Source of the DNA: Brevundimonas sp. EYE_349
GTDB lineage: Bacteria; Pseudomonadota; Alphaproteobacteria; Caulobacterales; Caulobacteraceae
Reading direction: 5' to 3'
DNA length: 64,000 nt
Assembly: GCF_023147505.1 (NCBI RefSeq)
Contig: NZ_JAHXPB010000001.1
Coordinates: forward strand, 620,001-684,000
Shown here: positions 1 through 64,000 of the stretch, piece by piece
How positions within the stretch are numbered: the first letter of the stretch is position 1
How the letters are laid out: each line of letters opens with the position of its first letter
Notes under the pieces: model-generated
The model's database searches: none
Told to the model about the DNA's origin: nothing
What the model saw: the letters and a program-made list of their open reading frames with translations, nothing else
Made by a program: the position numbers and the translations under genes

Positions 1-390
1 CGGCAGGATGGCGTCCAGCAGCGGCACGAAGGTCAGGTCGACGAAGATGATCCGGTCTTCGGCGTGGTTGATGATATAGACGAGTTGTTCGGGGAACAGG
101 CGCGGGTTCAGGGTGTGGCACACCGCCCCGATGCCCATGATGCCGTACCAGGCCTCGATATGGTTGGCGGTGTTCCAGGCCAAAGTGGCCACGCGGTCGC
201 CCGGCTTGATTCCCCAGTCCTTCAGGGCGTTGGACACGCGCTTGGCGCGGTCGTGGATGGCGGCGTAGGTCGTGCGGACGATGGGCCCCTCGACCGAGCG
301 GGTCACCACTTCGCGCTCGCCATGCCAGTTCCTGGCGTGATCGATGATCTTGTCGACCGTCAGCGGCCAGTCCTGCATCAAGCCCAGCAT
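1..390 (-). CDS. Acyl-CoA ligase (AMP-binding), N-terminal part, cut by window edge
   Basis: Only the first 130 residues are present; the gene runs off the left edge. The protein begins MLGLMQDWPLTVDKIIDHA and continues with a typical N-terminal half of an AMP-forming acyl-CoA synthetase, including GDRVATLAWN, HIEAWYGIMGIGAVCHTLNPRL and a segment ending DLTFVPLLDAIL. These enzymes activate a carboxylic acid with ATP to acyl-AMP and then to acyl-CoA. The opening resembles medium/long-chain and methylthiopropionate (DmdB-like) ligases, but the AMP-binding signature and substrate pocket lie outside the window, so the substrate cannot be assigned. It is divergent from the uridine-kinase-like gene. 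Confidence 0.85.
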   Translation of the reverse strand, partial: MLGLMQDWPLTVDKIIDHARNWHGEREVVTRSVEGPIVRTTYAAIHDRAKRVSNALKDWGIKPGDRVATLAWNTANHIEAWYGIMGIGAVCHTLNPRLFPEQLVYIINHAEDRIIFVDLTFVPLLDAILP

Positions 391-546
391 ATCGTTTCCT
401 GTTCCTTGGGTGCGTCTGATTGGATGCGACGCTTGGGTGGACGCTAACATTGGTTATCAGCGATAAGCAACGTGCCGCGACGTCATCTGCGGCGCGACGG
501 ATCGTCCCCGTGGCGCTGGCGGCGCGAGCGCTCTAGAAGGCGCCTC

Positions 547-1194
547 ATGACCATATTGATCGCGATCACGGGCGGCTCCGGCTCGGGCAAGAGCACTCTG
601 GCGGAGGCGCTGGTGTCCGCCTTGCCGGGCGGCGCGGCCGTGCTGGTGCGCGAGGACAGCTATTACAAGGACGCGGCCGCCCTGCCCGGCTTCGACGCCG
701 CGACGTTCGATTTCGACGACGTGTCGGCGCGCGATCACGACCTGATGATCGCCGATCTGAAGGCGCTGAAGGCCGGACGCGGGGTGACGGCGCCGGTCTA
801 TTCCTTCATCCACCATGGACGAGAGCCGGGCGGCGAGCCGATCCCGCCGTCCCAGGTGGTGATCGTGGAGGGCACCCATGTCCTGTGCACGCCGGACCTG
901 ACGGCCCTGTTCGACATCCGGGTTTTCGTGGACACCCCCGCCGACATCCGCTTCATCCGCCGCCTGCTGCGCGATCAGGCCGAACGCGGCCGGTCGGCGG
1001 ATTCGGTCGTGGCGCAATATCTGGCCACAGTGCGGCCGGGCCACGAGCGACTGACCGAGCCGTCGCGCACCCATGCCGACTTCATCGTCGCCGACGCCAC
1101 CGCCGCCGTGCGCCTGGAAGACCCCCAGGCCGTTGTGCGCTTGGCCGCGCCGGTCTTGGCCCATCCTCTGCTGCAGGCCCTGCTGGACAGTTAG
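547..1194 (+). CDS. Uridine kinase-like P-loop kinase
   Basis: A 215-residue protein of the uridine kinase / phosphoribulokinase-like P-loop family. A Walker A motif GGSGSGKS lies at residues 9-16, followed by EDSYYKD, a DHDL segment, the VIVEGTHVL strand and an arginine-rich lid (RRLLRDQAERGRS). By family it would phosphorylate uridine or cytidine with ATP or GTP in pyrimidine salvage; the substrate is inferred. An upstream in-frame ATG at 472 exists, but the ATG at 547 has an AGAAGG Shine-Dalgarno at 535-540 and starts directly at the beta strand preceding the P-loop, so it was chosen. The gene is monocistronic and divergent from the acyl-CoA ligase. Confidence 0.85.
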   Translation: MTILIAITGGSGSGKSTLAEALVSALPGGAAVLVREDSYYKDAAALPGFDAATFDFDDVSARDHDLMIADLKALKAGRGVTAPVYSFIHHGREPGGEPIPPSQVVIVEGTHVLCTPDLTALFDIRVFVDTPADIRFIRRLLRDQAERGRSADSVVAQYLATVRPGHERLTEPSRTHADFIVADATAAVRLEDPQAVVRLAAPVLAHPLLQALLDS

Positions 1195-1327
1195 GGCCAA
1201 GGATTTCGATCCCGTCGATACGGATACCAGACTTGGCGTCACTCCTCGATCCCGCCTTACGGTTTCGGATACGACCATCCACCGCTTCGCAATCCCTCCC
1301 CGCACAGCGAGGAGAAGATGCCGTCGA

Positions 1328-2008
1328 TCACCCCTTCAACAACCCCAGCAGCGACTCGGCCGCCGCGCGTGACGACCCCGGGTTCTGGCCGGTCACCAGC
1401 TTGCCGTCGGTCAGCACGTATGACCCCCAGTCCGGCCCCTTGGAATAGTCGCCGCCGTTGGCGATCAGCACATTCTCGACCAGGAACGGAACCACGTCGG
1501 TCAGGCCCACGGCGTCCTCTTCGGAGTTGGTGAAGCCCGTCACCTTGCGGCCCTCGACCAGCGGCTTGCCGTCCGGCCCGTTCACCGACTTCAGCACGCC
1601 CGGCGCGTGGCAGACGAACCCGGTCGGCTTGTCGGCCCTGGCGAAAGCCTCGATCAGAGCGATGGAGTCCGCGTCATTGGCCAGGTCCCACAGCGGCCCG
1701 TGGCCGCCCGGATAGAAGACGGCGTCGAAATCTTCGGCCTTCACCGACGACAGGACGACGGTCGCGGCCAGGGCGGCTTGCGCCTCGGCGTCGGCCTTGA
1801 AGCGGCGCGTGTCCTCTGTCTGGGCGCCCGCGTCGTCGCTCTTGGGGTCCAGCGGCGGCTGTCCGCCCTTGGGCGAAGCCAGCACGATCTCGGCCCCCGC
1901 ATCCTTCAGCGCGTAATAGGGCGCCGCCAGTTCTTCCAGCCAGAAGCCCGTCTTCTTGCCCGTATCGCCGAGTTGATCGTGCGACGTCAGCACCAGCAGG
2001 ATTTTCAT
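1328..2008 (-). CDS. Type 1 glutamine amidotransferase-like / DJ-1/PfpI family protein
   Basis: A 226-residue class I amidotransferase-fold protein of the DJ-1/PfpI (Hsp31-like) group. It begins MKILLVLTSHDQLG, has an ASPKGG strand, YPGGHGPLWDL, and a nucleophile elbow GFVCHAPGVL with adjacent Cys and His, as in active members. Family members act as glyoxalases, deglycases or chaperones; which applies here cannot be told from sequence. An in-frame extension to 2038 adds ten non-conserved residues, so the ATG at 2008 was used. It is divergent from the secreted esterase. Confidence 0.85.
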   Translation of the reverse strand: MKILLVLTSHDQLGDTGKKTGFWLEELAAPYYALKDAGAEIVLASPKGGQPPLDPKSDDAGAQTEDTRRFKADAEAQAALAATVVLSSVKAEDFDAVFYPGGHGPLWDLANDADSIALIEAFARADKPTGFVCHAPGVLKSVNGPDGKPLVEGRKVTGFTNSEEDAVGLTDVVPFLVENVLIANGGDYSKGPDWGSYVLTDGKLVTGQNPGSSRAAAESLLGLLKG

Positions 2009-2128
2009 GAAACAGGTTCCATCTCGTGGGGCGTCCACAGATGGGAAGGCTGCGCGCCCGCCTCAAGGCTGGTCTGCGCGCGCGAAACGTCCCAACCTGC
2101 GTGTTTGAGTCACCAGAGGCGGAACCCG

Positions 2129-3052
2129 ATGAAACGTTTGATCGGCCTGATCGCGGCCCTCGCCGGCCTTTGCCTGTTCGGCCAGACGGCCCAGGCGGCC
2201 GCGCCGTGCGGCCTGGGCCAGCCAGGCCAGACCCAGGCGGTCGCCATCGGCGGATCGGGTCGGACCCTGCTGCTGCACATCCCGACCGGGTTCGACCCCG
2301 CCCGTCCTGCGCCGCTGGTCTTCCTGCTGCACGGCAGCGGCGGCACGGGCGCGTCCATGCTGGCCTCGTCCCGGCTGGCCGAGGCGGCGGACAGGCATGG
2401 ATTCATCGTCGCCGCCCCCAACGCCGGCATTCCGGTCGAGCGGGGCTTCGTCTGGAACATCCCCGGCGTGCCAACCATCACCGGCGCCGTGCCCGGCCCC
2501 GGCGACGCCGACGATGTCGCCTATTTGACGACCACGATCCGCTATCTGGCGGAACAGGGCTGCGTGGACGACAGCCGCGTCTATGCGACAGGCCTGTCGG
2601 GCGGCGGGCGGATGACGTCCTGGCTGGGGTGCGTCGCCGCCGATCGCTTCGCCGCCATCGCCCCGGTCGTGGGCCTGCGCGCCGGCAATCCGAGGAAGGA
2701 TCGCCCCGATGAGCCCGACCCCGCCACCTGCCGCCCCTCGCGCCCCATGCCGGTCATCGCCTTCGCCGGCGACGCCGACACGACCAATCCCATCCAGGGC
2801 GGCGGCGCGGGCTACTGGAGCTACACCATGCACGCCGCCGAACAGCGCTGGGCCCAGTTGAACGGCTGCACCCAGGTGCGCGACACCCGGTGGATCGCCG
2901 ATAAGATTTATGAAGAGGGTTACGCCGCCTGCCGCGACGGCGCGGACGTGGTGGGCCGCATCACCTCCGGCGGCGGCCACAGCTGGGTCGCCGACAACGA
3001 CGCCCTTTGGGCCTTCTTCGCCGCCCATCAGCACGCCGCCGGTGCGCTTTAA
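2129..3052 (+). CDS. Secreted esterase, PHB depolymerase / LpqC family
   Basis: A 307-residue alpha/beta hydrolase with a cleavable signal peptide (residues 1-23, ending AQA). The mature domain has an oxyanion region HGSGGTG, a nucleophile elbow GLSGGGR with Ser157, a probable acid at D215 or D217 in GDADTTNPIQ, and His284 in GGGHSWV. This is the layout of the LpqC / polyhydroxybutyrate depolymerase family of secreted esterases. Substrates in the family include short polyhydroxyalkanoates and feruloyl esters, so the true substrate is open. The ATG at 2129 follows a purine-rich GAGGCGGA. Immediately downstream lies a decayed transposase. Confidence 0.85.
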   Translation: MKRLIGLIAALAGLCLFGQTAQAAAPCGLGQPGQTQAVAIGGSGRTLLLHIPTGFDPARPAPLVFLLHGSGGTGASMLASSRLAEAADRHGFIVAAPNAGIPVERGFVWNIPGVPTITGAVPGPGDADDVAYLTTTIRYLAEQGCVDDSRVYATGLSGGGRMTSWLGCVAADRFAAIAPVVGLRAGNPRKDRPDEPDPATCRPSRPMPVIAFAGDADTTNPIQGGGAGYWSYTMHAAEQRWAQLNGCTQVRDTRWIADKIYEEGYAACRDGADVVGRITSGGGHSWVADNDALWAFFAAHQHAAGAL

Positions 3053-3064
3053 AAGGGGGATAAG

Positions 3065-3310
3065 GACCAGCGTCTTGGCCGCTCGCGCGATGGCTTCTCG
3101 ACCAAAATCCATCTCCGCTGCAACGCTCAAGGCCTGTATTCCCTCAAGCCGCAGCCGCGAGACACCTCTATCGAACTTGCCAAAAGGTCGAGAACCTGTT
3201 CGCCTGCCTCAAGGTCTGTGCGCATCGCTATCCGTTACGACCGATGCGCACAGACCTTCATTGCCGCCGATCGCGGCAATCCATGATCTTCTGGATCAAT
3301 AGGTCCTAAG
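3065..3310 (+). pseudogene. Decayed IS5-family transposase fragment
   Basis: A reading frame begins DQRLGRSRDGFSTKIHLRCN, which matches the DQGLGRSRGG.STKIH segment of IS5-family (IS427-like) transposases, then jumps to the family's C-terminal block. That block is spread over frames: KVENLFACLK in one, VRIAIRYDRCAQTFIAA in another, and a tail like AIMIFWIN in a third. Most of the catalytic middle is deleted, so the element is dead. No terminal inverted repeats or target duplication could be defined. A perfect inverted repeat sits inside it (see repeat at 3213-3256). Confidence 0.75.
3213..3256. repeat. Perfect 15-bp inverted repeat inside the IS remnant
   Basis: GGTCTGTGCGCATCG (3213-3227) is followed, after 14 bases, by its exact reverse complement (3242-3256). 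The right arm is ancestral transposase coding sequence (DRCAQT). The left arm interrupts the transposase frame, so it looks like a templated inverted copy made during decay. Confidence 0.85.
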
Positions 3311-3325
3311 CCTTGGTCAGGCCGA

Positions 3326-3766
3326 TCAGCGACCTGTCGGAGCCGGGGGCGCAGGCGGGGTGCGGACGTCGACAGGCGGGGGCGGCAGGATGCCAGGGAG
3401 CGCAGGCGGCGGGGCGACACCGGCTGAAGGCGGAGGCGGCGGCGGACCACCTTCGGGTCCCAAGGCCTGAGCCAGGGCACGCCCATCGGGTCCAGGCGGC
3501 GGGGGCGGAGGCGCGGGTCGACCTTCGGGGCCCGCCACGCCGGGACGCGGCGCGGGACCACGCGGCTCGGCCTGCCGACCGAAGAGACCTCGACGATGAT
3601 GGGGCGGGGGCGGCGCGGGCGCAGCGACGGGCGGCGGCGGCGCGGCGACGGGCGGCTGTTGCTGCGACGGGACAGCCTGGGCCTCGGCGCCGGACGCCGC
3701 GCCCAGCGCCGCGAAAGTCGCGACGGCGGCCAGCAGTCTGCGGTTCAGGGGACGGGAAGAACGCAT
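3326..3766 (-). CDS. Proline-rich secreted protein of unknown function
   Basis: A 146-residue protein with a signal peptide (MRSSRPLNRRLLAAVATFAALGAASGAEAQA). The mature part is almost all low complexity: runs of Pro, Ala, Gly and Gln, a short basic patch HHRRGLFGRQ, and no recognisable domain or cysteine. It is likely periplasmic or surface-exposed and intrinsically disordered. The signal peptide and consistent reading frame support a real gene, but the composition makes homology weak evidence. It is divergent from the response regulator gene. Confidence 0.6.
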   Translation of the reverse strand: MRSSRPLNRRLLAAVATFAALGAASGAEAQAVPSQQQPPVAAPPPPVAAPAPPPPHHRRGLFGRQAEPRGPAPRPGVAGPEGRPAPPPPPPGPDGRALAQALGPEGGPPPPPPSAGVAPPPALPGILPPPPVDVRTPPAPPAPTGR

Positions 3767-3863
3767 AGATCTCTATCCTTGGGTTGACGGAGACCGAGGC
3801 GGCGACGCCCCTCGGCAAGGCCCTTGTTCTCGGCCCGCCCAAAGGCGCCGCTGAGACCCGGAC

Positions 3864-3910
3864 GTATCGGCGTGTATCCAGCGGCGCCTGAGTTGTGTCG
3901 GCATGTGTCG
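3864..3910 (+). promoter_or_regulatory. Two pairs of 10-bp-phased direct repeats upstream of the OmpR-type regulator
   Basis: GTATC occurs at 3864-3868 and 3874-3878, and GTGTC (within TGTGTCG) at 3895-3899 and 3905-3909: two pairs with a 10-bp period, on one face of the helix. OmpR/PhoB-type regulators bind tandem direct repeats with about this period, so this is a candidate autoregulatory site. It is inferred from spacing only. Confidence 0.35.
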
Positions 3911-3981
3911 ATGCGATGGACGACATGAACCGACACGAGAAACCCCGCGACAGACGCATCGCGACACGCCACACAGACGCG

Positions 3982-4713
3982 ATGAACCCGTCCGCCACGC
4001 TCCTGGTCGTCGATGACGATCGCGACATTCGCAGCCTGCTGGCCGAACGGCTGGAAGGCGAAGGCTACGGCGTGATTCAGGCCGCAGACGGCAAGGCCAT
4101 GCGGCGCGCCCTGTCAGACAAGACCGTGGATCTGGTGATCCTGGACCTCAACCTTCCGGGCGAGGATGGCTTGACCCTATGTCGCGACCTGCGCGCCAGC
4201 TCGGCCGTTCCCGTCATTATGCTGACCGCGCGCGGCGAGGCCATCGACCGGATCGTGGGACTGGAGATGGGCGCAGACGACTATCTGGCCAAGCCGTTCG
4301 AGCCGCGCGAGCTGTTGGCCCGTATCCGAAGCGTTCTGCGACGCACCCGGGCGCTGCCGGCCAATCTGGAGCCCACGACGCAAACCCGCGTCCATTTCGC
4401 TGGTTGGACGCTGGACCGCGAACGCCGCCTGCTTAGCGCGGCCGACGCACGCTTGGTCAGTCTGTCCAGCACCGAGTTCGACCTGCTCGACGCTCTGGCC
4501 GCCCACGCCGGCCGGGTGCTGAGCCGGGAGCAGCTTCGCGCTCTAGCCGCCGCGTCCGACACCGACGACCGCGCCATAGACCTCAGGGTCAGCCGGCTCC
4601 GTCACAAGCTGGGCGACGACGCCCGGTCGCCCGAACTGATCAAGACTGTGCGCAATCTCGGCTATATGCTTGCTGCGACGGTTTCGAGCCCTGACGCGGC
4701 GCCCGAGGGATGA
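3982..4713 (+). CDS. OmpR-family two-component response regulator
   Basis: A 243-residue regulator with an N-terminal receiver (acidic pocket DDD at residues 11-13, phospho-acceptor D55 in LVILDLNLPGEDG, conserved Lys in AKPFEP) and a C-terminal winged helix (FDLLDALAAHAGRVLSREQL and IDLRVSRLRHKLGDD). It should be a DNA-binding transcription factor activated by the kinase encoded next, whose ATG overlaps this stop. The start is uncertain: in-frame ATGs at 3916, 3925 and 3982 are possible and none has a strong ribosome site; 3982 gives a standard N-terminus. The overlap argues for coupled translation with the kinase. Confidence 0.9.
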   Translation: MNPSATLLVVDDDRDIRSLLAERLEGEGYGVIQAADGKAMRRALSDKTVDLVILDLNLPGEDGLTLCRDLRASSAVPVIMLTARGEAIDRIVGLEMGADDYLAKPFEPRELLARIRSVLRRTRALPANLEPTTQTRVHFAGWTLDRERRLLSAADARLVSLSSTEFDLLDALAAHAGRVLSREQLRALAAASDTDDRAIDLRVSRLRHKLGDDARSPELIKTVRNLGYMLAATVSSPDAAPEG

Positions 4714-6104
4714 CGCGCGACACCCTGGCGCGTCGAATCTTCCTGATCCTGCTGATCGGGGCCGCCCTGTCGGCGGCGGCGGCGCTCTGGCTGTCCGACA
4801 GCCTCTATCGCCAGCGACAGGCCGACCAGGATCGCAGCCAGGCGGCGGCGCGCATCGCCGCCGCGCTTCCCGTCCTGAGGTCAGGCGCCGATGTCAGGGG
4901 CGTGGCGCGCGCGGCCGAAGGGATCGTTCCGGGGTCCGCCGACGTCGCCCTGACGCGACGATTGGCCGAAACCCTGGGCCAGGGCCAGGCCGTGGCCTAT
5001 CAGACGCGAGCGGCGGATTGCGTGCCGCCTCCGCCTGCTCATCTGCCCGGCCGGACGCCGCCCGGACCGCCCCTGCCCCCGCTGTCCGTAGCGCCCGGAA
5101 GCACGGCGCCCGCCGCGCCCCACCCGCCTGTCGGTCCCGCCGAGCAGAACTGCCGCCTGATCGTCGCGCAGACGGGGCAAGGAACGCTGGCCTTGACCAC
5201 CGCCCTACCCCCGCCGCCCGCGCCCCTGGCCGCCGACCGCTTGGGACTGGTGTTTCTGGGCGTGATGGCCCTGGCCGCCGCCCTTCTGGCCTGGATCGCG
5301 GCCCGACTGGCGGTTCAGCCCCTGCGCAGCCTAAGCACGGCCGCAGCGGCGCTTGGAGACGACCTGGACCGTCCGCCGCTTCCTCTCGCCGGCCCTGAGG
5401 AACTGCGCGATGCGGCCGCAGCCTTCAACACCATGCAGATGCGCCTGAAGGCCGCGCTTTCCGACCGCACGCGAATGCTGGCCGCCATCACCCACGACCT
5501 GCAGACGCCGCTGACCCGGATGCGGCTTCGGCTCGACAAGGTGACGGACGCCGAACTGCGCGCGCGTCTGCTCGCCGATTTCGCCGCCACACAGGTGCTG
5601 ATCCGCGAAGGTCTGGACCTGGCGCGCGAGGTGGAGGCGAGCGAGCCGACCGGACAGGTCGATCTGCCCTCCCTGGTGTCCGCCCTGGTGGAAGATATGG
5701 CCGACGCCGGCCTGCCGGTTCGCGTAATCGAAACCTGCGCCGCCGTCGCGCCGACCCGGCCTCAAGCGCTTCGTCGCGCTCTGGGCAATCTCATCGACAA
5801 CGCCGTTCAGCACGGGGGGGCGGCGGACGTCGCCCTGATCCGTGACCCGAGCGGAGATATCGCCATCACGGTGCGCGATCACGGTCCGGGCGTACCGGAG
5901 GATCAGCTAAACGCCGTGCTGGAGCCATTCCATCGCCTGGACGCCTCGCGATCACGCGACAGCGGCGGCGCGGGCCTCGGCCTCACCATCGCCCAGCGCA
6001 TGGCGGCCCGCAGCGGCGCCAGGCTGACGCTGTCCAACCACCCCGACGGCGGCCTGGAAGCGCGTCTTGTGTTCGCGCAACTCGGCCCGCAGAATCAGGT
6101 TTGA
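4710..6104 (+). CDS. Two-component sensor histidine kinase
   Basis: A 464-residue membrane kinase. TM1 spans about residues 9-31, a periplasmic segment of about 145 residues contains a proline-rich stretch and two cysteines, TM2 is at about 178-202, and a HAMP linker follows. The dimerisation box has His262 in ITHDLQTPLTRMR. The ATPase domain has an N box (LGNLIDNAVQHG), G1 (DHGPGVPE) and G2 (GGAGLGLTIA). It overlaps the regulator gene by 4 bases. The signal is unknown. A proline-rich secreted protein is encoded divergently next to the pair, which may or may not be functionally linked. Confidence 0.9.
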   Translation: MTRDTLARRIFLILLIGAALSAAAALWLSDSLYRQRQADQDRSQAAARIAAALPVLRSGADVRGVARAAEGIVPGSADVALTRRLAETLGQGQAVAYQTRAADCVPPPPAHLPGRTPPGPPLPPLSVAPGSTAPAAPHPPVGPAEQNCRLIVAQTGQGTLALTTALPPPPAPLAADRLGLVFLGVMALAAALLAWIAARLAVQPLRSLSTAAAALGDDLDRPPLPLAGPEELRDAAAAFNTMQMRLKAALSDRTRMLAAITHDLQTPLTRMRLRLDKVTDAELRARLLADFAATQVLIREGLDLAREVEASEPTGQVDLPSLVSALVEDMADAGLPVRVIETCAAVAPTRPQALRRALGNLIDNAVQHGGAADVALIRDPSGDIAITVRDHGPGVPEDQLNAVLEPFHRLDASRSRDSGGAGLGLTIAQRMAARSGARLTLSNHPDGGLEARLVFAQLGPQNQV

Positions 6105-6126
6105 CGCCAGCCGTGATTGCGGAAAG

Positions 6127-6144
6127 CCTTCGTGTCTCCGAAGG
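6127..6144. terminator. Hairpin between convergent genes
   Basis: CCTTCG (6127-6132) and CGAAGG (6139-6144) can pair over a 6-base loop between the convergent kinase and DUF1190 genes. There is no clear T tract, so a terminator role is weakly supported. Confidence 0.3.
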
Positions 6145-6156
6145 AGCCAGGATCAG

Positions 6157-6768
6157 TTAACTGCCGTAACCCCGGCCGCCGCCGCCGAAACCGCCGCGCG
6201 AGACGACCGTGGTGCGGCTCTGCACCCGCGTCGGAGCCTGGCGCGCCACATCGCCGTGTTCGCGCGCATTGGTCAGGGTCTTGCCGGTGCGATAGTCGCG
6301 ATAGGCGTAACCGCCGCCGTAGCCGTTCGACAGCCGCCCCTCCCGGTCGCGATACAGCGGTCCCCCGCCGCGATAGCCGCCGTTCAGCATCTGGCTGACG
6401 ATGAAGCCGGTCAGCAGCGGGCTGAAGAAGGAGCCCCCGTTATTGTTCGGCTGGCATTGCGAAGGCCCCCACTGGCCCTCGCATTCCTCGCGCGTGGCGT
6501 AACGGGGCGCGGTCTTGGCGGCCTCCCGCTGGGCCTTGGCGAGGGCGGCGTCGCACTCGTTATCGGGAATGTCGTTGGCGGCCTTGCACTCGTCCAGCGA
6601 TTGATAGGCCAGGGTCGGTTCAGGTTCGGGCGCCGGAACGCGTTGAGGCGAGCCGCAGGCGGCTAGCGAAAAGCTGGCGGTCGCCATCAGGCTGCTGACA
6701 TGAAGCACGCGCGAGCGTTTCAGTCGGCGCATGGTCTCGGTCTTGGGCAGGTCCTTGGGATCGGTCAT
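6157..6768 (-). CDS. DUF1190 (YgiB/YjfM-like) lipoprotein
   Basis: A 203-residue protein with an N-terminal basic region, a hydrophobic stretch and a lipobox SLAAC (Cys38), so probably membrane-anchored. The family pattern is clear: YQSLDECKAANDIPDNECDAALAKAQ, YATREECEGQWGPSQCQ, then a Gly/Tyr/Arg-rich tail with RDREGRLSNGYGGGYAYRDYRTG. Function is unknown, but YgiB/YjfM-type genes travel with an ATP-grasp partner (YgiC/YjfC), which is encoded nearby at 9439-10605. It is the last gene of the left arm, directly after the DUF350 gene. Confidence 0.85.
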   Translation of the reverse strand: MTDPKDLPKTETMRRLKRSRVLHVSSLMATASFSLAACGSPQRVPAPEPEPTLAYQSLDECKAANDIPDNECDAALAKAQREAAKTAPRYATREECEGQWGPSQCQPNNNGGSFFSPLLTGFIVSQMLNGGYRGGGPLYRDREGRLSNGYGGGYAYRDYRTGKTLTNAREHGDVARQAPTRVQSRTTVVSRGGFGGGGRGYGS

Positions 6769-6772
6769 GGGT

Positions 6773-7186
6773 TCACGACGTCATGCAGGCGGCGTTGAGC
6801 AGGCCGACGCAGATGGAGATGGAGGCCAGATAGACGGCCGCGGCGATCTCGCCCGCCTCGATGCGGGCGACCAGGTTGCGAAAGGCCATGCGGCTGATGG
6901 TGACGAACACCACGATCTGGATCACGCCGGCCAGCAAGGCCCAGGCGGCGAACTCCATCAGGCTGACGGTGTGCGAAAGGGCCGAGGCCAAAGGCAGGAC
7001 ATAGCCGATCAGCGCGCCGCCCAGCGCGATGGCGGCGGCCGTGTTGCCTTCGCGGATCAGCGTATGCTCGTGATAGGGCGTGACCCACTGGTAGATCAGT
7101 TTGAAGGCCAGGGTGAAGGCGCCCGCCATGGCGAAGGCGATCAGGAAGGCGATCGCCCCCTGCTGAAACACGAACCAGTCGAACAT
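6773..7186 (-). CDS. DUF350 membrane protein (YjfL-like)
   Basis: A 137-residue, strongly hydrophobic protein with about four predicted transmembrane segments. The family pattern YQWVTPYHEHTLIREGNTAAAIALGGALIGYVLP identifies DUF350 / YjfL. Its biochemical function is unknown. Only 25 bases separate it from the DUF2491 gene and 4 from the DUF1190 gene, so the three form one operon. Genes of this family recur with PspA homologues and ATP-grasp ligases, as here, which suggests a membrane component of an envelope stress module. Confidence 0.85.
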   Translation of the reverse strand: MFDWFVFQQGAIAFLIAFAMAGAFTLAFKLIYQWVTPYHEHTLIREGNTAAAIALGGALIGYVLPLASALSHTVSLMEFAAWALLAGVIQIVVFVTISRMAFRNLVARIEAGEIAAAVYLASISICVGLLNAACMTS

Positions 7187-7211
7187 CGGTCTTGCCCCTC
7201 GGATTGCGCGG

Positions 7212-7859
7212 TCAGGCGCGGAACTCGGCCATTTCCAACGGAATGCCGATCATGATTTCATGCGTGGTGTCGCCGCCGTCAGGCTGCTGCTCCAGAGCCA
7301 GCATCAGTTCGCGGCCGCCGCCCAGTTCGCGCGCATACAACATGCAGGTCTGAAAGATCTTGGCATAGGGCGTGGTCGCGGCGCGGTCGTCCCAGATCGT
7401 CTCCCATAGGGTGACGGGCGGCTGGATGGCGTCGCTCTCGGCGAACCAGAAGCGGGGATAGTCGGGCAACTCTTCGGCCGCGCCGTGAAACACCGGCGCC
7501 GACAGCCGGTCGCGCCAGATTCGGCGTTCGCGCTCGCCCGGCGGATAGGCTGAGGTCCATGGCACGAACAGGCTGAAGTCATAGCTTTCCAGACCCGCCT
7601 CGTCATCGCTCATGGCCTGAAGCATGACGTGGTCGTCGGTGTAGAAGCGATGCACGAACTGACCGCTGTCCAGACTGACCAAACCTTGCGCCGAGATGTC
7701 CAGCACGTCGCGATCCAGGGTGAAAGGCGTCTCTCCGCCCAGCCGGCGCCAGGACAGCGGGTCCAGCGACACGGTGCGGCCCACTGTGATGTTGCGCACC
7801 GTCGCCAGCCGATTGGCGGGCGCGGCCTTCTCCGACGATCCGAAAAGCTTCTTGAACAT
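7212..7859 (-). CDS. DUF2491 family protein (YjfK-like)
   Basis: A 215-residue soluble protein starting MFKKLFGSSEKA, with the family features LDPLSWRRLGGETPFTLDRD, FYTDDHVMLQAM, and ERRIWRDRLSAPVFHG. No signal peptide, membrane segment or catalytic motif is visible. It is the first gene of the leftward arm and is divergent from the DUF2170 gene across 138 bases. In enterobacteria the homologue yjfK sits between the PspA-like yjfJ and the DUF350 gene yjfL; the same partners occur here in a rearranged order. Function unknown. Confidence 0.85.
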   Translation of the reverse strand: MFKKLFGSSEKAAPANRLATVRNITVGRTVSLDPLSWRRLGGETPFTLDRDVLDISAQGLVSLDSGQFVHRFYTDDHVMLQAMSDDEAGLESYDFSLFVPWTSAYPPGERERRIWRDRLSAPVFHGAAEELPDYPRFWFAESDAIQPPVTLWETIWDDRAATTPYAKIFQTCMLYARELGGGRELMLALEQQPDGGDTTHEIMIGIPLEMAEFRA

Positions 7860-7953
7860 GGGCGACTATCTAGGCCCGATCCACGCCGACGGCGAGCGGA
7901 CAGCGACGATGCGACCGAATGAGGCGGTTCATGGCGTGACATTCCGTCCGATC

Positions 7954-7994
7954 TTGCGTCAAGTCAAGCGTTCATGTTACACGTTACATGTAAC
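7954..7994 (+). promoter_or_regulatory. Putative promoter and 12-bp palindromic operator of the yjfI-pspA-yjfC arm
   Basis: GTTACATGTAAC at 7983-7994 is a perfect 12-bp palindrome, with a further half-like TGTTAC at 7975-7980. A promoter-like pair TTGCGT (7954-7959) and TTACAC (7977-7982), 17 bases apart, would place the transcript start inside the palindrome. The ATG at 7998 lacks a Shine-Dalgarno, so a leaderless or very short leader is possible. Repressor identity is unknown. Confidence 0.4.
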
Positions 7995-7997
7995 GAT

Positions 7998-8678
7998 ATG
8001 CCAAACGACACCTTGCCCTCTTCCGCCGCCACCGACCGCATCCGAGCGTGGCGACAGGCGCGCCGTGAGGCGGGCCTGGTGAAGCTGGAGCTTTGGGTGC
8101 CAGCGGCCGCCCGCGACGACGTCAAGGCGGCCGTGCGCGCCATCGTCACAGATTCCACGCGCGGGCCGCAGCTTGCCCAACGCCCGCGCCGCCCCACTTC
8201 CGATTCCATCACCCCCGGAGACGACCATCAAATGGACGCCGTGATCGAAACCCCCTGGACCGTGCCGACCATCAAGGCGGCGCTGGACGGGTCCACCCTG
8301 TTGCGCGAGGGCGAAATGACCCTGCGCGTGGTTGAGGGCGCCGAGCCCGTTCTGTTGGCGACCATGCATGAGTACGGCGACCTGCCGGTCTATCTCAGCG
8401 TCGGCGGCGCCCAGATCGTCTGCTCCGTGCTGCTGTGGCCCGTGTCGGAACAGACCGACCGCCACGCCTTCAACGAGTTCCTGCTGAAGGCCCAGCGAGT
8501 AGTGCCCCTGTCCAACTTCGCCATCACCAACGTCGGCGGCGAGGATGTGTACGAATTGATGGGCGAACTCTCTTGCAAGACGACGCTGCAGACCATCCTG
8601 ATCGAACTGCGCACCCTGGCCGAGAATGCGATCGACGCCACCGAACTGCGTGAAACCTTCGGCGCCGACGCCGCCTGA
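7998..8678 (+). CDS. DUF2170 family protein (YjfI-like) with N-terminal extension
   Basis: A 226-residue protein. The C-terminal part (about 85-226) is the YjfI/DUF2170 domain, with REGEMTLRVVEG, YLSVGGAQIVCSVLLWPVSE, FNEFLLKAQRVVPLSNFAI and VYELMGELSC. The N-terminal 65 residues carry a basic helix (RIRAWRQARREAGLVKLELWVP) like those in ribbon-helix-helix proteins, so this copy is longer than the short enterobacterial form. Either ATG at 7974 or 7998 is possible; neither has a ribosome site. It leads the rightward operon yjfI-pspA-yjfC. A DNA-binding role for the N-terminal region is inference. Confidence 0.8.
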   Translation: MPNDTLPSSAATDRIRAWRQARREAGLVKLELWVPAAARDDVKAAVRAIVTDSTRGPQLAQRPRRPTSDSITPGDDHQMDAVIETPWTVPTIKAALDGSTLLREGEMTLRVVEGAEPVLLATMHEYGDLPVYLSVGGAQIVCSVLLWPVSEQTDRHAFNEFLLKAQRVVPLSNFAITNVGGEDVYELMGELSCKTTLQTILIELRTLAENAIDATELRETFGADAA

Positions 8679-8694
8679 TCCCGGAAGACCGACC

Positions 8695-9435
8695 ATGTCC
8701 ATGCTCAGAAAACTGTCCGCCCTGTTTCGCGGCACGGCCCACGATGCGGCCCAGGGCGTCGTCGACGCCAATGCGCTGAAGATCCTCGACCAGGAAATTC
8801 GCGACGCCGACAACGCCCAGGGCAAGGCCCGCGATGATCTGGCCGGCCTGGTGGCGCGCCGCCGCATGGCCGAAAACGAAATGACCAGCTTCCGCGACCA
8901 GATCGCCAAATACGAAAGCTCGGCCCGCACCGCCCTGGGGCAGGGCAAGACGGACCTGGCGCGCGAAGTCGCCGGCCGCATCGCCGAGCTGGAGGTCGAG
9001 ATCACCAGCCGCGCCCCCCTGATCGAGGACATGAAGACGGCCGAGACGCGCCTGCGCACCGCCATCGCCTCTACGGACCAGAAGATCGAGACGCTTCGTC
9101 GCGAGATCGACATCGTCAAGGTCAACGATTCCGTCCAGCGCGCCCAGACCTCGGTGGCCTTGAACTCGGCCGGCGCCCAGTCGCGCATCGGCTCGGCCGC
9201 CGACAGCCTGCAACGTATCAAGCAACGTCAGGCGATCCAGGAAGAGAAGCTGAACGCCAGCCAGGCGCTGGAAGATCGCCGCACCGGCGCCGACCTGGAC
9301 GCAAAGCTGCGCGAGGCCGGCATCCTGCCCGGTCATTCGTCGGCCGACGACGTCCTGGCCCGCCTCAGCCAGCCGGACGTGACGGTGGTCACGCCGCGGA
9401 TAGGCCAATCTGCGCCCGACAAAGACCAGGCCTGA
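8695..9435 (+). CDS. pspA: PspA/IM30 family protein (YjfJ-like)
   Basis: A 246-residue, largely alpha-helical coiled-coil protein of the PspA/IM30/Vipp1 (ESCRT-III-like) superfamily. It starts MSMLRKLSALFRGTAHDAAQG, followed by long heptad-rich helices (DQEIRDADNAQGKARDDLAG; EKLNASQALEDRRTGADLDAKL). These proteins oligomerise on the inner leaflet of the cytoplasmic membrane and counter membrane damage. The ATG at 8695 has a GGAAG ribosome site and lies 16 bases after the DUF2170 stop. There is no pspF, pspB or pspC nearby; the partners are those of the yjf cluster, so YjfJ is the closer analogue than classical PspA. Confidence 0.88.
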   Translation: MSMLRKLSALFRGTAHDAAQGVVDANALKILDQEIRDADNAQGKARDDLAGLVARRRMAENEMTSFRDQIAKYESSARTALGQGKTDLAREVAGRIAELEVEITSRAPLIEDMKTAETRLRTAIASTDQKIETLRREIDIVKVNDSVQRAQTSVALNSAGAQSRIGSAADSLQRIKQRQAIQEEKLNASQALEDRRTGADLDAKLREAGILPGHSSADDVLARLSQPDVTVVTPRIGQSAPDKDQA

Positions 9436-9438
9436 TCC

Positions 9439-10605
9439 ATGGAGCGTCTGCGCTTCGATCCCCGCACAGACTGGGACGCCAAGGCCGAGGAGCTCGGCTT
9501 CACCTGGCGCCACACCGACGGCAAACCCTATTGGGACGAGACGGCGGCATACGCCTTCTCCTTGGCCGAGATCGAAGAGGGGATCGAGGCGCCGACCGAG
9601 GAACTGCACGGCCTGTGCCTGGAACTGGTCAACGAGGCCGTCCAGTCCGAACGGCTGATGGAGCAACTCGATATTCCCGAGACCATGCGGGACTATGTGG
9701 CCGACAGCTGGAAGCGGGGCGATCCCTCCCTCTATGGCCGGTTCGACTTCGCCTACGACGGCGCGGGTCCGGCCAAGCTGTACGAATACAACGCCGACAC
9801 CCCGACCAGCATCTATGAGACGGCGGTGTTCCAGTGGTTGTGGCTGGAAGATCAGATCAAGGCCGGCGCCCTGCCCGCCGATGCGGATCAGTTCAACAGC
9901 CTGCATGAGAAGCTGGTCGATCGATTCCGCGCCATCTTCCCGGACGGCGGCTTCGTGCATTTCGCCTCGGACGCCGACTTCGTCGAGGACCGTCAGACGG
10001 TGCGCTTCCTTGAAGACCTGGCTCAGCAGGCCGGGCTGGAGCCCCAGTTCGTCGCCATCGACCAGATCGGCCTGAACGCAGACGGCCGGTTCGTGGATCA
10101 CGACAACTGGATCATCCAGGCGCTGTTCAAACTGTATCCGTGGGAGCAGATGCTGCGCGACGAATACGCCGCGCCCTTGCCTACCGCCGACGTGACGGTG
10201 TTGGAGCCGGCGTGGAAGAGCATCCTGTCCAACAAGGCCATCCTGCCCCTGTTGTGGGAACGCCATGCCGGTCACCCCAACCTGCTGGAATCCTATTTCG
10301 AGGGCGATCCGGCCGAAAGCGCGCTGGGATCGTCCTATGTCCGCAAGCCCCTGTTCTCGCGCGAAGGCGACAATGTCGAACTGATCGACCAGGGCCAAAC
10401 CGCCGCAGAGGTCGTGGACGGCGGCTATGGCGAAGGCCGCTACATCCGCCAGGCCCTGCACAATCCGCCGAACTTCGACGGCAACCACGTGATCGTCGGG
10501 TCGTGGGTGGTCGGAACGGCACCGGTGGGAATCAGTCTGCGCGAGGATATCGGCCGCATCACCCGCAACACCTCCCGCTTCGTACCGCACTTCATTCGGG
10601 GCTGA
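9439..10605 (+). CDS. Glutathionylspermidine synthase-like ATP-grasp ligase (YjfC/YgiC-like)
   Basis: A 388-residue homologue of the C-terminal synthetase domain of bifunctional glutathionylspermidine synthetase, without the amidase half. Family motifs include YGRFDFAYDG, KLYEYNADTPTS, FQWLWLEDQ, EPAWKSILSNKAILPLLWE, YVRKPLFSREGDNV, and HVIVGSWVVG. Such enzymes use ATP to form an amide between a carboxylate and an amine; glutathionylspermidine itself is not proven for YjfC/YgiC, and a peptide or protein target has been proposed for the group. It starts 3 bases after the pspA stop, so it is cotranscribed with it. Confidence 0.87.
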   Translation: MERLRFDPRTDWDAKAEELGFTWRHTDGKPYWDETAAYAFSLAEIEEGIEAPTEELHGLCLELVNEAVQSERLMEQLDIPETMRDYVADSWKRGDPSLYGRFDFAYDGAGPAKLYEYNADTPTSIYETAVFQWLWLEDQIKAGALPADADQFNSLHEKLVDRFRAIFPDGGFVHFASDADFVEDRQTVRFLEDLAQQAGLEPQFVAIDQIGLNADGRFVDHDNWIIQALFKLYPWEQMLRDEYAAPLPTADVTVLEPAWKSILSNKAILPLLWERHAGHPNLLESYFEGDPAESALGSSYVRKPLFSREGDNVELIDQGQTAAEVVDGGYGEGRYIRQALHNPPNFDGNHVIVGSWVVGTAPVGISLREDIGRITRNTSRFVPHFIRG

Positions 10606-10724
10606 GGTCGAGCCGTCCGCAATAATGCGCTTTCGGGCCGAAAGGTCGATTTGTCCGCTTACGGCGCAGGCTCGTCTTGCGTCGCGGCTTCGGTCTGGAC
10701 ATAAGGGCGAAACCGCACACGCGG

Positions 10725-10800
10725 GCCGGCTTAGCTCAGTTGGTAGAGCGCCAGTTTTGTAAACTGGATGTCGCGGGTTCGATTCCTGCAGCCGGCACCA
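10725..10800 (+). tRNA. tRNA-Thr (anticodon TGT)
   Basis: A 76-base cloverleaf: acceptor stem GCCGGCT/AGCCGGC, D arm TAGCTCAGTTGGTAGAGC, anticodon stem CCAGT/ACTGG with loop TTTGTAA (anticodon TGT at 10758-10760), T arm GCGGGTTCGATTCCTGC, discriminator A and an encoded CCA end. It reads ACA and, by wobble, ACG. Confidence 0.97.
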
Positions 10801-10822
10801 CCTTCTTTCGACCAATGGGGCG

Positions 10823-11449
10823 ATGCCCGACACCACCAACAAGCTGGGCCACAAGATCGGCGCGCGCGGCGGCAGAACCCGCCAGGCGATCCTCGATGCG
10901 ACCCGACGCCTGTTGAACGCAAGGCATTACGGCGAGATTCGGGTCGCCGACCTGGCCTCGGAAGCCGGTGTGTCGCCATCGAATTTCTATACCTATTTCA
11001 AGACGGTCGAAGAGCCGGTTCTGGCGTTGTGCGAAGTTGCGGCGACCGATTTTCAGGGCTTGGCGACCTATTTTCAGGCCGATTGGCCGGGCGACAAGGC
11101 CTTCACCATCGCCCGCGCCTTCATCCTGGACGTCATGGCGATCTGGCGCAGCCACGGTCAGGTTCTGCGGGTCGAGCATATGCTGGCGGACAATGGCGAC
11201 GCCGCCTTCGTGGAAAGCCGCGTGCGCCGTCTGCGCCGGCTGCACCTGGCCATTGAGCGCCGCGTCGCCCAGGCCCACGCCAGCGGCCTGCACCCCAAGG
11301 ACTACAATCCCCGCCTGGCCTCGTACCAGATCGCCTCCATCGCCGAATCGACCGCGGCCAGCTTCGATCTGTTGCGCCGAGCGGATACGCCGGAGGCCAT
11401 CCTGGACACGGCGGCGATCATCGTCGTCAAGCTGACGACCGGGCGCTAG
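10823..11449 (+). CDS. TetR family transcriptional regulator
   Basis: A 208-residue regulator with an N-terminal helix-turn-helix (TRQAILDATRRLLNARHYGEIRVADLASEAGVSPSNFYTYFKTVEE) and a helical ligand-binding domain rich in Ala and Arg. Family members repress transport or catabolic genes and are released by a small ligand. It starts 22 bases after the tRNA and is convergent with the prepilin peptidase gene, overlapping it by 4 bases. No adjacent transporter or enzyme points to its target, and no palindrome stands out at its own start. Confidence 0.88.
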   Translation: MPDTTNKLGHKIGARGGRTRQAILDATRRLLNARHYGEIRVADLASEAGVSPSNFYTYFKTVEEPVLALCEVAATDFQGLATYFQADWPGDKAFTIARAFILDVMAIWRSHGQVLRVEHMLADNGDAAFVESRVRRLRRLHLAIERRVAQAHASGLHPKDYNPRLASYQIASIAESTAASFDLLRRADTPEAILDTAAIIVVKLTTGR

Positions 11450-12210
11450 AGCCCCAGCGGGCCGTAAAGCCAGGTCAGCCAGATCCCGACCGCCAGGAAG
11501 ACGCCGAACGGCAGCCTGTCCGTCGCACTGACAGATCGCCGCACCACCAGCATTCCGAACACCAGGCTGAGACCCACGGCGCAGGCCCACAGCAGGACGC
11601 TGGGCAGGCCGATCCAACCGACCCAGGCCCCGGCGCCCGCGAACAGGAAGGGATCGCCGCCCCCCAGCCCCTGACGCTTACGGACGGCCTGATAGAGCCA
11701 GCCCACCAGCCACAGCCCGCCGAACCCCGCCGCCGCTCCGATCAGGTGCGTCAGGGCCACGTCCCAGCCAGCCCCCATGGCCACGACAAGGCCGGTGGCG
11801 ATCAGCGGCAGGGTCAGGATGTCGGGCAGCCAGAAGTTTTCGCCGTCCACAATGGCGATCAGCAGCAACTGCCAGCCCAGGACCGCCGTCGCCAACGCCA
11901 TGAACAGCGACGCTTCCTCCCCGATGGCCCACAGCCCCGCCCAAACGCCGATGCCGGCCGCCGCCAGTTCGATCAGCGGGTAGCGCCTTGAAATCCGCGT
12001 GTCGCAGCGCGCGCAACGGCCGCGCAAGGCCAACCAGCTGACCAGCGGAACCAACTCCCACGGGCGCAGCGGCTGGTCGCAGCCCCGGCATCGCGACCGG
12101 GCCATGACGATGTCCTCGTCACGCGGCAGGCGAACACTGGCGGCGGCGATGAAACTGCCGAAAACCAGGCCCAGGCCGCCCATGACGGCGGCGGCGATCA
12201 CAGGGTTCAT
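11446..12210 (-). CDS. Type IV prepilin peptidase (A24 family), orphan
   Basis: A 254-residue polytopic membrane protease. It has the N-terminal methylase region with two CXXC pairs (CRGCD and CARCD) that bind zinc, the first catalytic Asp in IVDGENFWLPD and the second in GGGDPFLFA, separated by several transmembrane helices. It would cleave and methylate type IV pilins or type II secretion pseudopilins. No pilin or secretion gene lies nearby; its neighbour is feoB, 32 bases upstream in the same direction. The ATG at 12210 was chosen because it begins the first membrane helix; longer in-frame starts lie inside feoB. Confidence 0.85.
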   Translation of the reverse strand: MNPVIAAAVMGGLGLVFGSFIAAASVRLPRDEDIVMARSRCRGCDQPLRPWELVPLVSWLALRGRCARCDTRISRRYPLIELAAAGIGVWAGLWAIGEEASLFMALATAVLGWQLLLIAIVDGENFWLPDILTLPLIATGLVVAMGAGWDVALTHLIGAAAGFGGLWLVGWLYQAVRKRQGLGGGDPFLFAGAGAWVGWIGLPSVLLWACAVGLSLVFGMLVVRRSVSATDRLPFGVFLAVGIWLTWLYGPLGL

Positions 12211-12242
12211 GAGCGGGTCCAGACGGCGACGACCGTCGTGGC

Positions 12243-14111
12243 TTAACCGCCTCCGAGCGCCACCGCTACATGATAGGTCACCAGCGACGCCAGATAGGCC
12301 AGTCCGAACATGTAGCCGATCATGATCCAGGTCCACTTCAGCGAGTTGGTCTCGCGCCGCACCACGCCCAGCGTCGCCACGCACTGGGGCGCGAAGATAT
12401 ACCAGGCCAAGAAGGACAGCGCCGTGGCCAAGGACCAGTGGGAGGCGAGCGTAGAGGCCAGCAGGCCCGTCGCATTCTCCGCATCCGCAATGGCGTAGGT
12501 AGTGCCGAGCGCCGCCACCGCGACCTCACGCGCCGCCATGCCGGGGATCAGGGCGATGACCATCTGCCAGTTGAAGCCGATGGGCGCGAAGATCGGCTCC
12601 AGCGCGCGGCCGATCATTCCGGCGAACGAATAGTCGATGGCGGGCAAAGTCGCATTCTCGGGCGGATAGGGGAAGGTCGCCAGAACCCACAGAATGACCA
12701 CGGCGGGCAGGATGATTCGCCCCGCGCGGTTCAGGAAGATCTTGGCCCGGAGCCACAGGTTGAAGCCGACGCTCTTCAGGTCAGGGACCTTGTAGGTCGG
12801 CAGCTCCATCATGAAGGGCTCCACCGCGCCGCGCCAAAACACCTTGCGGATCACCAGCGAAACAGCGAGCGCGCTGAGAATGCCGGCCGCGTAGAGGCCG
12901 AACATCACCAGTCCCTGCAGATTGGCGAAGCCCCATACCCGCTCGTTCGGGATGAAGGCGGCGATGATCAGCGTATAGACCGGGATGCGCGCGGAGCAGG
13001 TCATCAGAGGCGCAACCAGAATGGTGGTCAGGCGATCCCGCTTGGAATCGATCACCCGCGCCGCCATCACGCCCGGAATGGCGCAAGCGAAGCTGGACAG
13101 CAGGGGAATGAAGGCGCGCCCATGCAGCCCCGCACCGCCCATGATCCTGTCCATCAGGAAGGCCGCGCGGGCCATATAGCCGAAGTCTTCCAGCGCAATG
13201 ATGAACAGGAACAGGATCAGGATCTGCGGCAGGAAGACCAGCACGCTGCCGACCCCGGAAATGATCCCGTCCACGATCAGGCTTTGCAGCAGGCCGTCCG
13301 GCAGCACATTGGCGACCAAGCCGCCAAGCCAGCCAATGCCGGCTTCGATGCCGTCCATCAGGGGCGCGGCCCAGCTGAACACCGCCTGGAACATGACGAA
13401 CAGCAGGGCCAGCAGAATCAGAAGGCCGCCGACTGGATGCAGCAGCACTGAGTCGATCTTGCCCGTCAGCGTATCGGGCCGCTCGGGCGGGCGCACGCAG
13501 GCCTTCATGATCCGCTCGGCCTCGCGCGCCGCGCTGCGCAGTTCAGCGGCGTCGGGCGTATGCCAGGAATTTTCGCCGAGCGCAGCGGCGTCGGCCTGAA
13601 TCTCGATGGCGGCGATCAACTCGTCGACGCCGCGCTTTCGCGTGGCCACGGTGGTGATGATCGGCACGCCCAGTTCGGCGCGCAGCGCCTCCAGATCGAT
13701 CCGCAGGCCCTGACGCTGGGCGATGTCGTACATGTTCAGCGCCAGAACCATCGGTCGGCCGACGGCCTTCAGCTCGAGGATCAGGCGCAGCACCAGACGC
13801 AGGTTGGTGGCGTCGGCGACGCAAACCACCACGTCTGGCGGCGTCTCTCCGGCCAGGCGCCCCAGCACGGCGTCGCGTGTCACCTCCTCATCCGGGCTGC
13901 GGGCGCGCAGGGAATAGGTGCCGGGCAGGTCCAGCACCGACATGGTGCGGCCGGACGTGGCGCGGATCAGCCCTTCCTTCCGCTCCACCGTGACGCCTGC
14001 ATAATTGGCGACCTTCTGATGCGCGCCGGTCAGGGCGTTGAACAGGGCCGTCTTGCCGCTGTTGGGATTGCCGACCAGGGCGACGCGGGCGGTCTTCAGG
14101 GCGACGTCCAT
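12243..14111 (-). CDS. feoB: Ferrous iron transport protein B
   Basis: A 622-residue protein with an N-terminal GTPase domain (G1 GNPNSGKT at 14-21, G3 DLPGTYSL, G4 NMYD) and a membrane core with the duplicated Gate motifs, including SFACAIPGVMAARVI and GMAAREVAVAALG. It transports Fe(II) across the inner membrane. Its ATG overlaps the feoA stop by one base (TGATG), so translation is coupled. At 622 residues it is shorter than the enterobacterial protein but typical of alphaproteobacteria. No feoC is present. Confidence 0.95.
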   Translation of the reverse strand: MDVALKTARVALVGNPNSGKTALFNALTGAHQKVANYAGVTVERKEGLIRATSGRTMSVLDLPGTYSLRARSPDEEVTRDAVLGRLAGETPPDVVVCVADATNLRLVLRLILELKAVGRPMVLALNMYDIAQRQGLRIDLEALRAELGVPIITTVATRKRGVDELIAAIEIQADAAALGENSWHTPDAAELRSAAREAERIMKACVRPPERPDTLTGKIDSVLLHPVGGLLILLALLFVMFQAVFSWAAPLMDGIEAGIGWLGGLVANVLPDGLLQSLIVDGIISGVGSVLVFLPQILILFLFIIALEDFGYMARAAFLMDRIMGGAGLHGRAFIPLLSSFACAIPGVMAARVIDSKRDRLTTILVAPLMTCSARIPVYTLIIAAFIPNERVWGFANLQGLVMFGLYAAGILSALAVSLVIRKVFWRGAVEPFMMELPTYKVPDLKSVGFNLWLRAKIFLNRAGRIILPAVVILWVLATFPYPPENATLPAIDYSFAGMIGRALEPIFAPIGFNWQMVIALIPGMAAREVAVAALGTTYAIADAENATGLLASTLASHWSLATALSFLAWYIFAPQCVATLGVVRRETNSLKWTWIMIGYMFGLAYLASLVTYHVAVALGGG

Positions 14112-14377
14112 CAGACGACGTCCAGCTTTATTGTGAGGCTCTCGGCCTCATGCCGACGCAGGGCCACGCGCATGTCGTCCACCTTCATGGCGATCGGATC
14201 GTGACCGAACAGGCCTTCATGCAGCAGTTCGACCTGGGCGCCCTCGACGAAGCCCAGCTCCAGCAGACGGCGCTCCAGCTCCACGGCCTCGCCCTGGTGA
14301 TGACAATGGGCGCCCACCTGGACAATGACGCCGCGGTCGCCGCGTCGGGCCTGGCTCAGCTTTATGGTGTCGGTCAA
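14111..14377 (-). CDS. feoA: Ferrous iron transport protein A
   Basis: An 88-residue SH3-like protein: TIKLSQARRGDRGVIVQV, a central RRLLELGFVEGAQVELLHEGLFGHDPIAMKV, and a C-terminal ALRRHEAESLTI strand, all typical of FeoA. It is a small cytoplasmic partner of FeoB. It forms the two-gene operon feoAB, with a one-base overlap. A possible Fur half-site lies about 55 bases upstream. Confidence 0.93.
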   Translation of the reverse strand: MTDTIKLSQARRGDRGVIVQVGAHCHHQGEAVELERRLLELGFVEGAQVELLHEGLFGHDPIAMKVDDMRVALRRHEAESLTIKLDVV

Positions 14378-14428
14378 AGTTTACGCTCGCACGGGCGAGG
14401 CCGCTCCCCGACGGCTCCGCGTTTCCTT

Positions 14429-14443
14429 GACAGTGATTATCAG
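14429..14443 (-). promoter_or_regulatory. Possible Fur-type site upstream of feoAB
   Basis: On the minus strand the sequence reads CTGATAATCACTGTC: it contains the Fur hexamer GATAAT and a degenerate second part. It lies in the 153-base gap between feoA and the divergent cytochrome gene. Only one hexamer is clean, so the call is tentative. Confidence 0.3.
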
Positions 14444-14530
14444 GTGCGGACACCCCTCGTCCAGCGGGACAGCTTGACCAATTGCCGCGCGCGCGCATTG
14501 CGCTATCAGACCCAGGCACAGGAGCCGTCC

Positions 14531-15040
14531 ATGTCCCGCCTCGCCCTCGCCGCCCCGCTTCTTCTGGCCCCGATCCTGGGCCTGGCCGCCTGCGGACAGG
14601 ATGCGCCCTCTACGCCGGCCATGACCCCGGCCAAGCCGGCTCATGTCCTGACCGAAGCCGAAAAGGCCAGTCTGCTGGCCGCCCTGCCCGCGCCTTACAA
14701 CACCGGCGATCTGGAAAATGGGCGACGCGCCTTCGCCCGCTGCCGATCCTGCCACACCATCGGCGAAGGCGGCGCGGACATGGCCGGGCCGAATCTGTAC
14801 GGCGTGTTCGGCCGCAAGGCGGGCGACCGACCGCGCTACAACTACTCTAACGCCATGCGGACGGCGAACTTCGCCTGGGATGCGGAGAAGCTGGATCACT
14901 GGCTGCAAAACCCGCGCGGCTTCCTGCCGGGCAACAAGATGACCTTCCCCGGCCTGCCCGACGCAAAGGACCGCCGCGACGTCATCGCCTTCCTGAAGGT
15001 GGAGACGGGCTACAAGCCGGAGCCTGCGCCCGCCTCCTGA
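14531..15040 (+). CDS. Class I cytochrome c, lipoprotein-anchored
   Basis: A 169-residue c-type cytochrome. A lipobox LAAC (Cys21) ends the signal sequence, so it is probably tethered in the periplasm. The single heme site is CRSCH, and the sixth ligand is Met in NKMTFPG; NLYGVFGRKAG and YSNAMR match cytochrome c2 / mitochondrial-type cytochrome c. It likely carries electrons between the bc1 complex and an oxidase. It is divergent from feoAB and convergent with the RND pump gene, 4 bases apart. The ATG at 14531 starts the signal peptide. Confidence 0.9.
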   Translation: MSRLALAAPLLLAPILGLAACGQDAPSTPAMTPAKPAHVLTEAEKASLLAALPAPYNTGDLENGRRAFARCRSCHTIGEGGADMAGPNLYGVFGRKAGDRPRYNYSNAMRTANFAWDAEKLDHWLQNPRGFLPGNKMTFPGLPDAKDRRDVIAFLKVETGYKPEPAPAS

Positions 15041-15044
15041 TCGG

Positions 15045-18000
15045 TCAGGCCTCCGCTATCGGCTTTTCGCCGCCGTCGCGCATCTCCTGGGCTTCCCATT
15101 CCTCGATCTTGCGCGCCGTCCATTCGGGCGACTTGGTGAAGCGCGCCAGGACGCCATAGATCACCGGCACCACGAACAGGGTCAGGACGGTGGCGAAGAT
15201 GGCTCCGGTGAAGATCACCACCCCGATGGTCTGGCGGCTTCCGGCGCCCGCACCCTGCCACAGCACCAGCGGCAAGGCGCCGAATGCGGTGGCGATGGAG
15301 GTCATGATGATCGGGCGAAGGCGCAACGACGAGGATTCGATGATCGCCTCGCGGATCGACCGGCCCTGATCGCGCAGCTGGTTTGCGAATTCCACGATCA
15401 GAATGCCGTTCTTGGCCGCCACCCCGATCAGGATGATCAAACCGATCTGGCTGTAGATGTTCAGGCTGGACCCCGCCATCAAAAGGCCGAACAGACCGCC
15501 CGCCGCCGCCAGCGGCACCGTCAGCATGATGACCGCCGGCGTGATCCAGCTTTCGAACTGCGCCGCCAGCACCAGGAAGACCAAAAGCAGCGCCAGGCCG
15601 AAGGCCGCGACGACCGCCCCGCCCGCTTCCTGCTGGTCGCGCGCGGCGCCGCCCCACTGGACCACGACCCCGCCTTGCGGCTGTTTGGCCGCCTCGGCGC
15701 CCAGGAACTGCACCGCGTCGTCGATGGTCGTGCCGGGGTTCAGATCGGCCTGAAGCGTGATGGCCCGCTGGCGATCCAGACGCCGCCGATCCGGCGTGTC
15801 GCCGCTGGTCTTTGTCGTAACCACGGCCGACAGCGGCACCAGCTGTCCGCCGCCGGTCGCGACATAGAGAGCCTCCAGGTCCGAAACCTCGCGCCGGTTC
15901 TCCCGCTCGGTCTGCAGGATGACGTCATACTCCTGACCGCCCTTGATATAGGTCGTGGCGCGGCGAGAGCCGAACATGGTCTCCAGGGTTCGGCCGATGG
16001 ACTGTGACGATACGCCCAGCGCCGCCGCCTTCTGCGGATCGACGTCGACCAGCAGGCGGGGCGAGTTGGGCTCATAGTTCAGGCGCGGACGCGAGAAGCC
16101 AGGGTTGCCTTGGGCCGCCGTCAGGATCGGCTGAAGCCAGTTGTAGATCTGCTGATAATCGCTGCCCGTGGCGATCAGCTCGATGGAGTTGGAATTGCCG
16201 CCGCCGCGCTGGAAGGCGCCGGGCGTGGAGGCGTTGACCTGGGCGTCCGTCTGGCCGCGCAGCTTGCCGTTCAGCTCCTGCGCGATCTGGGCGGCCGAAC
16301 GGTCCCGCTTGGACCAGTCAGCCAGGGTCAGCACCGCATTGCCCGAGTTGAAGCCGCTGCCGCCGAAGCCCGGCGCGGACACCAGATAGCTGTCCGCTTC
16401 GCCGCTGGCCTTATATTCGGCCAGCAACGGCTCCAGCCCCAGCATGATCTTGCGGGTGTAGTCGAAGCCCGCGCCTTCCGGTCCGGCGACGCGCACGGTG
16501 ACGCGCCCGCGATCCTCGTCCGGCACCAGTTCGTTGGGCAGCAGCAGGAATATGCCCCCCGCCCCCGCCGCCACCAGCAGGATCAGGGCGCCCACCCCGA
16601 TCACGGCGATCCGACGCCCCAGCAGCATGTCCAGCGAGCGTGAGTAAGACGACTTCAGGCGATCCATGCCCCAGTCGACCCGGCGCGCGATCCAGCCGCC
16701 GGTCTGGGCCGGCTTCAGAATCTTGGACGCCAGCATCGGCGACAGGCTCAGCGCCAGGAAGGCCGAGAAGGCCACAGCCGCCGCGATGGCCGCCGCCAGC
16801 TCCACGAACAGACGCCCGACGTATCCCGGCAGGAAAAGCAGCGGCGCGAACACCGACAAGAGCACGATGGTCGTGGCCACCACGGCGAAAAACACCTGAC
16901 GCGCCCCGCGCTCGGCCGCGACCAGCGGCGGCTCGCCGTGATCCAACCGCCGCTGGATATTTTCGACCACCACGATGGCGTCGTCCACCACCAGGCCGAT
17001 GGCCAGCACCAGGGCCAGCAGCGTCAGCAGGTTCAGCGAGAACCCCAGCGGGGCCAGCACGATGAAGGTCGCCAGCAGGCAGATGGGCGCGACGATCGAC
17101 GGGATCAGCGCAGCCCGCAAACTGCCCAGGAAGATGAAATTGACCAGGGCCACCAGCGCCATCGAAATGCCGATGGTGATCCACACCTCGTCGATGGCGT
17201 GAGAGGTGAAGACAGAGTTGTCCGAGCCGATCTCGATGGTCACGCCGGGCGGAAGGGTGGGCCGGATCTGATCGATCATCTTGTGAACGCCGTCGGAGAT
17301 GGCCAGGTCGTTCGACTGGGCCTGGCGCGTCACGGCCAGGCCGATCTGATCCATGCCGTTGCCCCGGAAAAGGCGACGATCCTCTTCGGGCGCCTCCTCG
17401 ACCCGCGCGATGTCGCCCAACCGGGTGACATAGGTGGGCTGGCCCTGGATGATGGCCGAGGAACCGCTGCCCGTGCCGGTGGCGACCGAAGCCGAGGCCG
17501 AGGCCGACCCGCGCGTGCCGATGGGCAACTGGCGAAAATCGTCGGGCCGGGCGTAGGTGCGCGCCACGCGCACGGTGTAGTTCTTGGCCGTGGATTCCAG
17601 CGATCCGGCCGGAAGCTCGACGTTCTGGTTGGTCAGGGCCATCTCGACGTCGTTGACCGTCAGTCCACGCGCCGCCATGGCCGCCGAATCCAGCCAAATC
17701 CGCATCGAATAGCGCTGCTCGCCATAGATGTTCACCTGGGCCACGCCCGGCACCGTCGCCATCCGGTCGACCAGATAGCGGTCGGCGTAGTCGGTCAGCT
17801 GAAGCCGGTTCATGCTGGTCGAGCGCAGGAACACGATGATGATCGGCTGGCTGTCGGAATCGGCCTTGGCCACCTCGGGCGGGTCGGCCTGGTCCGGCAG
17901 TCGGCCGACCACGCGGCTGACACGGTCGCGCACGTCGTTGGCGGCGTCGTCGATGTTTCGATCCAGAGAGAACTCGATGTTGACGCTGGAGCGACCGTCG

Positions 18001-18254
18001 CGGCTGGTGGAGTTGATCCGCTCCACCCCCTGGATCCCGGCGATCTGTTGTTCCACCGGCTCGGTGATACGGCTCTCGATCACTTCAGCCGAGGCGCCGG
18101 CGTAGCTGGTGTTGACCGACACGATGGGCGGATCGACATCGGGCAGTTCGCGCACAGGCAGGAAGAAGAAGGCCGCCGCGCCGATCACGCACAGCACGAT
18201 GGCGGCGACGGCCGCGAAGACCGGCCGCCGGACCGAGACATCGGACAGCATCAT
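15045..18254 (-). CDS. RND multidrug efflux transporter, inner-membrane permease
   Basis: A 1069-residue AcrB/MexF-like hydrophobe-amphiphile efflux pump. TM1 starts VFAAVAAIVLCVIGAAAFFFLPVRELPDVDPP, with the porter motif TSYAGASAEVIE, a proton-relay helix VLAIGLVVDDAIVVVENIQRR containing paired Asp, and C-terminal ILIGVAAKNGILIVEFA. It exports hydrophobic compounds using the proton gradient. It overlaps the adaptor gene by 4 bases. No outer-membrane channel or dedicated regulator is adjacent, so it probably uses a channel encoded elsewhere. The substrate is unknown. Confidence 0.93.
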   Translation of the reverse strand: MMLSDVSVRRPVFAAVAAIVLCVIGAAAFFFLPVRELPDVDPPIVSVNTSYAGASAEVIESRITEPVEQQIAGIQGVERINSTSRDGRSSVNIEFSLDRNIDDAANDVRDRVSRVVGRLPDQADPPEVAKADSDSQPIIIVFLRSTSMNRLQLTDYADRYLVDRMATVPGVAQVNIYGEQRYSMRIWLDSAAMAARGLTVNDVEMALTNQNVELPAGSLESTAKNYTVRVARTYARPDDFRQLPIGTRGSASASASVATGTGSGSSAIIQGQPTYVTRLGDIARVEEAPEEDRRLFRGNGMDQIGLAVTRQAQSNDLAISDGVHKMIDQIRPTLPPGVTIEIGSDNSVFTSHAIDEVWITIGISMALVALVNFIFLGSLRAALIPSIVAPICLLATFIVLAPLGFSLNLLTLLALVLAIGLVVDDAIVVVENIQRRLDHGEPPLVAAERGARQVFFAVVATTIVLLSVFAPLLFLPGYVGRLFVELAAAIAAAVAFSAFLALSLSPMLASKILKPAQTGGWIARRVDWGMDRLKSSYSRSLDMLLGRRIAVIGVGALILLVAAGAGGIFLLLPNELVPDEDRGRVTVRVAGPEGAGFDYTRKIMLGLEPLLAEYKASGEADSYLVSAPGFGGSGFNSGNAVLTLADWSKRDRSAAQIAQELNGKLRGQTDAQVNASTPGAFQRGGGNSNSIELIATGSDYQQIYNWLQPILTAAQGNPGFSRPRLNYEPNSPRLLVDVDPQKAAALGVSSQSIGRTLETMFGSRRATTYIKGGQEYDVILQTERENRREVSDLEALYVATGGGQLVPLSAVVTTKTSGDTPDRRRLDRQRAITLQADLNPGTTIDDAVQFLGAEAAKQPQGGVVVQWGGAARDQQEAGGAVVAAFGLALLLVFLVLAAQFESWITPAVIMLTVPLAAAGGLFGLLMAGSSLNIYSQIGLIILIGVAAKNGILIVEFANQLRDQGRSIREAIIESSSLRLRPIIMTSIATAFGALPLVLWQGAGAGSRQTIGVVIFTGAIFATVLTLFVVPVIYGVLARFTKSPEWTARKIEEWEAQEMRDGGEKPIAEA

Positions 18255-19393
18255 TGGGCGGCGCCCGACTTGCGCTGCGCCCCGGCCACGCTGACGGGCG
18301 CGCCTGGCTGGATGCGGTTCAGGCCCGAACCCACGATCCGCTCGCCGGGCTCGACGCCCGACAGGATTTCCACAAAGCCGTTTTCGACAGCGCCGGTCTC
18401 GACCTCGACCCGCTGGGCGGTCGAACCGTTCTGACCGGGCGCGATGCGATAGACGAAGGCGCCGGAGCCCTCATACTGCACCGCCGCTTCCGGCGCCGCG
18501 GCCGTCTGGCGCTGGCCCTGCTGCACCACGACACGCAGCAGCATTCCGGGTCGTATACGGCCGCCGGGATTGGGGAATTCCGCGCGGGCGGTGGCGGCGC
18601 GCGTCGCCTCGTTGACGCGCGTATCGATAAGGGCGATCCGCCCCTGGAACGGCGCATCGCCATAGGCGTCGGCCGTCGCGGTGATCGCTGCGCCCGGCTG
18701 CAGCAGGTTCAGATACCGCTCGGGCAAGGGGAAATCGACGCGAATGGTCGAGGTGTCGTCTAGGGTCGCGATCACCGCGCCCGGATTGATCAGGGTGCCG
18801 GGCGTCACGGTCGTCAGGCCCATCCGACCGGCGAACGGGGCGCGGATCACCCGGTCGCCGCGCCGCGCCTGCGCCGCCTGCAGCGAGGCGCGCGCGGTCT
18901 CCAGACCCGTCTCCGCCTGCTCCAGCATGACCTGAGGGGCCACGCCGCGATCAGCCAGCGCCTTGTAGCGATCATATTCGCGCTGGGCCTGATTGACGTT
19001 GGCGCGCGCCTCGATGATGGCGGCGTCCTCTTCGCGCGCCTGCAACTCGACCAGCGGCGCGCCCGCCGACACCAGCTGACCATCGGTGAACAGGACCCGC
19101 GTGATCAGTTCCGTAGTGGACGATGTGACATTGACCGAGCGCTGGCCGCGCGCCACGCCCAGCACCCGGATCTGATCCGAGAACGGACGCTGGGTCACCA
19201 CGGCTTCCGACACCTGCTGCCCCCCCCTGCGTCCGCCGCCCGCGCCCGGCCCTTGGGCCGACTTGTCGTTGGAGGTGGCCACCTTGACCACGGCGGCGAC
19301 GACCATCAGCGCCAGAAAAATCGCGGCGGCGACGAGGAAGAAGTGACGTTTGATCACGCGGCGGAACTCTCGATCAGGGGACGCCGCATGCAT
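18251..19393 (-). CDS. RND efflux periplasmic adaptor subunit
   Basis: A 380-residue membrane fusion protein with one N-terminal transmembrane anchor (HFFLVAAAIFLALMVVAAVVKVA) and no lipobox. Lipoyl-type halves (VTSSTTELITRVLFTDGQLVSAGAPLVEL and VIRAPFAGRMGLTTVTPGT) flank an alpha hairpin rich in Ala, Gln and Arg, followed by a beta barrel. It links the pump to an outer-membrane channel. It is cotranscribed with the pump gene downstream. A perfect palindrome lies 54 bases upstream of the start (19447-19465). Confidence 0.9.
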   Translation of the reverse strand: MHAASPDREFRRVIKRHFFLVAAAIFLALMVVAAVVKVATSNDKSAQGPGAGGGRRGGQQVSEAVVTQRPFSDQIRVLGVARGQRSVNVTSSTTELITRVLFTDGQLVSAGAPLVELQAREEDAAIIEARANVNQAQREYDRYKALADRGVAPQVMLEQAETGLETARASLQAAQARRGDRVIRAPFAGRMGLTTVTPGTLINPGAVIATLDDTSTIRVDFPLPERYLNLLQPGAAITATADAYGDAPFQGRIALIDTRVNEATRAATARAEFPNPGGRIRPGMLLRVVVQQGQRQTAAAPEAAVQYEGSGAFVYRIAPGQNGSTAQRVEVETGAVENGFVEILSGVEPGERIVGSGLNRIQPGAPVSVAGAQRKSGAAQ

Positions 19394-19446
19394 TACCGGC
19401 TAATGCGGCTTGCGCAACGTAATCCGACACTAACGCGCCAGGCGCA

Positions 19447-19465
19447 GATTTCCGTCGCGGAAATC
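19447..19465. promoter_or_regulatory. Perfect 8-bp inverted repeat upstream of the RND adaptor
   Basis: GATTTCCG and CGGAAATC flank a 3-base spacer (19447-19454, 19458-19465), 54 bases before the adaptor ATG and just after the outer-membrane-like gene. Neither strand has a T tract next to it, so an operator is more likely than a terminator. Pumps of this family are usually under TetR- or MarR-type repressors that bind sites of this size. Confidence 0.45.
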
Positions 19466-19470
19466 CGCCC

Positions 19471-20232
19471 TTAGAACCGACGCCAGATCGCGATGACCGG
19501 GCCATGGGCGACCGGCGTCTCGCGGCCTGCGACGGTTTGCCGCCATCCGCCCTGCAGGCTCCAGGCCCCCAGGTCGCGCACCACCGACGCCTCCATCGAC
19601 AGCCAGCGGGCGCCGCCGTCCGCCGCCCCGCCAAAGACCTGGCCAAGCGCCATCCAGCCGCGGCCGAACCGCGCGCCCGCCGTGGCGTCGATCCGCGTCT
19701 CGTCGGGCAGACCGTCGCGCAGACGCCGCGCGGCCTGAACCTCCACGAACGACTGCTGCATCCCCCATCGCGGCCCCAGCGACCGGCCCGCCGACAACCG
19801 CGCCTCCCAGTCGTGTTCGCCCACGCCCGGCGGTGCATAGTCCGCGTTCCGCCCCTTCCCGGCCCGGCTGTAGCCGCCGTAAAGGCTGATGGCGTTTCTG
19901 TCGTCGCGAAACACCTGCCAGGTCGCGCCGATCTCGATGGGACCGCGCCCCTCATACTCGACGAAAGCGTCCTCGCCCTCCTGCCAGTCGGCCTTCAGCT
20001 GCAGGGTGAGCCGATCCGTCGCCCCGTATTCGGCGAACAGGCCCAGGCGCGCATCGCGTCGCACGGCCGCCAAGGCCATCTCGTCGCCGGACGGATCGAA
20101 ACCGCTGTCGGCCTTCAGACGCTCGTATTTGACAATGGCCTGGCCCTGCCCCTTGGGCTGGACCCAGGCGCCGGCATGGGCCGTCTGGGCGACGCCGAGG
20201 GACAGGACGCCCCCCGCCGCCGCCAGGATCAG
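19471..20232 (-). CDS. Outer-membrane/periplasmic beta-rich protein, unknown function
   Basis: From about 20232 the frame encodes a signal-peptide-like stretch (LILAAAGGVLSLGVAQTAHA) and then about 230 residues with alternating polar and aromatic positions, e.g. RLTLQLKADWQEG and AISLYGGYSRAG, ending in IWRRF. A terminal Phe and this pattern fit an outer-membrane beta barrel. The start is a problem: no ATG, GTG or TTG lies near; the only in-frame ATG (20433) is 200 bases inside the aldolase gene. CTG at 20232-20230 overlaps the aldolase TGA as CTGA, so a coupled CTG start is possible. Confidence 0.6.
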   Translation of the reverse strand: MILAAAGGVLSLGVAQTAHAGAWVQPKGQGQAIVKYERLKADSGFDPSGDEMALAAVRRDARLGLFAEYGATDRLTLQLKADWQEGEDAFVEYEGRGPIEIGATWQVFRDDRNAISLYGGYSRAGKGRNADYAPPGVGEHDWEARLSAGRSLGPRWGMQQSFVEVQAARRLRDGLPDETRIDATAGARFGRGWMALGQVFGGAADGGARWLSMEASVVRDLGAWSLQGGWRQTVAGRETPVAHGPVIAIWRRF

Positions 20233-20993
20233 GCGTCGTAGCCCGGCGACCTGCGCTCCAGTTGCCGCAGCGCGCCCGGCCAGGCCAGCGCCGAGACGAA
20301 GCCGATCCCTCGTCCCTGCTCCTTGGTCTCCTCCTGCGCCGCATCCGGGGCCAGCAGCACGTGCTCGCGCCCGCCCGACAACGCCGCCACCTGCTGCGCG
20401 CAGGCCCTTTCCAGGAAGAAGATGCCGATCCATGCCTGCGCCGCCGTCTCCCCGACCGCCAGCGTGCCGTGGTTGCGCAGCAGCATCAACGGTTTATCCC
20501 CCAGGTCGGCGACCAGACGTTCGCGTTCGTCGTGATGCAAGGCCAACCCCTCGTACCCATGATACGCAACCTGATGCTGCAGTAAACAGGCGTTCTGGCT
20601 GATCGGCAGCAAACCCTCCGCCTGGGCGGCGACGCCGACGCCGCCGACTGTGTGCAGGTGGATGACGAACTTGGCGTCTTCGCGCGCGGCATGGACCGCC
20701 GAATGGATGGTGAAGCCGGCCGGATTGATGAAGCTGGTCGTGTCCTGAACGATATTGCCTTCCAGATCGACCTTCACCAGCGACGAGGCGGTGATCTCGT
20801 CGAAGTAGAAGCCGTAGGGATTGATCAGGAAATGATGTTCCGGCCCCGGTACGCGCGCCGAGGTATGGGTGAAGATCATGTCGTCCCAGCCGTGCAGCGC
20901 GACCAGCCGATAGAGGGCCGCCAGCTCGACCCGCACCTGCCATTCGGCCTCCGACACGCGGGACTTGATCGAGGGATTTGCACCGTCCGCCAT
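20229..20993 (-). CDS. Class II aldolase/adducin family protein
   Basis: A 254-residue protein with the class II aldolase fold: LHGWDDMIFTHTSARVPG, a metal site HLHTVGGVGV, LLQHQVAYHGYEG and LLRNHGTLAVG with the C-terminal metal His. Relatives include fuculose-phosphate aldolase, ribulose-phosphate epimerase and adducin-like proteins; this longer form (about 250 residues) is the COG0235 group of uncertain substrate. The ATG at 20993 follows a strong AGGAGG; an upstream ATG at 21014 includes the ribosome site and was rejected. The next gene begins at or before its stop codon. Confidence 0.85.
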   Translation of the reverse strand: MADGANPSIKSRVSEAEWQVRVELAALYRLVALHGWDDMIFTHTSARVPGPEHHFLINPYGFYFDEITASSLVKVDLEGNIVQDTTSFINPAGFTIHSAVHAAREDAKFVIHLHTVGGVGVAAQAEGLLPISQNACLLQHQVAYHGYEGLALHHDERERLVADLGDKPLMLLRNHGTLAVGETAAQAWIGIFFLERACAQQVAALSGGREHVLLAPDAAQEETKEQGRGIGFVSALAWPGALRQLERRSPGYDA

Positions 20994-21106
20994 GGTTTCC
21001 TCCTGCCTCTGCATGGGCGTTTGGACAGACCGTCTCCCTCGCGGCGCGCGGCGTCAAGTGCGCGCGCCAAGACTGACGCAGCGTCATCTTGACCGCCCGA
21101 ACGTGG

Positions 21107-21122
21107 TTAACCCGGTCTTTAC
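21107..21122 (+). promoter_or_regulatory. CtrA-like site upstream of DUF2336 gene 1
   Basis: TTAA-N7-TTTAC (21107-21122) differs from the Caulobacter CtrA consensus TTAA-N7-TTAAC at one base. It sits 50-65 bases before the GTG start, at a promoter position. The same TTAAC-N6-TTTAC form occurs at the second DUF2336 gene. Confidence 0.4.
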
Positions 21123-21171
21123 GACGCCAGCTTAAGGGTATGCGCGTCCATCGACGGTTCGGGGAGCCGCT

Positions 21172-22299
21172 GTGTCTGTCGTTCAACTCGAGCCGGCCCG
21201 CGATGGCTGGGACGACCGCACCGTGGCGCAGCTGCTGACCCTAGCCAGCAGCCGCTCGGCCGAGGATCGCCAGCGCCTTCTGCTCAAGGTGACCGGCCTG
21301 TGCGAGGCCGCGCCGCCGCCGCCCAGCGTCGCGCCGCTTCTCGCCGACATCTTCCTGACCCTGACCGCCCAGGCCGAACGCGACATCCGGCTGGCGCTGG
21401 CCGAACGGATCGCCAGCGCGGATTGGGCGCCGCCCGCCCTGGTCAACATGCTGGCGCTGGACGAGATCGAAATCGCCCGCCCCGTCATAACCTCCAGCCC
21501 CCTGCTGAAGGACGCCGACCTGATCCGCCTGCTGATCGAGGCGACGCTGGAGCATCAGATCGCCGTGGCCCGCCGTCCGCGCCTGTCGAGCGACATCTGC
21601 GACACCATCATCGACCGCGGCGAGGCGGTGACCATGACCGCCCTGGCCTCGAACCGCACCGCCCAGCTCAGCGAGGCGGCGATGCGCCGGCTGGTCGATC
21701 AGTCGCGCCGCGTCGCGGGCTTGCGCGCGCCCCTAACCCGTCACCCCCGCCTGAACCAGGATTTGGCGCAGGAACTGTATCAATGGGTGGGCCAGGCCCT
21801 GCGCCAATCCATCGGCGAACGCTTCCGCATCGACGACACCCAGTTGAACGCCGCCGTGCAGCAAGCCGCCGCCGTCGCGGTCGGCACGCCGGAGTGGCGC
21901 GCCGCTCCAACCAGCCGCCTGGCCGAAAACCGAGAGCGTTCCGAGATGGAGCGCCGCCTGGTGGACAAGCTGCAAGCCGCTGGCCAGCTGCGTCCCGGCC
22001 TTCTGGTCCGCGCCCTGCGCGAGCAGCGTTTCGAACTGTTCGAACAGGCCCTGGCCGTATTGGGCGGCTTCAGCGACGGCCAGGTCCGCCAGGCCATGCG
22101 CGCCCCCACCGCCGAGCCGCTCTATCTGGCCTGTATCGCGGTCGGGGTGGACAAGGCCGTCTTCTCCTCCCTGCTGATAGAGGTGCGAAAGCTGACCGGC
22201 GGTCTGCCCGGCGACGGCGGCTGGACCGCCACGCCGATGAACGCCCATTCCGCCGCCCGCGCCTTCCGTCAGATGATGCAAAACCCCGCGATCGTTTGA
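21172..22299 (+). CDS. DUF2336 domain protein 1
   Basis: A 375-residue, all-helical, leucine/alanine-rich soluble protein of the DUF2336 family, with HEAT-like helix pairs ([69 protein letters not shown]). No enzymatic motif is seen. DUF2336 is frequent in Caulobacterales and related alphaproteobacteria; its function is not established. The start is GTG at 21172 after GGGGAG. NAD kinase follows 31 bases later in the same direction. A second DUF2336 gene lies at 23724-24863. Confidence 0.85.
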
Positions 22300-22330
22300 C
22301 TTCGCCGCCAAGCTCGGCTCACGTCGCGCC

Positions 22331-23125
22331 GTGACCCAGATCCGGCCTTCTCAGACCACGACTACCCCCGCACTAGCCTTCGTGGCCAGCGACCGACCTG
22401 AGGCTCAGGAGGCCCGGGCGGCCCTGACCGCGCGCTATGGCGCCGTGCCGGAAGAGAACGCCGACGTCATCGTGGCCCTGGGCGGCGACGGCCAGATGCT
22501 GGAGACGCTGCATGGGAATATGCGCCGTCGCACCCCGGTCTATGGCATGAACCGCGGTTCGGTCGGCTTCCTGATGAACGACTACGAGGAAGACGGGCTG
22601 CTGGAGCGGATCACAACCGCCGAACGCACCACCATCCACCCCCTTCAGATGGACGCCTGGACCGAGGCGGGCGAGGTCCACACCGGCCTGGCCATCAACG
22701 AGGTCTCGCTGCTGCGCCAGACCCGCCAGAGCGCCAAGCTCAGGATCACGGTCGACGATCGGGTGCGGCTGGAGGAACTGTCCTGCGACGGCTGTCTGGT
22801 GGCCACCCCCGCCGGATCGACCGCCTATAACCTATCGGCCCATGGCCCGATCATTCCGCTGGACGCCCGCATTCTGGCCCTGACGCCGATCAGCGCCTTC
22901 CGCCCCCGCCGCTGGCGCGGGGCCCTGCTGTCCCACGGCGCGCGCGTGCGATTCGACGTGCTGGAGGCCGATAAACGCCCGGTCTCCGCCACGGCCGACA
23001 ATTTCGAGGTCCGGCGCGTCGCCCGGGTCGAGGTGCGCGAGCGGCGCGACGTGGCCCTGACCATGCTGTTCGACGCCGGCCGGTCGTTCGACGAGCGCGT
23101 GATCGCCGAACAGTTCGCCAACTGA
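22331..23125 (+). CDS. nadK: NAD kinase
   Basis: A 264-residue NAD kinase with the ATP-binding GGDG motif at residues 51-54, the NE-containing segment [17 protein letters not shown], and the conserved [23 protein letters not shown]. It phosphorylates NAD to NADP. The length matches the short alphaproteobacterial form. The start is GTG at 22331, which begins MTQIRPSQT. It is cotranscribed with the DUF2336 gene and probably with the Hpt gene, 60 bases downstream. Confidence 0.95.
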
Positions 23126-23185
23126 CTGGTGACGGCTTCTTAAGCCAAGCCCGTTAGCGTCCGCGAAAGACCTATGGAGCCCGCC

Positions 23186-23662
23186 ATGAGCAACCCGGCG
23201 CAAATCACCCCTCCGACCAACGCCCTGCGCCTGAAGGTCGGCGGCGGTTTCGGCATCAACGCCGACGCCATCGCCAAGGCCGAAGAGGCGCTGAAGGCCA
23301 TGTCGGCCCAGTTCGGCCAGTGGCTGAACGACGAGATCGTCAAGCTGGACCAGGCCCAGGCCGACATCCGCGACCAGGGCTACACGCCCGCCACCGCCGA
23401 GGCCCTGTACTTCCGCGCCCACGATCTGAAGGGCCTGGGCACGACCTATGAGTATCCGCTGGTGACCCGGATCGCCGGTTCGCTGTGCAAGATGCTGGAC
23501 GACGCAGAACGTCGGATGTCGGCGCCCCTTCCGATTTTGGACGCCCATATCGACGCCATTCGCGCCGTGGTCCGCGACCAGATCAAGACCGACGAACACC
23601 CCACCGGCCGCGACTTGGCCGAAACGCTGGAGCAGCGGGTCGCCCAGCATCTGGCGGGCTGA
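23186..23662 (+). CDS. Stand-alone Hpt (histidine phosphotransfer) protein
   Basis: A 158-residue protein with a helical Hpt domain; the phospho-acceptor is His79 in YFRAHDLKGLGTTY, preceded by a four-helix-bundle segment (IAKAEEALKAMSAQFGQWLNDEIVKL). It would shuttle phosphate between a hybrid kinase and a response regulator. The N-terminal 15 residues are Pro/Thr-rich. The ATG at 23186 has GGAG just upstream; an ATG four codons earlier is also possible. No cognate kinase is adjacent, though a hybrid kinase is encoded at 61930-63750. Confidence 0.88.
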   Translation: MSNPAQITPPTNALRLKVGGGFGINADAIAKAEEALKAMSAQFGQWLNDEIVKLDQAQADIRDQGYTPATAEALYFRAHDLKGLGTTYEYPLVTRIAGSLCKMLDDAERRMSAPLPILDAHIDAIRAVVRDQIKTDEHPTGRDLAETLEQRVAQHLAG

Positions 23663-23683
23663 CCGAAGCCGAAGACCGCAAGT

Positions 23684-23712
23684 AAAAAGGCCCGCCGTTC
23701 GGCGGGCCCTTT
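23684..23712. terminator. Bidirectional Rho-independent terminator
   Basis: An 8-bp GC stem, GGCCCGCC/GGCGGGCC (23689-23696, 23701-23708), with a GTTC loop is flanked by A5 on the left and T3 on the right. It lies between the convergent Hpt and DUF2336 genes and can end transcripts from both sides. Confidence 0.85.
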
Positions 23713-23723
23713 GTCGTTGGCGA

Positions 23724-24863
23724 TCAGGCGGCGGTGGCGGCGACGTGGCCGGCGGCGGGCGAATGGTCCAGCCGCTCCATCAGATAGGCCAGGTCGTCGC
23801 GCAGCACGTTCGGGCGCTGCGTCAGGAACCGCTCCAGCATCTGTTCGCGGAACAGGGTGCTGGACGTGTCGATCCCCTCGGCCGCCAGCGCCCGCCAGGT
23901 GTCCACGCCGGCGCGGAAGGCGGGGAACAGGCGCGGCGGCAGGCCCGCCCGATCATAGATGGCCTTCAGCCCCAGCGGCCCGGCGTCGTGCACCATCAAC
24001 CAGGCGCGGTGATGGGGCGTATTGGCCAACTCCGCCAGACCATATTCGAACATGGCCATCTGCCCCCGCGCCAGGCCCCGCAGCAGCAGCGAGGCGTTCA
24101 GGACCCGCCGCGCATTCAACTGGGTCATGAACGCGCCTAGGTCCGCACTGACGCCCGCCTGATCGACCAGATCGACGGTCGTGCGCTCTCGCGCATACTG
24201 GGCCAGGCGGATGGCGGTCTCTGGCGCCACGGCGTGGCGGCTGATCAGATGTTCGCGCACCGTGTCGCTGGCCAGTTGGATCAGCCGCTCGGTGATCTGC
24301 AACGGCAAAACCTGGCGATAGGCGACGGCGGTCAACACCTTCGGCGCCTCGACGAACCGCTCCAACAACACGGCCAGCGAGCCTTCAGACAGATCGGCGT
24401 TGTCGTTGGCCGCCAGAACCCGCACTGCCTGCTCGCAGCCCTCGCCAGCGAGAACATCGGCGACGTCGCGCGACACCCGCGTCCGACCCGCCACCGCCAC
24501 CTGGCGCACGACCGATCCGGCGCGCACGATCTCGATCAGGTCCTCGTCGCTGAACGCGGGCGAGGCGGCGATGATCGGCAGGGCGATGCTGTCCAGGTCG
24601 CCGGCCAGCTTTCGCGCCACATCGTTGGGGATCAGGTCCGACGCTTTCAGCGTCACCGCCATGGCGCGCCGCACCAGTTCGGCCGCGTCGTTAGCCAGCA
24701 TCCGCAGAATCTTCTGCGCCGCCGCCCGGTCCTCCTCGCCCAGTTCGGCCCGCTCCATGTTGCGACACAGCTTGTGCGCCGCCTCCGCGCGCTCGTCGTC
24801 GTCCGCAGCCTTTATCAGGCGACGAATGTCCACTTCGGTCAGGCGTGCGCGATAGGCGGTCAT
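23724..24863 (-). CDS. DUF2336 domain protein 2
   Basis: A 379-residue helical DUF2336 protein, similar in length and layout to the one at 21172-22299: LTEVDIRRLIKAADDDERAEAAHKLCRN, DLDSIALPIIAASPAFSDEDLIEIVRAGSVVRQVAVAGRTRVS, and a C-terminal region ending PAAGHVAATAA. The shared pattern PIIASSP/PVITSSP then LIE..R marks the family. It faces the first copy across nadK and the Hpt gene. No catalytic motif is visible. Two family members within 4 kb suggest local duplication followed by strong divergence. Confidence 0.85.
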   Translation of the reverse strand: MTAYRARLTEVDIRRLIKAADDDERAEAAHKLCRNMERAELGEEDRAAAQKILRMLANDAAELVRRAMAVTLKASDLIPNDVARKLAGDLDSIALPIIAASPAFSDEDLIEIVRAGSVVRQVAVAGRTRVSRDVADVLAGEGCEQAVRVLAANDNADLSEGSLAVLLERFVEAPKVLTAVAYRQVLPLQITERLIQLASDTVREHLISRHAVAPETAIRLAQYARERTTVDLVDQAGVSADLGAFMTQLNARRVLNASLLLRGLARGQMAMFEYGLAELANTPHHRAWLMVHDAGPLGLKAIYDRAGLPPRLFPAFRAGVDTWRALAAEGIDTSSTLFREQMLERFLTQRPNVLRDDLAYLMERLDHSPAAGHVAATAA

Positions 24864-24914
24864 GGACGGCTCGTCAGGGAATCGGGCGTTGATCCCAAAA
24901 TGAGACTGCCATGC

Positions 24915-24930
24915 TTAACGGGCGGTTTAC
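24915..24930 (+). promoter_or_regulatory. CtrA-like site upstream of DUF2336 gene 2
   Basis: TTAA-N7-TTTAC (24915-24930, plus-strand orientation) lies 50-65 bases upstream of the leftward DUF2336 gene. It has one mismatch to the CtrA consensus and the same TTAAC-N6-TTTAC form as the site at 21107, but its orientation relative to the gene is opposite. Confidence 0.35.
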
Positions 24931-24951
24931 CACCGGTTGAAGTTCACCGAC

Positions 24952-25749
24952 TCAGGTGGATTCCTTGCCCATCGGCGAGAATGCGCCGCCGAAACCGCTG
25001 CTTGACGACCCGTCCTGGCCCAGCAGCAGGGCCAGAAGGCCCTGATCCTGTTTCAGCCGATCCAACCGCGCCGCCAACATCTGGTCCTTTTCGCTCAGAC
25101 TGGGCGTCGAAAAGCGCGTCTCTCCTGCTCCCGCCGCCGGCGCGCCCTCGCCCGCCGTACGCTGAAGATTGGCGTGAACCTCGGCCACAGTCGCCGCGCG
25201 TCCATCGCGATAGAAGATGCTGCGGTTCGCGCGCGCCGCCTGGGGAAACAGGGCCGCCGCGCTGCCGCCAGGATTGCGGTCCATCGCCTGCATCAGATCC
25301 GCCGCCCCCGCCGGTCCCAGGAAGTGAGCGGCGTAAAGATCGCCCGCCCCCGGCTCCTTGCCGGTGCGCCCGCGCAGATAGGCGGCGTTGGACGCCGTCA
25401 GCTCCGCCGCCATGGTCGACGCGGCGTGCGGATCGAACCGCAGGTCCAGCACAACATTGCGCGCCGAACCCTCCACCCGCCAGCGACCGTCCGATCCGCG
25501 ATGGATCAGGTCGGCGTATTGCCCATAGCCATGCTGGGCGCCGTGTTGCTTGACCGTGCCCAGCCAGGTCTGTTCGATGAATTGAAACAGACCCGCAGCC
25601 GATGATGTCGGGGCCTTGGCCGAAGGGTTCATGGCGCTTTCGCGACGCGCGGTCTTGACCATGAAGTCATAGTCCACGCCCACGGCGGAAGAGGCGCGCC
25701 TGATGGCCGCCTCCACGCCGCCTGCCGATGGAATCGCTCCGATGCCCAT
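24952..25749 (-). CDS. Lytic transglycosylase (SLT-type), possibly flagellar
   Basis: A 265-residue protein with an SLT-type transglycosylase domain: catalytic Glu37 in TARRESAMNPSAKA, then SSAAGLFQFIEQTWLG, and AAYLRGRTGKEPGAGDLYAAHFLGPAGAADLM. It should cleave peptidoglycan. No clear signal peptide is seen; the N-terminus (MGIGAIPSAGGVEAAIRRAS) is like cytoplasm-exported flagellar-type muramidases of alphaproteobacteria. The C-terminal 70 residues are Gly/Ser-rich. It is divergent from tonB; the intergenic region carries CtrA-like sequence. Confidence 0.85.
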   Translation of the reverse strand: MGIGAIPSAGGVEAAIRRASSAVGVDYDFMVKTARRESAMNPSAKAPTSSAAGLFQFIEQTWLGTVKQHGAQHGYGQYADLIHRGSDGRWRVEGSARNVVLDLRFDPHAASTMAAELTASNAAYLRGRTGKEPGAGDLYAAHFLGPAGAADLMQAMDRNPGGSAAALFPQAARANRSIFYRDGRAATVAEVHANLQRTAGEGAPAAGAGETRFSTPSLSEKDQMLAARLDRLKQDQGLLALLLGQDGSSSSGFGGAFSPMGKEST

Positions 25750-25773
25750 GCGCGCAATGGTCGGCGAACGTGG

Positions 25774-25789
25774 TTAACCAATCCCTAAT
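25774..25789 (+). promoter_or_regulatory. CtrA-like site between the transglycosylase and tonB
   Basis: TTAACCA begins TTAA-N7-CTAAT (25774-25789), close to TTAA-N7-TTAAC. A second TTAAC pair at 25792-25808 is spaced by 8 rather than 7. The 167-base gap serves both divergent genes, so either could be controlled. Confidence 0.35.
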
Positions 25790-25916
25790 CCTTAACGGCG
25801 GTGTTAACGGATCGACGTTGGTCGAACGCACACGCCTCGCCGCAAAGCCGCCACAACCTGCGCGCTCAACTTCACCTTACGGGAGCTGCGGGGGCGGCGA
25901 ACGAGGGAGTTAGGCC

Positions 25917-26651
25917 ATGATGATGCAAACCGCCGGGGGCCCCGGCTTGATCAGCCCCATCGACTTCGGGGAACGCAAGAAACCCATCCCGCGCTGGATG
26001 CTGGTCGCCATCGGCGTCTCGGTGGTCCTGCACGTCGCGGCGGGCGTGGTGCTCTACAATCAACGGTTCGAGCTGAGCGGCTTGGCCGAACCGACAGAGC
26101 CTGACAAACCTATCGACATCTTCTTCCAACGGCCGCCTGAGCTCAAGCCGCTGCCGCCGACCGTCACGGCGGCCCCGCCGACGCCGATCCACAAACCGAC
26201 GCTGACGGTGCCGGTCGATGTGCCGACGGTGGCGCTGACCCCGCCCGATAACCCCACGACCACGGCGCCGCCCGGACAGCTGATCGTCAGCACGGCGCCC
26301 ACGGGCGTCGAGGGCGGCACGGCCACGGTCGAGACCCCGCCCCGCGCGCCCTCGGTGATCAACAACCCGACCTGGGCCAGCCGTCCGTCGGCGGCCCAGA
26401 TGGCGCGGGCCTATCCCTCTCGCGCGGCCGACAACGGGACGCCGGGTTCCGCCAGCCTTTCGTGCATGGTGCGGGTCGACGGCGGTCTGACCGGCTGTCG
26501 CGTCGTGGGCGAAACGCCCAGCGGTCAGGGCTTCGGTCGCGCGGCGCAGAGCCTGACGCGCGACTTCCGCATGAATCCGCGCACCGTTGACGGCCGCCCC
26601 GTCGACGGGGCCACGGTCAACTTCACCGTCCGCTTCGCGATGGAGGGCTAG
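25917..26651 (+). CDS. tonB: TonB family energy transducer
   Basis: A 244-residue TonB-like protein: a single N-terminal transmembrane helix (about 27-47, [21 protein letters not shown]), a proline-rich periplasmic linker of about 90 residues, and a C-terminal domain ([42 protein letters not shown]) with the TonB C-terminal fold. It couples the proton gradient to outer-membrane receptors. No exbB or exbD is adjacent. The ATG at 25917 follows GAGGGAG. It converges with the FAD oxidase gene, overlapping by 4 bases. Confidence 0.88.
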
Positions 26652-27661
26652 AACCGACCGGGGTCGAGGGCGCGGGCGTGCGGCGACGCCGCCCGCCCCT
26701 CGATCGCATCGGCGACCACCTGGCCGACCAGCGGCCCCAGCAGCCAGCCATTGCGGCGCGGCGCCAGGGCCAGGAACAACCCCGGTCCACCTGGCGCCGC
26801 GCCCGCCAGCGGCAGACCGTCCGCCGTCGCCCCACGCACGCCGGCGCGCCATTCGATGTCCAGCGGCTCGGGCGTGCGACCCAGAACGCGCCACGCGGCC
26901 TGAACCAGCCGCTCGCCCGCCGCCGCGTCCGGCGCCGTGTCACGACGTCCCGGCTCCATCGTCGCACCCACGACCACGCCCGTCCCCATCGGCGCGACAT
27001 AGGCGCCGGGACCGCGCACCACATGGGCCGCCAACCCCTGCGTCGTTATGCCGATCTGACCGCGAATCGGCTGGATCGCCTCCACCCGTTCGCGCACCGC
27101 CCGGGGCAGGCCAGAGACCGCGCGCTCGGCGCCCGTCGCCAGCACCACGGCGTCGGTCAGCAGTTCGCCCCGATCCGTCTGGACACGCCAACCGTTGCCC
27201 ACGCGCGCGACCGCCTCCACGCTGCCGGTTAAGACAGCATCGCCCAAGACCGCCTTCATCGCGGCCATCGCCTGGTCGGGATCGACCTGATAGTCCTCGT
27301 CCGTGACGGCCCGGTCGCCGTTCAACCGCGCCTGGAACCCCAGCGCCCGCATCCGCGCGGCGATCCCCGCCGCATCCGCGCCGCGCCATTCCGCCGATCG
27401 CCGCGCCAGAGCGATCCCGGCCGCCTGGGCGAAACCCGGCCACAGATCGCGCGACGCGCGGAACAGGACGGCCCGTTCGGGCGAGGCGTCGTCGATCGCC
27501 GCCTCCATCGCCGGCGCGATCATGCCCGCCGCGACCGCCGAGGCGTTCGCTTCGCCGGGATCGACCACCACGACGGACCGCCCGCGCCGATGCAGTTCAA
27601 ACGCCGTGCACAGGCCCAGCACGCCGGCGCCGACGATCACGATGGAGGAGGAAGACGTCAC
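26648..27661 (-). CDS. FAD-dependent amino-acid oxidase, ThiO/DadA-like
   Basis: A 337-residue D-amino-acid-oxidase-fold flavoenzyme. The dinucleotide site is [20 protein letters not shown] near the N-terminus, then [17 protein letters not shown], and a C-terminal [11 protein letters not shown] / [17 protein letters not shown]. The size and pattern fit glycine oxidase (ThiO), which supplies dehydroglycine for thiazole synthesis, but no other thi gene is in the window. Other amine oxidases of this fold cannot be excluded. It overlaps the convergent tonB stop by 4 bases. Confidence 0.8.
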
Positions 27662-27708
27662 GGCCCGTTTGATCGACCCGCGACGCCCTCAATGCAAGGG
27701 CCGGCGAC

Positions 27709-29556
27709 CTATTCCGCCGCCATCGAGGCCCCTGCAGCCCGGTCGAGCCGCGCGACCAGCGCCGCGTGCTGGCCCCACAAAGCGGCCGGCAGCCGCTCGC
27801 CGAACCGCCGATAGAAGTCGGGGATCAGCGCCGCCTCCTCGGCCCACACGCCGGCGTCCACCTCGAGCAGGATGGACAACTGCGCCGGCGTCAGGTCCAG
27901 GCCCGACAGGTCCAGCGCCTCGGGCGGCGGCACCCGTCCGACGGCGGTGTCCACGGCCGACGCTTCACCGTCGATCCGTTCCGAAATCCACTTCAGCACG
28001 CGCGCATTGTCGCCGAATCCGGGCCAGACGAACCTGCCGTCCTGATCCTTGCGGAACCAGTTGACGAAGAAGATGCGCGGCAGTTTCGCGGGGTCGCGCC
28101 CCTGCCCCATCTTCAGCCAGTGAGCGAAATAGTCCCCCATGTTGTAGCCGCAAAAGGGCAGCATGGCGAACGGGTCGCGGCGCAGTTCCCCGACCTTGTT
28201 CTCGGCCGCCGCCGTGCCTTCCGACGCCACGGTCGAGCCCATGAAGACCCCGTGCTCCCAGTCGAACGCCTCTGTCACCAGCGGCACCGCGCTGGCCCGA
28301 CGTCCGCCGAACAGGATGGCGTCGATGGGAACGCCCCTGGGGTCTTCCCACTCCGGCGCAATGGCCGGGCATTGACCGGCCGGCGATGCGAAGCGGGCGT
28401 TCGGATGGGCCGCCGGCTCGCCCGAAGCCGGATCGTGCGGCTGACCCTTCCAGTTGGTCAGGCCGTCGGGCGCAGTCTTGGTCATCCCCTCCCACCACAC
28501 ATCGCCATCTTTGGTCAGGGCTGTGTTGGTGAAGATGGTGTTGGACGCCAGGGTCTCCAGCGCATTGTGATTGGTGTCGCGGCTGGTGCCGGGCGCGACG
28601 CCAAAGAAGCCTGCCTCCGGGTTCACGGCATACAGCCGCCCGTCATCGCCGAACCGCATCCAGGCGATGTCGTCGCCGATGGTCTCCGCCTTCCAGTCCG
28701 ACAACGTCGGTTGCAGCATGGCCAGATTGGTCTTGCCGCAGGCCGAGGGGAAGGCGGCGGCGACATATTTGGCGCGTCCCTTGGGATCGGTCAGCTTCAG
28801 GATCAGCATATGTTCGGCCAGCCAGCCCTCGTCGCGGGCCATGACCGAGGCGATCCGCAGCGCATAGCATTTCTTGCCCAGCAGGGCGTTGCCGCCATAG
28901 CCGGACCCATAGGACCATATCTCCCGCGTCTCGGGGAAGTGCACGATCCATTTGTCGTCGTTGCAGGGCCAAGGCACATCGGCCTGCCCCTCAGCCAGCG
29001 GCGCGCCCAGCGTATGAACGGCGGGCACGAACACACCCTTGTCGCCCAGCTGATCCAGCGCAGGCTTGCCCATGCGGGTCATCACCCCCATCGACAGGGC
29101 CACATAGCCGCTGTCGGTGATCTCGACGCCCAGGGCGCTGATCTCCGACCCCAGCGGCCCCATGCAGAAGGGCACGACATACAGGGTCCGCCCCACCATG
29201 CAGCCGTCGAACAGCCCGTCCAGACGATCGCGCATCTCGACCGGATCCGCCCAGTTATTGGTCGGGCCGGCGTCGGCCTCATTCTCGGAACAGATGAAGG
29301 TGCGGCTTTCGACCCGCGCCACGTCGCGCGGGTCTGACGCGGCGGAGTAGCAGCCCGGACGCTTGGTCTGATCCAGCGCCTTCAGCGTGCCCTTGGCCAG
29401 CAGGTCGGCGACGATGGCCTGCTTCTCAGCCTCGGACCCGTCGCACCAGTGGATGCGGGCGGGTCGGGTCAGGGCGGCGATCTGCTCGACCCAGGCGATC
29501 AGCCCGGCATGATGGGTGGGCGCCGGACGCAATCCGGGCGTGGAGGGAATGGACAA
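27709..29556 (-). CDS. pckG: Phosphoenolpyruvate carboxykinase (GTP)
   Basis: A 615-residue GTP-dependent PEPCK: the P-loop [16 protein letters not shown] (reactive Cys, about residue 270), [22 protein letters not shown], and [19 protein letters not shown] are hallmark segments. It converts oxaloacetate to phosphoenolpyruvate in gluconeogenesis. It is unrelated in sequence to the ATP-type PckA. The start was placed at TTG 29556, with CAGGAGA 8 bases upstream; this gives the usual length. A longer in-frame ATG (29676) adds an arginine-rich stretch not seen in the family. Monocistronic. Confidence 0.93.
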
Positions 29557-29753
29557 TGGACGTCTCCTGAGCAAAGGAGGTCTGGCGATCTGACGCCGCC
29601 ATGACCCGAAAACACTACGATCACGCACTGTTACAGACGAAATGCGCCGCAGCGGTTTCGCCGTCAAATCGCGCACGAAATGGACGCATCGCCCGGCTTT
29701 CTCGGCAAGAAATCGCAGATGATCAAAATCCCCGTCGGGAGTATTCAGGACGT

Positions 29754-30389
29754 ATGAACAGCCTGGATTTCATCGCCGCCCTGCCCGACGGCGCCCTGAC
29801 CTCGCCGGCCGCGCGGCGCAACGCCCAGGCCATCCTGCGGGTCCTGCGCGCCCATCTGCCGGCCGCTGGATCGGTGCTTGAAGTCGCCTCGGGATCGGGC
29901 GAACACGCCGTCGCCTTTTCGTCCGCCCTGCCGGGCCTGCGCTGGACGCCCAGCGACCCCAGCGCCGAGGCGCGCGACAGCATCACCGCCTGGAGCCGCA
30001 CGGCGGCGCTGCCGAACCTGCAGCCGCCGCTGGCCCTGGACGCGCAGAATCCCGCGACCTGGCCGACGGACACTTTCGACGCCCTCTATTGCGCGAACAT
30101 GACGCACATCAGCCCCTGGTCGGCGACCGAGGGGCTGATGGATCTGGCCGGCCGAACCCTGCGGCGGCCAGGCGGGCTGCTCATTCTCTACGGCCCCTAT
30201 CGCGAGGCGGGCGCCGCATTGGCGCCGTCAAACGCCGCCTTCGACGACAGCCTGAAGTCGCGCAATCCCGACTGGGGCCTGCGCGACCGCGACGCTGTCC
30301 AGACCCTGGCCCGCGCGCAGGGCCTGGTCGCCACGCTCAGGGTCCAGATGCCGGCCGAGAACCTGATGCTTCTGTTCAGGACCGCCTGA
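29754..30389 (+). CDS. DUF938 SAM-dependent methyltransferase-like protein
   Basis: A 211-residue protein of the UPF0585/DUF938 group. The SAM-binding motif is [16 protein letters not shown], followed by [39 protein letters not shown] and [14 protein letters not shown]. Substrate unknown. The ATG at 29754 is preceded by CAGGA; upstream in-frame starts give a non-conserved basic extension. It converges with the DJ-1-like gene with no gap. Confidence 0.85.
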
Positions 30390-30881
30390 TCAGGACAGGG
30401 CGGCGACCGCCCTGGACAGGTCCGTGCGTTCGTTCAGCACGGTCGGCTGTCCGCCGCTGAAGATCGCCGCATCGGCCTGGACCGTCGCGCCGAACCGTTC
30501 CCCCGTAAGGGCGACGCCGTCCGCAAAGGCGATGATGATCAGGTCGTTGGCGCGCGCCAAGTCGATCAGCGCGCGCACGGCGGCCAGCGACGCCTCGTCG
30601 GTCGACCCGCCCGGAACGACCAGCCCTTTCAGGCGCCCTTCTGCGATGTCCTTGGCCGTGGCGGTCGCCAGCACGGTCACCCCGCCCGACACCAGACTGG
30701 CCTCGCCGGTCGACATCGGCGCCAGTCCCACGCCCTCGGCCCGCAACGCGCCTTCCACATCGCCCAGCGCGCCAAAGTCCATATTGCGCCGCATCACCAG
30801 CCCCATGCGCAGACGGGTCGGAACAGGGCGATTGTAACCGGTGCGGCGGGGTCCAGCGGAAGATTTGTTTTGAGCGTACAA
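30390..30881 (-). CDS. Short DJ-1/PfpI-like protein lacking the nucleophile Cys
   Basis: A 163-residue protein whose core (GLVMRRNMDFGALGDVEGALRAEG, LKGLVVPGGSTDEASLAAVRALIDLARANDLIIIAFADG, VLNERTDLSRAVAAL) aligns by eye with the DJ-1/PfpI fold. Where active members have a Cys-centred elbow (ICHG), this one has IAFADG, so it is probably not catalytic. Start: TTG at 30881 with AAAAGGAT 5 bases upstream; ATG at 30794 or 30782 are alternatives. It may be a ligand-binding relic or a non-enzymatic paralogue. Confidence 0.6.
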   Translation of the reverse strand: MYAQNKSSAGPRRTGYNRPVPTRLRMGLVMRRNMDFGALGDVEGALRAEGVGLAPMSTGEASLVSGGVTVLATATAKDIAEGRLKGLVVPGGSTDEASLAAVRALIDLARANDLIIIAFADGVALTGERFGATVQADAAIFSGGQPTVLNERTDLSRAVAALS

Positions 30882-31159
30882 GACGTATCCTTTTTCAGTT
30901 TCAATAATGTCTTAGATTCACGGCCTCGGGCGCGCAAATCCTTCACCCATGACGCCAGAAAATAGAAATCGACGGGTTCGACCGGCGTCGTCCCGCACTC
31001 TGGCTTATCTGGGGTATGCGGACGGATATAGTGCGGACGCCTTCCGCATCAACCCACGCGCCTGCAAATCGGCCGCTTTCGTTTTCTGAGAATGAAGGCC
31101 GGCTTGCCCGCCCAGATGACCGGCTCTAGAGAGCGACATCGACTGGACGACGGAATCGC

Positions 31160-31933
31160 ATGGCCTTCACCCGCACCTATGATGGCGACGAGCCCGTTCG
31201 CGTGAACAAATGGCTGGGGCAGACCGGCGTCTGTTCTAGGCGCGAGGCCGACAGTCTTATCGCCAACGGCCTGGTCTCCATCGACGGCGAAACCATCGGC
31301 GACGCGGGCCGCAAGATTCAGCCGGGCGAGACCCTGACCCTGAACGACACCGCACAGGCGGCCCTGGCGTCCGGCATGACCCTGGTGCTGCACAAGCCGG
31401 TCGGATACGTCTCGGGCCAGCCCGATCCCGGCAAGATCCCCGCCGTGCGCCTATTGAAGACGCCCAACCGCATCGGCGAGGGCGAGACCCCCGCCCGCGA
31501 CGCCTCCCTGCCCCCCATCGGCCGGCTGGACGAGGACTCTCGCGGCCTTCTGCTCCTGTCGTCCGACGGCGTGGTGGCCAAGGCGGTGATCGGCCCGTCA
31601 TCCGAGCTGGACAAGGAATATCTGGTCGTCGTCGATGGCCAGATCACCGAGAGCAAACTGGGTCTGCTGCGTCACGGCCTGTCGCTGAACGACAAGCCGC
31701 TTAAACCCGCCCGCGTCACCCAGACCGGGCCCCAGGGCCTGCGGTTCATCCTGACCGAAGGCAAGTATCGCCAGATCCGCCGGATGTGCGAACTGGTCGG
31801 GCTGGAGGTCGTGGACCTGCACCGCATCCGCATCGGTCCGTTGCTTCTGGGCGACCTGCCCGAGGGTCGCTGGCGCCACCTGACCGATCAGGAACGCACG
31901 GCCCTGATCGCCGCCTCTACGGCCTCGGCCTGA
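31160..31933 (+). CDS. Pseudouridine synthase, RsuA/RluF-type
   Basis: A 257-residue enzyme with an N-terminal S4 RNA-binding domain (VRVNKWLGQTGVCSRREADSLIANGLVSIDGE) and an RsuA-family catalytic domain with GRLDEDSRGLLLLSSDG (catalytic Asp in LDxDS) and YRQIRRMCELVGLEVVDLHRIRIGPL. It isomerises a uridine in 23S rRNA; the layout matches RluF, which modifies position 2604 in E. coli, but RluE or RsuA specificity cannot be excluded. Start ATG at 31160, after a 278-base intergenic stretch that shows no other gene. Confidence 0.88.
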   Translation: MAFTRTYDGDEPVRVNKWLGQTGVCSRREADSLIANGLVSIDGETIGDAGRKIQPGETLTLNDTAQAALASGMTLVLHKPVGYVSGQPDPGKIPAVRLLKTPNRIGEGETPARDASLPPIGRLDEDSRGLLLLSSDGVVAKAVIGPSSELDKEYLVVVDGQITESKLGLLRHGLSLNDKPLKPARVTQTGPQGLRFILTEGKYRQIRRMCELVGLEVVDLHRIRIGPLLLGDLPEGRWRHLTDQERTALIAASTASA

Positions 31934-31937
31934 CGCC

Positions 31938-32690
31938 CTAATCGAGCGCCCTGAACCACCGATCCAACAGGTCCGCCTCGTCGCGGCGCGCCTGGGTGCG
32001 TTCGGCCGCCTCTGCGTCCACGCCCCACTGGTCTTCCTGGAACGCCTCGTCGATCCGCGACAGATCGAAGGCCTCGCCGCCCGCCAGCGCGCCCTGCTCG
32101 ACCGCCAGCGCCAGCACAGCCGACCCCAGCAAAGGAACGGCCGTCGCGAGGCCCGTCAGGCGGAAGTCATCCAGCGTCAGGGCGTGGGCCTTCACCCGCG
32201 CGATAGCCTCGGGCGACTGGGGCCGATGGACGATGCCGCTGGTCGGCTCCAGCACCACACCCATCTCGCGCGCGGCCCAGGCGCGCCACGGCCCCCATTC
32301 GCGGTCCTGTCGCTCGACCAGCGCCGTGGGATGCTCGGCCAGGTAACAGACCACGTCCGATCCGGCATAGGCCGCGATCTCGTCGGCCACCGCCTCGCGC
32401 GCGCCGCCGATCCGGTCGATGGCGGTAGAGGCCAGCCGGGTCGCCGGCATGGTCGAGGGATCGAGAAACTGCCCTTGCGCCGCCCATTCGTCAGCCGCCA
32501 TCCTCGCCGCCGCCTCGGTCGGCAGAACCAGCGGCGTCTTGTCCGGCGTCTTGGGCGTGCGGCCATCCAGCAGCACGGCCCAGCCGCCCTCAGTGTGCGC
32601 GCCCACGCCCGCCTCGGTCCAGAAGCGGGCGATGCGGTCGGGCGAAAGCTCAACGAAGCGCGGGCGATGCGGGGCGGGCTGGTCGGTCAT
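31938..32690 (-). CDS. ATP12-family F1-ATPase assembly chaperone
   Basis: A 250-residue protein of the Atp12 family: RIARFWTEAGV, GWAVLLDGRTPKTPDKTPLVLPTEAAARMAADEWAAQG, CYLAEHPTALVERQDREWGPWRAWA and AVLALAVEQGALAGGEAFDLSRIDEAFQEDQWGVDAEA. In mitochondria Atp12 binds the alpha subunit of F1 during assembly, and alphaproteobacteria keep the family. It is the last of four genes in a leftward operon and starts 17 bases after the TPR/oxygenase gene. The ATG at 32690 was chosen because it begins the conserved region. Confidence 0.88.
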   Translation of the reverse strand: MTDQPAPHRPRFVELSPDRIARFWTEAGVGAHTEGGWAVLLDGRTPKTPDKTPLVLPTEAAARMAADEWAAQGQFLDPSTMPATRLASTAIDRIGGAREAVADEIAAYAGSDVVCYLAEHPTALVERQDREWGPWRAWAAREMGVVLEPTSGIVHRPQSPEAIARVKAHALTLDDFRLTGLATAVPLLGSAVLALAVEQGALAGGEAFDLSRIDEAFQEDQWGVDAEAAERTQARRDEADLLDRWFRALD

Positions 32691-32707
32691 GGGGGCTCCG
32701 TAGAAAA

Positions 32708-34192
32708 TCAGGCCGGCACGACGTCGAACGCCAGCGTCAGGCGCGACGCCTCGCCGCCGAACGGCTGGGTGCCGTGCCACATATAGGAGGGAAACAGCAC
32801 CAGCGTCCCCGCCTGCGGTCGCACATGATGCTCGGCCGGCAGGTGCGGCAGGCCAGGCGGCGCCCCGAACCGCAGCCAGCCCTCGCGCCCGTCGCCCTCC
32901 ACCGAGGGCGGAACCTCGATATGACAGGCCGAGGACAGCCACCCGTCCGAATGAATATGATCGGCATGAAACCCATTGGGGCGCAGCCGCACCGACCAGC
33001 TGCCCTTGATGCGATAGTCGCCGGTGTTATGCGCCCTCAACGGATCGTCGCCCTGGCCCAGCGCCGCCATATAGGCCCGGATCGGCGCGTCGATGGCGGC
33101 GAAGAAGGCGCGGATCGCCGGATCGTCGCTCTGCGCCAGCGGCGCGGCCGTCTGCGATCCGCCACGCAACGACTGACCGACCGGATGGGTCTTCAACCTG
33201 TGCAGCCGGTTCAGCGCGGCCGCCAGATCGGTCAGATAGTCCCCAAGGGTCGCCCAACCGTCCGGCGTCGCCAGCCGAAAGGGCCGCACAAAGGCGTCAT
33301 AGTCATAGAGCTGCGCATAGCGCGCATCGCCCAGCATTCGCCATGCCGTCGCCTGGTGCGCCAGAACGTGCTGGTTCAGCGGCTCCTGGGCCCTGAGCGC
33401 CCTGATCGGCTCCAGCGCCGCATCCGGTCGACCGAGCGCCAGCAGGCATTCCGCCTGGGTCGCCATCACCGCCGGCGCGGCCGCCCCTGCCAGCGCCGCC
33501 GCCCGGTTCGCATGATCCAGCGCCCGCTGCGGGTCCAGCCCCAGACAGGCCTGCGCCGCCGCCAGCTCGCCCGGCGCGTCCAGCGGCCCAGCGACCAGGG
33601 TGCGATACGCCCCCTCGACATCGCCAGCATACTCTAGCAACCGCGCCTTGATCCGGCGCAGCCCCGCATCGCCCGGCGCCGCCGCGATGGCGAGATCCAG
33701 CGGCGCGCTGGCGGCCGCAAGGTCTGCGTCACGCATCCAGATCAACTGGCTGAGGTCTCTCAAGACCTCGCCATAACCGGGGCGGCGCGCCAAGGCTTGG
33801 CGATAGGCGCCCTCGGCCGGTTCGAACCGGTTCTGGGACTGCAGCGCCCTTGCCAGCACCAGCCAGGTCTCCGGCGCATCCCCGCCCAGCGCCATGGCCT
33901 CGCGACAGACCGCCTCCGCCTCGACCGCGCGTCCAAGGTCGCCCAGCGTCGAGGCCAGATTGTGCCGCGCCGGCACGCTGGTGGGACGCGCCGCGATCAA
34001 CCGTCGCGACAGCGCCAGACTGTCGTCCAGACGCCCGGCTTGCTTGGCCATGTCGGCATGGATGGACAGGGCTTGCCACGGCGCATCCGCCCGCTCCGTC
34101 ACGGCCGCCAGCACAGCCAGCGCCGCATCCCGCCGACCGACGCGGGCCAGGGCCTGGGCGCGTTCGACCTCGGCCTGGGCGCCGATGGTCAC
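32708..34192 (-). CDS. TPR protein with C-terminal 2OG-Fe(II) oxygenase domain
   Basis: A 494-residue fusion. Residues 1 to about 290 are TPR-like helices (ALARVGRRDAALAVLAAV; AVEAEAVCREAMALGGDAPETWLVLARALQ). The C-terminal third has the dioxygenase core with an HxD-type iron site in NGFHADHIHSDGW (near residue 410), a distal GTLVLFPSYMWHGTQPF His and a downstream Arg in SRLTLAFD. It probably hydroxylates a protein or small substrate using 2-oxoglutarate. It overlaps the rluC-like gene by 4 bases (ATGA) and lies in the crcB-rluC-atp12 operon. The substrate is unknown. Confidence 0.85.
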   Translation of the reverse strand: MTIGAQAEVERAQALARVGRRDAALAVLAAVTERADAPWQALSIHADMAKQAGRLDDSLALSRRLIAARPTSVPARHNLASTLGDLGRAVEAEAVCREAMALGGDAPETWLVLARALQSQNRFEPAEGAYRQALARRPGYGEVLRDLSQLIWMRDADLAAASAPLDLAIAAAPGDAGLRRIKARLLEYAGDVEGAYRTLVAGPLDAPGELAAAQACLGLDPQRALDHANRAAALAGAAAPAVMATQAECLLALGRPDAALEPIRALRAQEPLNQHVLAHQATAWRMLGDARYAQLYDYDAFVRPFRLATPDGWATLGDYLTDLAAALNRLHRLKTHPVGQSLRGGSQTAAPLAQSDDPAIRAFFAAIDAPIRAYMAALGQGDDPLRAHNTGDYRIKGSWSVRLRPNGFHADHIHSDGWLSSACHIEVPPSVEGDGREGWLRFGAPPGLPHLPAEHHVRPQAGTLVLFPSYMWHGTQPFGGEASRLTLAFDVVPA

Positions 34193-35214
34193 CTGATCCT
34201 CTTCACGCCCAGGAAGGGATCGTCCTCGGCCTCGTCTTCCGTGAAGCCAAAGTGGGCGAAACCGGCCTTCATCTCAGGGCTCAACGGCACCGTGACCTTC
34301 AGGACGCCGCCGCGCGGGTGGTCCAGCTCGATGCTGCGCGCGTGAAGCTGCAGCTTCAGCGGCCCCGACAGTTCACGTGATTTCTCGTCGCCGTATTTGG
34401 GATCGCCCAGGATCGGATGGCCGATCCCCGCCATGTGCGCACGCAGCTGGTGCGTCCGCCCGGTAAAGGGCCTCAGCGCCATCCAGGCCGCGCGTTGGGA
34501 CGCCCGGCTGATGGTCGAAAACGCCGTCTCTGCCGGTTCGGCGCGCGGGTCCTTGCGTTCGGCCGGGCGCATCATCTCGAAGTCGTTGATGCCGGTCTTC
34601 TTCAGCGGCATGTCGATCTGGCCCGAATAGGGTTTCGGATTGCCGATGACGATGGCCCAATAGGTCTTCTTGGCCTGACGCCGCGCGAAGGCCCCCGCCA
34701 GACGCTTGGCCGCCTCGGGCCCCTTGCCCAGCAGCAGGACGCCGGAGGTGTCGCGGTCCAGACGGTGGACCAGACGCGGGCGCTCCAGCCCCTCGCCCCA
34801 GGCCGACAGCAGACGGTCGACGTGGCGGCTGGTCTTGGTCCCGCCCTGCACCGCCAGGCCGTGCGGCTTGTTGATGGCGATCACCATGTCGTCTTCGTAC
34901 AGGACCAGCGACTTGGCGAAGGCGATGTCCTTTTCCGACAGCGTATGCGCGTCGCCCGCCTGACGCGAGGTGTCGTCCGGGATCGGCGGCACACGCACGG
35001 CGGCCCCGGCGGTCAGGCGGCCTTCGGGCTTTATGCGGGCGCCGTCCACGCGAATCTGGCCGCTACGGGCCATCTTCTGCACCTGAATGTTGGACAAATG
35101 CGGCCAGCGTCGGCGGAACCAGCGGTCCAGGCGAATGCCGTCCTCGTCCTCGGCGACGTAGATCGTCAGGACTTCACGCTTTGGGGCGTCGGCTGCGGGC
35201 GGCTGGTCGGTCAA
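34189..35214 (-). CDS. rluC: Pseudouridine synthase RluC/RluD-like
   Basis: A 341-residue RluA-family enzyme with an N-terminal S4 domain (RLDRWFRRRWPHLSNIQVQKMARSGQIRVDG) and the catalytic motif PRLVHRLDRDTSGVLLLGK, then GRTHQLRAHMAGIGHPILGDPKYG. It modifies uridines in 23S rRNA; S4 plus this size fits RluC (positions 955/2504/2580 in E. coli). The start is TTG at 35214, overlapping the crcB stop as TTGA with GGAG 8 bases upstream; no other start near this point fits. It is translationally coupled to crcB and to the TPR gene. Confidence 0.87.
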   Translation of the reverse strand: MTDQPPAADAPKREVLTIYVAEDEDGIRLDRWFRRRWPHLSNIQVQKMARSGQIRVDGARIKPEGRLTAGAAVRVPPIPDDTSRQAGDAHTLSEKDIAFAKSLVLYEDDMVIAINKPHGLAVQGGTKTSRHVDRLLSAWGEGLERPRLVHRLDRDTSGVLLLGKGPEAAKRLAGAFARRQAKKTYWAIVIGNPKPYSGQIDMPLKKTGINDFEMMRPAERKDPRAEPAETAFSTISRASQRAAWMALRPFTGRTHQLRAHMAGIGHPILGDPKYGDEKSRELSGPLKLQLHARSIELDHPRGGVLKVTVPLSPEMKAGFAHFGFTEDEAEDDPFLGVKRIR

Positions 35215-35606
35215 GCGGATACTCCAAAGGCGCGGCGGGCGATCATCAGGCCCACGAACAGGGCCGCGATGGCCAGGACGACCGAGCCGACCACATAGGC
35301 GGCGGCCAGGCCGATCTGGCGACGCTCGATCATCTGCACCGCCTCCAGCGAATAGGACGAAAAGGTCGTGAACCCGCCCAGCACGCCTACGGCGGCGAAC
35401 AGGCGCACCGCCTCCTGCTGCGCCGCGCCCCGAAACGCCAGCCAACCGACCAGCAGGCCCATCACAAGGCCGCCCGCAACGTTGGCGGCGAATGTGCCCA
35501 CCGGCCATCCGGCGTTCGGCGCCCACCGGCCGGCCGCGACGCCCAGCCCATAGCGCGCCACCGAACCGATGGCGCCGCCGGCCGCGACGAGAAGAAAACG
35601 TGTCAT
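35211..35606 (-). CDS. crcB: Fluoride exporter CrcB/FluC
   Basis: A 131-residue membrane protein with four transmembrane helices and the Fluc signatures GGAIGSVARYG, GTFAANVAGG and GGFTTFSSYSLEAV. It forms a dimeric fluoride channel. The ATG at 35606 starts the first helix. It heads the crcB-rluC-TPR-atp12 operon. The 40 bases upstream of it do not contain a fluoride riboswitch, so expression may simply follow the operon. It is downstream of a lipoprotein gene in the same direction. Confidence 0.93.
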   Translation of the reverse strand: MTRFLLVAAGGAIGSVARYGLGVAAGRWAPNAGWPVGTFAANVAGGLVMGLLVGWLAFRGAAQQEAVRLFAAVGVLGGFTTFSSYSLEAVQMIERRQIGLAAAYVVGSVVLAIAALFVGLMIARRAFGVSA

Positions 35607-35646
35607 CGTGCGGCCTTCTATACGCGGTCCGCAGCGAAAGCGATGG

Positions 35647-36135
35647 TCAGCGCGGGATCGAGCCCTGCACGGAGCGTGCATCATAGGCATAGGGGCTGTT
35701 GGGCTTGGCGCCCCGGCCCATGACCACCTCCAGGGTGGTGGAGGTCGGCTGCGGCCCGCTGAAGTTCAGACCGACGCCAACGCCCACGCCCGAGGCGGAA
35801 TAGCCGCCGTACCGGCTGCTTCCGCCGCCAATGGAGACGCTGGGGCTGACGCCGCCCGCCCCGCCGGCACGGCCGTCTGTCCAGCTTTGCGTCACCTCGA
35901 ACCAGTCGTAACCCTGTTCGGTCGTCAGATCCGCCGCGCGCACCAGCGCCCAATCGGCCACGCGACCAGCCGCGCCCACGCCGTTGTAGGTCACGCGGTA
36001 GCGGTTGCTCTCGATCCTCTGCTCGGAATAGCCCTGCCCGCCCGGTCCGCGTTGGGCTGCATAGGGCGCCAAGCTGGCGCAGGCGGTCAGGGCCAGGGCG
36101 GACAGGCCGGTCAGGGCGATGGCGAGGCGCTTCAT
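35647..36135 (-). CDS. CC0125/CC1285-type lipoprotein
   Basis: A 162-residue lipoprotein: signal MKRLAIALTGLSALALTAC with the lipobox Cys at residue 19. The mature part has YRVTYNGVGAAGRVADWALVRAADLTTEQGYDWFEVTQS, the pattern of the Caulobacter CC0125/CC1285 group, followed by a Gly/Ser-rich tail. It is probably periplasmic or outer-membrane-anchored, of unknown function. The ATG at 36135 follows AAAGGAT, so the earlier in-frame start at 36168 was rejected. crcB lies 40 bases downstream. Confidence 0.85.
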   Translation of the reverse strand: MKRLAIALTGLSALALTACASLAPYAAQRGPGGQGYSEQRIESNRYRVTYNGVGAAGRVADWALVRAADLTTEQGYDWFEVTQSWTDGRAGGAGGVSPSVSIGGGSSRYGGYSASGVGVGVGLNFSGPQPTSTTLEVVMGRGAKPNSPYAYDARSVQGSIPR

Positions 36136-36184
36136 CAGATAAATCCTTTCAACGACATAGCGTCGCAACCGGGTTGGCGTTCCC

Positions 36185-36538
36185 TCATAGACGCAGCGCC
36201 AGCGCGATCAGGGCCAGGGTCGCAGGAACCGCCTGCACCAGCAGGATCTTCCTGCTGACCGTCGCCGCCCCGTAAAGCCCCGCGACCAGCACGCAGGCCA
36301 GGAAGAAGACCTTGATCTGAAAGCCGCCCGCGCCCAGCCACAGCCCCCACGCCAGACCGGCGACCAGAAAACCGTTGTAGAGGCCCTGATTGGCGGCCAG
36401 CACCTTGGTCAGTTCGGCTTTTTCCACGCTCATGCCAAAGGCGTTGCGCCCGCGCGGGCTGGTCCACAGCGCCATCTCCAGCACCACGATATAGGCGTGG
36501 ATCAGCGCGACGATGACGATCAGCACGGTCGCGATCAC
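36185..36538 (-). CDS. DUF1304 membrane protein
   Basis: A 117-residue integral membrane protein with about four helices. The family pattern is clear: HAYIVVLEMALWTSPRGRNAFGMSVEKAELTKVLAANQGLYNGFLVAGLAWGL. Function is not known. It begins at ATG 36538 and lies between the lipoprotein gene and the RluA-type synthase gene, 26 bases after the latter. Confidence 0.88.
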   Translation of the reverse strand: MIATVLIVIVALIHAYIVVLEMALWTSPRGRNAFGMSVEKAELTKVLAANQGLYNGFLVAGLAWGLWLGAGGFQIKVFFLACVLVAGLYGAATVSRKILLVQAVPATLALIALALRL

Positions 36539-36564
36539 AGGCGGCCCTCTGGGTTCGACCGATC

Positions 36565-37290
36565 TTATAGACCCAGGGCGGTCCGCAGGGTGTGGAAATC
36601 TTCAGGCGGCGCGGCCTCGACCGTCGTCGTCCCGCCCTCGGGATGCGGAAAGCTCAGCTTGGCGGCGTGCAGCATCAGGCGCGGCGCGGCCCCGACCGGC
36701 GTGGTCAGGGCGCCGCCATACCGCACATCGCCGATCAGCGGCCGGCCCAGATGCGCCATATGCACCCGCAACTGGTGCATCCGTCCGGTCAGCGGCTCAA
36801 GTTCCACCACCGCTCCGTGATCGCTGGCGGCCAGGGTGCGGTACCGGCTCTGCGACCCTTGCGCGCCCGGCGCGTCGAAGGCGACGACCCGCATATAGGA
36901 TTCACGTCCGATTTCTTCGCGGCGCAGCGGCGCATCGACCGTGCCGGCTTTCGGTTCCGGCGCCGCCGACAGCAGGGCCAGATACGACTTCCTGAACCGC
37001 CGCATCTGCAACGCCTTGCCCAGAAAGCTCGCCGCCGGCTTGGTCTTGGCCGCCAGGATCACGCCCGAGGTGTCGCGATCCAGCCGATGCACCAGTTCCG
37101 GCCGCTTGCCGTTCGACCGCGCGAACGCCCACAACAGATCGTCCAGCGTATGCGCCTTGATCCGCCCCCCCTGGCTGGACAGGCCGCTGGGCTTGGAAAA
37201 GGCGATGACGTGCGCATCTTCGTGGATCACCCACGAACGGACGGCGGCGATTTCGTCGTCGGACAGGGCGACGGGCTGGCGGTCGGTCAT
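36565..37290 (-). CDS. RluA-family pseudouridine synthase without S4 domain
   Basis: A 241-residue enzyme: VIAFSKPSGLSSQGG, catalytic PELVHRLDRDTSGVILAAKT, and GRMHQLRVHMAHLGRPLIGDVRYGG. There is no N-terminal S4 domain, as in RluA or TruC-like enzymes that act on 23S rRNA and tRNA. It begins 16 bases after the rarA stop, in the same direction. Which uridine it modifies is not evident. Confidence 0.87.
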   Translation of the reverse strand: MTDRQPVALSDDEIAAVRSWVIHEDAHVIAFSKPSGLSSQGGRIKAHTLDDLLWAFARSNGKRPELVHRLDRDTSGVILAAKTKPAASFLGKALQMRRFRKSYLALLSAAPEPKAGTVDAPLRREEIGRESYMRVVAFDAPGAQGSQSRYRTLAASDHGAVVELEPLTGRMHQLRVHMAHLGRPLIGDVRYGGALTTPVGAAPRLMLHAAKLSFPHPEGGTTTVEAAPPEDFHTLRTALGL

Positions 37291-37306
37291 CCGGGGCTTC
37301 TAGAGG

Positions 37307-38635
37307 TCAGTCGCCCGCCGCGTCCACAGCGCCGTCCACCGCCATCCTCGCCCGCATAGCGGCCCAGCGTTCCAGCCGCAGCTTTACCTTCTCCTCATGC
37401 CCCTCGCCCTTGGGCTTGTAGAAGGTGCGGCGCTCCATCTCGTCGGGGAAGAAGTTGGCGCCTGAGAAACCCTCGGGCGTGTCCGGGTCGTACTGATAGC
37501 CCTTGCCGTAGCCCAACGACTTCATCAGCTTGGTCGGGGCATTGCGGATATGGGCGGGCGGCATCAGAGAGCCGGTCTCATAGGCCGCCTTCTTGGCCGC
37601 CTTGAACGCCTCATACACCCCCACCGACTTGGGCGCCGTGGCCAGATGGACCACCGCCTGGGCCAGGGCCAGTTCGCCCTCGGGACTGCCCAGAAAGTCG
37701 TAGGTGTCCTTGGCCGCATTGGCGACCAGGATCGACAGAGGGTCCGCCTCGCCGATGTCCTCCACCGCCATCCGCACGATCCGCCGCGCCAGATACAGCG
37801 GATCCTCGCCCCCGTTCAGCATCCGCGCCAACCAGTACAGCGCCGCATCCGGGTCCGACCCCCGTACCGATTTATGCAGGGCGGATATAAGGTTATAGTG
37901 TTCTTCTCGACTCTTGTCATAGGCGGGGGCCCGCCGTTGCAGAACGCCCGCCAGCCCCTGCACGTCCAGCCTTTCGCCTAGCGGCAGGTCGAACAGCACC
38001 TCCGACATGGTCAGCAGATACCGCCCATCTCCGTCGGCTAGGGCCAGCATCGCCTGACGCGCTTCGGCCGTCAGCGGCAAGGTTCGGTCCATATGCGCCT
38101 CGGCCCGGCTCAGCAGTTGATCCAGCGCCGCATCGTCCAGCCGTTTAAGCACATAGACCTGGCTGCGCGACAGCAAGGCCCCGTTCAGCTCGAAACTAGG
38201 GTTCTCGGTCGTGGCGCCGACCAGCGTCACAACCCCCGCCTCGACGAAGGGCAGGAAGCCGTCCTGCTGGGCGCGGTTGAAGCGATGGATTTCGTCCACG
38301 AACAGCAAGGTCGATTGCCCCGCCGCCCGACGCATCCGCGCCGCCTCGAACGCCTTCTTCAGGTCCGCGACGCCCGAAAACACCGCGCTGATCGCCTGAT
38401 ATTCATAGCCCGCCGCCTGGGCCAGCAGCCTGGCGATGGTGGTCTTGCCGGTCCCCGGCGGCCCCCACAGGATCATCGAGCCCAGACGTCCAGCCTCAAT
38501 CATACGCCGGATCGGGCCGCCGGGGCCGAGCAGATGATCCTGTCCCACCACCTCGTCCAGCGTGCGCGGGCGCAGGCGGTCGGCCAGCGGGGCGTCGGGG
38601 GGCAAAATGCCGGAGGCTTCGAAAAGATCGCTCAT
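37307..38635 (-). CDS. rarA: Replication-associated recombination protein A
   Basis: A 442-residue AAA+ ATPase of the RarA/MgsA/WRNIP1 family. It starts with the DnaB-clamp-loader-like DAPLADRLRPRTLDEVVGQDHLLGPGGPIRRMIE; Walker A GPPGTGKTT is at 58-66 and Walker B LLFVDEIHRFNRAQQD follows. The C-terminal helical domain includes HKSVRGSDPDAALYWLARMLNGGEDPLYLARRIVRMAVEDIG. It acts at stalled replication forks. Divergent from the VOC gene. Confidence 0.94.
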   Translation of the reverse strand: MSDLFEASGILPPDAPLADRLRPRTLDEVVGQDHLLGPGGPIRRMIEAGRLGSMILWGPPGTGKTTIARLLAQAAGYEYQAISAVFSGVADLKKAFEAARMRRAAGQSTLLFVDEIHRFNRAQQDGFLPFVEAGVVTLVGATTENPSFELNGALLSRSQVYVLKRLDDAALDQLLSRAEAHMDRTLPLTAEARQAMLALADGDGRYLLTMSEVLFDLPLGERLDVQGLAGVLQRRAPAYDKSREEHYNLISALHKSVRGSDPDAALYWLARMLNGGEDPLYLARRIVRMAVEDIGEADPLSILVANAAKDTYDFLGSPEGELALAQAVVHLATAPKSVGVYEAFKAAKKAAYETGSLMPPAHIRNAPTKLMKSLGYGKGYQYDPDTPEGFSGANFFPDEMERRTFYKPKGEGHEEKVKLRLERWAAMRARMAVDGAVDAAGD

Positions 38636-38710
38636 GAGTGCGACCTATGTAGGCGTTCGCCAAAGGCTTTTCACGCGCTAGTATGGCGCCCTGCCACGGA
38701 GACCGCCTTG

Positions 38711-39133
38711 ATGACCGACGCCAACCCCGCCCAGGGCCCGACTTCCGGCGTGACGCCCCACCTCACCATCCCGTCGCGCGGGGCCTCAGCGGCGGTCGAT
38801 TTCTACATCATCGCCTTCGGCGCAGAGGTGCTGCACCGCAGGCTGGCCGACGACGGCGAGCGGCTGATCCACGCCCATCTTCTGATCAATGGCGCCAGCG
38901 TCATGCTGGCCGACGAATTCCCGGAACACACTGGCCAGTCCAATATCCGCCCCGTCGGCGTCAGCCTGCATCTTCGGGTCGCTGATCCCGACGTTTGGTG
39001 GACCCGCGCCATGGTGGTGGGCGGCGCCGAGCCGGTTGTGGACATGGCCGACCAGGTCTGGGGCGACCGCTACGGCCAGCTCCGCGACCCCTTCGGCCAC
39101 ACCTGGTCCATCGGCGGGCCGACGAAGGGCTGA
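38711..39133 (+). CDS. VOC/glyoxalase-fold protein (PhnB-like)
   Basis: A 140-residue vicinal oxygen chelate protein: TPHLTIPSRGASAAVDFYIIAFGAEVLHR, LIHAHLLINGASVMLADEFPEH, VSLHLRVADPDVWWTRAM and WGDRYGQLRDPFGHTWSIG. It is similar to the PhnB-like group of single-domain VOC proteins. Metal ligands and substrate cannot be assigned. The ATG at 38711 gives the standard N-terminus. Confidence 0.87.
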   Translation: MTDANPAQGPTSGVTPHLTIPSRGASAAVDFYIIAFGAEVLHRRLADDGERLIHAHLLINGASVMLADEFPEHTGQSNIRPVGVSLHLRVADPDVWWTRAMVVGGAEPVVDMADQVWGDRYGQLRDPFGHTWSIGGPTKG

Positions 39134-39140
39134 GACGAGC

Positions 39141-39887
39141 CTAGTTGCACACTACTGTGTTAGAGCGGGCGACGTTCTGACGCCGAAGGGCGCGTCGACG
39201 GGATTCGCCCAACCACTCGCCGCGTCGGTCGATCTGGTATTCCACAATGGTGTTCGGCAGGCAGGACCTGGCCATCGTTTCCTCGACAAGCCAGGCTTTG
39301 GTGTTGGCGTCGAAGTCTGCCCAGGCTCCATCTAGCCGTTCGACCGCAGTCGAGCCAGCCTCGCGATACAACAGCCATCCGGGATTGATCCCGTTCCGAT
39401 TCATGAAGGCTCGCTGTTGTGCGGCTATGGCCTCCAGATCGACGCCAGAGTCCGCCATGCCGTTCGCGGCGGCTTGGGTCCGCGAGATCAGACTGGGATC
39501 GATACCACCATGGATCACGATGACCGCGCCGGGCTCGACAATCAGTCGCCTAGCTAGCGGCAGAAGGTAGTTGGCGCAGGACGAGTTGCACTCGCCCACA
39601 ACCCGCATCGTCAGCCCCCGCCGTTCGAACCGCTCGGCGATGCGCATCGCCTCACCGGCCGACCCGCCGCGACTGGTCAGCACCAGTTCGGTCGTGGTCG
39701 GCACAAGAGCTCGCTCGACACAGGTTGCCAAATCCGCATCAATCAGACCCGAGATAACGAAGGTCGACGGAGTGAGTTGACGACAAGGTCCGCTCCGCTC
39801 ATTAGCTGCCGCTGGCCCCACCGCAGCAAAAATAATCAATGCCAGCAGCCCGGTACAGGCCAGCCATTCTGTATGGTTCACAATCAT
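39141..39887 (-). CDS. Secreted ClpP/crotonase-fold protein of unknown function
   Basis: A 248-residue protein with a signal peptide (CTGLLALIIFAAVGPAAANE). The mature part has a ClpP-like core: FVISGLIDADLATCVER, ELVLTSRGGSAGEAMRIAERFERRG, GECNSSCANYLLPLARR (candidate nucleophile Ser in SSCA) and VIVIHGGIDPS (candidate His). It resembles the COG3904-type periplasmic ClpP-fold proteins. Protease activity is not established. Its base composition looks less GC-rich than the neighbours, and it adjoins the duplicated degP end, which hints at acquisition. Confidence 0.7.
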   Translation of the reverse strand: MIVNHTEWLACTGLLALIIFAAVGPAAANERSGPCRQLTPSTFVISGLIDADLATCVERALVPTTTELVLTSRGGSAGEAMRIAERFERRGLTMRVVGECNSSCANYLLPLARRLIVEPGAVIVIHGGIDPSLISRTQAAANGMADSGVDLEAIAAQQRAFMNRNGINPGWLLYREAGSTAVERLDGAWADFDANTKAWLVEETMARSCLPNTIVEYQIDRRGEWLGESRRRALRRQNVARSNTVVCN

Positions 39888-39979
39888 CAGCCGTCCGAGG
39901 TCGTTCAACAAGGATGACCTGAGCGAGCGTAATGTCAATCCAAGGTAACCATCGAGCGACTGATGGCAAGCAGCCTTCC

Positions 39980-40128
39980 TTATCTCATCACGCCGCGCAC
40001 CTGACGCCCGCCCCGGTTGATGACGACCTCCCAAGGGCCAGGTCCCGCCCCTGCGGCTTCGATGTCGCGGGCCGAGGCGATGGCGCGGCCGTTGATGCTG
40101 ACGATCAGGTCGTTCTGACGGAAGCCTG
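39980..40128 (-). pseudogene. Displaced copy of the 3' end of the degP-like gene
   Basis: Positions 39981-40128 match 40371-40518 over 148 bases with 3 differences (39988, 40013, 40041). Both copies end at a stop codon (TAA here, TAG in the intact gene). Translated, the copy differs by R to P and L to M. The copy lacks a start and is separated from the intact gene by about 240 bases. Confidence 0.9.
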
Positions 40129-40332
40129 TCAGTCCTTATTACGGGCTTTCGCCGCGTCTCGATTTTCGACCGACACCTTTTCGATCTTCGTCATCTGGTG
40201 ATCCATCAAACTAACGGGGCGGATGACGCAACCTCGCTGGGCAAGCCACGACGCCAATTTCCAGGCGGCGATAAGGACGGCGGCAAGGCCGAGCGTTCCG
40301 ATGAAAAGTCCGACGGTTGTTGGCTCACTCAT
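40129..40332 (-). CDS. Small membrane protein ORF inserted at the degP end
   Basis: A 67-residue ORF with one N-terminal transmembrane helix (VGLFIGTLGLAAVLIAAWKLASWLA), a short hinge with Cys, and a charged C-terminal tail rich in Lys, Asp and Glu. It starts 37 bases after the degP stop and its TGA sits exactly at the junction with the displaced degP copy. No family is recognised. The plausible topology and consistent position support a gene, but its size leaves room for doubt. Confidence 0.5.
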   Translation of the reverse strand: MSEPTTVGLFIGTLGLAAVLIAAWKLASWLAQRGCVIRPVSLMDHQMTKIEKVSVENRDAAKARNKD

Positions 40333-40369
40333 GGGTTACAATCACCACAATCGAATACTGTGTCCAACC

Positions 40370-41779
40370 CTATCTCAGCACGCCGCGCACCTGACGCCCG
40401 CCGCGGTTGATGACGACCTCCCAAGGGCCACGTCCCGCCCCTGCGGCTTCGATGTCGCGGGCCGAGGCGATGGCGCGGCCGTTGATGCTGACGATCAGGT
40501 CGTTCTGACGGAAGCCTGCACGCGCGGCGTAACCGCGACCGGACACGCCTGTGACGATCACCCCCGTCGCGAAGGGATCGCCGCCCAGCCGGTCGGCCAG
40601 GGCCGGGTTCAGGGCCACGACCTCGGCGCCCGCGAACGGACCGGACGCGATGATCACGCCGCCGTTGGGATCAGCGTCGCCCGGCAGAGGCTGGACCCGC
40701 GCGTTCAGCGTCTGGGCCCGACCATCACGCAGGATGGCGACCTGCACCTGATCGTTGGGATTGCGAGAGCCGACGCGGTAATTCAGCCCGCCCTGGTCGT
40801 TGATCTCCTGACCATCGACGGCGGTGATGACGTCGCCCTGGCGCAGGCCCGCGCGCGCGGCGGGCCCGTTGGCGTAGACATCGGTCACCACAATCCCTTG
40901 CGGCCGGCTCAGACCCAGGCTGCCGGCGATGTCGCCGGTGACGGTGTCGCCCTTCACGCCCAGCCAAGGGCGCACCACCTGTTTGGCGCCGCCCAGCGCC
41001 GAATCCACGACCCGCTTCACCATCGCCGCAGGCACGGCGAAACCGACGCCCGCCGACGAACCCGAACGCGAGAAGATGGCGGTGTTGATGCCGATCAGAT
41101 CGCCGTCCATGTCCACCAGCGCCCCGCCTGAATTGCCGGGATTGATGGCCGCATCGGTCTGGATGAAGGAGCCGCTGTCGGAAATGCCGGTCTCTGTCCG
41201 GTTAAGGGCCGAGATGATGCCGTTGGTCACCGTCTGGCCCACGCCGAACGGGTTGCCGATCGCCAGAACCAGATCGCCGACCTGCTGTTCTTCCTTGTCG
41301 TCGATGGCCAGCACCGGCAGGCGCTCGCCCACATTCTCCAGCCGCAGCACGGCGATGTCGCTACGCTCGTCCGCCAGGATAACGGTGGCGGGGAACTCGC
41401 GCCGGTCGTTCAGCACGACCTTGATCTGCTGGGCGCCCTGGATGACGTGGTTGTTGGTGACGACGATTCCGTCCGAACGCACGATAACGCCCGACCCAAC
41501 GGATTCCGCCACCCGCGCCTGGGGAACCCCGCCGCCGAACAATTGCCAGAACGGATCGGCCTGCACCCGCTGCACGCTGCGCGCCGAGATGTTGACCACC
41601 GCCGGCGCCGCCGAGCGGACCACGGGGGCGAAGCTGGACTTCATACCCCCGGCGTCGCTGGGCACGTTTCGCGTCGGCTGGGCGAATTCGCCCTCCTGCG
41701 CCTTGGACGGTTGAGGGTTGCCACAGGCCGACAGGGCCAGTGTGGCGGCGAGCACGATCGATCGGGTCTTCATGGTCAT
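40370..41779 (-). CDS. DegP/HtrA-type serine protease
   Basis: A 469-residue periplasmic protease with a lipobox-like signal (LALSAC, Cys19). Catalytic triad: His111 (VTNNHVIQG), Asp141 ([10 protein letters not shown]), Ser217 (NPGNSGGAL). Two PDZ domains follow, at about 275-365 and 375-465, with [20 protein letters not shown] in the second. It degrades or refolds damaged envelope proteins. ATG at 41779 or 41773 both fit. The last 148 bases are duplicated downstream (39981-40128). It is divergent from mutL. Confidence 0.93.
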
Positions 41780-41935
41780 CCGAGAAAGGTCAGGCGGTCA
41801 GCCGCGCCATTCCGCACCCGGTTTCGGGCTGGATCAAGGCGCGCCATCAGCAGAACGGTCAAGCTGTCGAGGCGTTCCCCGCCGGTCGAACGCCAGATGG
41901 CGCGAATCCCCCGCGCGCCCTATCTTCGCCTGCTC

Positions 41936-43828
41936 ATGCCCATCCGTCGCCTTTCCCCCGAAACCGTCAACCGCATCGCCGCCGGCGAGGTGGTCGAGCG
42001 GCCGGCCAGCGCCATCAAGGAGCTGGTCGAGAACGCCCTGGATGCGGGCGGCCGCAATATCGAGATTCAGGCGGACGGCGGGGGCCTGTCGCGCATCCTG
42101 ATCGCCGACGACGGCAAGGGCATTCCGCGCGAGGAACTGCCTCTGGCCATCGAGCGCCACGCCACCTCCAAGCTGGAGCCGGACGACGCGGGCGACGTGG
42201 ACCTGCTGCGTATCCACACCCTGGGCTTCCGGGGCGAGGCCCTGCCCTCCATCGGCTCGGTCGCCCGTCTGTCCATCACCACCCGGTCCCGTGACGAGAC
42301 CGACGCCTGGGCCATCACGGTCGAGGGCGGCGAGACCCGTCCCCTGGCCCCCGCCCCCTTCCCCGGCCCGCACGGCGCGCGGGTCGAGGTGCGCGACCTC
42401 TTCTACGCCACCCCCGCCCGGCTAAAGTTCATGAAGTCCGAACGGGCCGAGGCCATGGCCATTTCGGAAGAGATCAAGCGTCAGGCCATGGCGCATGAGG
42501 CCGTCGCCTTCACCCTGTCGCTGGACGGCAAGACCACCCTGCGCCTGCCCGCCGAACATCCCGGCGATGAAGGCCGGCTGAAGCGCCTGTCCGTCCTCCT
42601 GGGCCGCGACTTCGAGGCCAACGCCCTGCTGATCGATCAGGAGCGGGACGGCGTGCGCCTGTCGGGCTACGCCGGCCTGCCCACCTATTCGCGCGGGAAT
42701 GCCGCGCATCAGTATCTTTTCGTCAACGGCCGCCCGGTGAAGGATCGCCTGGTGCAAGGGGCCCTGCGCGGCGCCTACGCCGACTTCCTGGCGCGCGACC
42801 GCCATCCGGCCGCCGTTCTGTTTCTCGACATCGATCCGCTCTATGTCGACGTCAACGTCCACCCCGCCAAGGCCGAGGTCCGGTTTCGCGACCCGGCCCT
42901 GGTGCGCGGCCTGATCGTCGGCGCCCTGCGCCACGCGCTCCACGCCGCCGGCCACCGCGCCTCCACCACAGTCGCCGCCGACGCCCTCTCGGGCTTCCAG
43001 CCCCATACCGGCGTCGCATCCGGCCCAGCCTACAGCCCCAGCGCCCGCTCGGCGCAGGGTTTCAGCGGCTGGACCGGCTGGTCCCAGCCCGCCGCCGCCG
43101 CCCAGGTCCTGCCCGGCCTGAACGAACGCAGCGCCCGCCTCGAACCCAGTTGGGACGGTCCGTCATGGCCTCAGCCTTCAGCCGAACACGACGGGTCCAC
43201 TCACGACTCACGGCTCACGGCTCACCCTTCGCCCCAAGACCCCCTCGACTATCCGCTGGGCGCAGCGCGAGGACAGCTTCACGCCAACTATATCGTCGCC
43301 CAGACCCGCGACGGTCTGGTCATCGTGGACCAGCACGCCGCGCACGAGCGGCTGGTCTATGAGCGGATGAAGGCCCAGATGGCCGAAGGCGCCGTGACCC
43401 GGCAGGCCCTGCTGACGCCTGAGGTGGTCGATCTGGACCCCGCCGAGGCCGAGCGCGTCGCCTCGCGCGCCGAGGAACTGGCCGAGATGGGCCTGATCGT
43501 CGAGGCCTTCGGCGCCGGGGCCGTCCTGGTGCGCGAAACCCCGGCCATGCTGGGCGATACCGACGTCCAGGGCCTGATCCGCGACATCGCCGACGATCTG
43601 TCCGAACACGGCCAGGCCCTGTCGCTCAAGGAAAGGCTCGCCGCCATCTGCGGCACCATGGCCTGCCACGGCAGCGTTCGCTCGGGCCGCGTCCTCTCGG
43701 CCCCCGAGATGAACGCCCTGCTCCGCCAGATGGAAGCCACCCCCCACTCCGGCCAATGCAACCACGGCCGCCCCACCTATGTGGAGCTGAAACTGCACGA
43801 TCTGGAGAAGCTGTTCGGACGGCGGTGA
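41936..43828 (+). CDS. mutL: DNA mismatch repair protein MutL
   Basis: A 630-residue MutL. The N-terminal GHKL ATPase has [34 protein letters not shown] and [15 protein letters not shown]; the C-terminal dimerisation domain carries endonuclease motifs [23 protein letters not shown] and CNHGRP, so it is probably an incising MutL of the type found where MutH is absent. The linker is long and Ser/Pro-rich, with short repeated CTCACGG units near 43199-43225. The ATG at 41936 starts the conserved region. Divergent from the protease gene. Confidence 0.95.
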
Positions 43829-43866
43829 GTGATGAAACGCAGCCGTAAGCCTGCTAGATAACGATA

Positions 43867-44289
43867 ATGTCCGCCCTCGTTCTCATCGCTGCTCTGGCGT
43901 GCGCCTCGCCCGATCCTGTCGCGTACGGCCAAGCCGCTCAGGCGTCCTGTGCGCAACCCGCCGCCCTGCTTCCAAACGCCAGAGAACGCCGCGCGATTCT
44001 AGGCGCGCTTCGTCCTGTGGTGGAGCGGGAGTTAGGCGGGCCGATCGAGTTCGTGGTCACCCAGATCCGCGTGATCGGCCCCCACGCTTTCGCCATCGTG
44101 ACGCCCCAACGCCCCGACGGCGGCGCGATCCGTCCCACCAACGACGAGATGGACGGCGTGCGTACCGAAGCCATCCTCGCCAAACGGAACGGTCGCTGGC
44201 ATGTCGTCAAGCATGGCATCGGCGCCACCGACGTCTGGTATGCTGGCGAGATCGACAACTATCCCGTCAACCTGATCCCGGCATGTTGA
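43867..44289 (+). CDS. Secreted protein of unknown function
   Basis: A 140-residue protein with an N-terminal hydrophobic segment (MSALVLIAALACASPDPVAYG). The body has RRAILGALRPVVERELGGPIEFVVTQIRVIGPHAFAIVTPQRPDGG and ILAKRNGRWHVVKHGIGATDVWYAG, a pattern of small NTF2-like secreted proteins. No catalytic residue is evident. Its stop overlaps the start of the tyrosine phosphatase gene, so the two are likely coupled. Confidence 0.7.
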   Translation: MSALVLIAALACASPDPVAYGQAAQASCAQPAALLPNARERRAILGALRPVVERELGGPIEFVVTQIRVIGPHAFAIVTPQRPDGGAIRPTNDEMDGVRTEAILAKRNGRWHVVKHGIGATDVWYAGEIDNYPVNLIPAC

Positions 44290-44741
44290 AGCCCTCCGTC
44301 CTCTTCGTATGCCTCGGCAACATCTGTCGCTCGCCTCTGGCGGAGGCGGCCCTGCGGGCTGAGGCGCAGCGGTTGCGTAGGGATTTGATCGTGGATTCCG
44401 CCGGGACCGGGGACTGGCATGCGGGCGAGGCGCCGGACCCGCGGGCGCAGGCGACGGCGCGACGTCATGGGGTCGAAATTTCGGGATTGAAGGCGCGCCA
44501 GGTGACACCGGCGGACTTTCGCCGCTTCAATCATGTGATCGCCTTGGACCACGAGAATCTGAAAAACCTGCGCCGCCTGCGTCCCGACGATGCGACCGCC
44601 GAGCTCAGCCTGCTGCTCGACCATGTTCCCGGCCGCGAGGGCCAGGCGGTGGCGGACCCCTATTTCGGCGACGACGACGGGTTTGAGATCACCTGGGCCG
44701 AGGTGACGGCGGCGGCGCGCGGCCTCGTCGCCAAACTGTAA
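44283..44741 (+). CDS. Low-molecular-weight protein tyrosine phosphatase
   Basis: A 152-residue LMW-PTP. The catalytic loop is CLGNICRS (Cys10, Arg16), the general-acid region is VADPYFGDDDGFE, and SAGTGDWHAGEAPDPRAQATARRHGV is typical. It dephosphorylates Tyr in proteins, often in polysaccharide or stress pathways; no partner kinase is adjacent. The ATG at 44283 overlaps the previous stop by 7 bases. Confidence 0.92.
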   Translation: MLKPSVLFVCLGNICRSPLAEAALRAEAQRLRRDLIVDSAGTGDWHAGEAPDPRAQATARRHGVEISGLKARQVTPADFRRFNHVIALDHENLKNLRRLRPDDATAELSLLLDHVPGREGQAVADPYFGDDDGFEITWAEVTAAARGLVAKL

Positions 44742-44744
44742 CCC

Positions 44745-44930
44745 GCTCCCGTCGGGAGAGGGCTTGAGCGCACGCGCAGCGGCCGTCTTGGCGCGACCCC
44801 AAGCGCGGCGCGAGGCAGCCGGGGGATGAGGGTCGGATGCTTGACCTCTGTCCTGCGACGGCTCACGCTGACCGATGGAGCCGACGCCCCCATCCGGCCC
44901 CACCTTCTCCCACCGGAAGAGGGAAAGCAT
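44745..44930 (+). repeat. Intergenic repeat-like element with hairpins
   Basis: A gene-free 235-base stretch begins with CTCCCGTCGGGAG (44746-44758), which folds into a hairpin, and ends with CTTCTCCCACCGGAAGAGGG. Such boxes bracketing GGGGGATGAGGGTC-like text resemble dispersed intergenic repeats of alphaproteobacteria. The first hairpin could also end transcription. Copy number cannot be judged from one window. Confidence 0.45.
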
Positions 44931-44976
44931 GACGCCACGTCCGCGTTTGACGTAGCGGCGGTTTACGGCTGCGGTC

Positions 44977-45429
44977 ATGACCGATGTTTATCGCATCCGC
45001 GCCGCTCAAACCTGGGCCCAGGCCCGCGCCGACTATCTGTCGGGCCTAAGCGCAGAGGCCGTGTGTCGCCGCCACGACCTGGGCCTGTCCGCCTTTCGGC
45101 GTCGCGCCCGCAAATATGGCTGGCGGCGCAGCGATCAGGTCGAGCCCCCGCCCGGCGAGACCGATCTGAGCCTTTACGACGATGTGGACATCAACGACCT
45201 GGCCCAGACAGCGCGGCTGCGTTTCATCGAGGCGACGGAGGGCGGTCGGGCCACCGACGCGCGTCGCTGGCAGCGCCTGTGGCTGGACCTTCGCGACGCC
45301 TCCCGCGAAGCCGACGCCGAATTCTTCAAGGGCATGAGCCGTGAAGAGACCCGCGCCCTGATGGAGTTGGAACGCCGCGAGATCGAAGAGGAGGACGAGG
45401 CCCTGCTGGGTCCGCCGCCTGCGGACTGA
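44977..45429 (+). CDS. Helix-turn-helix-like protein of unknown function
   Basis: A 150-residue protein. The N-terminal part (AAQTWAQARADYLSGLSAEAVCRRHDLGLSAFRRRARKYGWRR) looks like a helix-turn-helix of the terminase-small or transposase type. The remainder is acidic and helical (DVDINDLAQTARLRFIEATEGG; ELERREIEEEDEALLG). Function unknown. It may be a DNA-binding protein of phage origin, but no phage gene is nearby. Confidence 0.65.
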   Translation: MTDVYRIRAAQTWAQARADYLSGLSAEAVCRRHDLGLSAFRRRARKYGWRRSDQVEPPPGETDLSLYDDVDINDLAQTARLRFIEATEGGRATDARRWQRLWLDLRDASREADAEFFKGMSREETRALMELERREIEEEDEALLGPPPAD

Positions 45430-45449
45430 TCCCGCTGCGACCCGCTCGC

Positions 45450-45470
45450 AAAAATCTGCACGAAAGTGCA
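45450..45470 (-). terminator. Weak terminator after rsmD
   Basis: On the minus strand TGCAC-TTTC-GTGCA is followed by G and a T5 run. The stem is only 5 bp. It lies 32 bases after the rsmD stop, in the right orientation for the rsmD transcript. Confidence 0.4.
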
Positions 45471-45501
45471 CTCAAAAAAGTTCTGAGCGCAGTTTTCCAG
45501 A

Positions 45502-46077
45502 TCAGGCGGTCGGGGCCAGCACCTTCAGGAACAGCACCCGCGCCGCGCCATAGTCGCGCGCGTCCAGCCGCTCATAGCCGGGCGTGTCGATCTCCGGCTC
45601 GTCCGAACCGCGCTCGAACACCACGATGGCGCCGGGCTTGAGCCAGTTCCCCTCCAGCAGGCGCGCCAGCGTCTGTTCCCCCAGCCCCTTGCCGTAGGGC
45701 GGGTCCAGAAAGGCGATGTCGAACGCCTCCGCAATGGGGCCTGGCCGCACGCCCAAATCGGTTGCGCTGCGTCGATGCACCCGTGTGCGCCCCATCAGTC
45801 CATAGGCGTCGGCGTTCTCGCGGATGGCGCCGCGCGCGTCATCCTCGATCTCCACGAACAGGCAGAAGGCCGCCCCCCGGCTGACCGCCTCGAACCCCAG
45901 GGCGCCCGACCCGGCGTACAGGTCGATGACCCGCGCGCCCTGCAAGCCTTCGCCCCAGGCGGCGTGTTCCAGAACGTTGAACACCGCCTGGCGCGCGCGG
46001 TCAGAGGTCGGGCGTGTGCCCTTCCCTTCCGGCGTGACGATGGAACGGCCCTTAAGGCTGCCTGCGACAATCCGCAT
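45502..46077 (-). CDS. rsmD: 16S rRNA (guanine(966)-N(2))-methyltransferase
   Basis: A 191-residue Rossmann methyltransferase. It starts MRIVAGSLKGRSIVTPEG, has TSDRARQAVFNVLEH, the SAM motif VIDLYAGSGALGFEAVSRGA and the catalytic DPPYGKGL, all typical of RsmD. It methylates G966 in 16S rRNA during 30S assembly. Genome neighbours in many bacteria are rluB-like synthases, as here. It starts 6 bases after the GFA gene stop. Confidence 0.93.
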   Translation of the reverse strand: MRIVAGSLKGRSIVTPEGKGTRPTSDRARQAVFNVLEHAAWGEGLQGARVIDLYAGSGALGFEAVSRGAAFCLFVEIEDDARGAIRENADAYGLMGRTRVHRRSATDLGVRPGPIAEAFDIAFLDPPYGKGLGEQTLARLLEGNWLKPGAIVVFERGSDEPEIDTPGYERLDARDYGAARVLFLKVLAPTA

Positions 46078-46083
46078 CCTTCG

Positions 46084-46497
46084 TCAGGCCTCTGGCGGAG
46101 CGAACTGAGCGTACAGTTCGTCGGTGGTCAGGCGGGGCCGATCCCCCGCCAGGGCATAGGTCTCGGGCTTGCTGTCGATGCAGAATTCGTCCTCCAGCAC
46201 GAAGGCGGACGGATCGTCGAACGCCTGGGCCGACACCATGGTCAAGGCGCCGTCGTTGGAGCGCCAGAACAGGCCGGTCCCGCACGCCGGGCAAAACTGG
46301 CGCGTCGCCCACTCGGACGAGGCGTAGGTCGCCACCGCCCCCTGAACCTGCACGCTGTCGCCGCAGTCCACGCTGAACAGGATGCCGTCCGACAGGCGCC
46401 GGCACATGCCGCAATGGCAGGCGTGCATCCCGCCTCTGGGCATGGCGCTGAATGTCACGGCGCCGCACAGGCACCGGCCGGTGGAAGACGACGTCAT
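46084..46497 (-). CDS. GFA family zinc-binding protein
   Basis: A 137-residue glutathione-dependent formaldehyde-activating (Gfa) domain protein: RCLCGAVTFSAMPRGGMHACHCGMCRR and QFCPACGTGLFWRS supply the zinc-binding cysteines. In the family it adds or carries formaldehyde-glutathione adducts, but most members are uncharacterised. It lies between rluB and rsmD in the same direction, with gaps of 26 and 6 bases. Confidence 0.88.
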   Translation of the reverse strand: MTSSSTGRCLCGAVTFSAMPRGGMHACHCGMCRRLSDGILFSVDCGDSVQVQGAVATYASSEWATRQFCPACGTGLFWRSNDGALTMVSAQAFDDPSAFVLEDEFCIDSKPETYALAGDRPRLTTDELYAQFAPPEA

Positions 46498-46523
46498 GCC
46501 TTAGCTCTCCTCGGCGGCGCGTC

Positions 46524-48032
46524 TCAACGAGGCGCGCGCGGCTTGCCGCCGGGGCCACGCCCGCTGGTTCCCGATGGCCCAGCCGGCTTGGCGCCGGAAC
46601 GCGGCTTGAAGTCGCGCCCTCCCGAGCCCGCGCCAGGACCAGCACGCCCGGCAGGCTTGGCGCCTGGCCTTGCCCCTGCGGGCTTCCTGCGGTCGTCAAT
46701 GAACTGGTCGTCGCGCGGCTTGAAGGCGCGCTTGGGCCGGTCGCCGTCCTCCCGCGCCGGACGCTCCCCGACGGGAGCGGTGCGCTCGCGCGGCTTGAAG
46801 GTCTTGGAATGTTCGAACCTGGGCGCGGCCTTGGCCCAGCCCTCCTTCTTGGCCGGGCGCTCGCGGCGTTCGACGGCGTCGGCCTGGGCGGTTTCGGCGG
46901 CGCGCACGCGGCTGGGCTTGCGCGACGGATCCGACATGGCCGAACCCGATCGGCCCTTGACGATGGGCGTGGACACGCGGCGGCCGGGGATGGGCGCGGG
47001 CGTCTCGACCGTATTGCCGGTGGGCAGGTTCTCGGGCCGGATGTAGTCGGCCAGCAGTTCGCGGATCACGCGCGGCCCGACCTCCTCCACCGCCCCGACG
47101 GGCAGCACGTCCAGGCGGAACGGGCCATAGGCCAGACGGATCAGGCGGTTGACCGTCAGGCCGACCGATTCCAGCACCTTGCGGACCTCGCGGTTCTTGC
47201 CCTCGGTGATCGAGACCGAGATCCACAGGTTGGCCGGGGCCTTGCCGTCCTCGGCCTTGCTTTCCTTGGCCTTGTCCAGCTTGGCCTCGATGGGACCATA
47301 GGACACGCCGTCCACGACCACGCCGTCCTTCAGCGCGTCCAGCTGTTCCTGAGTGATCTTGCCGCGCGCCCGCGCCCGATACTGACGCACCAGCGAGGTG
47401 GACGGCAGTTCCAGCGCCCGGCTCAACTCGCCGTCATTGGTCAGCAGCAACAGGCCTTCGGTCGCCAGGTCCAGTCGCCCGACCGAGATCACGCGGGGCA
47501 GGCCCGCAGGCAGGGCGTCGAACACCGTCGGCCGCCCCGTCGGATCGCTGTGGCTGGTCAAAAGGCCCGCAGGCTTGTGGTAGCGCCAGACGCGCGTCGC
47601 CTGGGTCGAACCGATGGGCTTGCCGTCCACGGTGATCACGTCGTCGCGCGTCACCAGCGTGGCGGGCGTGTCCAGGATGCGGCCGTTGACCGCCACCTTG
47701 CCCAGGCCGATCAGCCGCTCCACCTCACGGCGCGAGGCGATGCCGGCGCGGGCCATGGTCTTGGCGATTCGCTCGGCGCGCAGCGGGGTTTCGGGCGTCT
47801 TGGACTTGCCGTCCTTGCCGCCCTTGTCGGTGCGCGGCTTGTCGCTGCGGGGGCGGTCGGCCTTGTCGCCGAAACGCTTTGCGCCGTCGTCGCGAGGGCC
47901 GCGCGGCTTGTCGCCGAATGATTTCGTCCCGTCGCCGCTCTTGCGGGGACCGGAGGATTTAAAGGGCCGGGGCGACCGTTCGTCTTGACGGGCGCGGGGC
48001 TTCTTGTCGTTGTCGTCTGTATGGCGGACCAT
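46524..48032 (-). CDS. rluB: rRNA pseudouridine synthase RluB with long basic tails
   Basis: A 502-residue protein. A disordered Lys/Arg/Asp/Ser-rich N-terminal tail of about 80 residues precedes an S4 domain (AKTMARAGIASRREVERLIGLGKVAVNGR) and an RsuA-type catalytic domain (SVGRLDLATEGLLLLTNDGEL; KNREVRKVLESVGLTVNRLIRLAYGPF). About 150 residues of basic, proline-rich tail follow. RluB makes Psi2605 in 23S rRNA. The start at 48032 overlaps the divergent tadA start by 12 bases. Confidence 0.9.
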   Translation of the reverse strand: MVRHTDDNDKKPRARQDERSPRPFKSSGPRKSGDGTKSFGDKPRGPRDDGAKRFGDKADRPRSDKPRTDKGGKDGKSKTPETPLRAERIAKTMARAGIASRREVERLIGLGKVAVNGRILDTPATLVTRDDVITVDGKPIGSTQATRVWRYHKPAGLLTSHSDPTGRPTVFDALPAGLPRVISVGRLDLATEGLLLLTNDGELSRALELPSTSLVRQYRARARGKITQEQLDALKDGVVVDGVSYGPIEAKLDKAKESKAEDGKAPANLWISVSITEGKNREVRKVLESVGLTVNRLIRLAYGPFRLDVLPVGAVEEVGPRVIRELLADYIRPENLPTGNTVETPAPIPGRRVSTPIVKGRSGSAMSDPSRKPSRVRAAETAQADAVERRERPAKKEGWAKAAPRFEHSKTFKPRERTAPVGERPAREDGDRPKRAFKPRDDQFIDDRRKPAGARPGAKPAGRAGPGAGSGGRDFKPRSGAKPAGPSGTSGRGPGGKPRAPR

Positions 48033-48503
48033 GATGAGCGGTTCATGCGCATGGCGCTGGACCAAGCGCAAGCGGCGGCGGACGCAGGAGAGGTGCCCGT
48101 GGGCGCAATTCTTGTCGATCCCGCCTCAGGTGAGGTAATTTCGACCGGCGCCAATGGCCCGATTGCGTCCCGCGACCCCACCGCCCATGCCGAGATCGTC
48201 GCCATGCGGCGCGCGGCGACGGCGCTGGATAACTACCGCCTAACCGGCCTTACTCTCTATGTAACGCTGGAGCCCTGCGCCATGTGCGCCGGCGCCATCA
48301 GCCACGCCCGCATCGGCCGCGTGGTCTGGGCCGCCGACGATCCAAAGGGCGGCGCCGTCATTCACGGGCCGCGTCTGTTCGAACAGTTGACCTGCCACTG
48401 GCGCCCAGCGACCGACTCAGGTCTCCTGGCCGATGAAGCGTCGTCGCTGCTCAAATCCTTCTTCCGTCAGCGGAGGGGAACGGGGGCAGGCCGCGCACGT
48501 TAG
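48021..48503 (+). CDS. tadA: tRNA adenosine(34) deaminase
   Basis: A 160-residue zinc deaminase. The active site HAE is in DPTAHAEIVAMR, and the zinc site PCAMCAGA is in LEPCAMCAGAISHARIGRVVWAADDPKGG. It converts A34 to inosine in tRNA-Arg(ACG). The ATG at 48021 overlaps the divergent rluB start; a later ATG at 48045 would remove the overlap. The N-terminus HDERFMRMALDQAQAAADAGEVPVGA supports the upstream start. Confidence 0.92.
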   Translation: MADHDERFMRMALDQAQAAADAGEVPVGAILVDPASGEVISTGANGPIASRDPTAHAEIVAMRRAATALDNYRLTGLTLYVTLEPCAMCAGAISHARIGRVVWAADDPKGGAVIHGPRLFEQLTCHWRPATDSGLLADEASSLLKSFFRQRRGTGAGRAR

Positions 48504-48551
48504 ACCGCCGCGAAAGCGGCGCCGTTGGGCGACGCCGTGGAGGAAAAGACC

Positions 48552-48977
48552 TTGTTCAAGCCGGATCTGCCGCAGTCGATCGTGTTCAGCGGCCTGGCCG
48601 CCCTGGCCCTGCTCACCGCCTGCGGCCCGGACCCCGACAAGGCGCCCCGCAGCGGCGATGAGGTCAAGGATCGCGCCGTCGCCGCCCAGACCGCGCGTCA
48701 GCGCACAGGCGCCGAGATTCAGGACCGCACCCTCAACCGCGTCGTCCACACCGTCTATCTGTGCGACAATGGCGAGCGCCTGTCGGTCGATTTCGACAAT
48801 CCGCGCCAGATGGCCACCGTCCGCAACTCGTCCGGCGAGGCGGTGGACCTGTATCAGGAACGCGCCGCCGACGGGATCTGGTACCGCGCCTCCAACGTCG
48901 AACTACGCGGCAAGGGCGTGCTGGCCACCTGGTCGGTCGAGGGCCGCCAACCGACCGACTGCCGCGCCGTCGACTGA
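48552..48977 (+). CDS. MliC-like lipoprotein
   Basis: A 141-residue lipoprotein: a hydrophobic segment with the lipobox LTAC, then a spacer and a MliC-type domain (TVYLCDNGERLSVDFDNPRQMATVRNSSGEAVDLYQERAADGIWYRASNVELRGKG) ending in a Cys. MliC proteins inhibit C-type lysozyme. The TTG at 48552 has GGAGGA 8 bases upstream, so it was preferred over TTG 48525 and GTG 48537. Lysozyme inhibition here is by family only. Confidence 0.75.
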   Translation: MFKPDLPQSIVFSGLAALALLTACGPDPDKAPRSGDEVKDRAVAAQTARQRTGAEIQDRTLNRVVHTVYLCDNGERLSVDFDNPRQMATVRNSSGEAVDLYQERAADGIWYRASNVELRGKGVLATWSVEGRQPTDCRAVD

Positions 48978-49017
48978 CGCCGTTGCGGCGGACGCCAACG
49001 GCGCCTAGCTGGAGCCC

Positions 49018-50061
49018 ATGTCCCTGATCGACCGCCTCGGTCTGAGCGTTCCCGTCATCCAGGCCCCGATGGCGGGCGTCTCCACGCCACGGATGGCGGC
49101 GGCCGTCTCCAACGCTGGCGCCTTGGGCTCCATCAGCGTCGGCGCGACCGATGCGGTCGGCGCGGGCCAGATGATCGCAGACACCCGCGCTCTGACCGAC
49201 CGCCCCTTCAACGTCAATCTGTTCGTCCACGCCGCGCCGCGCCGGGATCCTGTCAATGAGGCGGCCTGGCTTCAGGCTCTGGCGCCCCAGTTCGCGGCCT
49301 TCGGCGCCGCGCCGCCGGCCGGTTTGGGCGTGATCTATCGCAGCTTCGCCGACGACGACGCCATGCTGGCCCGATTGCTGGCCGATCCGCCTGCGGCGGT
49401 CAGCTTTCATTTCGGCCTGCCCGACACTACCCGCATCCGCGCCCTGAAAGCGGTCGGTTGCCTGCTGTTGGCCACCGCCACCACGCTGGACGAAGCCCTG
49501 ACCTGCAAGGCGGCCGGCGTGGACGCCCTGGTGGCGCAAGGCTGGGAGGCTGGCGGCCATCGCGGCATGTTCGATCCCGACGCCGAGGACAGCCGCCTGG
49601 GCGCGATGGCCCTGACCCGACTTCTGGTCGCCCGCGCCGGTCCCGTCATCACCGCCGGTGGGATCATGGACGGACAGGGCGTCCGCGCGGCGCCGAATCT
49701 CGGCGCCGTCGCGGTCCAGATGGGCACCGCCTTCGTCGCCTGTCCCGAAAGCGCCGCCGACGCCGGATACCGCGCCGCCTTGGCTGGCGACGCCGCGCTC
49801 CATACCGTCATGACCCGCGCCATATCCGGCCGCCCCGCCCGCTGTCTGGCAAATCGCTTCACCGCTTGGGACGCGACGACCGCGGCCGTCCCGCCCGACT
49901 ATCCGGTCGCCTATGACGCCGGAAAGGCGCTGAACGCCGCCGCCAAGTCCGCTGGTGAGTTCGGCTTCGGCGCCCAATGGGCCGGTCAGGGCGCCGCCCT
50001 GGCCCGCACCCTGCCCGCCGCCGACCTGATCGCGGCGCTGGTCGCGGAGATGGACGTCTAG
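49018..50061 (+). CDS. Nitronate monooxygenase-like flavoprotein
   Basis: A 347-residue TIM-barrel flavoenzyme of the nitronate monooxygenase / 2-nitropropane dioxygenase family: VPVIQAPMAGVSTPRMAAAVSNAGALGSI, DRPFNVNLFVH, ALVAQGWEAGGHRGMF and ITAGGIMDGQGVRAAPNLGAVAVQMGTAFV. It oxidises nitronates to ketones, a detoxification step. It overlaps the convergent acetyltransferase gene by 4 bases. Monocistronic. Confidence 0.92.
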   Translation: MSLIDRLGLSVPVIQAPMAGVSTPRMAAAVSNAGALGSISVGATDAVGAGQMIADTRALTDRPFNVNLFVHAAPRRDPVNEAAWLQALAPQFAAFGAAPPAGLGVIYRSFADDDAMLARLLADPPAAVSFHFGLPDTTRIRALKAVGCLLLATATTLDEALTCKAAGVDALVAQGWEAGGHRGMFDPDAEDSRLGAMALTRLLVARAGPVITAGGIMDGQGVRAAPNLGAVAVQMGTAFVACPESAADAGYRAALAGDAALHTVMTRAISGRPARCLANRFTAWDATTAAVPPDYPVAYDAGKALNAAAKSAGEFGFGAQWAGQGAALARTLPAADLIAALVAEMDV

Positions 50062-50648
50062 CCGAACGCCGCCAGCCGCCGCTCCAGGCGGTCGCGGACC
50101 TCGGGCCAGTCGTCGTCGATAACGGCGAACATGGCTGTGTCGCGGGCCCGGCCGGTCCAGGTGGTCTTGTGCTTTCTCAGCACCCCCTCGGGCTTGGCGC
50201 CCAGTTTCAGGATGGCGGCCTGGCTCCGCGGGTTGAGGGCGTCGGTGATGATCTCGACCCGCACCGCCCCGGCGTCGAAGGCATGGGCCAGCAGCAGTCG
50301 CTTGCACGCCGGATTGATGGGGCCGCCCCGCGCCTCGGGTCGATAGAAGGTCGAGCCGATCTCGCAGCGGCGATGGGCGGGATTGATCTCGTAAAGGCTG
50401 GTCGTGCCCACCACCGCCCCGTCCGAGCGCCGCCGCACCGCATAGGCGATCCGCGTCCCGGTCCGCATCGCCGCCAGCGCCGCCTCCCACCAACCGTCGA
50501 AATGGTCCCCATAGGCGGGCCCCACCATGATCTCCCAAGCGTCAGGATCGCAATCCAGCGCCGCACGGATCTCGGCCTCCAGCCCGTCTTCGAACGGCTC
50601 CAGCCGCACGAAACCATCCTCCAGCGGCCCCATGCCGATCCGCATCAC
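50058..50648 (-). CDS. GNAT family N-acetyltransferase (RimJ/RimL-like)
   Basis: A 196-residue GNAT protein of the ribosomal-protein/RimL-like subgroup: [65 protein letters not shown], and [32 protein letters not shown]. The acyl acceptor is unknown. GTG at 50648 or ATG at 50645 are both possible; GTG overlaps the aroB stop as GTGA. Downstream of aroKB, with no functional link evident. Confidence 0.88.
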
Positions 50649-51751
50649 GCGGTCGCGCCTTCTTCGATCAGGAAGGCCCGAACCTTGGCCGCATCCACAC
50701 CCTTGGCCACGAAAGCCTCACCGATTCCGCGCGCCAGGATCAGTGTCAGCGCCCCGCCCTCGGCCTTCTTGTCCCCGGCCATCAGGGCCAGCAGACGGTC
50801 GGCCCCGAACGCGCCCGCCTGTTCCAGCCGCGTCGGCAAACCCGCGGCGGCGACCACCGCTTCGACCCGCGCGACATCGGCGGCCGAACACAGACCCTCG
50901 CGCGCCGAATAGCGGAAGGCCATGCAGCAGCCCAGCGCCACCGCCTCGCCGTGCGCCAGCGCGCCTTCGTCAAAGCCCACTTCCGTCTCGACCGCATGGC
51001 CGAAGGTGTGGCCCAGGTTCAGCAGGGCGCGCCGCCCGGCCTCTTTTTCGTCTTCACCAACGATGGCGCTCTTGATCTCGACCGAGCGGATCACCGCCCG
51101 TTCCAGCGCCGCCGGATCACCGTTGGCGCCCACAGCGCCCTCGCCCGCCAGCCAGTCGAAGAAGGCCGCGTCGCAGATCAGCCCGTGCTTCAGCACCTCG
51201 GCCCAGCCCGAGCGCACCTGACGTTCCGGCAGGGTCGCCAGCACGTCGATGTCGGCCAGCACCAGACGCGGCTGATGGAAGGCGCCGACCAGATTCTTGC
51301 CGCGCGGCGTGTCGATGGCCGTCTTGCCGCCGACCGACGAATCCACCTGGGCCAGCAGGGTCGTCGGTATCTGCACAAAGTCGATGCCGCGCATGTAGAG
51401 CGCCGCCGCCAGACCGGCCAGATCGCCCACGACCCCGCCGCCCAGGGCGATGACCACATCCTTGCGGTCCAGCCCGATCTCCAGCAGCCGATCCAGCACA
51501 CGTTCCAGCTGGGCGAAAGACTTCGACCCCTCTCCCGCCGGCACGGCGACTATCTGGGTGTTCACACCCGCCGTCGCCAGCGATTCGGCCAGGGCCGCGC
51601 CGTGGATCGCCGCCACAGTCTCGTCCGTAACGATGACCGTGCGCCCTTTCGCCAGGGGCGCGATGCGCCCGCCCGCCTGGGCCAGCAGGCCGCGCCCGAC
51701 CACGACGTCATAGGCGGCGAAGGCGCCGCCGCTCACGGCAAGGGTGGTCAT
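50645..51751 (-). CDS. aroB: 3-dehydroquinate synthase
   Basis: A 368-residue NAD-dependent enzyme: [63 protein letters not shown] and VLKHGLICD are canonical. It converts DAHP to 3-dehydroquinate in the shikimate pathway. It overlaps the aroK gene by 4 bases (ATGA), a common arrangement, so the two are coupled. Confidence 0.95.
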
Positions 51752-52314
51752 GTCCGGGTCTCCGCGCGTCTTCGATTGCGCCAGTGCCGGCGCAGGTTCT
51801 TGTGAATGGCGTCCACCGCCTGGCCGTGCGAGCCTTGGCCCACGTCCACCGTCACGTCCGCCTCGCCATAGATGGGATAGCGCGCCTCGGCCAAGGTGGT
51901 CAGCACCGCCAAGGGGTCCTTGCCGCGAAGCAAGGGCCGCGTGTCGCGTCGCGCCACGCGCTCTGCGATCACGGTCAGATCGGCCCTCAGCCAGATGGTG
52001 TCGGCGCGATCCTTCAGCAGAGCCCGCGTTTCGGCGTTCATCATCGCCCCGCCGCCGGTGGCCAGCACGATGGGCGGACCCTCCAGCAGGCGACGCATCA
52101 CCCGCGCCTCGCCCGCCCGGAACTCGTCCTCGCCCAAGGCCGCGAAGATTTCCGACACTGTCATGCCGGCCGCCGCCTCGATCTCCACATCGCCGTCGGC
52201 AAAGGGCAGCTTCAGTCTATTGGCCAGCCGGCGCCCGACTGACGATTTGCCCACCCCCATCAGCCCGACCAAGGCTATGATGCGCGTCGGCGCCGGATTC
52301 GCGCGCCGCCTCAT
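51748..52314 (-). CDS. aroK: Shikimate kinase
   Basis: A 188-residue P-loop kinase: Walker [10 protein letters not shown] at 17-25, then [38 protein letters not shown] and [13 protein letters not shown] (lid). It phosphorylates shikimate. The ATG at 52314 starts with a short basic tail; longer in-frame forms extend into the xerD promoter region. First gene of the aroK-aroB-GNAT operon; divergent from xerD. Confidence 0.93.
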
Positions 52315-52439
52315 CCGGCGGCTCCGGCGGAACGGACGGTCGAAGGAACGGCGAAGGCGAAGGCGCAGGCAGGCATGATCCCTGAAACCTCTACACCAAG
52401 CCAGACCATGCGCCATCCGTTCGGCGCGCGGATCGTGCG

Positions 52440-53360
52440 ATGACGCCTCAGATCGAGGCCTTTCTGGAGATGATGGCGGTCGAACGCGACGCCTCGCCCC
52501 ACACCCTGTCGGCCTATGGTCGCGACCTGGCCGATGCGGAAACTGCGCTGGCCGAGGCGGGCGGCCTGATGCAGGCGGACGCCGAGGCGGTGGAAGCCTG
52601 GTTCGCCGATCTATCCCGACGCGGCTTGTCGGCCGCCACCGCCGCACGCCGCCGGTCCGCCGCGCGTCAGTTTTATCGATTCGCCCTGGCCGAGGGCTGG
52701 CGCGCGGACGATCCATCGCGCCGCCTCGACGCGCCCAAACAAGGGCGGTCCCTGCCCAAGGTGCTGAGCCGCGCAGAGATCGACGCCCTGCTGGCCGCCT
52801 CGGCCGCCCGCGACGCGGCGGCGGGCCTGCGCCTAGTCGCTCTGGTCGAGATGGCCTACGCCTCGGGGCTGCGGGTGTCCGAACTGCTGGGGCTCAAGAT
52901 CGAGGCGGTGCGGCGCGATCCGGCCTATCTGATCGTGCGCGGCAAGGGCGGCAAGGAACGGCTCGCGCCCCTGAACCCCGCCGCCCGCGAGGCGATCAAG
53001 GCTTGGCTGACCGCCCGCGACGCCAAACTCAAGGGAAAGGATGGGCGCAAGCCTGACGGACCCGACAGCCCCTGGCTCTTCCCCTCCTTCGGCCGCAGCG
53101 GCCACCTGACCCCGCGCCGCTTCGCCCAGTTGCTGGACGAGGCCGCGATCACGGCCGGCATCGACCCGGCCCGCGTCAGCCCCCACGTCCTGCGCCACGC
53201 CTTCGCCACCCACCTGCTGGAAGGCGGCGCCGACCTGCGCATCGTCCAGACCCTGCTGGGCCACGCCGACATCGCCACCACCCAGATCTACACCCACGTC
53301 GCCACCGACCGCCTGGCCCAGGTCGTCCACCAGAACCACCCCTTGGCGCGCGACGACTGA
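52440..53360 (+). CDS. xerD: Site-specific tyrosine recombinase XerD
   Basis: A 306-residue tyrosine recombinase: an N-terminal SAM-like domain (FLEMMAVERDASPHTLSAYGRDL) and a catalytic domain with Arg in YASGLRVSELLGL, HVLRHAFATHLLEGGADLRIVQTLLGHADIATTQIYTHV (His, Arg, His and catalytic Tyr). With XerC it resolves chromosome dimers at dif. The gene next to aroKB and accA is a conserved Caulobacterales order, supporting a housekeeping role rather than a mobile element. Confidence 0.93.
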   Translation: MTPQIEAFLEMMAVERDASPHTLSAYGRDLADAETALAEAGGLMQADAEAVEAWFADLSRRGLSAATAARRRSAARQFYRFALAEGWRADDPSRRLDAPKQGRSLPKVLSRAEIDALLAASAARDAAAGLRLVALVEMAYASGLRVSELLGLKIEAVRRDPAYLIVRGKGGKERLAPLNPAAREAIKAWLTARDAKLKGKDGRKPDGPDSPWLFPSFGRSGHLTPRRFAQLLDEAAITAGIDPARVSPHVLRHAFATHLLEGGADLRIVQTLLGHADIATTQIYTHVATDRLAQVVHQNHPLARDD

Positions 53361-53450
53361 ACCGCCGCTTGCCGGGCGGCGTTGACCTCTCTAGTTTCCC
53401 CTGCCTTCCCCAAGGGCGCTCTTGCCCGTTTGCAGTTCCCGGACGCCTTG

Positions 53451-54398
53451 ATGGCCACGCACTATCTCGACTTCGAAAAGCCGATCGCCGATCTGGAAGC
53501 CAAGATCGAGGAACTGTCGCTGCTGTCCGACACCTCGGGCGATTTCGACAATGAGATCGAGGCCCTGCGCAAGAAGGCCGATCAGCTGCGCAAGAAGACC
53601 TATGCCGGTCTGGATCCCTGGATGAAGACCCAGGTCGCGCGCCACCCCCAGCGTCCGCACTTCGTCGATTATGTCGAGGGTCTGTTCACCGACTGGAACG
53701 AACTGCACGGCGACCGTCAGTTCGGCGACGACCAGGCCATCCTGGGCGGTCTGGCGCGGTTTCGCGGTCGGCCGGTGGTCATCATGGGCCACGAAAAGGG
53801 TCATGACACCACGACCCGGATCACCCACAACTTCGGCATGGCGCGCCCCGAAGGCTATCGCAAGGCCGTGCGCCTGATGGACATGGCCGAGCAGTTCGGC
53901 CTGCCGGTCCTCAGCTTCATCGACACGGCCGGCGCCTATCCGGGCCTTGGCGCCGAGGAGCGGGGCCAGGCCGAGGCCATCGCCCGCTCGACCGAACGCT
54001 GCCTGACGCTGGGCGTGCCTTCCATCGCCACCATAACCGGGGAAGGCGGTTCGGGCGGGGCCATCGCCATCGCGGCGGCCAGCCGGGTTATTATGCTGGA
54101 GCATTCGATCTATTCGGTCATCTCGCCCGAGGGCGCGGCGGGCATTCTGTGGCGCGATGGCGCGCGGGCCAAGGATGCGGCCATGGCCATGAAGATCACC
54201 GGCCCCGACCTGATGCAGTTGAAGATCGTGGATCGCCTGATCGAGGAGCCGACCGGCGGCGCTCACACCGACCGCGAGGCCGCCATCGCCAAGGTCGGCG
54301 ACGTTCTGGCCGAGGAACTGAGGGGCTTCGCCGGCCTGTCGCCGCAGCAGATCAAGACGCAACGCGCCGAACGCTTCTACGCCATCGGCGCACTGTAG
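53451..54398 (+). CDS. accA: Acetyl-CoA carboxylase carboxyltransferase subunit alpha
   Basis: A 315-residue enzyme subunit: LDFEKPIADLEAKIEEL, RHPQRPHFVDYVEGLFTDWNELHGDRQFGDDQAILGG, SFIDTAGAYPGLGAEERGQAEAIA and GEGGSGGAIAIAAASRVIMLEHSIYSVISPEGAAGILWRD. With AccD it transfers carboxyl from biotin to acetyl-CoA, the first step of fatty-acid synthesis. It follows xerD by 90 bases on the same strand. The ATG at 53451 gives the family N-terminus. Confidence 0.95.
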   Translation: MATHYLDFEKPIADLEAKIEELSLLSDTSGDFDNEIEALRKKADQLRKKTYAGLDPWMKTQVARHPQRPHFVDYVEGLFTDWNELHGDRQFGDDQAILGGLARFRGRPVVIMGHEKGHDTTTRITHNFGMARPEGYRKAVRLMDMAEQFGLPVLSFIDTAGAYPGLGAEERGQAEAIARSTERCLTLGVPSIATITGEGGSGGAIAIAAASRVIMLEHSIYSVISPEGAAGILWRDGARAKDAAMAMKITGPDLMQLKIVDRLIEEPTGGAHTDREAAIAKVGDVLAEELRGFAGLSPQQIKTQRAERFYAIGAL

Positions 54399-54524
54399 GG
54401 CGCCAGCGCCAGCGTTAACGCAGCGTCCATCATCGTCTGACAGGCTGACGTCCTATCCACAACGGTTGCGGGGCGCACGGCCGGCCATGATAACGAGGGC
54501 GGGTTCGATCCGGGGCCGAACGGC

Positions 54525-55076
54525 ATGAGCGGCGGCGAATCTCTGCGTGAAAGCGCCGTCTTCAATCTGACGGGCGCGGTTACGATGATCGTCGATGATT
54601 CGCCCTTTTCGCTGACCCTGACGGCCAACGCCCTGGCCGGTTTCGGCATCAGACCCAGCTTCGCCATCGGCAGCGGGGCCGAGGCCAAGCGGCTGCTGGC
54701 CGAAAAGACGGTCGATCTGCTGGTCATCGACACCGACATGCCTGACATTGACGGGTTCGAACTGGTCCGCTGGCTGCGGCGGTCCGGCCCCAACCCGAAC
54801 GCCTTCATCCCCGTCATCATGACCGCCAGTCATATCCGGCGCGGCCGGGTCGCCGAGGCGCGCGACTGCGGGGCCAACTTCGTCGTGACCAAGCCGTTCA
54901 GCCCAGCGCTGTTGCTGGAGCGCATTCTTTGGGTGGCGCGCGACACCCGGCCGTTTCTCGAGGTCGGGGACTACCTTGGGCCGGATCGGCGCTTCCGCCA
55001 CACCGACTACGAAGGCGTCGAACGTCGTGCGGACATGTTGCGCCGCAAGACCGCGATGGAGAGCGTGGCTCTATGA
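54525..55076 (+). CDS. Single-domain response regulator (receiver) with C-terminal tail
   Basis: A 183-residue protein whose receiver domain spans about 15-140: acidic pocket DD at 24-25, phospho-acceptor D69 in LLVIDTDMPDIDGFE, and Lys in VVTKPFSP. No output domain is present; about 40 C-terminal residues (VGDYLGPDRRFRHTDYEGVERRADMLRRK) are basic and have the D..GPDRR..... pattern seen with some motility or cell-cycle receivers. Its stop overlaps the next gene (ATGA), so the two probably form a unit. Confidence 0.88.
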   Translation: MSGGESLRESAVFNLTGAVTMIVDDSPFSLTLTANALAGFGIRPSFAIGSGAEAKRLLAEKTVDLLVIDTDMPDIDGFELVRWLRRSGPNPNAFIPVIMTASHIRRGRVAEARDCGANFVVTKPFSPALLLERILWVARDTRPFLEVGDYLGPDRRFRHTDYEGVERRADMLRRKTAMESVAL

Positions 55077-55552
55077 CCGTCATCACCCACAACCAGAAAC
55101 GCTCGCGCCTGGCCGAAATGATGGATCGGCCCGGCGGGATCAGCGTCGGCGTCGCCCTGGCCCAGGCCAGATCCAATCTGGACGCCCTTCAGAGCCAGGC
55201 GCGCGACATCATCGCCCAGAACATCGCCGTCCTGCTGACCAAGCCCGACCCCGACCTGATCGAGCCGTTGCGGCTGGATGCGGCCTATTCGGCCTCCAGC
55301 CAGATCATCGACGCGGCCAGCCCCTTCTCGATGGACGACCTGTGCACGGCGGCCAAGGGACTGTGCGACCTGCTGGACGCCGCGCCGCGCCAGGGCGGCT
55401 TCGACTGGCGCATCGCCACCGTCCACGCCCAGGCCATGAAGGTGCTGCTGTCCCTGCCGGCAGAGGAGCAGGCCGCCCGCACCGCCATCCTGACCAATCT
55501 GCACGAAGTCCTTCGTCGCAAACTGCCGGCCGCCGATCAGTCTGCGGTCTGA
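55073..55552 (+). CDS. Helical protein coupled to the receiver protein
   Basis: A 159-residue protein, largely helical (VALAQARSNLDALQSQARDIIAQNIAVLL; MKVLLSLPAEEQAARTAILTNLHEVLRRKL). No motif is recognised and there is no His in an Hpt-like context. The gene overlaps the receiver stop by 4 bases, so it is likely its partner. Its end overlaps the convergent exporter gene by 16 bases. Function unknown. Confidence 0.7.
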   Translation: MTVITHNQKRSRLAEMMDRPGGISVGVALAQARSNLDALQSQARDIIAQNIAVLLTKPDPDLIEPLRLDAAYSASSQIIDAASPFSMDDLCTAAKGLCDLLDAAPRQGGFDWRIATVHAQAMKVLLSLPAEEQAARTAILTNLHEVLRRKLPAADQSAV

Positions 55553-57450
55553 GCCGCCTTTCCGGCGCGGGTCTGCTTCTTCCACAAGGCGGCGTATTCC
55601 CCGCCCTGACGCGCCACCAGTTCGTGGTGGGCGCCGCGTTCGACGATCCGCCCGGCCTTCAGGACCAGTATCTGATCGGCGTCCGCCACGGTGGACAGGC
55701 GGTGCGCGACGACCAGGGTCGTGCGGCCATTCCGGGCCTTGCGCAGGGTTTTCTGGATCGCCGCCTCGGTTCGACTGTCCAGGGCGCTGGTGGCCTCGTC
55801 CAGGATCAGGATGCAGGGGTCGGCCAGCAGGGCGCGGGCGATACCGACCCGTTGACGCTCGCCGCCCGACAGCTTCAGCCCACGTTCGCCGACCTTGGTC
55901 TGCATTCCTTCGGGCAGGCCCCGGATGAAGTCGGCCAGTTCCGCCGCCTCGGCCGCCGCCCAGACCTGGACTTCGTCGGCGTCTGGGCGAGCGAAGGCGA
56001 TGTTGGCCGCCAAGGTGTCGTTGAACAGGGCCACATCCTGCGGCACCAGGGCCACCGCCGCCCGCAACGACGCCTGGGTCACATCGCGCGCGTCGCGACC
56101 GTCGATCAGCACCCGCCCTTCCTGGGGGTCCAGAAGGCGCAGGGCCAGTTTGACGATGGTGGACTTGCCCGCGCCGGACGGCCCGACCATGGCCGTGGTC
56201 GTACCGGGCGGGGCGAAGAAGCTGACATCCTCCAACCCGTTGGCTCGCGCGTCGTGGCGGAAACCCACATGCTCGAACCGCACGGCCGCACCGCGCGCAT
56301 CGGCCGGGCGCGGCAGGGCGACGGCGTCGGGCGCATCGGCCACCTGCGGCGTCTGGCGCGTCACCTTCAGCATCTCCTCCATGTCGATGAAGGACTGGCG
56401 GATTTCCCGATAGGCGAAGCCCAGGATGTTCAGCGGCGCATACAGCGAAATCATGATCAGGACGGCGGCGGTCACATCGCCCGGCCCCATCCGTCCTGCC
56501 GCCGCCTCGAACCCGGCCATCACCGCCATGACGCCCAGTCCCAGGTTCATGACCAGGGCCTGCATCCCGTTCAGCAGGGCCAGCGAGCTGTTGGCCTTCA
56601 GCGACGCCTGGGCGTAGTCGCCCAGCGCTCGCTCATAGGTCTGCGCCGCGCGCGTCTCGGCGCCAAAGGATTTCACCGTCTCATAGTTCAGCAAAGCGTC
56701 CACCGAGACGCCGGCGGCCTCGGAATCGGCGGCGTTCATGATCCGCCGATGCTCCAGCCGCCAGTTGGACATGGCGAAGGTGGCGATGGTGTAGATGACC
56801 ACGACCGCCACGGCGACGGCGGCGAAGCGCCAGTCGTATTTGCCGCCCAGCACAGCGGCGGCCAGCACCAGTTCGACCCCGGTCGGGACCAGGTTGAAGG
56901 CCAAGATGCGCAGCAGGAAATCGACCGCGCGCGATCCGCGATCCATCGTCCGCGACAGGGCGCCCGAGCGTTTGGTCTGGTGAAAATCCAGCGACAGGCT
57001 CAGCGCATGCGCAAAGGCTTCGGCCGCCGTGGCGCGCTGGGCGGCTGCGCGAACGGGTGCGAACACGACGTCGGAAATCAGCGGCGAGGCCGCCGAAAGC
57101 AGCCGCACCAGGGCCCAGCCCACCGCAAAGGCGGCGAAGCCCCAGCCGACGGCGACCGCCGCCCCCTGCCCGGCCGCCAGCCGATTGACCGCCGCGCCGA
57201 GCACCAGCGGCGCCAACACCCCAAGCCCCTTGCCCGTCAGCGTCAGGGCGATGGCCGAGATCAGCCGCAGCCGAAGCTGCGGCGCGCCCGAACGCCCCAC
57301 CAGCCGCGCAAGATCCGCGAGCGCCGTCAGCGTCGCCGGTCCGTCCGCCTTGTCATCCATGCTCCCGGCCTGCTGCGCCTTGACCATCGGGTCGCGCCGG
57401 CCGCCTGAGCGCTCTCCACGCATCGCCATCCGCCGCATATGGAAAGCCAT
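55537..57450 (-). CDS. Atm1/HMT-like ABC exporter
   Basis: A 637-residue fused ABC exporter: a six-helix membrane domain (with DFHQTKRSGALSRTMDRGSRAVDFLLR and NYETVKSFGAE, the Atm1 pattern) and an ATPase with Walker A GPSGAGKST, signature LSGGERQR and Walker B ILILDEATSALD. Atm1-type pumps export glutathione-linked sulfur or metal conjugates. It has an Ala/Arg-rich N-terminal extension of about 35 residues. The substrate is inferred from family only. Confidence 0.9.
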   Translation of the reverse strand: MAFHMRRMAMRGERSGGRRDPMVKAQQAGSMDDKADGPATLTALADLARLVGRSGAPQLRLRLISAIALTLTGKGLGVLAPLVLGAAVNRLAAGQGAAVAVGWGFAAFAVGWALVRLLSAASPLISDVVFAPVRAAAQRATAAEAFAHALSLSLDFHQTKRSGALSRTMDRGSRAVDFLLRILAFNLVPTGVELVLAAAVLGGKYDWRFAAVAVAVVVIYTIATFAMSNWRLEHRRIMNAADSEAAGVSVDALLNYETVKSFGAETRAAQTYERALGDYAQASLKANSSLALLNGMQALVMNLGLGVMAVMAGFEAAAGRMGPGDVTAAVLIMISLYAPLNILGFAYREIRQSFIDMEEMLKVTRQTPQVADAPDAVALPRPADARGAAVRFEHVGFRHDARANGLEDVSFFAPPGTTTAMVGPSGAGKSTIVKLALRLLDPQEGRVLIDGRDARDVTQASLRAAVALVPQDVALFNDTLAANIAFARPDADEVQVWAAAEAAELADFIRGLPEGMQTKVGERGLKLSGGERQRVGIARALLADPCILILDEATSALDSRTEAAIQKTLRKARNGRTTLVVAHRLSTVADADQILVLKAGRIVERGAHHELVARQGGEYAALWKKQTRAGKAAQTAD

Positions 57451-57497
57451 TGCGACCGGGGAAAGGCCACGCTGACGCGCGGCCGGGGATTAGTCGC

Positions 57498-58514
57498 TCA
57501 ATCCAGCCCGACGATGGCGTCCAACAACTCGTCCACCGCCGCCGCTTGGGTGGCCCAGGAACAGACGAACCGCACCGACCCGTCGTCGAACGGATAGCAG
57601 GCCCAGCCCAGGTCGATCAGACGCGCATGCGCCTCGGGCGACATCCGCACGAAAACGGCGTTGGACTCCACCGGATGGGCCAGAACGAAGGATGATCGTG
57701 TGGCGATGCCCGCCGCCAGCCGCTGCGCCATCAGATTGGCGTGGGCGGCGCCCGTTTCCCAGTCGCCGCTTTCCAACAGGCCCAGCATGGGCCCGGACAG
57801 CAGTCGCGTCTTGGACGCCGTCTGCCCGGCCTGCTTCAGTCGGTTGTCCAAACGCCGCGCCAGGGTCTTGTCGAACAGCACGATGGCCTCGGCGCAGTTC
57901 GCCCCGGCCTTGGCCCCGCCGAACACCAGCACATCCACGCCCAGGCGCGGAATATCCTTCAGGTCGAACCCCGCCGCCGCCGCATTGGCCAGCCGCGCCC
58001 CGTCCATATGCACGCGATAGCCCCGCGCCTTCACGGGCTCGATCAGGTGGCGCAGTTCCTCCTCGGTATAGATCCCGCCATATTCCGTGGCCTGGGTCAG
58101 GGACAAGGCGGCGGGCGGCTGACGATGGCCGACCTCGGCCTCGGCCAACTGCGCCTGCAGGGCCAGGGCGTCGATCTTGCCCGAAAAGCCTGGCAGGCCG
58201 ATCAGGCCGACGCCATGACCGAAGAAGCCCGGCGCGCCCGTCTCGTCGGTGCAGATATGCGCCGCATGATGCGCCATCACCGCCTCATAGGGCTGGGCCA
58301 GCATCGACAGGGCGATGGCGTTGGCGGCCGTGCCGCTGAACACGAACCGCACCTCGGCGTCCGCATCCAGCCGCTGCCGGATCTGATCGGCGGCGCGCGT
58401 GGTCACGTCGTCGCCGCCGTAAGCACGGGCGAACCCCTTGTTGGCGCGCACCAGGCCTTCGATGGCGCTCAGCGCCATGCCCGCCGTATTGTCGGACCCG
58501 AAATCGTAGCGCAT
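57498..58514 (-). CDS. Threonine aldolase (PLP-dependent)
   Basis: A 338-residue fold-type I PLP enzyme: DFGSDNTAGMALSAIEGL, FVFSGTAANAIAL, MAHHAAHICTDETGAPGFFG, VHMDGARLANAAAAGFDL (Asp binding the pyridine N) and VLVFGGAKAGANCAEA with the likely Lys. It cleaves threonine to glycine and acetaldehyde. Low-specificity type by similarity. The ATG at 58514 overlaps the MscS stop by one base (TGATG). Confidence 0.9.
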   Translation of the reverse strand: MRYDFGSDNTAGMALSAIEGLVRANKGFARAYGGDDVTTRAADQIRQRLDADAEVRFVFSGTAANAIALSMLAQPYEAVMAHHAAHICTDETGAPGFFGHGVGLIGLPGFSGKIDALALQAQLAEAEVGHRQPPAALSLTQATEYGGIYTEEELRHLIEPVKARGYRVHMDGARLANAAAAGFDLKDIPRLGVDVLVFGGAKAGANCAEAIVLFDKTLARRLDNRLKQAGQTASKTRLLSGPMLGLLESGDWETGAAHANLMAQRLAAGIATRSSFVLAHPVESNAVFVRMSPEAHARLIDLGWACYPFDDGSVRFVCSWATQAAAVDELLDAIVGLD

Positions 58515-59458
58515 CAGCCGGCCTTGCCCGGAAGACTGCGAACCGGCGCGTCGATGGTGTCGTGACCGGCGTCGCCATAGGGTACGGCGACCTGATGCGG
58601 GAACGGAATCTCGATCCCGGCCCCGTCTAGCGCTTCCTTGCCGCCCTGCATCAGATCGGCCTGGGTCTGCCACCAGTCGCCGACCTTGACCCAGGCGTGC
58701 AGAGTGATCTGGACCGAACTGTCCAACAGGCCCGTCACCCCCGTCCACGGCTTGGGATCGTGCAAGACCTTGTCGTGCGACCCGGCGACGTCAGCCAGCA
58801 CCTGACGCGCCTGGTTCAGGTCGTCGCCATACCCGACAGTGAAATGAATCTCGATCCGCCGGGTCTGCTGCCCCGTCAGATTGGTCAGGGAGTCGCTCAG
58901 GACCTTGGAGTTTGGAATGACGATCTTGTGGTTGTTGGCGTTCGACAACTGGGTCGTGAACAGGTCCAGCCGCTGCACCGTGCCCGACATCCCGCCCACG
59001 TCCACCACGTCGCCGACGCGATAGGGCCGCAGCACCAGCAGCATGATACCCGACGCCACGTTGGACAGCGTGCCCTGCAACGCCAGACCGACCGCCAGCG
59101 ACGCCGCGCCCAGCACCGCGATGATCGAGGTCGTCTGCACCCCCAGCCGTTGCAGCACGGCGATCATGCCGACGATTATGACCACCACCCGCACCACCTG
59201 TACGGCGAAGCTGAGGACCGTCGGGTCGTGCCGGAAGCCGCGCACCCGCGACAGGGCCTTGCGCGCCGCGCTGGACGCCCATTTGGCCGCAAACAGGGTC
59301 GCGACGAAGATCAGGATGGCGATGGTCAGGTTGACGGCGAATTCGCCGGCCAGTTCGGTCAGTTTGGCGATCATGACCGCATCGACCGCAATGGCCTTGC
59401 GGCCGGCGGCGACCGCTTGGTCCAGGGAGGCGACGTCAAGAGAGAGGGTCGAAGACAT
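58514..59458 (-). CDS. MscS-type mechanosensitive channel
   Basis: A 314-residue channel: transmembrane helices (VNLTIAILIFVATLFAAKWASS; VVRVVVIIVGMIAVLQRLGV) and the pore helix GAASLAVGLALQGTLSNVASGIMLLVLRPYRVGDVVDVG, followed by the cytoplasmic beta and mixed domain. It releases solutes on hypo-osmotic shock. The C-terminal His/Asp-rich tail is non-conserved. First gene in the pair with threonine aldolase. Confidence 0.92.
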   Translation of the reverse strand: MSSTLSLDVASLDQAVAAGRKAIAVDAVMIAKLTELAGEFAVNLTIAILIFVATLFAAKWASSAARKALSRVRGFRHDPTVLSFAVQVVRVVVIIVGMIAVLQRLGVQTTSIIAVLGAASLAVGLALQGTLSNVASGIMLLVLRPYRVGDVVDVGGMSGTVQRLDLFTTQLSNANNHKIVIPNSKVLSDSLTNLTGQQTRRIEIHFTVGYGDDLNQARQVLADVAGSHDKVLHDPKPWTGVTGLLDSSVQITLHAWVKVGDWWQTQADLMQGGKEALDGAGIEIPFPHQVAVPYGDAGHDTIDAPVRSLPGKAG

Positions 59459-59509
59459 GGGCCGGGTCTAACGCTTGACGCCGCGATTGGAAGCCCCGAG
59501 CGCCCGTTT

Positions 59510-61204
59510 TCATGCCTTGGCGATGCGTCCGCCGCCGCTTTCTATGGCGTCCAGCAGGTTCATCACATTGTCCAGGGTGTCGGCCTCGCGCGCGGGCTTG
59601 TCCCAGCGGATGCGGCTGACGCGCGGAAATCGCATGGCCACGCCCGACTTGTGCCGGGTCGAGCGGTTCAGCCCCTCGAAGGCGATCTCCAGAACCAGGC
59701 CGAAATCCCGCTCGGCCCGCACCGAGCGGACGGGTCCGAAACGATCCACCGTGTGATCCCGTACGAACTTGTCCAACTGCTTCAACTCCTCGTCGGTGAA
59801 GCCGAAATAGGCCTTTCCGACCGGCGTCAGCACCCCGTCATCGGTCCAGACGCCGAAGGTGTAGTCGGAATAGAAGCTGGATCGCTTTCCGTGCCCGCGC
59901 TGGGCGTACATCAACACCGCGTCGATGACGTGCGGGTCGCGTTTCCACTTGAACCACGGCCCCTTGGGCCTTCCGGCCAGATAGGGACTGTCCCAGCGTT
60001 TCAGCATCAGCCCCTCGGCCGCCGCCCCGACCGGCGGATCGGCCCTCAGGCGCGCCAGCTCGTCCCAGTCGGCATAGTGGACCAGCGGCGACAGATGCAG
60101 CCGCTCGCCCGCATGATCGGCCACCAGCGTCTCCAGCCGCGCGCGACGCTGGCGCAGAGGCAGACTGCGAAGGTCTTCGCCGTCCTGCGCCAGCAGGTCA
60201 TAGGCCACCACCGCCGCCGGAAAGGCCTGCATCGCCTTGGCGTCCACCGTCTTGCGGTTCAGCCGCTGCTGCAGATCGCCGAACGGCGCCACCGCCCCCT
60301 CGCGCCAGACGATCAGTTCGCCGTCGATGGCGCCCTCAAACGCCAGGGCGTCCATCACATCGGGGAAGGCCGCCGAAATCTCGTCGCCGGTGCGGGAGTA
60401 GAGTTTGCGCACCTCGCCCTCCAGCACGGCCTGGACGCGGATGCCGTCCCACTTCCATTCGGCGGCGTAATCGGCGGGCGACAGTTTGGGCAGATCGACC
60501 GCCTCGTCGATGGCGACCGCCAGCATGACGGGCCGGAACCGACCGGGCGCATCGGGGCTTGGCCGCTCGGCCCGCCCCTCCAGCCAGGCGAACAGGTCGG
60601 CATAGGGCGGCTCCACCGCGTGCCAGACCTCCTCGATGGCCGAGGCGTCCAGCGCCTCCAGCGTCGTCTCCCCTTCGTCGCCGTCCGGCGACGGCGGCGT
60701 GGGCGCGACGTCGGGGCGCATCATCGCCGCCGCCGTCTTGGCCAGCCGCGCCGACAGGCCGACCCGCAGGGCCCCGGTCATCAGCTTCAACAGCGCCCAC
60801 CGCCCCTTGGGCTCCAGCGCATCCAGCCAGTTTTCCAGCAGGCCCCGCACCTCGACCCGGCTGGCCGTCCTCAGCGCCTCGACCACCTCGGCCAGTTCCG
60901 GCTCGCGGTTGGGGCGGCGGTCCGGCGTCACCGGCCAGATCAGGGCGACCGTCTCGGCCAGATCGCCCACATAGTCGTAGGACCAGCCGAACAGCACGCT
61001 GTCCACCCGCCCCTCCACCGCCTTTCGGATCATGGCCGGCTTGGCGGCGTCGAAGGTCAGGTCGCCGGTCAAGGCGGCCAGCGCCCACCCCCGGTCCGGG
61101 TCCGGCGTCGCCCGCAGATAGTCGCGCACCAGCACCAGTTTGGCGTTGCGCGACGCCGTTAGCGACAGGCGATCCAGAAGTTCGGCGAAGGCGCGCATTT
61201 CCAT
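59510..61204 (-). CDS. Cisplatin-damage-response-type ATP-dependent DNA ligase
   Basis: A 564-residue ATP-dependent ligase: N-terminal ligase domain (residues 1 to about 220), adenylation domain with AMP-accepting Lys251 in AAEWKWDGIRVQ, then GELIVWR, EGLMLKRWDSPYLAGRPKGPWFKWK and the OB-fold segment FGLVLEIAFEGLNRSTRHKSGVAMRFPRVSRIR. It matches the family named for a cisplatin-response locus. The usual partner exonuclease, helicase and phosphoesterase genes are not adjacent here. ATG at 61204 or 61198 are equivalent choices. Confidence 0.87.
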   Translation of the reverse strand: MEMRAFAELLDRLSLTASRNAKLVLVRDYLRATPDPDRGWALAALTGDLTFDAAKPAMIRKAVEGRVDSVLFGWSYDYVGDLAETVALIWPVTPDRRPNREPELAEVVEALRTASRVEVRGLLENWLDALEPKGRWALLKLMTGALRVGLSARLAKTAAAMMRPDVAPTPPSPDGDEGETTLEALDASAIEEVWHAVEPPYADLFAWLEGRAERPSPDAPGRFRPVMLAVAIDEAVDLPKLSPADYAAEWKWDGIRVQAVLEGEVRKLYSRTGDEISAAFPDVMDALAFEGAIDGELIVWREGAVAPFGDLQQRLNRKTVDAKAMQAFPAAVVAYDLLAQDGEDLRSLPLRQRRARLETLVADHAGERLHLSPLVHYADWDELARLRADPPVGAAAEGLMLKRWDSPYLAGRPKGPWFKWKRDPHVIDAVLMYAQRGHGKRSSFYSDYTFGVWTDDGVLTPVGKAYFGFTDEELKQLDKFVRDHTVDRFGPVRSVRAERDFGLVLEIAFEGLNRSTRHKSGVAMRFPRVSRIRWDKPAREADTLDNVMNLLDAIESGGGRIAKA

Positions 61205-61240
61205 CCCTGTCCTGGCGCGCCAACCGTCGCCGCTGGTCTC

Positions 61241-61276
61241 AAACGAAAAACGCCCCGGAGGTTTCCCTCCGGGGCG
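61241..61276 (-). terminator. Rho-independent terminator
   Basis: An 11-bp GC stem (61251-61261 with 61266-61276) and a 4-base loop are followed on the minus strand by TTTTTCGTTT. It ends the RcnB-like gene transcript before the ligase gene. Confidence 0.88.
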
Positions 61277-61296
61277 CTTGTCGCCGGTGCGACGGC

Positions 61297-61794
61297 CTAG
61301 TTGAACAGGCCCGCGATCACGGCGGTGATCAGACCACCCGCAACGGCCGCCAACACGACGTCGTTGCCGCTGCGGACATATTGATAGCCGTGGGGCGGGG
61401 CGCGCAGACCGTAGCGGCCGTAGTCGCGCACAACATAGTCGTTGGTGCGGTAGTAGGACGGCATCCGCTGACCATATCGCCACGACCGGACCTCATAACC
61501 GCGCGGCGGCACATAGCGCGGCGCCTGATAACGGCGCTGGGCCTGCTGCCAGCGGGCGTAGGCGCGCTGTTCTTCGCGATAGGCGTGGCGCTCGCGCCGT
61601 TGCTCGTGGCGGAAGTCGCGGCGGTCATGTCGCTGCTCACGACGGAAATCGCGGTGATCCGGGCCGGGCCCATGGCGCGCGGCGGGGCCGTGCGGACCAT
61701 GCGGGGGCATGGGCTGTGCCGAGGCCGCACCCGCGGCGCCCAGGGCGCCGGCGGCCATGACTGCAGCGATCGCGGCGGTGAGTGTCTTTCTCAT
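61297..61794 (-). CDS. RcnB-like small secreted protein
   Basis: A 165-residue protein with a signal peptide (MRKTLTAAIAAVMAAGALGAAGAASAQ). The mature part begins with a His/Arg-rich stretch and ends with the RcnB domain: YYRTNDYVVRDYGRYGLRAPPHGYQYVRSGNDVVLAAVAGGLITAVIAGLF. RcnB helps control periplasmic nickel and cobalt levels in E. coli; here only the family is supported. A strong terminator follows. Confidence 0.88.
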   Translation of the reverse strand: MRKTLTAAIAAVMAAGALGAAGAASAQPMPPHGPHGPAARHGPGPDHRDFRREQRHDRRDFRHEQRRERHAYREEQRAYARWQQAQRRYQAPRYVPPRGYEVRSWRYGQRMPSYYRTNDYVVRDYGRYGLRAPPHGYQYVRSGNDVVLAAVAGGLITAVIAGLFN

Positions 61795-61929
61795 GGTCGT
61801 GTCTCCATCTGCGGCCGAAACGATTCGACGCTTTGCCTTTATGGAGGGGGCGGCCTGAGGCCAGTCTGAACCGCGTCGTTCGGCCGAGGTTCATCGCACG
61901 GCCGCACTCTGGCCGTAATGGATCGTACG

Positions 61930-63750
61930 TCAGGCGGCGGCCGAAGCCTCCGAGGGCTGCTCGAAGGCCATGGCGACCGCGTCGCGCCCCCCGCCGACCC
62001 GGCCCATCAGCAGGGCCAGGGCGCTGAAGTCGATCGGCTTGTTCAGATAGGCGTCGGCTCCGGCATTCAGGCCCGCCTCGTGATCCTCCGACCGCGCGGA
62101 GGCGGACAACACGACGATGGGCGTGTCGGCGTTCAGACCGCCGCTTTCGCGGATCAGGCGTGTCGCGCTCAATCCATCCATCACCGGCATGTTGACGTCC
62201 ATGATGATCAGGTCGAACGGCTGGCTGGCGGCGCTATCGACGGCGATCTGGCCGTTTTCGGCGGTGGCGGTGATATGGTTGGCCGAACTCATCCACGCCT
62301 CCAGGATCATGCGGTTGACCGGATGGTCCTCGACCACCAGCACGCGAAGCGACTCGCCGCCCTCGATTTCGGCACGGACTTCTTCAGCCATGACCGGCTT
62401 GGCCCATTCCACCACCTCGGCCTCGATATCCAGGGTGAAGCACGAACCTTCCGCCAGTTTGGAGGTGACGGTGATGTCCCCGCCCATGATGTTGGCCATG
62501 CGCCGCGCGATGGTCAGGCCCAGACCCGTGCCGCCGAACCGGCGCGTGGAGGAGCTGTCCACCTGGGTGAACGGCAGGAACAGCCGCTCCAGATCGGCCG
62601 CCGCGATGCCGGCCCCGCTGTCCTGGACGATGAACTGGAAACGCACGCGCTGATCCGAAATCCGGTGCGAGCGCACGGTGTAGTGGATGCGTCCCGCCTC
62701 GGTGAACTTGACCGCGTTGGACAACAGGTTCTGCACGACCTGGCAGACGCGCAACGGGTCGCCGCGCACCACGGTCGGCGTTTCGCCCTCGAAGGTGGAG
62801 ACGAACTCCAAACCCTTCGCCTCGGCCTGGGCCTCGAACGGGCCGGTGATGCGCTTGTGCAGACTGTCTATTGAGACATCTACGACCTCGAAATTCATCT
62901 TGCCCGCCTCGATCTTGGTCATGTCGAGGATGTCGTTCAGCAGCGACAGCAGATTGTCGCCCGAGTTGCGAATGATCGACAGATACTCCCGCTGGGTCGT
63001 CTCCAGTCGTGTCGCGCTGAGAAGTTGGGCGGCGCCCAGCACCCCGTTCATCGGCGTTCTAAGCTCGTGCGAGATCACGCCCAGAAAGTTGGACTTGGCG
63101 TCATTGGCGGCGTTGGCCTTGTCGCGGGCCGCCTCAAGCTCTTCAATCAGATGCGCCTGGTGCGCCTGGAAGACGCGAATACGTTCTTCGCGCAACAGGG
63201 TCATGGTCACCAGAACAAACAAGCCGGCGGCGGTGAACGGCAGAACCGCCAGCATGGACCAGAACTCGGCTCCGCCCCACAGGCTCATCAGGATGATCGC
63301 CGCTGAGGCGCCATAGGGTGATGAAATGATCAGGGCCTGTCGCGGCGAACTGCGAAGCTGAGCGAAAACCAGCACGTAGCCGGAAATGATCAGGGCCAAG
63401 GCCAGCGGCTGACCAAAGCTGGCGCCGGAAAACCACGCCAGCAACGGCGCCGTCGCCCACGCGCCGGTGGTGACGGTTGCGACAGTGGGAAAGACCAGCC
63501 CCCAGCCGCCTTCAACGCGATGGCTGACTCGACGCTCGACCACGCCGCGAACCGACCCTGCCACGACAGTCAAACCAAACCAAAGCGTCGCCTTGAACCA
63601 TCCGATCGTGCCCAGCAGTCCCAGGGCCCAGGAGGCGATGATCATATAGCGCAGATATTGCGTCTGCAGGATGGCCGTCAGGGCCTGGGATGCATCCCCG
63701 GCGCGCTGATCGCCTGGCAGCGCCTTCGCAACGCCGTCTGATTCCACCAT
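61930..63750 (-). CDS. Hybrid sensor histidine kinase/response regulator
   Basis: A 606-residue membrane kinase. About six helices in residues 35-190 (LRYMIIASWALGLLGTIGWF; LLAWFSGASFGQPLALALIISGYVLVF), then a HisKA domain with the His in ISHELRTPMNGVLG, an ATPase domain (NLLSNAVKFT, DSGAGIAAADLERLF, GGTGLGLTIARRMA) and a C-terminal receiver with Asp in IIMDVNMPVMDGLSA. No HAMP or sensor domain is visible. It would need an Hpt partner to pass phosphate on. ATG 63750 was chosen; GTG 63765 is an alternative. Confidence 0.9.
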   Translation of the reverse strand: MVESDGVAKALPGDQRAGDASQALTAILQTQYLRYMIIASWALGLLGTIGWFKATLWFGLTVVAGSVRGVVERRVSHRVEGGWGLVFPTVATVTTGAWATAPLLAWFSGASFGQPLALALIISGYVLVFAQLRSSPRQALIISSPYGASAAIILMSLWGGAEFWSMLAVLPFTAAGLFVLVTMTLLREERIRVFQAHQAHLIEELEAARDKANAANDAKSNFLGVISHELRTPMNGVLGAAQLLSATRLETTQREYLSIIRNSGDNLLSLLNDILDMTKIEAGKMNFEVVDVSIDSLHKRITGPFEAQAEAKGLEFVSTFEGETPTVVRGDPLRVCQVVQNLLSNAVKFTEAGRIHYTVRSHRISDQRVRFQFIVQDSGAGIAAADLERLFLPFTQVDSSSTRRFGGTGLGLTIARRMANIMGGDITVTSKLAEGSCFTLDIEAEVVEWAKPVMAEEVRAEIEGGESLRVLVVEDHPVNRMILEAWMSSANHITATAENGQIAVDSAASQPFDLIIMDVNMPVMDGLSATRLIRESGGLNADTPIVVLSASARSEDHEAGLNAGADAYLNKPIDFSALALLMGRVGGGRDAVAMAFEQPSEASAAA

Positions 63751-63824
63751 AGCCCAGAGCCCCACCTTCTGTTTGGTGGCGTGACGCTATGACGAAGATT
63801 CTAAGACGATGTGAACGCTGGTTT

Positions 63825-64000
63825 TTACGCCTGCGCCTCGTCCGGGGTCAGGGCCTTGATCGACAGGGCGTGGACCGGCCCGGCCAGTTCGGCCTTCAAC
63901 AGGGCGTTGACCGCGCGTTGACGCGCCACGCGCGACTGGCCCTGGAAAGTCTCCGACACGATCACCAGATTGAAGTGGCTTTCGCCGCCAGGCTTGGCGT
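63825..64000 (-). CDS. BolA family protein, C-terminal part, cut by window edge
   Basis: The last 58 residues of a BolA-like protein: SHFNLVIVSETFQGQSRVARQRAVNALLKAELAGPVHALSIKALTPDEAQA, matching the class II KH fold and the RVARHR-V family motif with LS...L.... before the end. BolA proteins work with monothiol glutaredoxins in iron-sulfur metabolism. The start lies beyond the right edge. Confidence 0.88.
   Translation of the reverse strand, partial: AKPGGESHFNLVIVSETFQGQSRVARQRAVNALLKAELAGPVHALSIKALTPDEAQA

What the first reader, a model, noticed from the sequence alone, without database searches (positions are those of the whole stretch)
6157..10605. PspA / ATP-grasp envelope module rearranged into two divergent operons
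Six genes matching the enterobacterial yjfI-J-K-L-M-C set lie together, but as two divergent operons: DUF2491-DUF350-DUF1190 leftwards and DUF2170-PspA-ATP-grasp rightwards. The combination of a PspA-like membrane protector, a glutathionylspermidine-synthase-like ligase without its amidase, a four-helix membrane protein and a lipoprotein suggests a system that makes or attaches an amide-linked compound during membrane stress. The product is not established for this group. Retention of all six genes despite a changed order argues that they work as one unit.
Basis: partly seen in the sequence, partly recalled or inferred. Interest (0 to 1): 0.65.

Follow-up and report, generated by a model that had tools for sequence, protein, structure and literature searches.

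The report
Self-regulating PspA membrane-stress gene cluster
A known set of six bacterial membrane-stress genes begins with a protein that looks like its own DNA-binding switch, with a matching conserved DNA site beside it, which could explain how such clusters are turned on and off.

Summary
The six genes are there in the stated divergent layout and belong to a published kind of system: the CesT/Tir (DUF2170)-PspA dyad joined to an ATP-grasp ligase, DUF2491, DUF350 and DUF1190. "Rearranged" holds only against E. coli: all 34 divergent loci with the fused regulator described below have this order. The ligase is 48% identical to E. coli YjfC, reported as a peptide-spermidine ligase.

Missed so far is regulation. 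The DUF2170 protein carries a ~50-residue N-terminal helix-strand-helix domain resembling MazE-like antitoxins. Upstream of such fusions lie palindromes of the form TTACATGTAA: 17 of 23 non-redundant fused loci (16 if the window does not represent its own cluster) against 0 of 47 unfused. Other, unfused clusters encode a separate small protein, probably a published ribbon-helix-helix factor, and carry another palindrome, GACATAWTATGTC (20 of 22). In a Pseudomonas aeruginosa-like genome the domain lies in a 5' extension of bacA that the crystallised BacA lacks; a bacA transposon insertion raises the other bac proteins 6- to 13-fold.

I read the locus as a PspA system under a one-piece autorepressor whose chaperone-like half probably senses PspA. 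DNA binding and PspA control are inferred, not shown.

The parts
7998..8678 (+). MazE-like/RHH-like N-terminal domain (about residues 10-52) fused to DUF2170 (CesT/Tir-like chaperone fold); proposed autorepressor, BacA/YjfI type
   Evidence: Pfam DUF2170 E 2.5e-47; NCBIfam BacA model matched over 10-201 of 206, 152.5 bits, below its cut-off of 300. N-terminal part: Pfam MazE-like hit by 14 of 25 members, best E 0.0027; hhalign 91.3% against at most 1.0% for 8 other families. Model: helix 9-23, helix 35-51 (numbered from 8001), then the DUF2170 fold, best match 8q8o
7971..7992 (.). proposed operator, imperfect 22-bp palindrome TTCATGTTACACGTTACATGTA; TTACATGTAA at 7984-7993
   Evidence: letters and place checked; site with at most 1 mismatch to TTACATGTAA upstream in 22 of 30 Caulobacterales-type and 18 of 21 other fused loci; strict and wider counts; one exact match of GTTACNCGTTACATG in the host genome, here
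7860..7997 (.). 138-bp divergent intergenic region holding the proposed operator
   Evidence: consensus scan found no sigma-70-type promoter and no terminator
8695..9435 (+). PspA/IM30 family protein (YjfJ type), only PspA match in the genome
   Evidence: Pfam E 2.2e-46; one PF04012 match in G000
9439..10605 (+). ATP-grasp acid-amine ligase, YjfC/YgiC type, without amidase domain
   Evidence: Pfam GSP_synth E 1.4e-148, profile 1-371 of 371; 48% identical to YjfC over 388 aa; PDB 7uk6 E 1.4e-118
7212..7859 (-). DUF2491 (YjfK family), first gene of the left arm here
   Evidence: Pfam E 1.1e-51
6773..7186 (-). DUF350 membrane protein (YjfL type)
   Evidence: Pfam E 8.7e-37
6157..6768 (-). DUF1190 protein (YjfM family), probable lipoprotein; lipobox-like SLAAC read by eye
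   Evidence: Pfam E 2.8e-35

Best explanation
A PspA-type membrane-protection cluster with its own repressor built into its first gene. The product of 7998-8678 binds the palindrome at 7971-7992 through its N-terminal domain, as a dimer, and represses both arms from the shared 138-bp region. Its DUF2170 half, a type-III-chaperone-like fold, binds PspA. When the membrane is stressed PspA is drawn to it, the PspA-repressor balance changes, the repressor leaves DNA and all six genes are made: PspA coats the membrane, the DUF350 and DUF1190 proteins act in the envelope, and the ligase makes a spermidine amide. Shown here: gene set, domain architecture, palindrome conservation and its association with the fused domain. 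From papers: raised bac proteins in a bacA insertion mutant, and peptide-spermidine ligase activity of E. coli YjfC (title only). Inferred: DNA contact, PspA as the signal and its direction, control of the left arm, and the link between ligase product and membrane stress.
For: It resembles MazE-like antitoxins; PHROG 'transcriptional regulator' is hit by 13 and 'transcriptional repressor' by 2 of 25 members, weakly, best E 0.014 and 0.028. (2) Palindromes: 65 matches (at most 1 mismatch) to TTACATGTAA in 7,650 bp upstream of 51 fused genes, 2 in the other 748,671 bp of those loci; unfused 0 in 13,350 bp upstream, 16 in 1,059,196 bp elsewhere. Non-redundant at 70%: at least one T[TC]AC[AG][TC]GT[AG]A in 17 of 23 fused (0.07 expected from shuffles), two in 12 of 23 (0.000); unfused 0 of 47. 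With other choices of representatives 16 to 18 of about 24 fused and 0 or 1 unfused. (3) The site varies with the domain: 8 of 8 sites of KHETW-type strands are TCACGCGTGA, 8 of 8 of KRELW/KRELY are TCACATGTGA, 50 of 50 of KKEVW are T[TC]ACATGT[AG]A. (4) Parallel case: unfused loci with a separate small gene, taken to be the RHH factor of PMC11237479, carry GACATAWTATGTC in 20 of 22, against 2 of 24 unfused without it and 0 of 17 fused. (5) Other bac proteins rise 6.1- to 13.5-fold in a P. aeruginosa bacA mutant (PMC10948618); a BacA-BacB (PspA-like) complex is predicted with probability 0.981 (PMC13092808, passage). (6) One PspA and no PspC in this genome.
Against: The motif was defined on the same loci and widened after seeing Pseudomonas variants, so the counts describe and do not test. 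In Caulobacterales-type loci the strict motif is found in only 4 of 30 (window, L071, L072, L146); the rest have near-matches (22 of 30 with at most 1 mismatch, 28 of 30 with at most 2). The window represents its cluster; another choice gives 16 of 23. Six of 23 fused representatives lack it (L089, L134, L143, L144, L145, L249); one unfused locus of 90, L210, has a site 278 bp upstream. The window's palindrome alone is not unusual (43 of 200 shuffles reach it). Fold assignment is weak: no further helix after the second, N-terminal pLDDT 61-69, no PDB match below E 1.2, no resemblance to the separate RHH protein (0.1%). The bacA mutant is a MAR2xT7 transposon insertion with a gentamicin cassette, no complementation is mentioned, so read-through from the cassette could raise downstream genes. 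The bacA authors propose a sigma-54 promoter. BacA-BacB binding rests on a prediction and on unpublished results cited in PMC10948618.
Confidence: 0.65

Rival explanations
1. The N-terminal domain is not DNA-binding but an adaptor (for PspA, membrane or another protein), and the palindrome belongs to another regulator.
For: Weak fold evidence; DUF2170 proteins without the domain are common and E. coli works without it.
Against: The palindrome tracks the fused domain (17 of 23 against 0 of 47), varies with its sequence type and is otherwise nearly absent from the same loci.
Confidence: 0.18
2. BacA-type proteins regulate only through protein contacts, like ExsC, acting on a sigma-54 promoter, as the P. 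aeruginosa authors suggest; the rise of bac proteins may even come from the transposon cassette.
For: DUF2170 fold matches ExsC and other type III chaperones; authors' sequence-based sigma-54 site; transposon mutant without mention of complementation.
Against: By length and position the crystallised 146-residue chain starts at an internal ATG; in a genome 99% identical to it the frame starts 59 codons upstream, after two palindromes 22 bp apart.
Confidence: 0.12
3. One reading: an amide-product system for membrane stress whose unusual order matters.
For: Ligase and membrane genes are together in all 79 ligase loci examined.
Against: The order is ordinary for these bacteria; gene set and polyamine link are published.
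Confidence: 0.05

Closest known systems
CesT/Tir(DUF2170)-PspA operons with ATP-grasp ligase, 'third group' of Ravi et al. 2024 (PMC11237479; passages seen)
   Same: Same families: DUF2170, PspA, GSP-synthetase-like ligase, DUF350, DUF1190, DUF2491
   Different: No channel gene here; divergent order; the passages I saw mention an RHH gene only as a separate last gene of another group, and no fusion or operator
P. aeruginosa bacABCDEF (PMC10948618: abstract, sections 27, 34-36, first part of the discussion, passages; PMC2587700: passages)
   Same: Same fused architecture followed by a PspA-like gene, palindromes upstream; proposed negative control by BacA
   Different: In 14-kb stretches of three BacA-like loci (L142, L246, L265) only PspA of ten partner families is found, no ligase arm; the crystallised BacA lacks the N-terminal 59 residues
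E. coli yjfI-J-K-L-M-C
   Same: Same six families; yjfIJKL up in heat-evolved strains with a promoter deletion (PMC12492005, passages)
   Different: Co-linear; YjfI has no N-terminal domain and no site of this form was found upstream of it
Classical Psp (PspF-PspA-PspBC; recalled)
   Same: PspA as effector; in both, PspA would signal to the regulator
   Different: No PspC found; a proposed repressor fused to a chaperone-like domain instead of the PspF activator

Membership tests
CesT/Tir-PspA-ATP-grasp operon (Ravi third group) | DUF2170 + PspA + GSP-synthetase-like ligase + DUF350 + DUF1190 + DUF2491 together | tested here: met
CesT/Tir-PspA-ATP-grasp operon (Ravi third group) | potassium channel gene | tested here: not met
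   none between the arms; the L013 channel protein finds no match in G000 (no positive control). Variable trait: 49 of 79 ligase loci have it, so I do not treat it as a bar
Classical Psp system | PspC | tested here: not met
   PF04024 no match in G000; rings in 7 of 14 control genomes
Classical Psp system | PspF activator | not tested
   no search made
Peptide-spermidine ligase YjfC/YgiC | full-length homology | tested here: met
   48% over 388 aa, PDB 7uk6 and 7uk8
Peptide-spermidine ligase YjfC/YgiC | spermidine ligase activity | not testable with these tools
   needs an assay
MazE-like / ribbon-helix-helix DNA-binding domain | sequence similarity to MazE-like antitoxins | tested here: inconclusive
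   hhalign 91.3% over 28 columns with two sequences; 14 of 25 members hit PF11455, best E 0.0027; window protein below the Pfam cut-off (13.1 of 22 bits)
MazE-like / ribbon-helix-helix DNA-binding domain | strand-helix-helix fold pairing as a dimer | tested here: inconclusive
   monomer model shows helix, unpaired stretch, helix; no second helix after the strand-helix pair
BacA (NF050185) | match above the curated cut-off | tested here: not met
   152.5 of 300 bits, match 10-201 of 206: same architecture, not the equivalog

The most novel reading that the evidence does not exclude
A branch of Psp systems uses a one-protein switch: a DNA-binding domain fused to a PspA-binding chaperone domain, so that PspA leaving for the membrane directly changes repression. 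Elsewhere the same wiring is made by a separate repressor with its own operator, perhaps acting in trans on a second cluster in one genome (L199/L200). BacA of P. aeruginosa was crystallised without its DNA-binding part.
Probability: 0.45. Interest if true: 0.75.

Novelty: new variant of a known kind. Interest (0 to 1): 0.6.

Why it matters
How DUF2170-PspA clusters are controlled is open: the bacA work suggests strong negative control but names no DNA-binding part in the passages I saw. A conserved domain plus an operator that varies with it turns this into a simple binding experiment and suggests a Psp response without the classical regulators. It also suggests revisiting BacA with the full-length protein.

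Tried and rejected
Rejected: that the divergent order is a local rearrangement. Rejected: that the arms occur independently in near relatives; among 25 same-genus genomes DUF2170 occurs in 10, and DUF2491 in the same 10 plus G023, an 82% complete assembly in 390 contigs. Rejected as proof: the palindrome of the window by itself. Led nowhere: promoter scan; Rfam, only the tRNA at 10725-10797; PDB search with the N-terminal profile; Pfam on two of the separate RHH proteins, no family, so that label rests on PMC11237479 and on my reading; paper search for Caulobacter PspA (13 papers, listing only). On an RHH fused to DUF2170 or on these palindromes I saw no paper in the searches; most subscription journals and preprints are not held. 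Rows dropped: loci with an identical DUF2170 domain merged (140 distinct, 171); 5 loci under 6 kb left out; L020 and L021 left out throughout.
Full report
OBSERVATION. The six genes exist as described. The rightward arm begins at ATG 7998; 8001, used in my early calls, is one codon late. The intergenic region is 138 bp. A tRNA (10725-10797) and a TetR-type regulator (10823-11449) follow the right arm; a histidine kinase gene (4710-6104) lies beyond the left one.

KNOWN SYSTEM. Ravi et al. 2024 (PMC11237479, passages) describe DUF2170 as a CesT/Tir-type chaperone domain next to PspA and list larger operon groups; the third has the ATP-grasp ligase, DUF350, DUF1190, DUF2491 and a potassium channel, and they link it to polyamines. 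The ligase here is alike to E. coli YjfC over its full length (48%; PDB 7uk6). [quoted passage not shown] the paper is not held. In heat-evolved E. coli yjfIJKL is strongly up, with a promoter deletion (PMC12492005, passages).

LAYOUT. Of 135 loci of at least 6 kb: 34 fused and divergent with the ligase on the PspA arm; 8 unfused and divergent with the ligase on the other arm; 37 co-linear with the ligase (4 fused, 33 unfused); 30 of the spermine-synthase/DUF4178 type (26 with a separate RHH-type gene); 26 without ligase (12 fused; of 14 unfused, 12 with that gene; one of the other two, L094, ends with its contig). All 79 ligase loci have DUF2491, DUF350, DUF1190 and PspA; they were found through DUF2170, so this does not count ligase operons without it. 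In samples of 398 Pseudomonadota genomes DUF2170 occurs in 50 and DUF2491 in 29, 25 of them shared. The dyad is thus portable and the ligase arm mostly depends on it. In 11 of 30 Caulobacterales-type loci a channel gene lies between the arms; the window lacks it.

FUSED DOMAIN. The window protein has about 80 residues before DUF2170. Across 25 diverse members the first ~50 residues share a pattern, from the consensus: YQRxxRxRLRExGLVKxEVWIxPE. One R is invariant; one G, K, E and W are nearly so. Pfam MazE-like is hit by 14 of 25 members (best E 0.0027); every other family by at most 4. Profile comparison gives 91.3% with two MazE-like sequences and at most 1.0% with eight other families, among them the separate RHH-type protein (0.1%). 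AlphaFold2 on 17 sequences gives helix 9-23 and helix 35-51 with an unpaired stretch between, pLDDT 61-69, then the DUF2170 fold; the fold search finds BacA 8q8o first (E 4.5e-12), and, above E 0.001, ExsC, YbjN-family proteins and type III chaperones. That the domain is RHH-like and pairs its strand in a dimer is my inference.

OPERATOR. Upstream of fused genes I saw repeated ACATGT-centred palindromes. First count, 70% non-redundant: ACATGT in 11 of 17 fused (0.88 expected) and 2 of 46 unfused (2.9 expected). Density: 65 sites upstream against 2 elsewhere in the 51 fused loci, many of them closely related Brevundimonas; 0 upstream and 16 elsewhere in unfused loci. After adding relatives of BacA: 81 fused and 90 unfused distinct domains, 23 and 47 representatives; one site in 17 of 23, two in 12 of 23, 0 of 47. 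The window was taken as representative of its cluster; without that, 16 of 23; over 200 random choices 16 to 18 of about 24, unfused 0 or 1. Over all distinct loci: 50 of 81 fused, 1 of 90 unfused (L210, 278 bp upstream); Caulobacterales-type 4 of 30, other fused 46 of 51. Caulobacterales-type loci mostly carry a variant, TTCATGTTACGCGTTACATGAA or close to it, a perfect 22-bp palindrome in L146 (0 of 200 shuffles reach it). Of 13 spacings between neighbouring sites in representatives, 6 are 22-24 bp, 4 are 42-52, the others 15, 40 and 54. The pattern was widened, so these counts are not an independent test; unfused loci and shuffles are the controls. Sites vary with strand type: KHETW 8 of 8 sites TCACGCGTGA; KRELW/KRELY 8 of 8 TCACATGTGA; KKEVW 50 of 50 T[TC]ACATGT[AG]A; KHESW and KHEAY mixed TCACATGTGA/TCACGTGTGA. 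Related genomes are counted many times, so this is a few independent changes. In the host genome the only exact match to GTTACNCGTTACATG is here; one more place has 2 mismatches, and the reversed control pattern has 5 places at that tolerance.

PARALLEL. The palindrome GACATAWTATGTC was seen by eye in eight unfused loci before I looked for a regulator gene. With at most 1 mismatch it occurs in 20 of 22 unfused representatives with the separate gene, 1 of 17 unfused with the ligase and without that gene, 1 of 7 others (a 2.3 kb fragment), and 0 of 17 fused. The exception with the ligase, L199, is from the same genome as L200, which has the gene. Two of these proteins have no Pfam match; calling them RHH follows PMC11237479 and my reading of the sequence.

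BACA. In genome G965, whose DUF2170 is 99% identical to 8q8o, the frame codes for 206 residues and has an internal ATG at codon 60 (MTEARVW), which leaves 146 residues after its Met, the length of the crystal chain, with W at position 6 as in that chain. NCBIfam gives BacA 206 positions. PMC2587700 gives PA3732 as 16 kDa, which fits the short form. Two palindromes lie 22 bp apart before the upstream start, with a weak TTGAAG-17 bp-TAGTGT pair read by eye. PMC10948618 reports BacB-F up 6.1- to 13.5-fold in the sessile mutant and proposes negative control; a text search for DNA binding found nothing. The mutant is a transposon insertion with a resistance cassette and no mention of complementation, so this support is soft.

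MECHANISM AND LIMITS. The simplest reading is an autorepressor with a PspA-sensing half. DNA contact is unproven, the direction of the PspA signal is open (co-repressor lost to the membrane, or repressor pulled off by PspA), and control of the left arm rests on position only. The promoter scan found nothing.

Noticed in passing
L199 and L200 (genome G818): Two DUF2170 clusters in one genome; one has the separate RHH-type gene, both have the GACATAWTATGTC palindrome, suggesting control in trans.
   Followed up: partly
L090-L093, L096, L097, L101 (Jiella, Aurantimonas, Fulvimarina): Unfused divergent clusters with the ligase on the other arm and a shared upstream stretch around GATGTAGAAC seen, not studied.
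   Followed up: no
L013 5929-6972 and similar loci: Channel gene between the two arms in 11 of 30 Caulobacterales-type loci, missing in the window.
   Followed up: partly
L246 5249 onwards: bacA-type frame starts 59 codons upstream of the start implied by the 16 kDa protein and the crystal chain.
   Followed up: yes
genus of the window (G000-G024): Cluster present in only 10 of 25 same-genus genomes, so gained or lost more than once or incompletely sampled.
   Followed up: no
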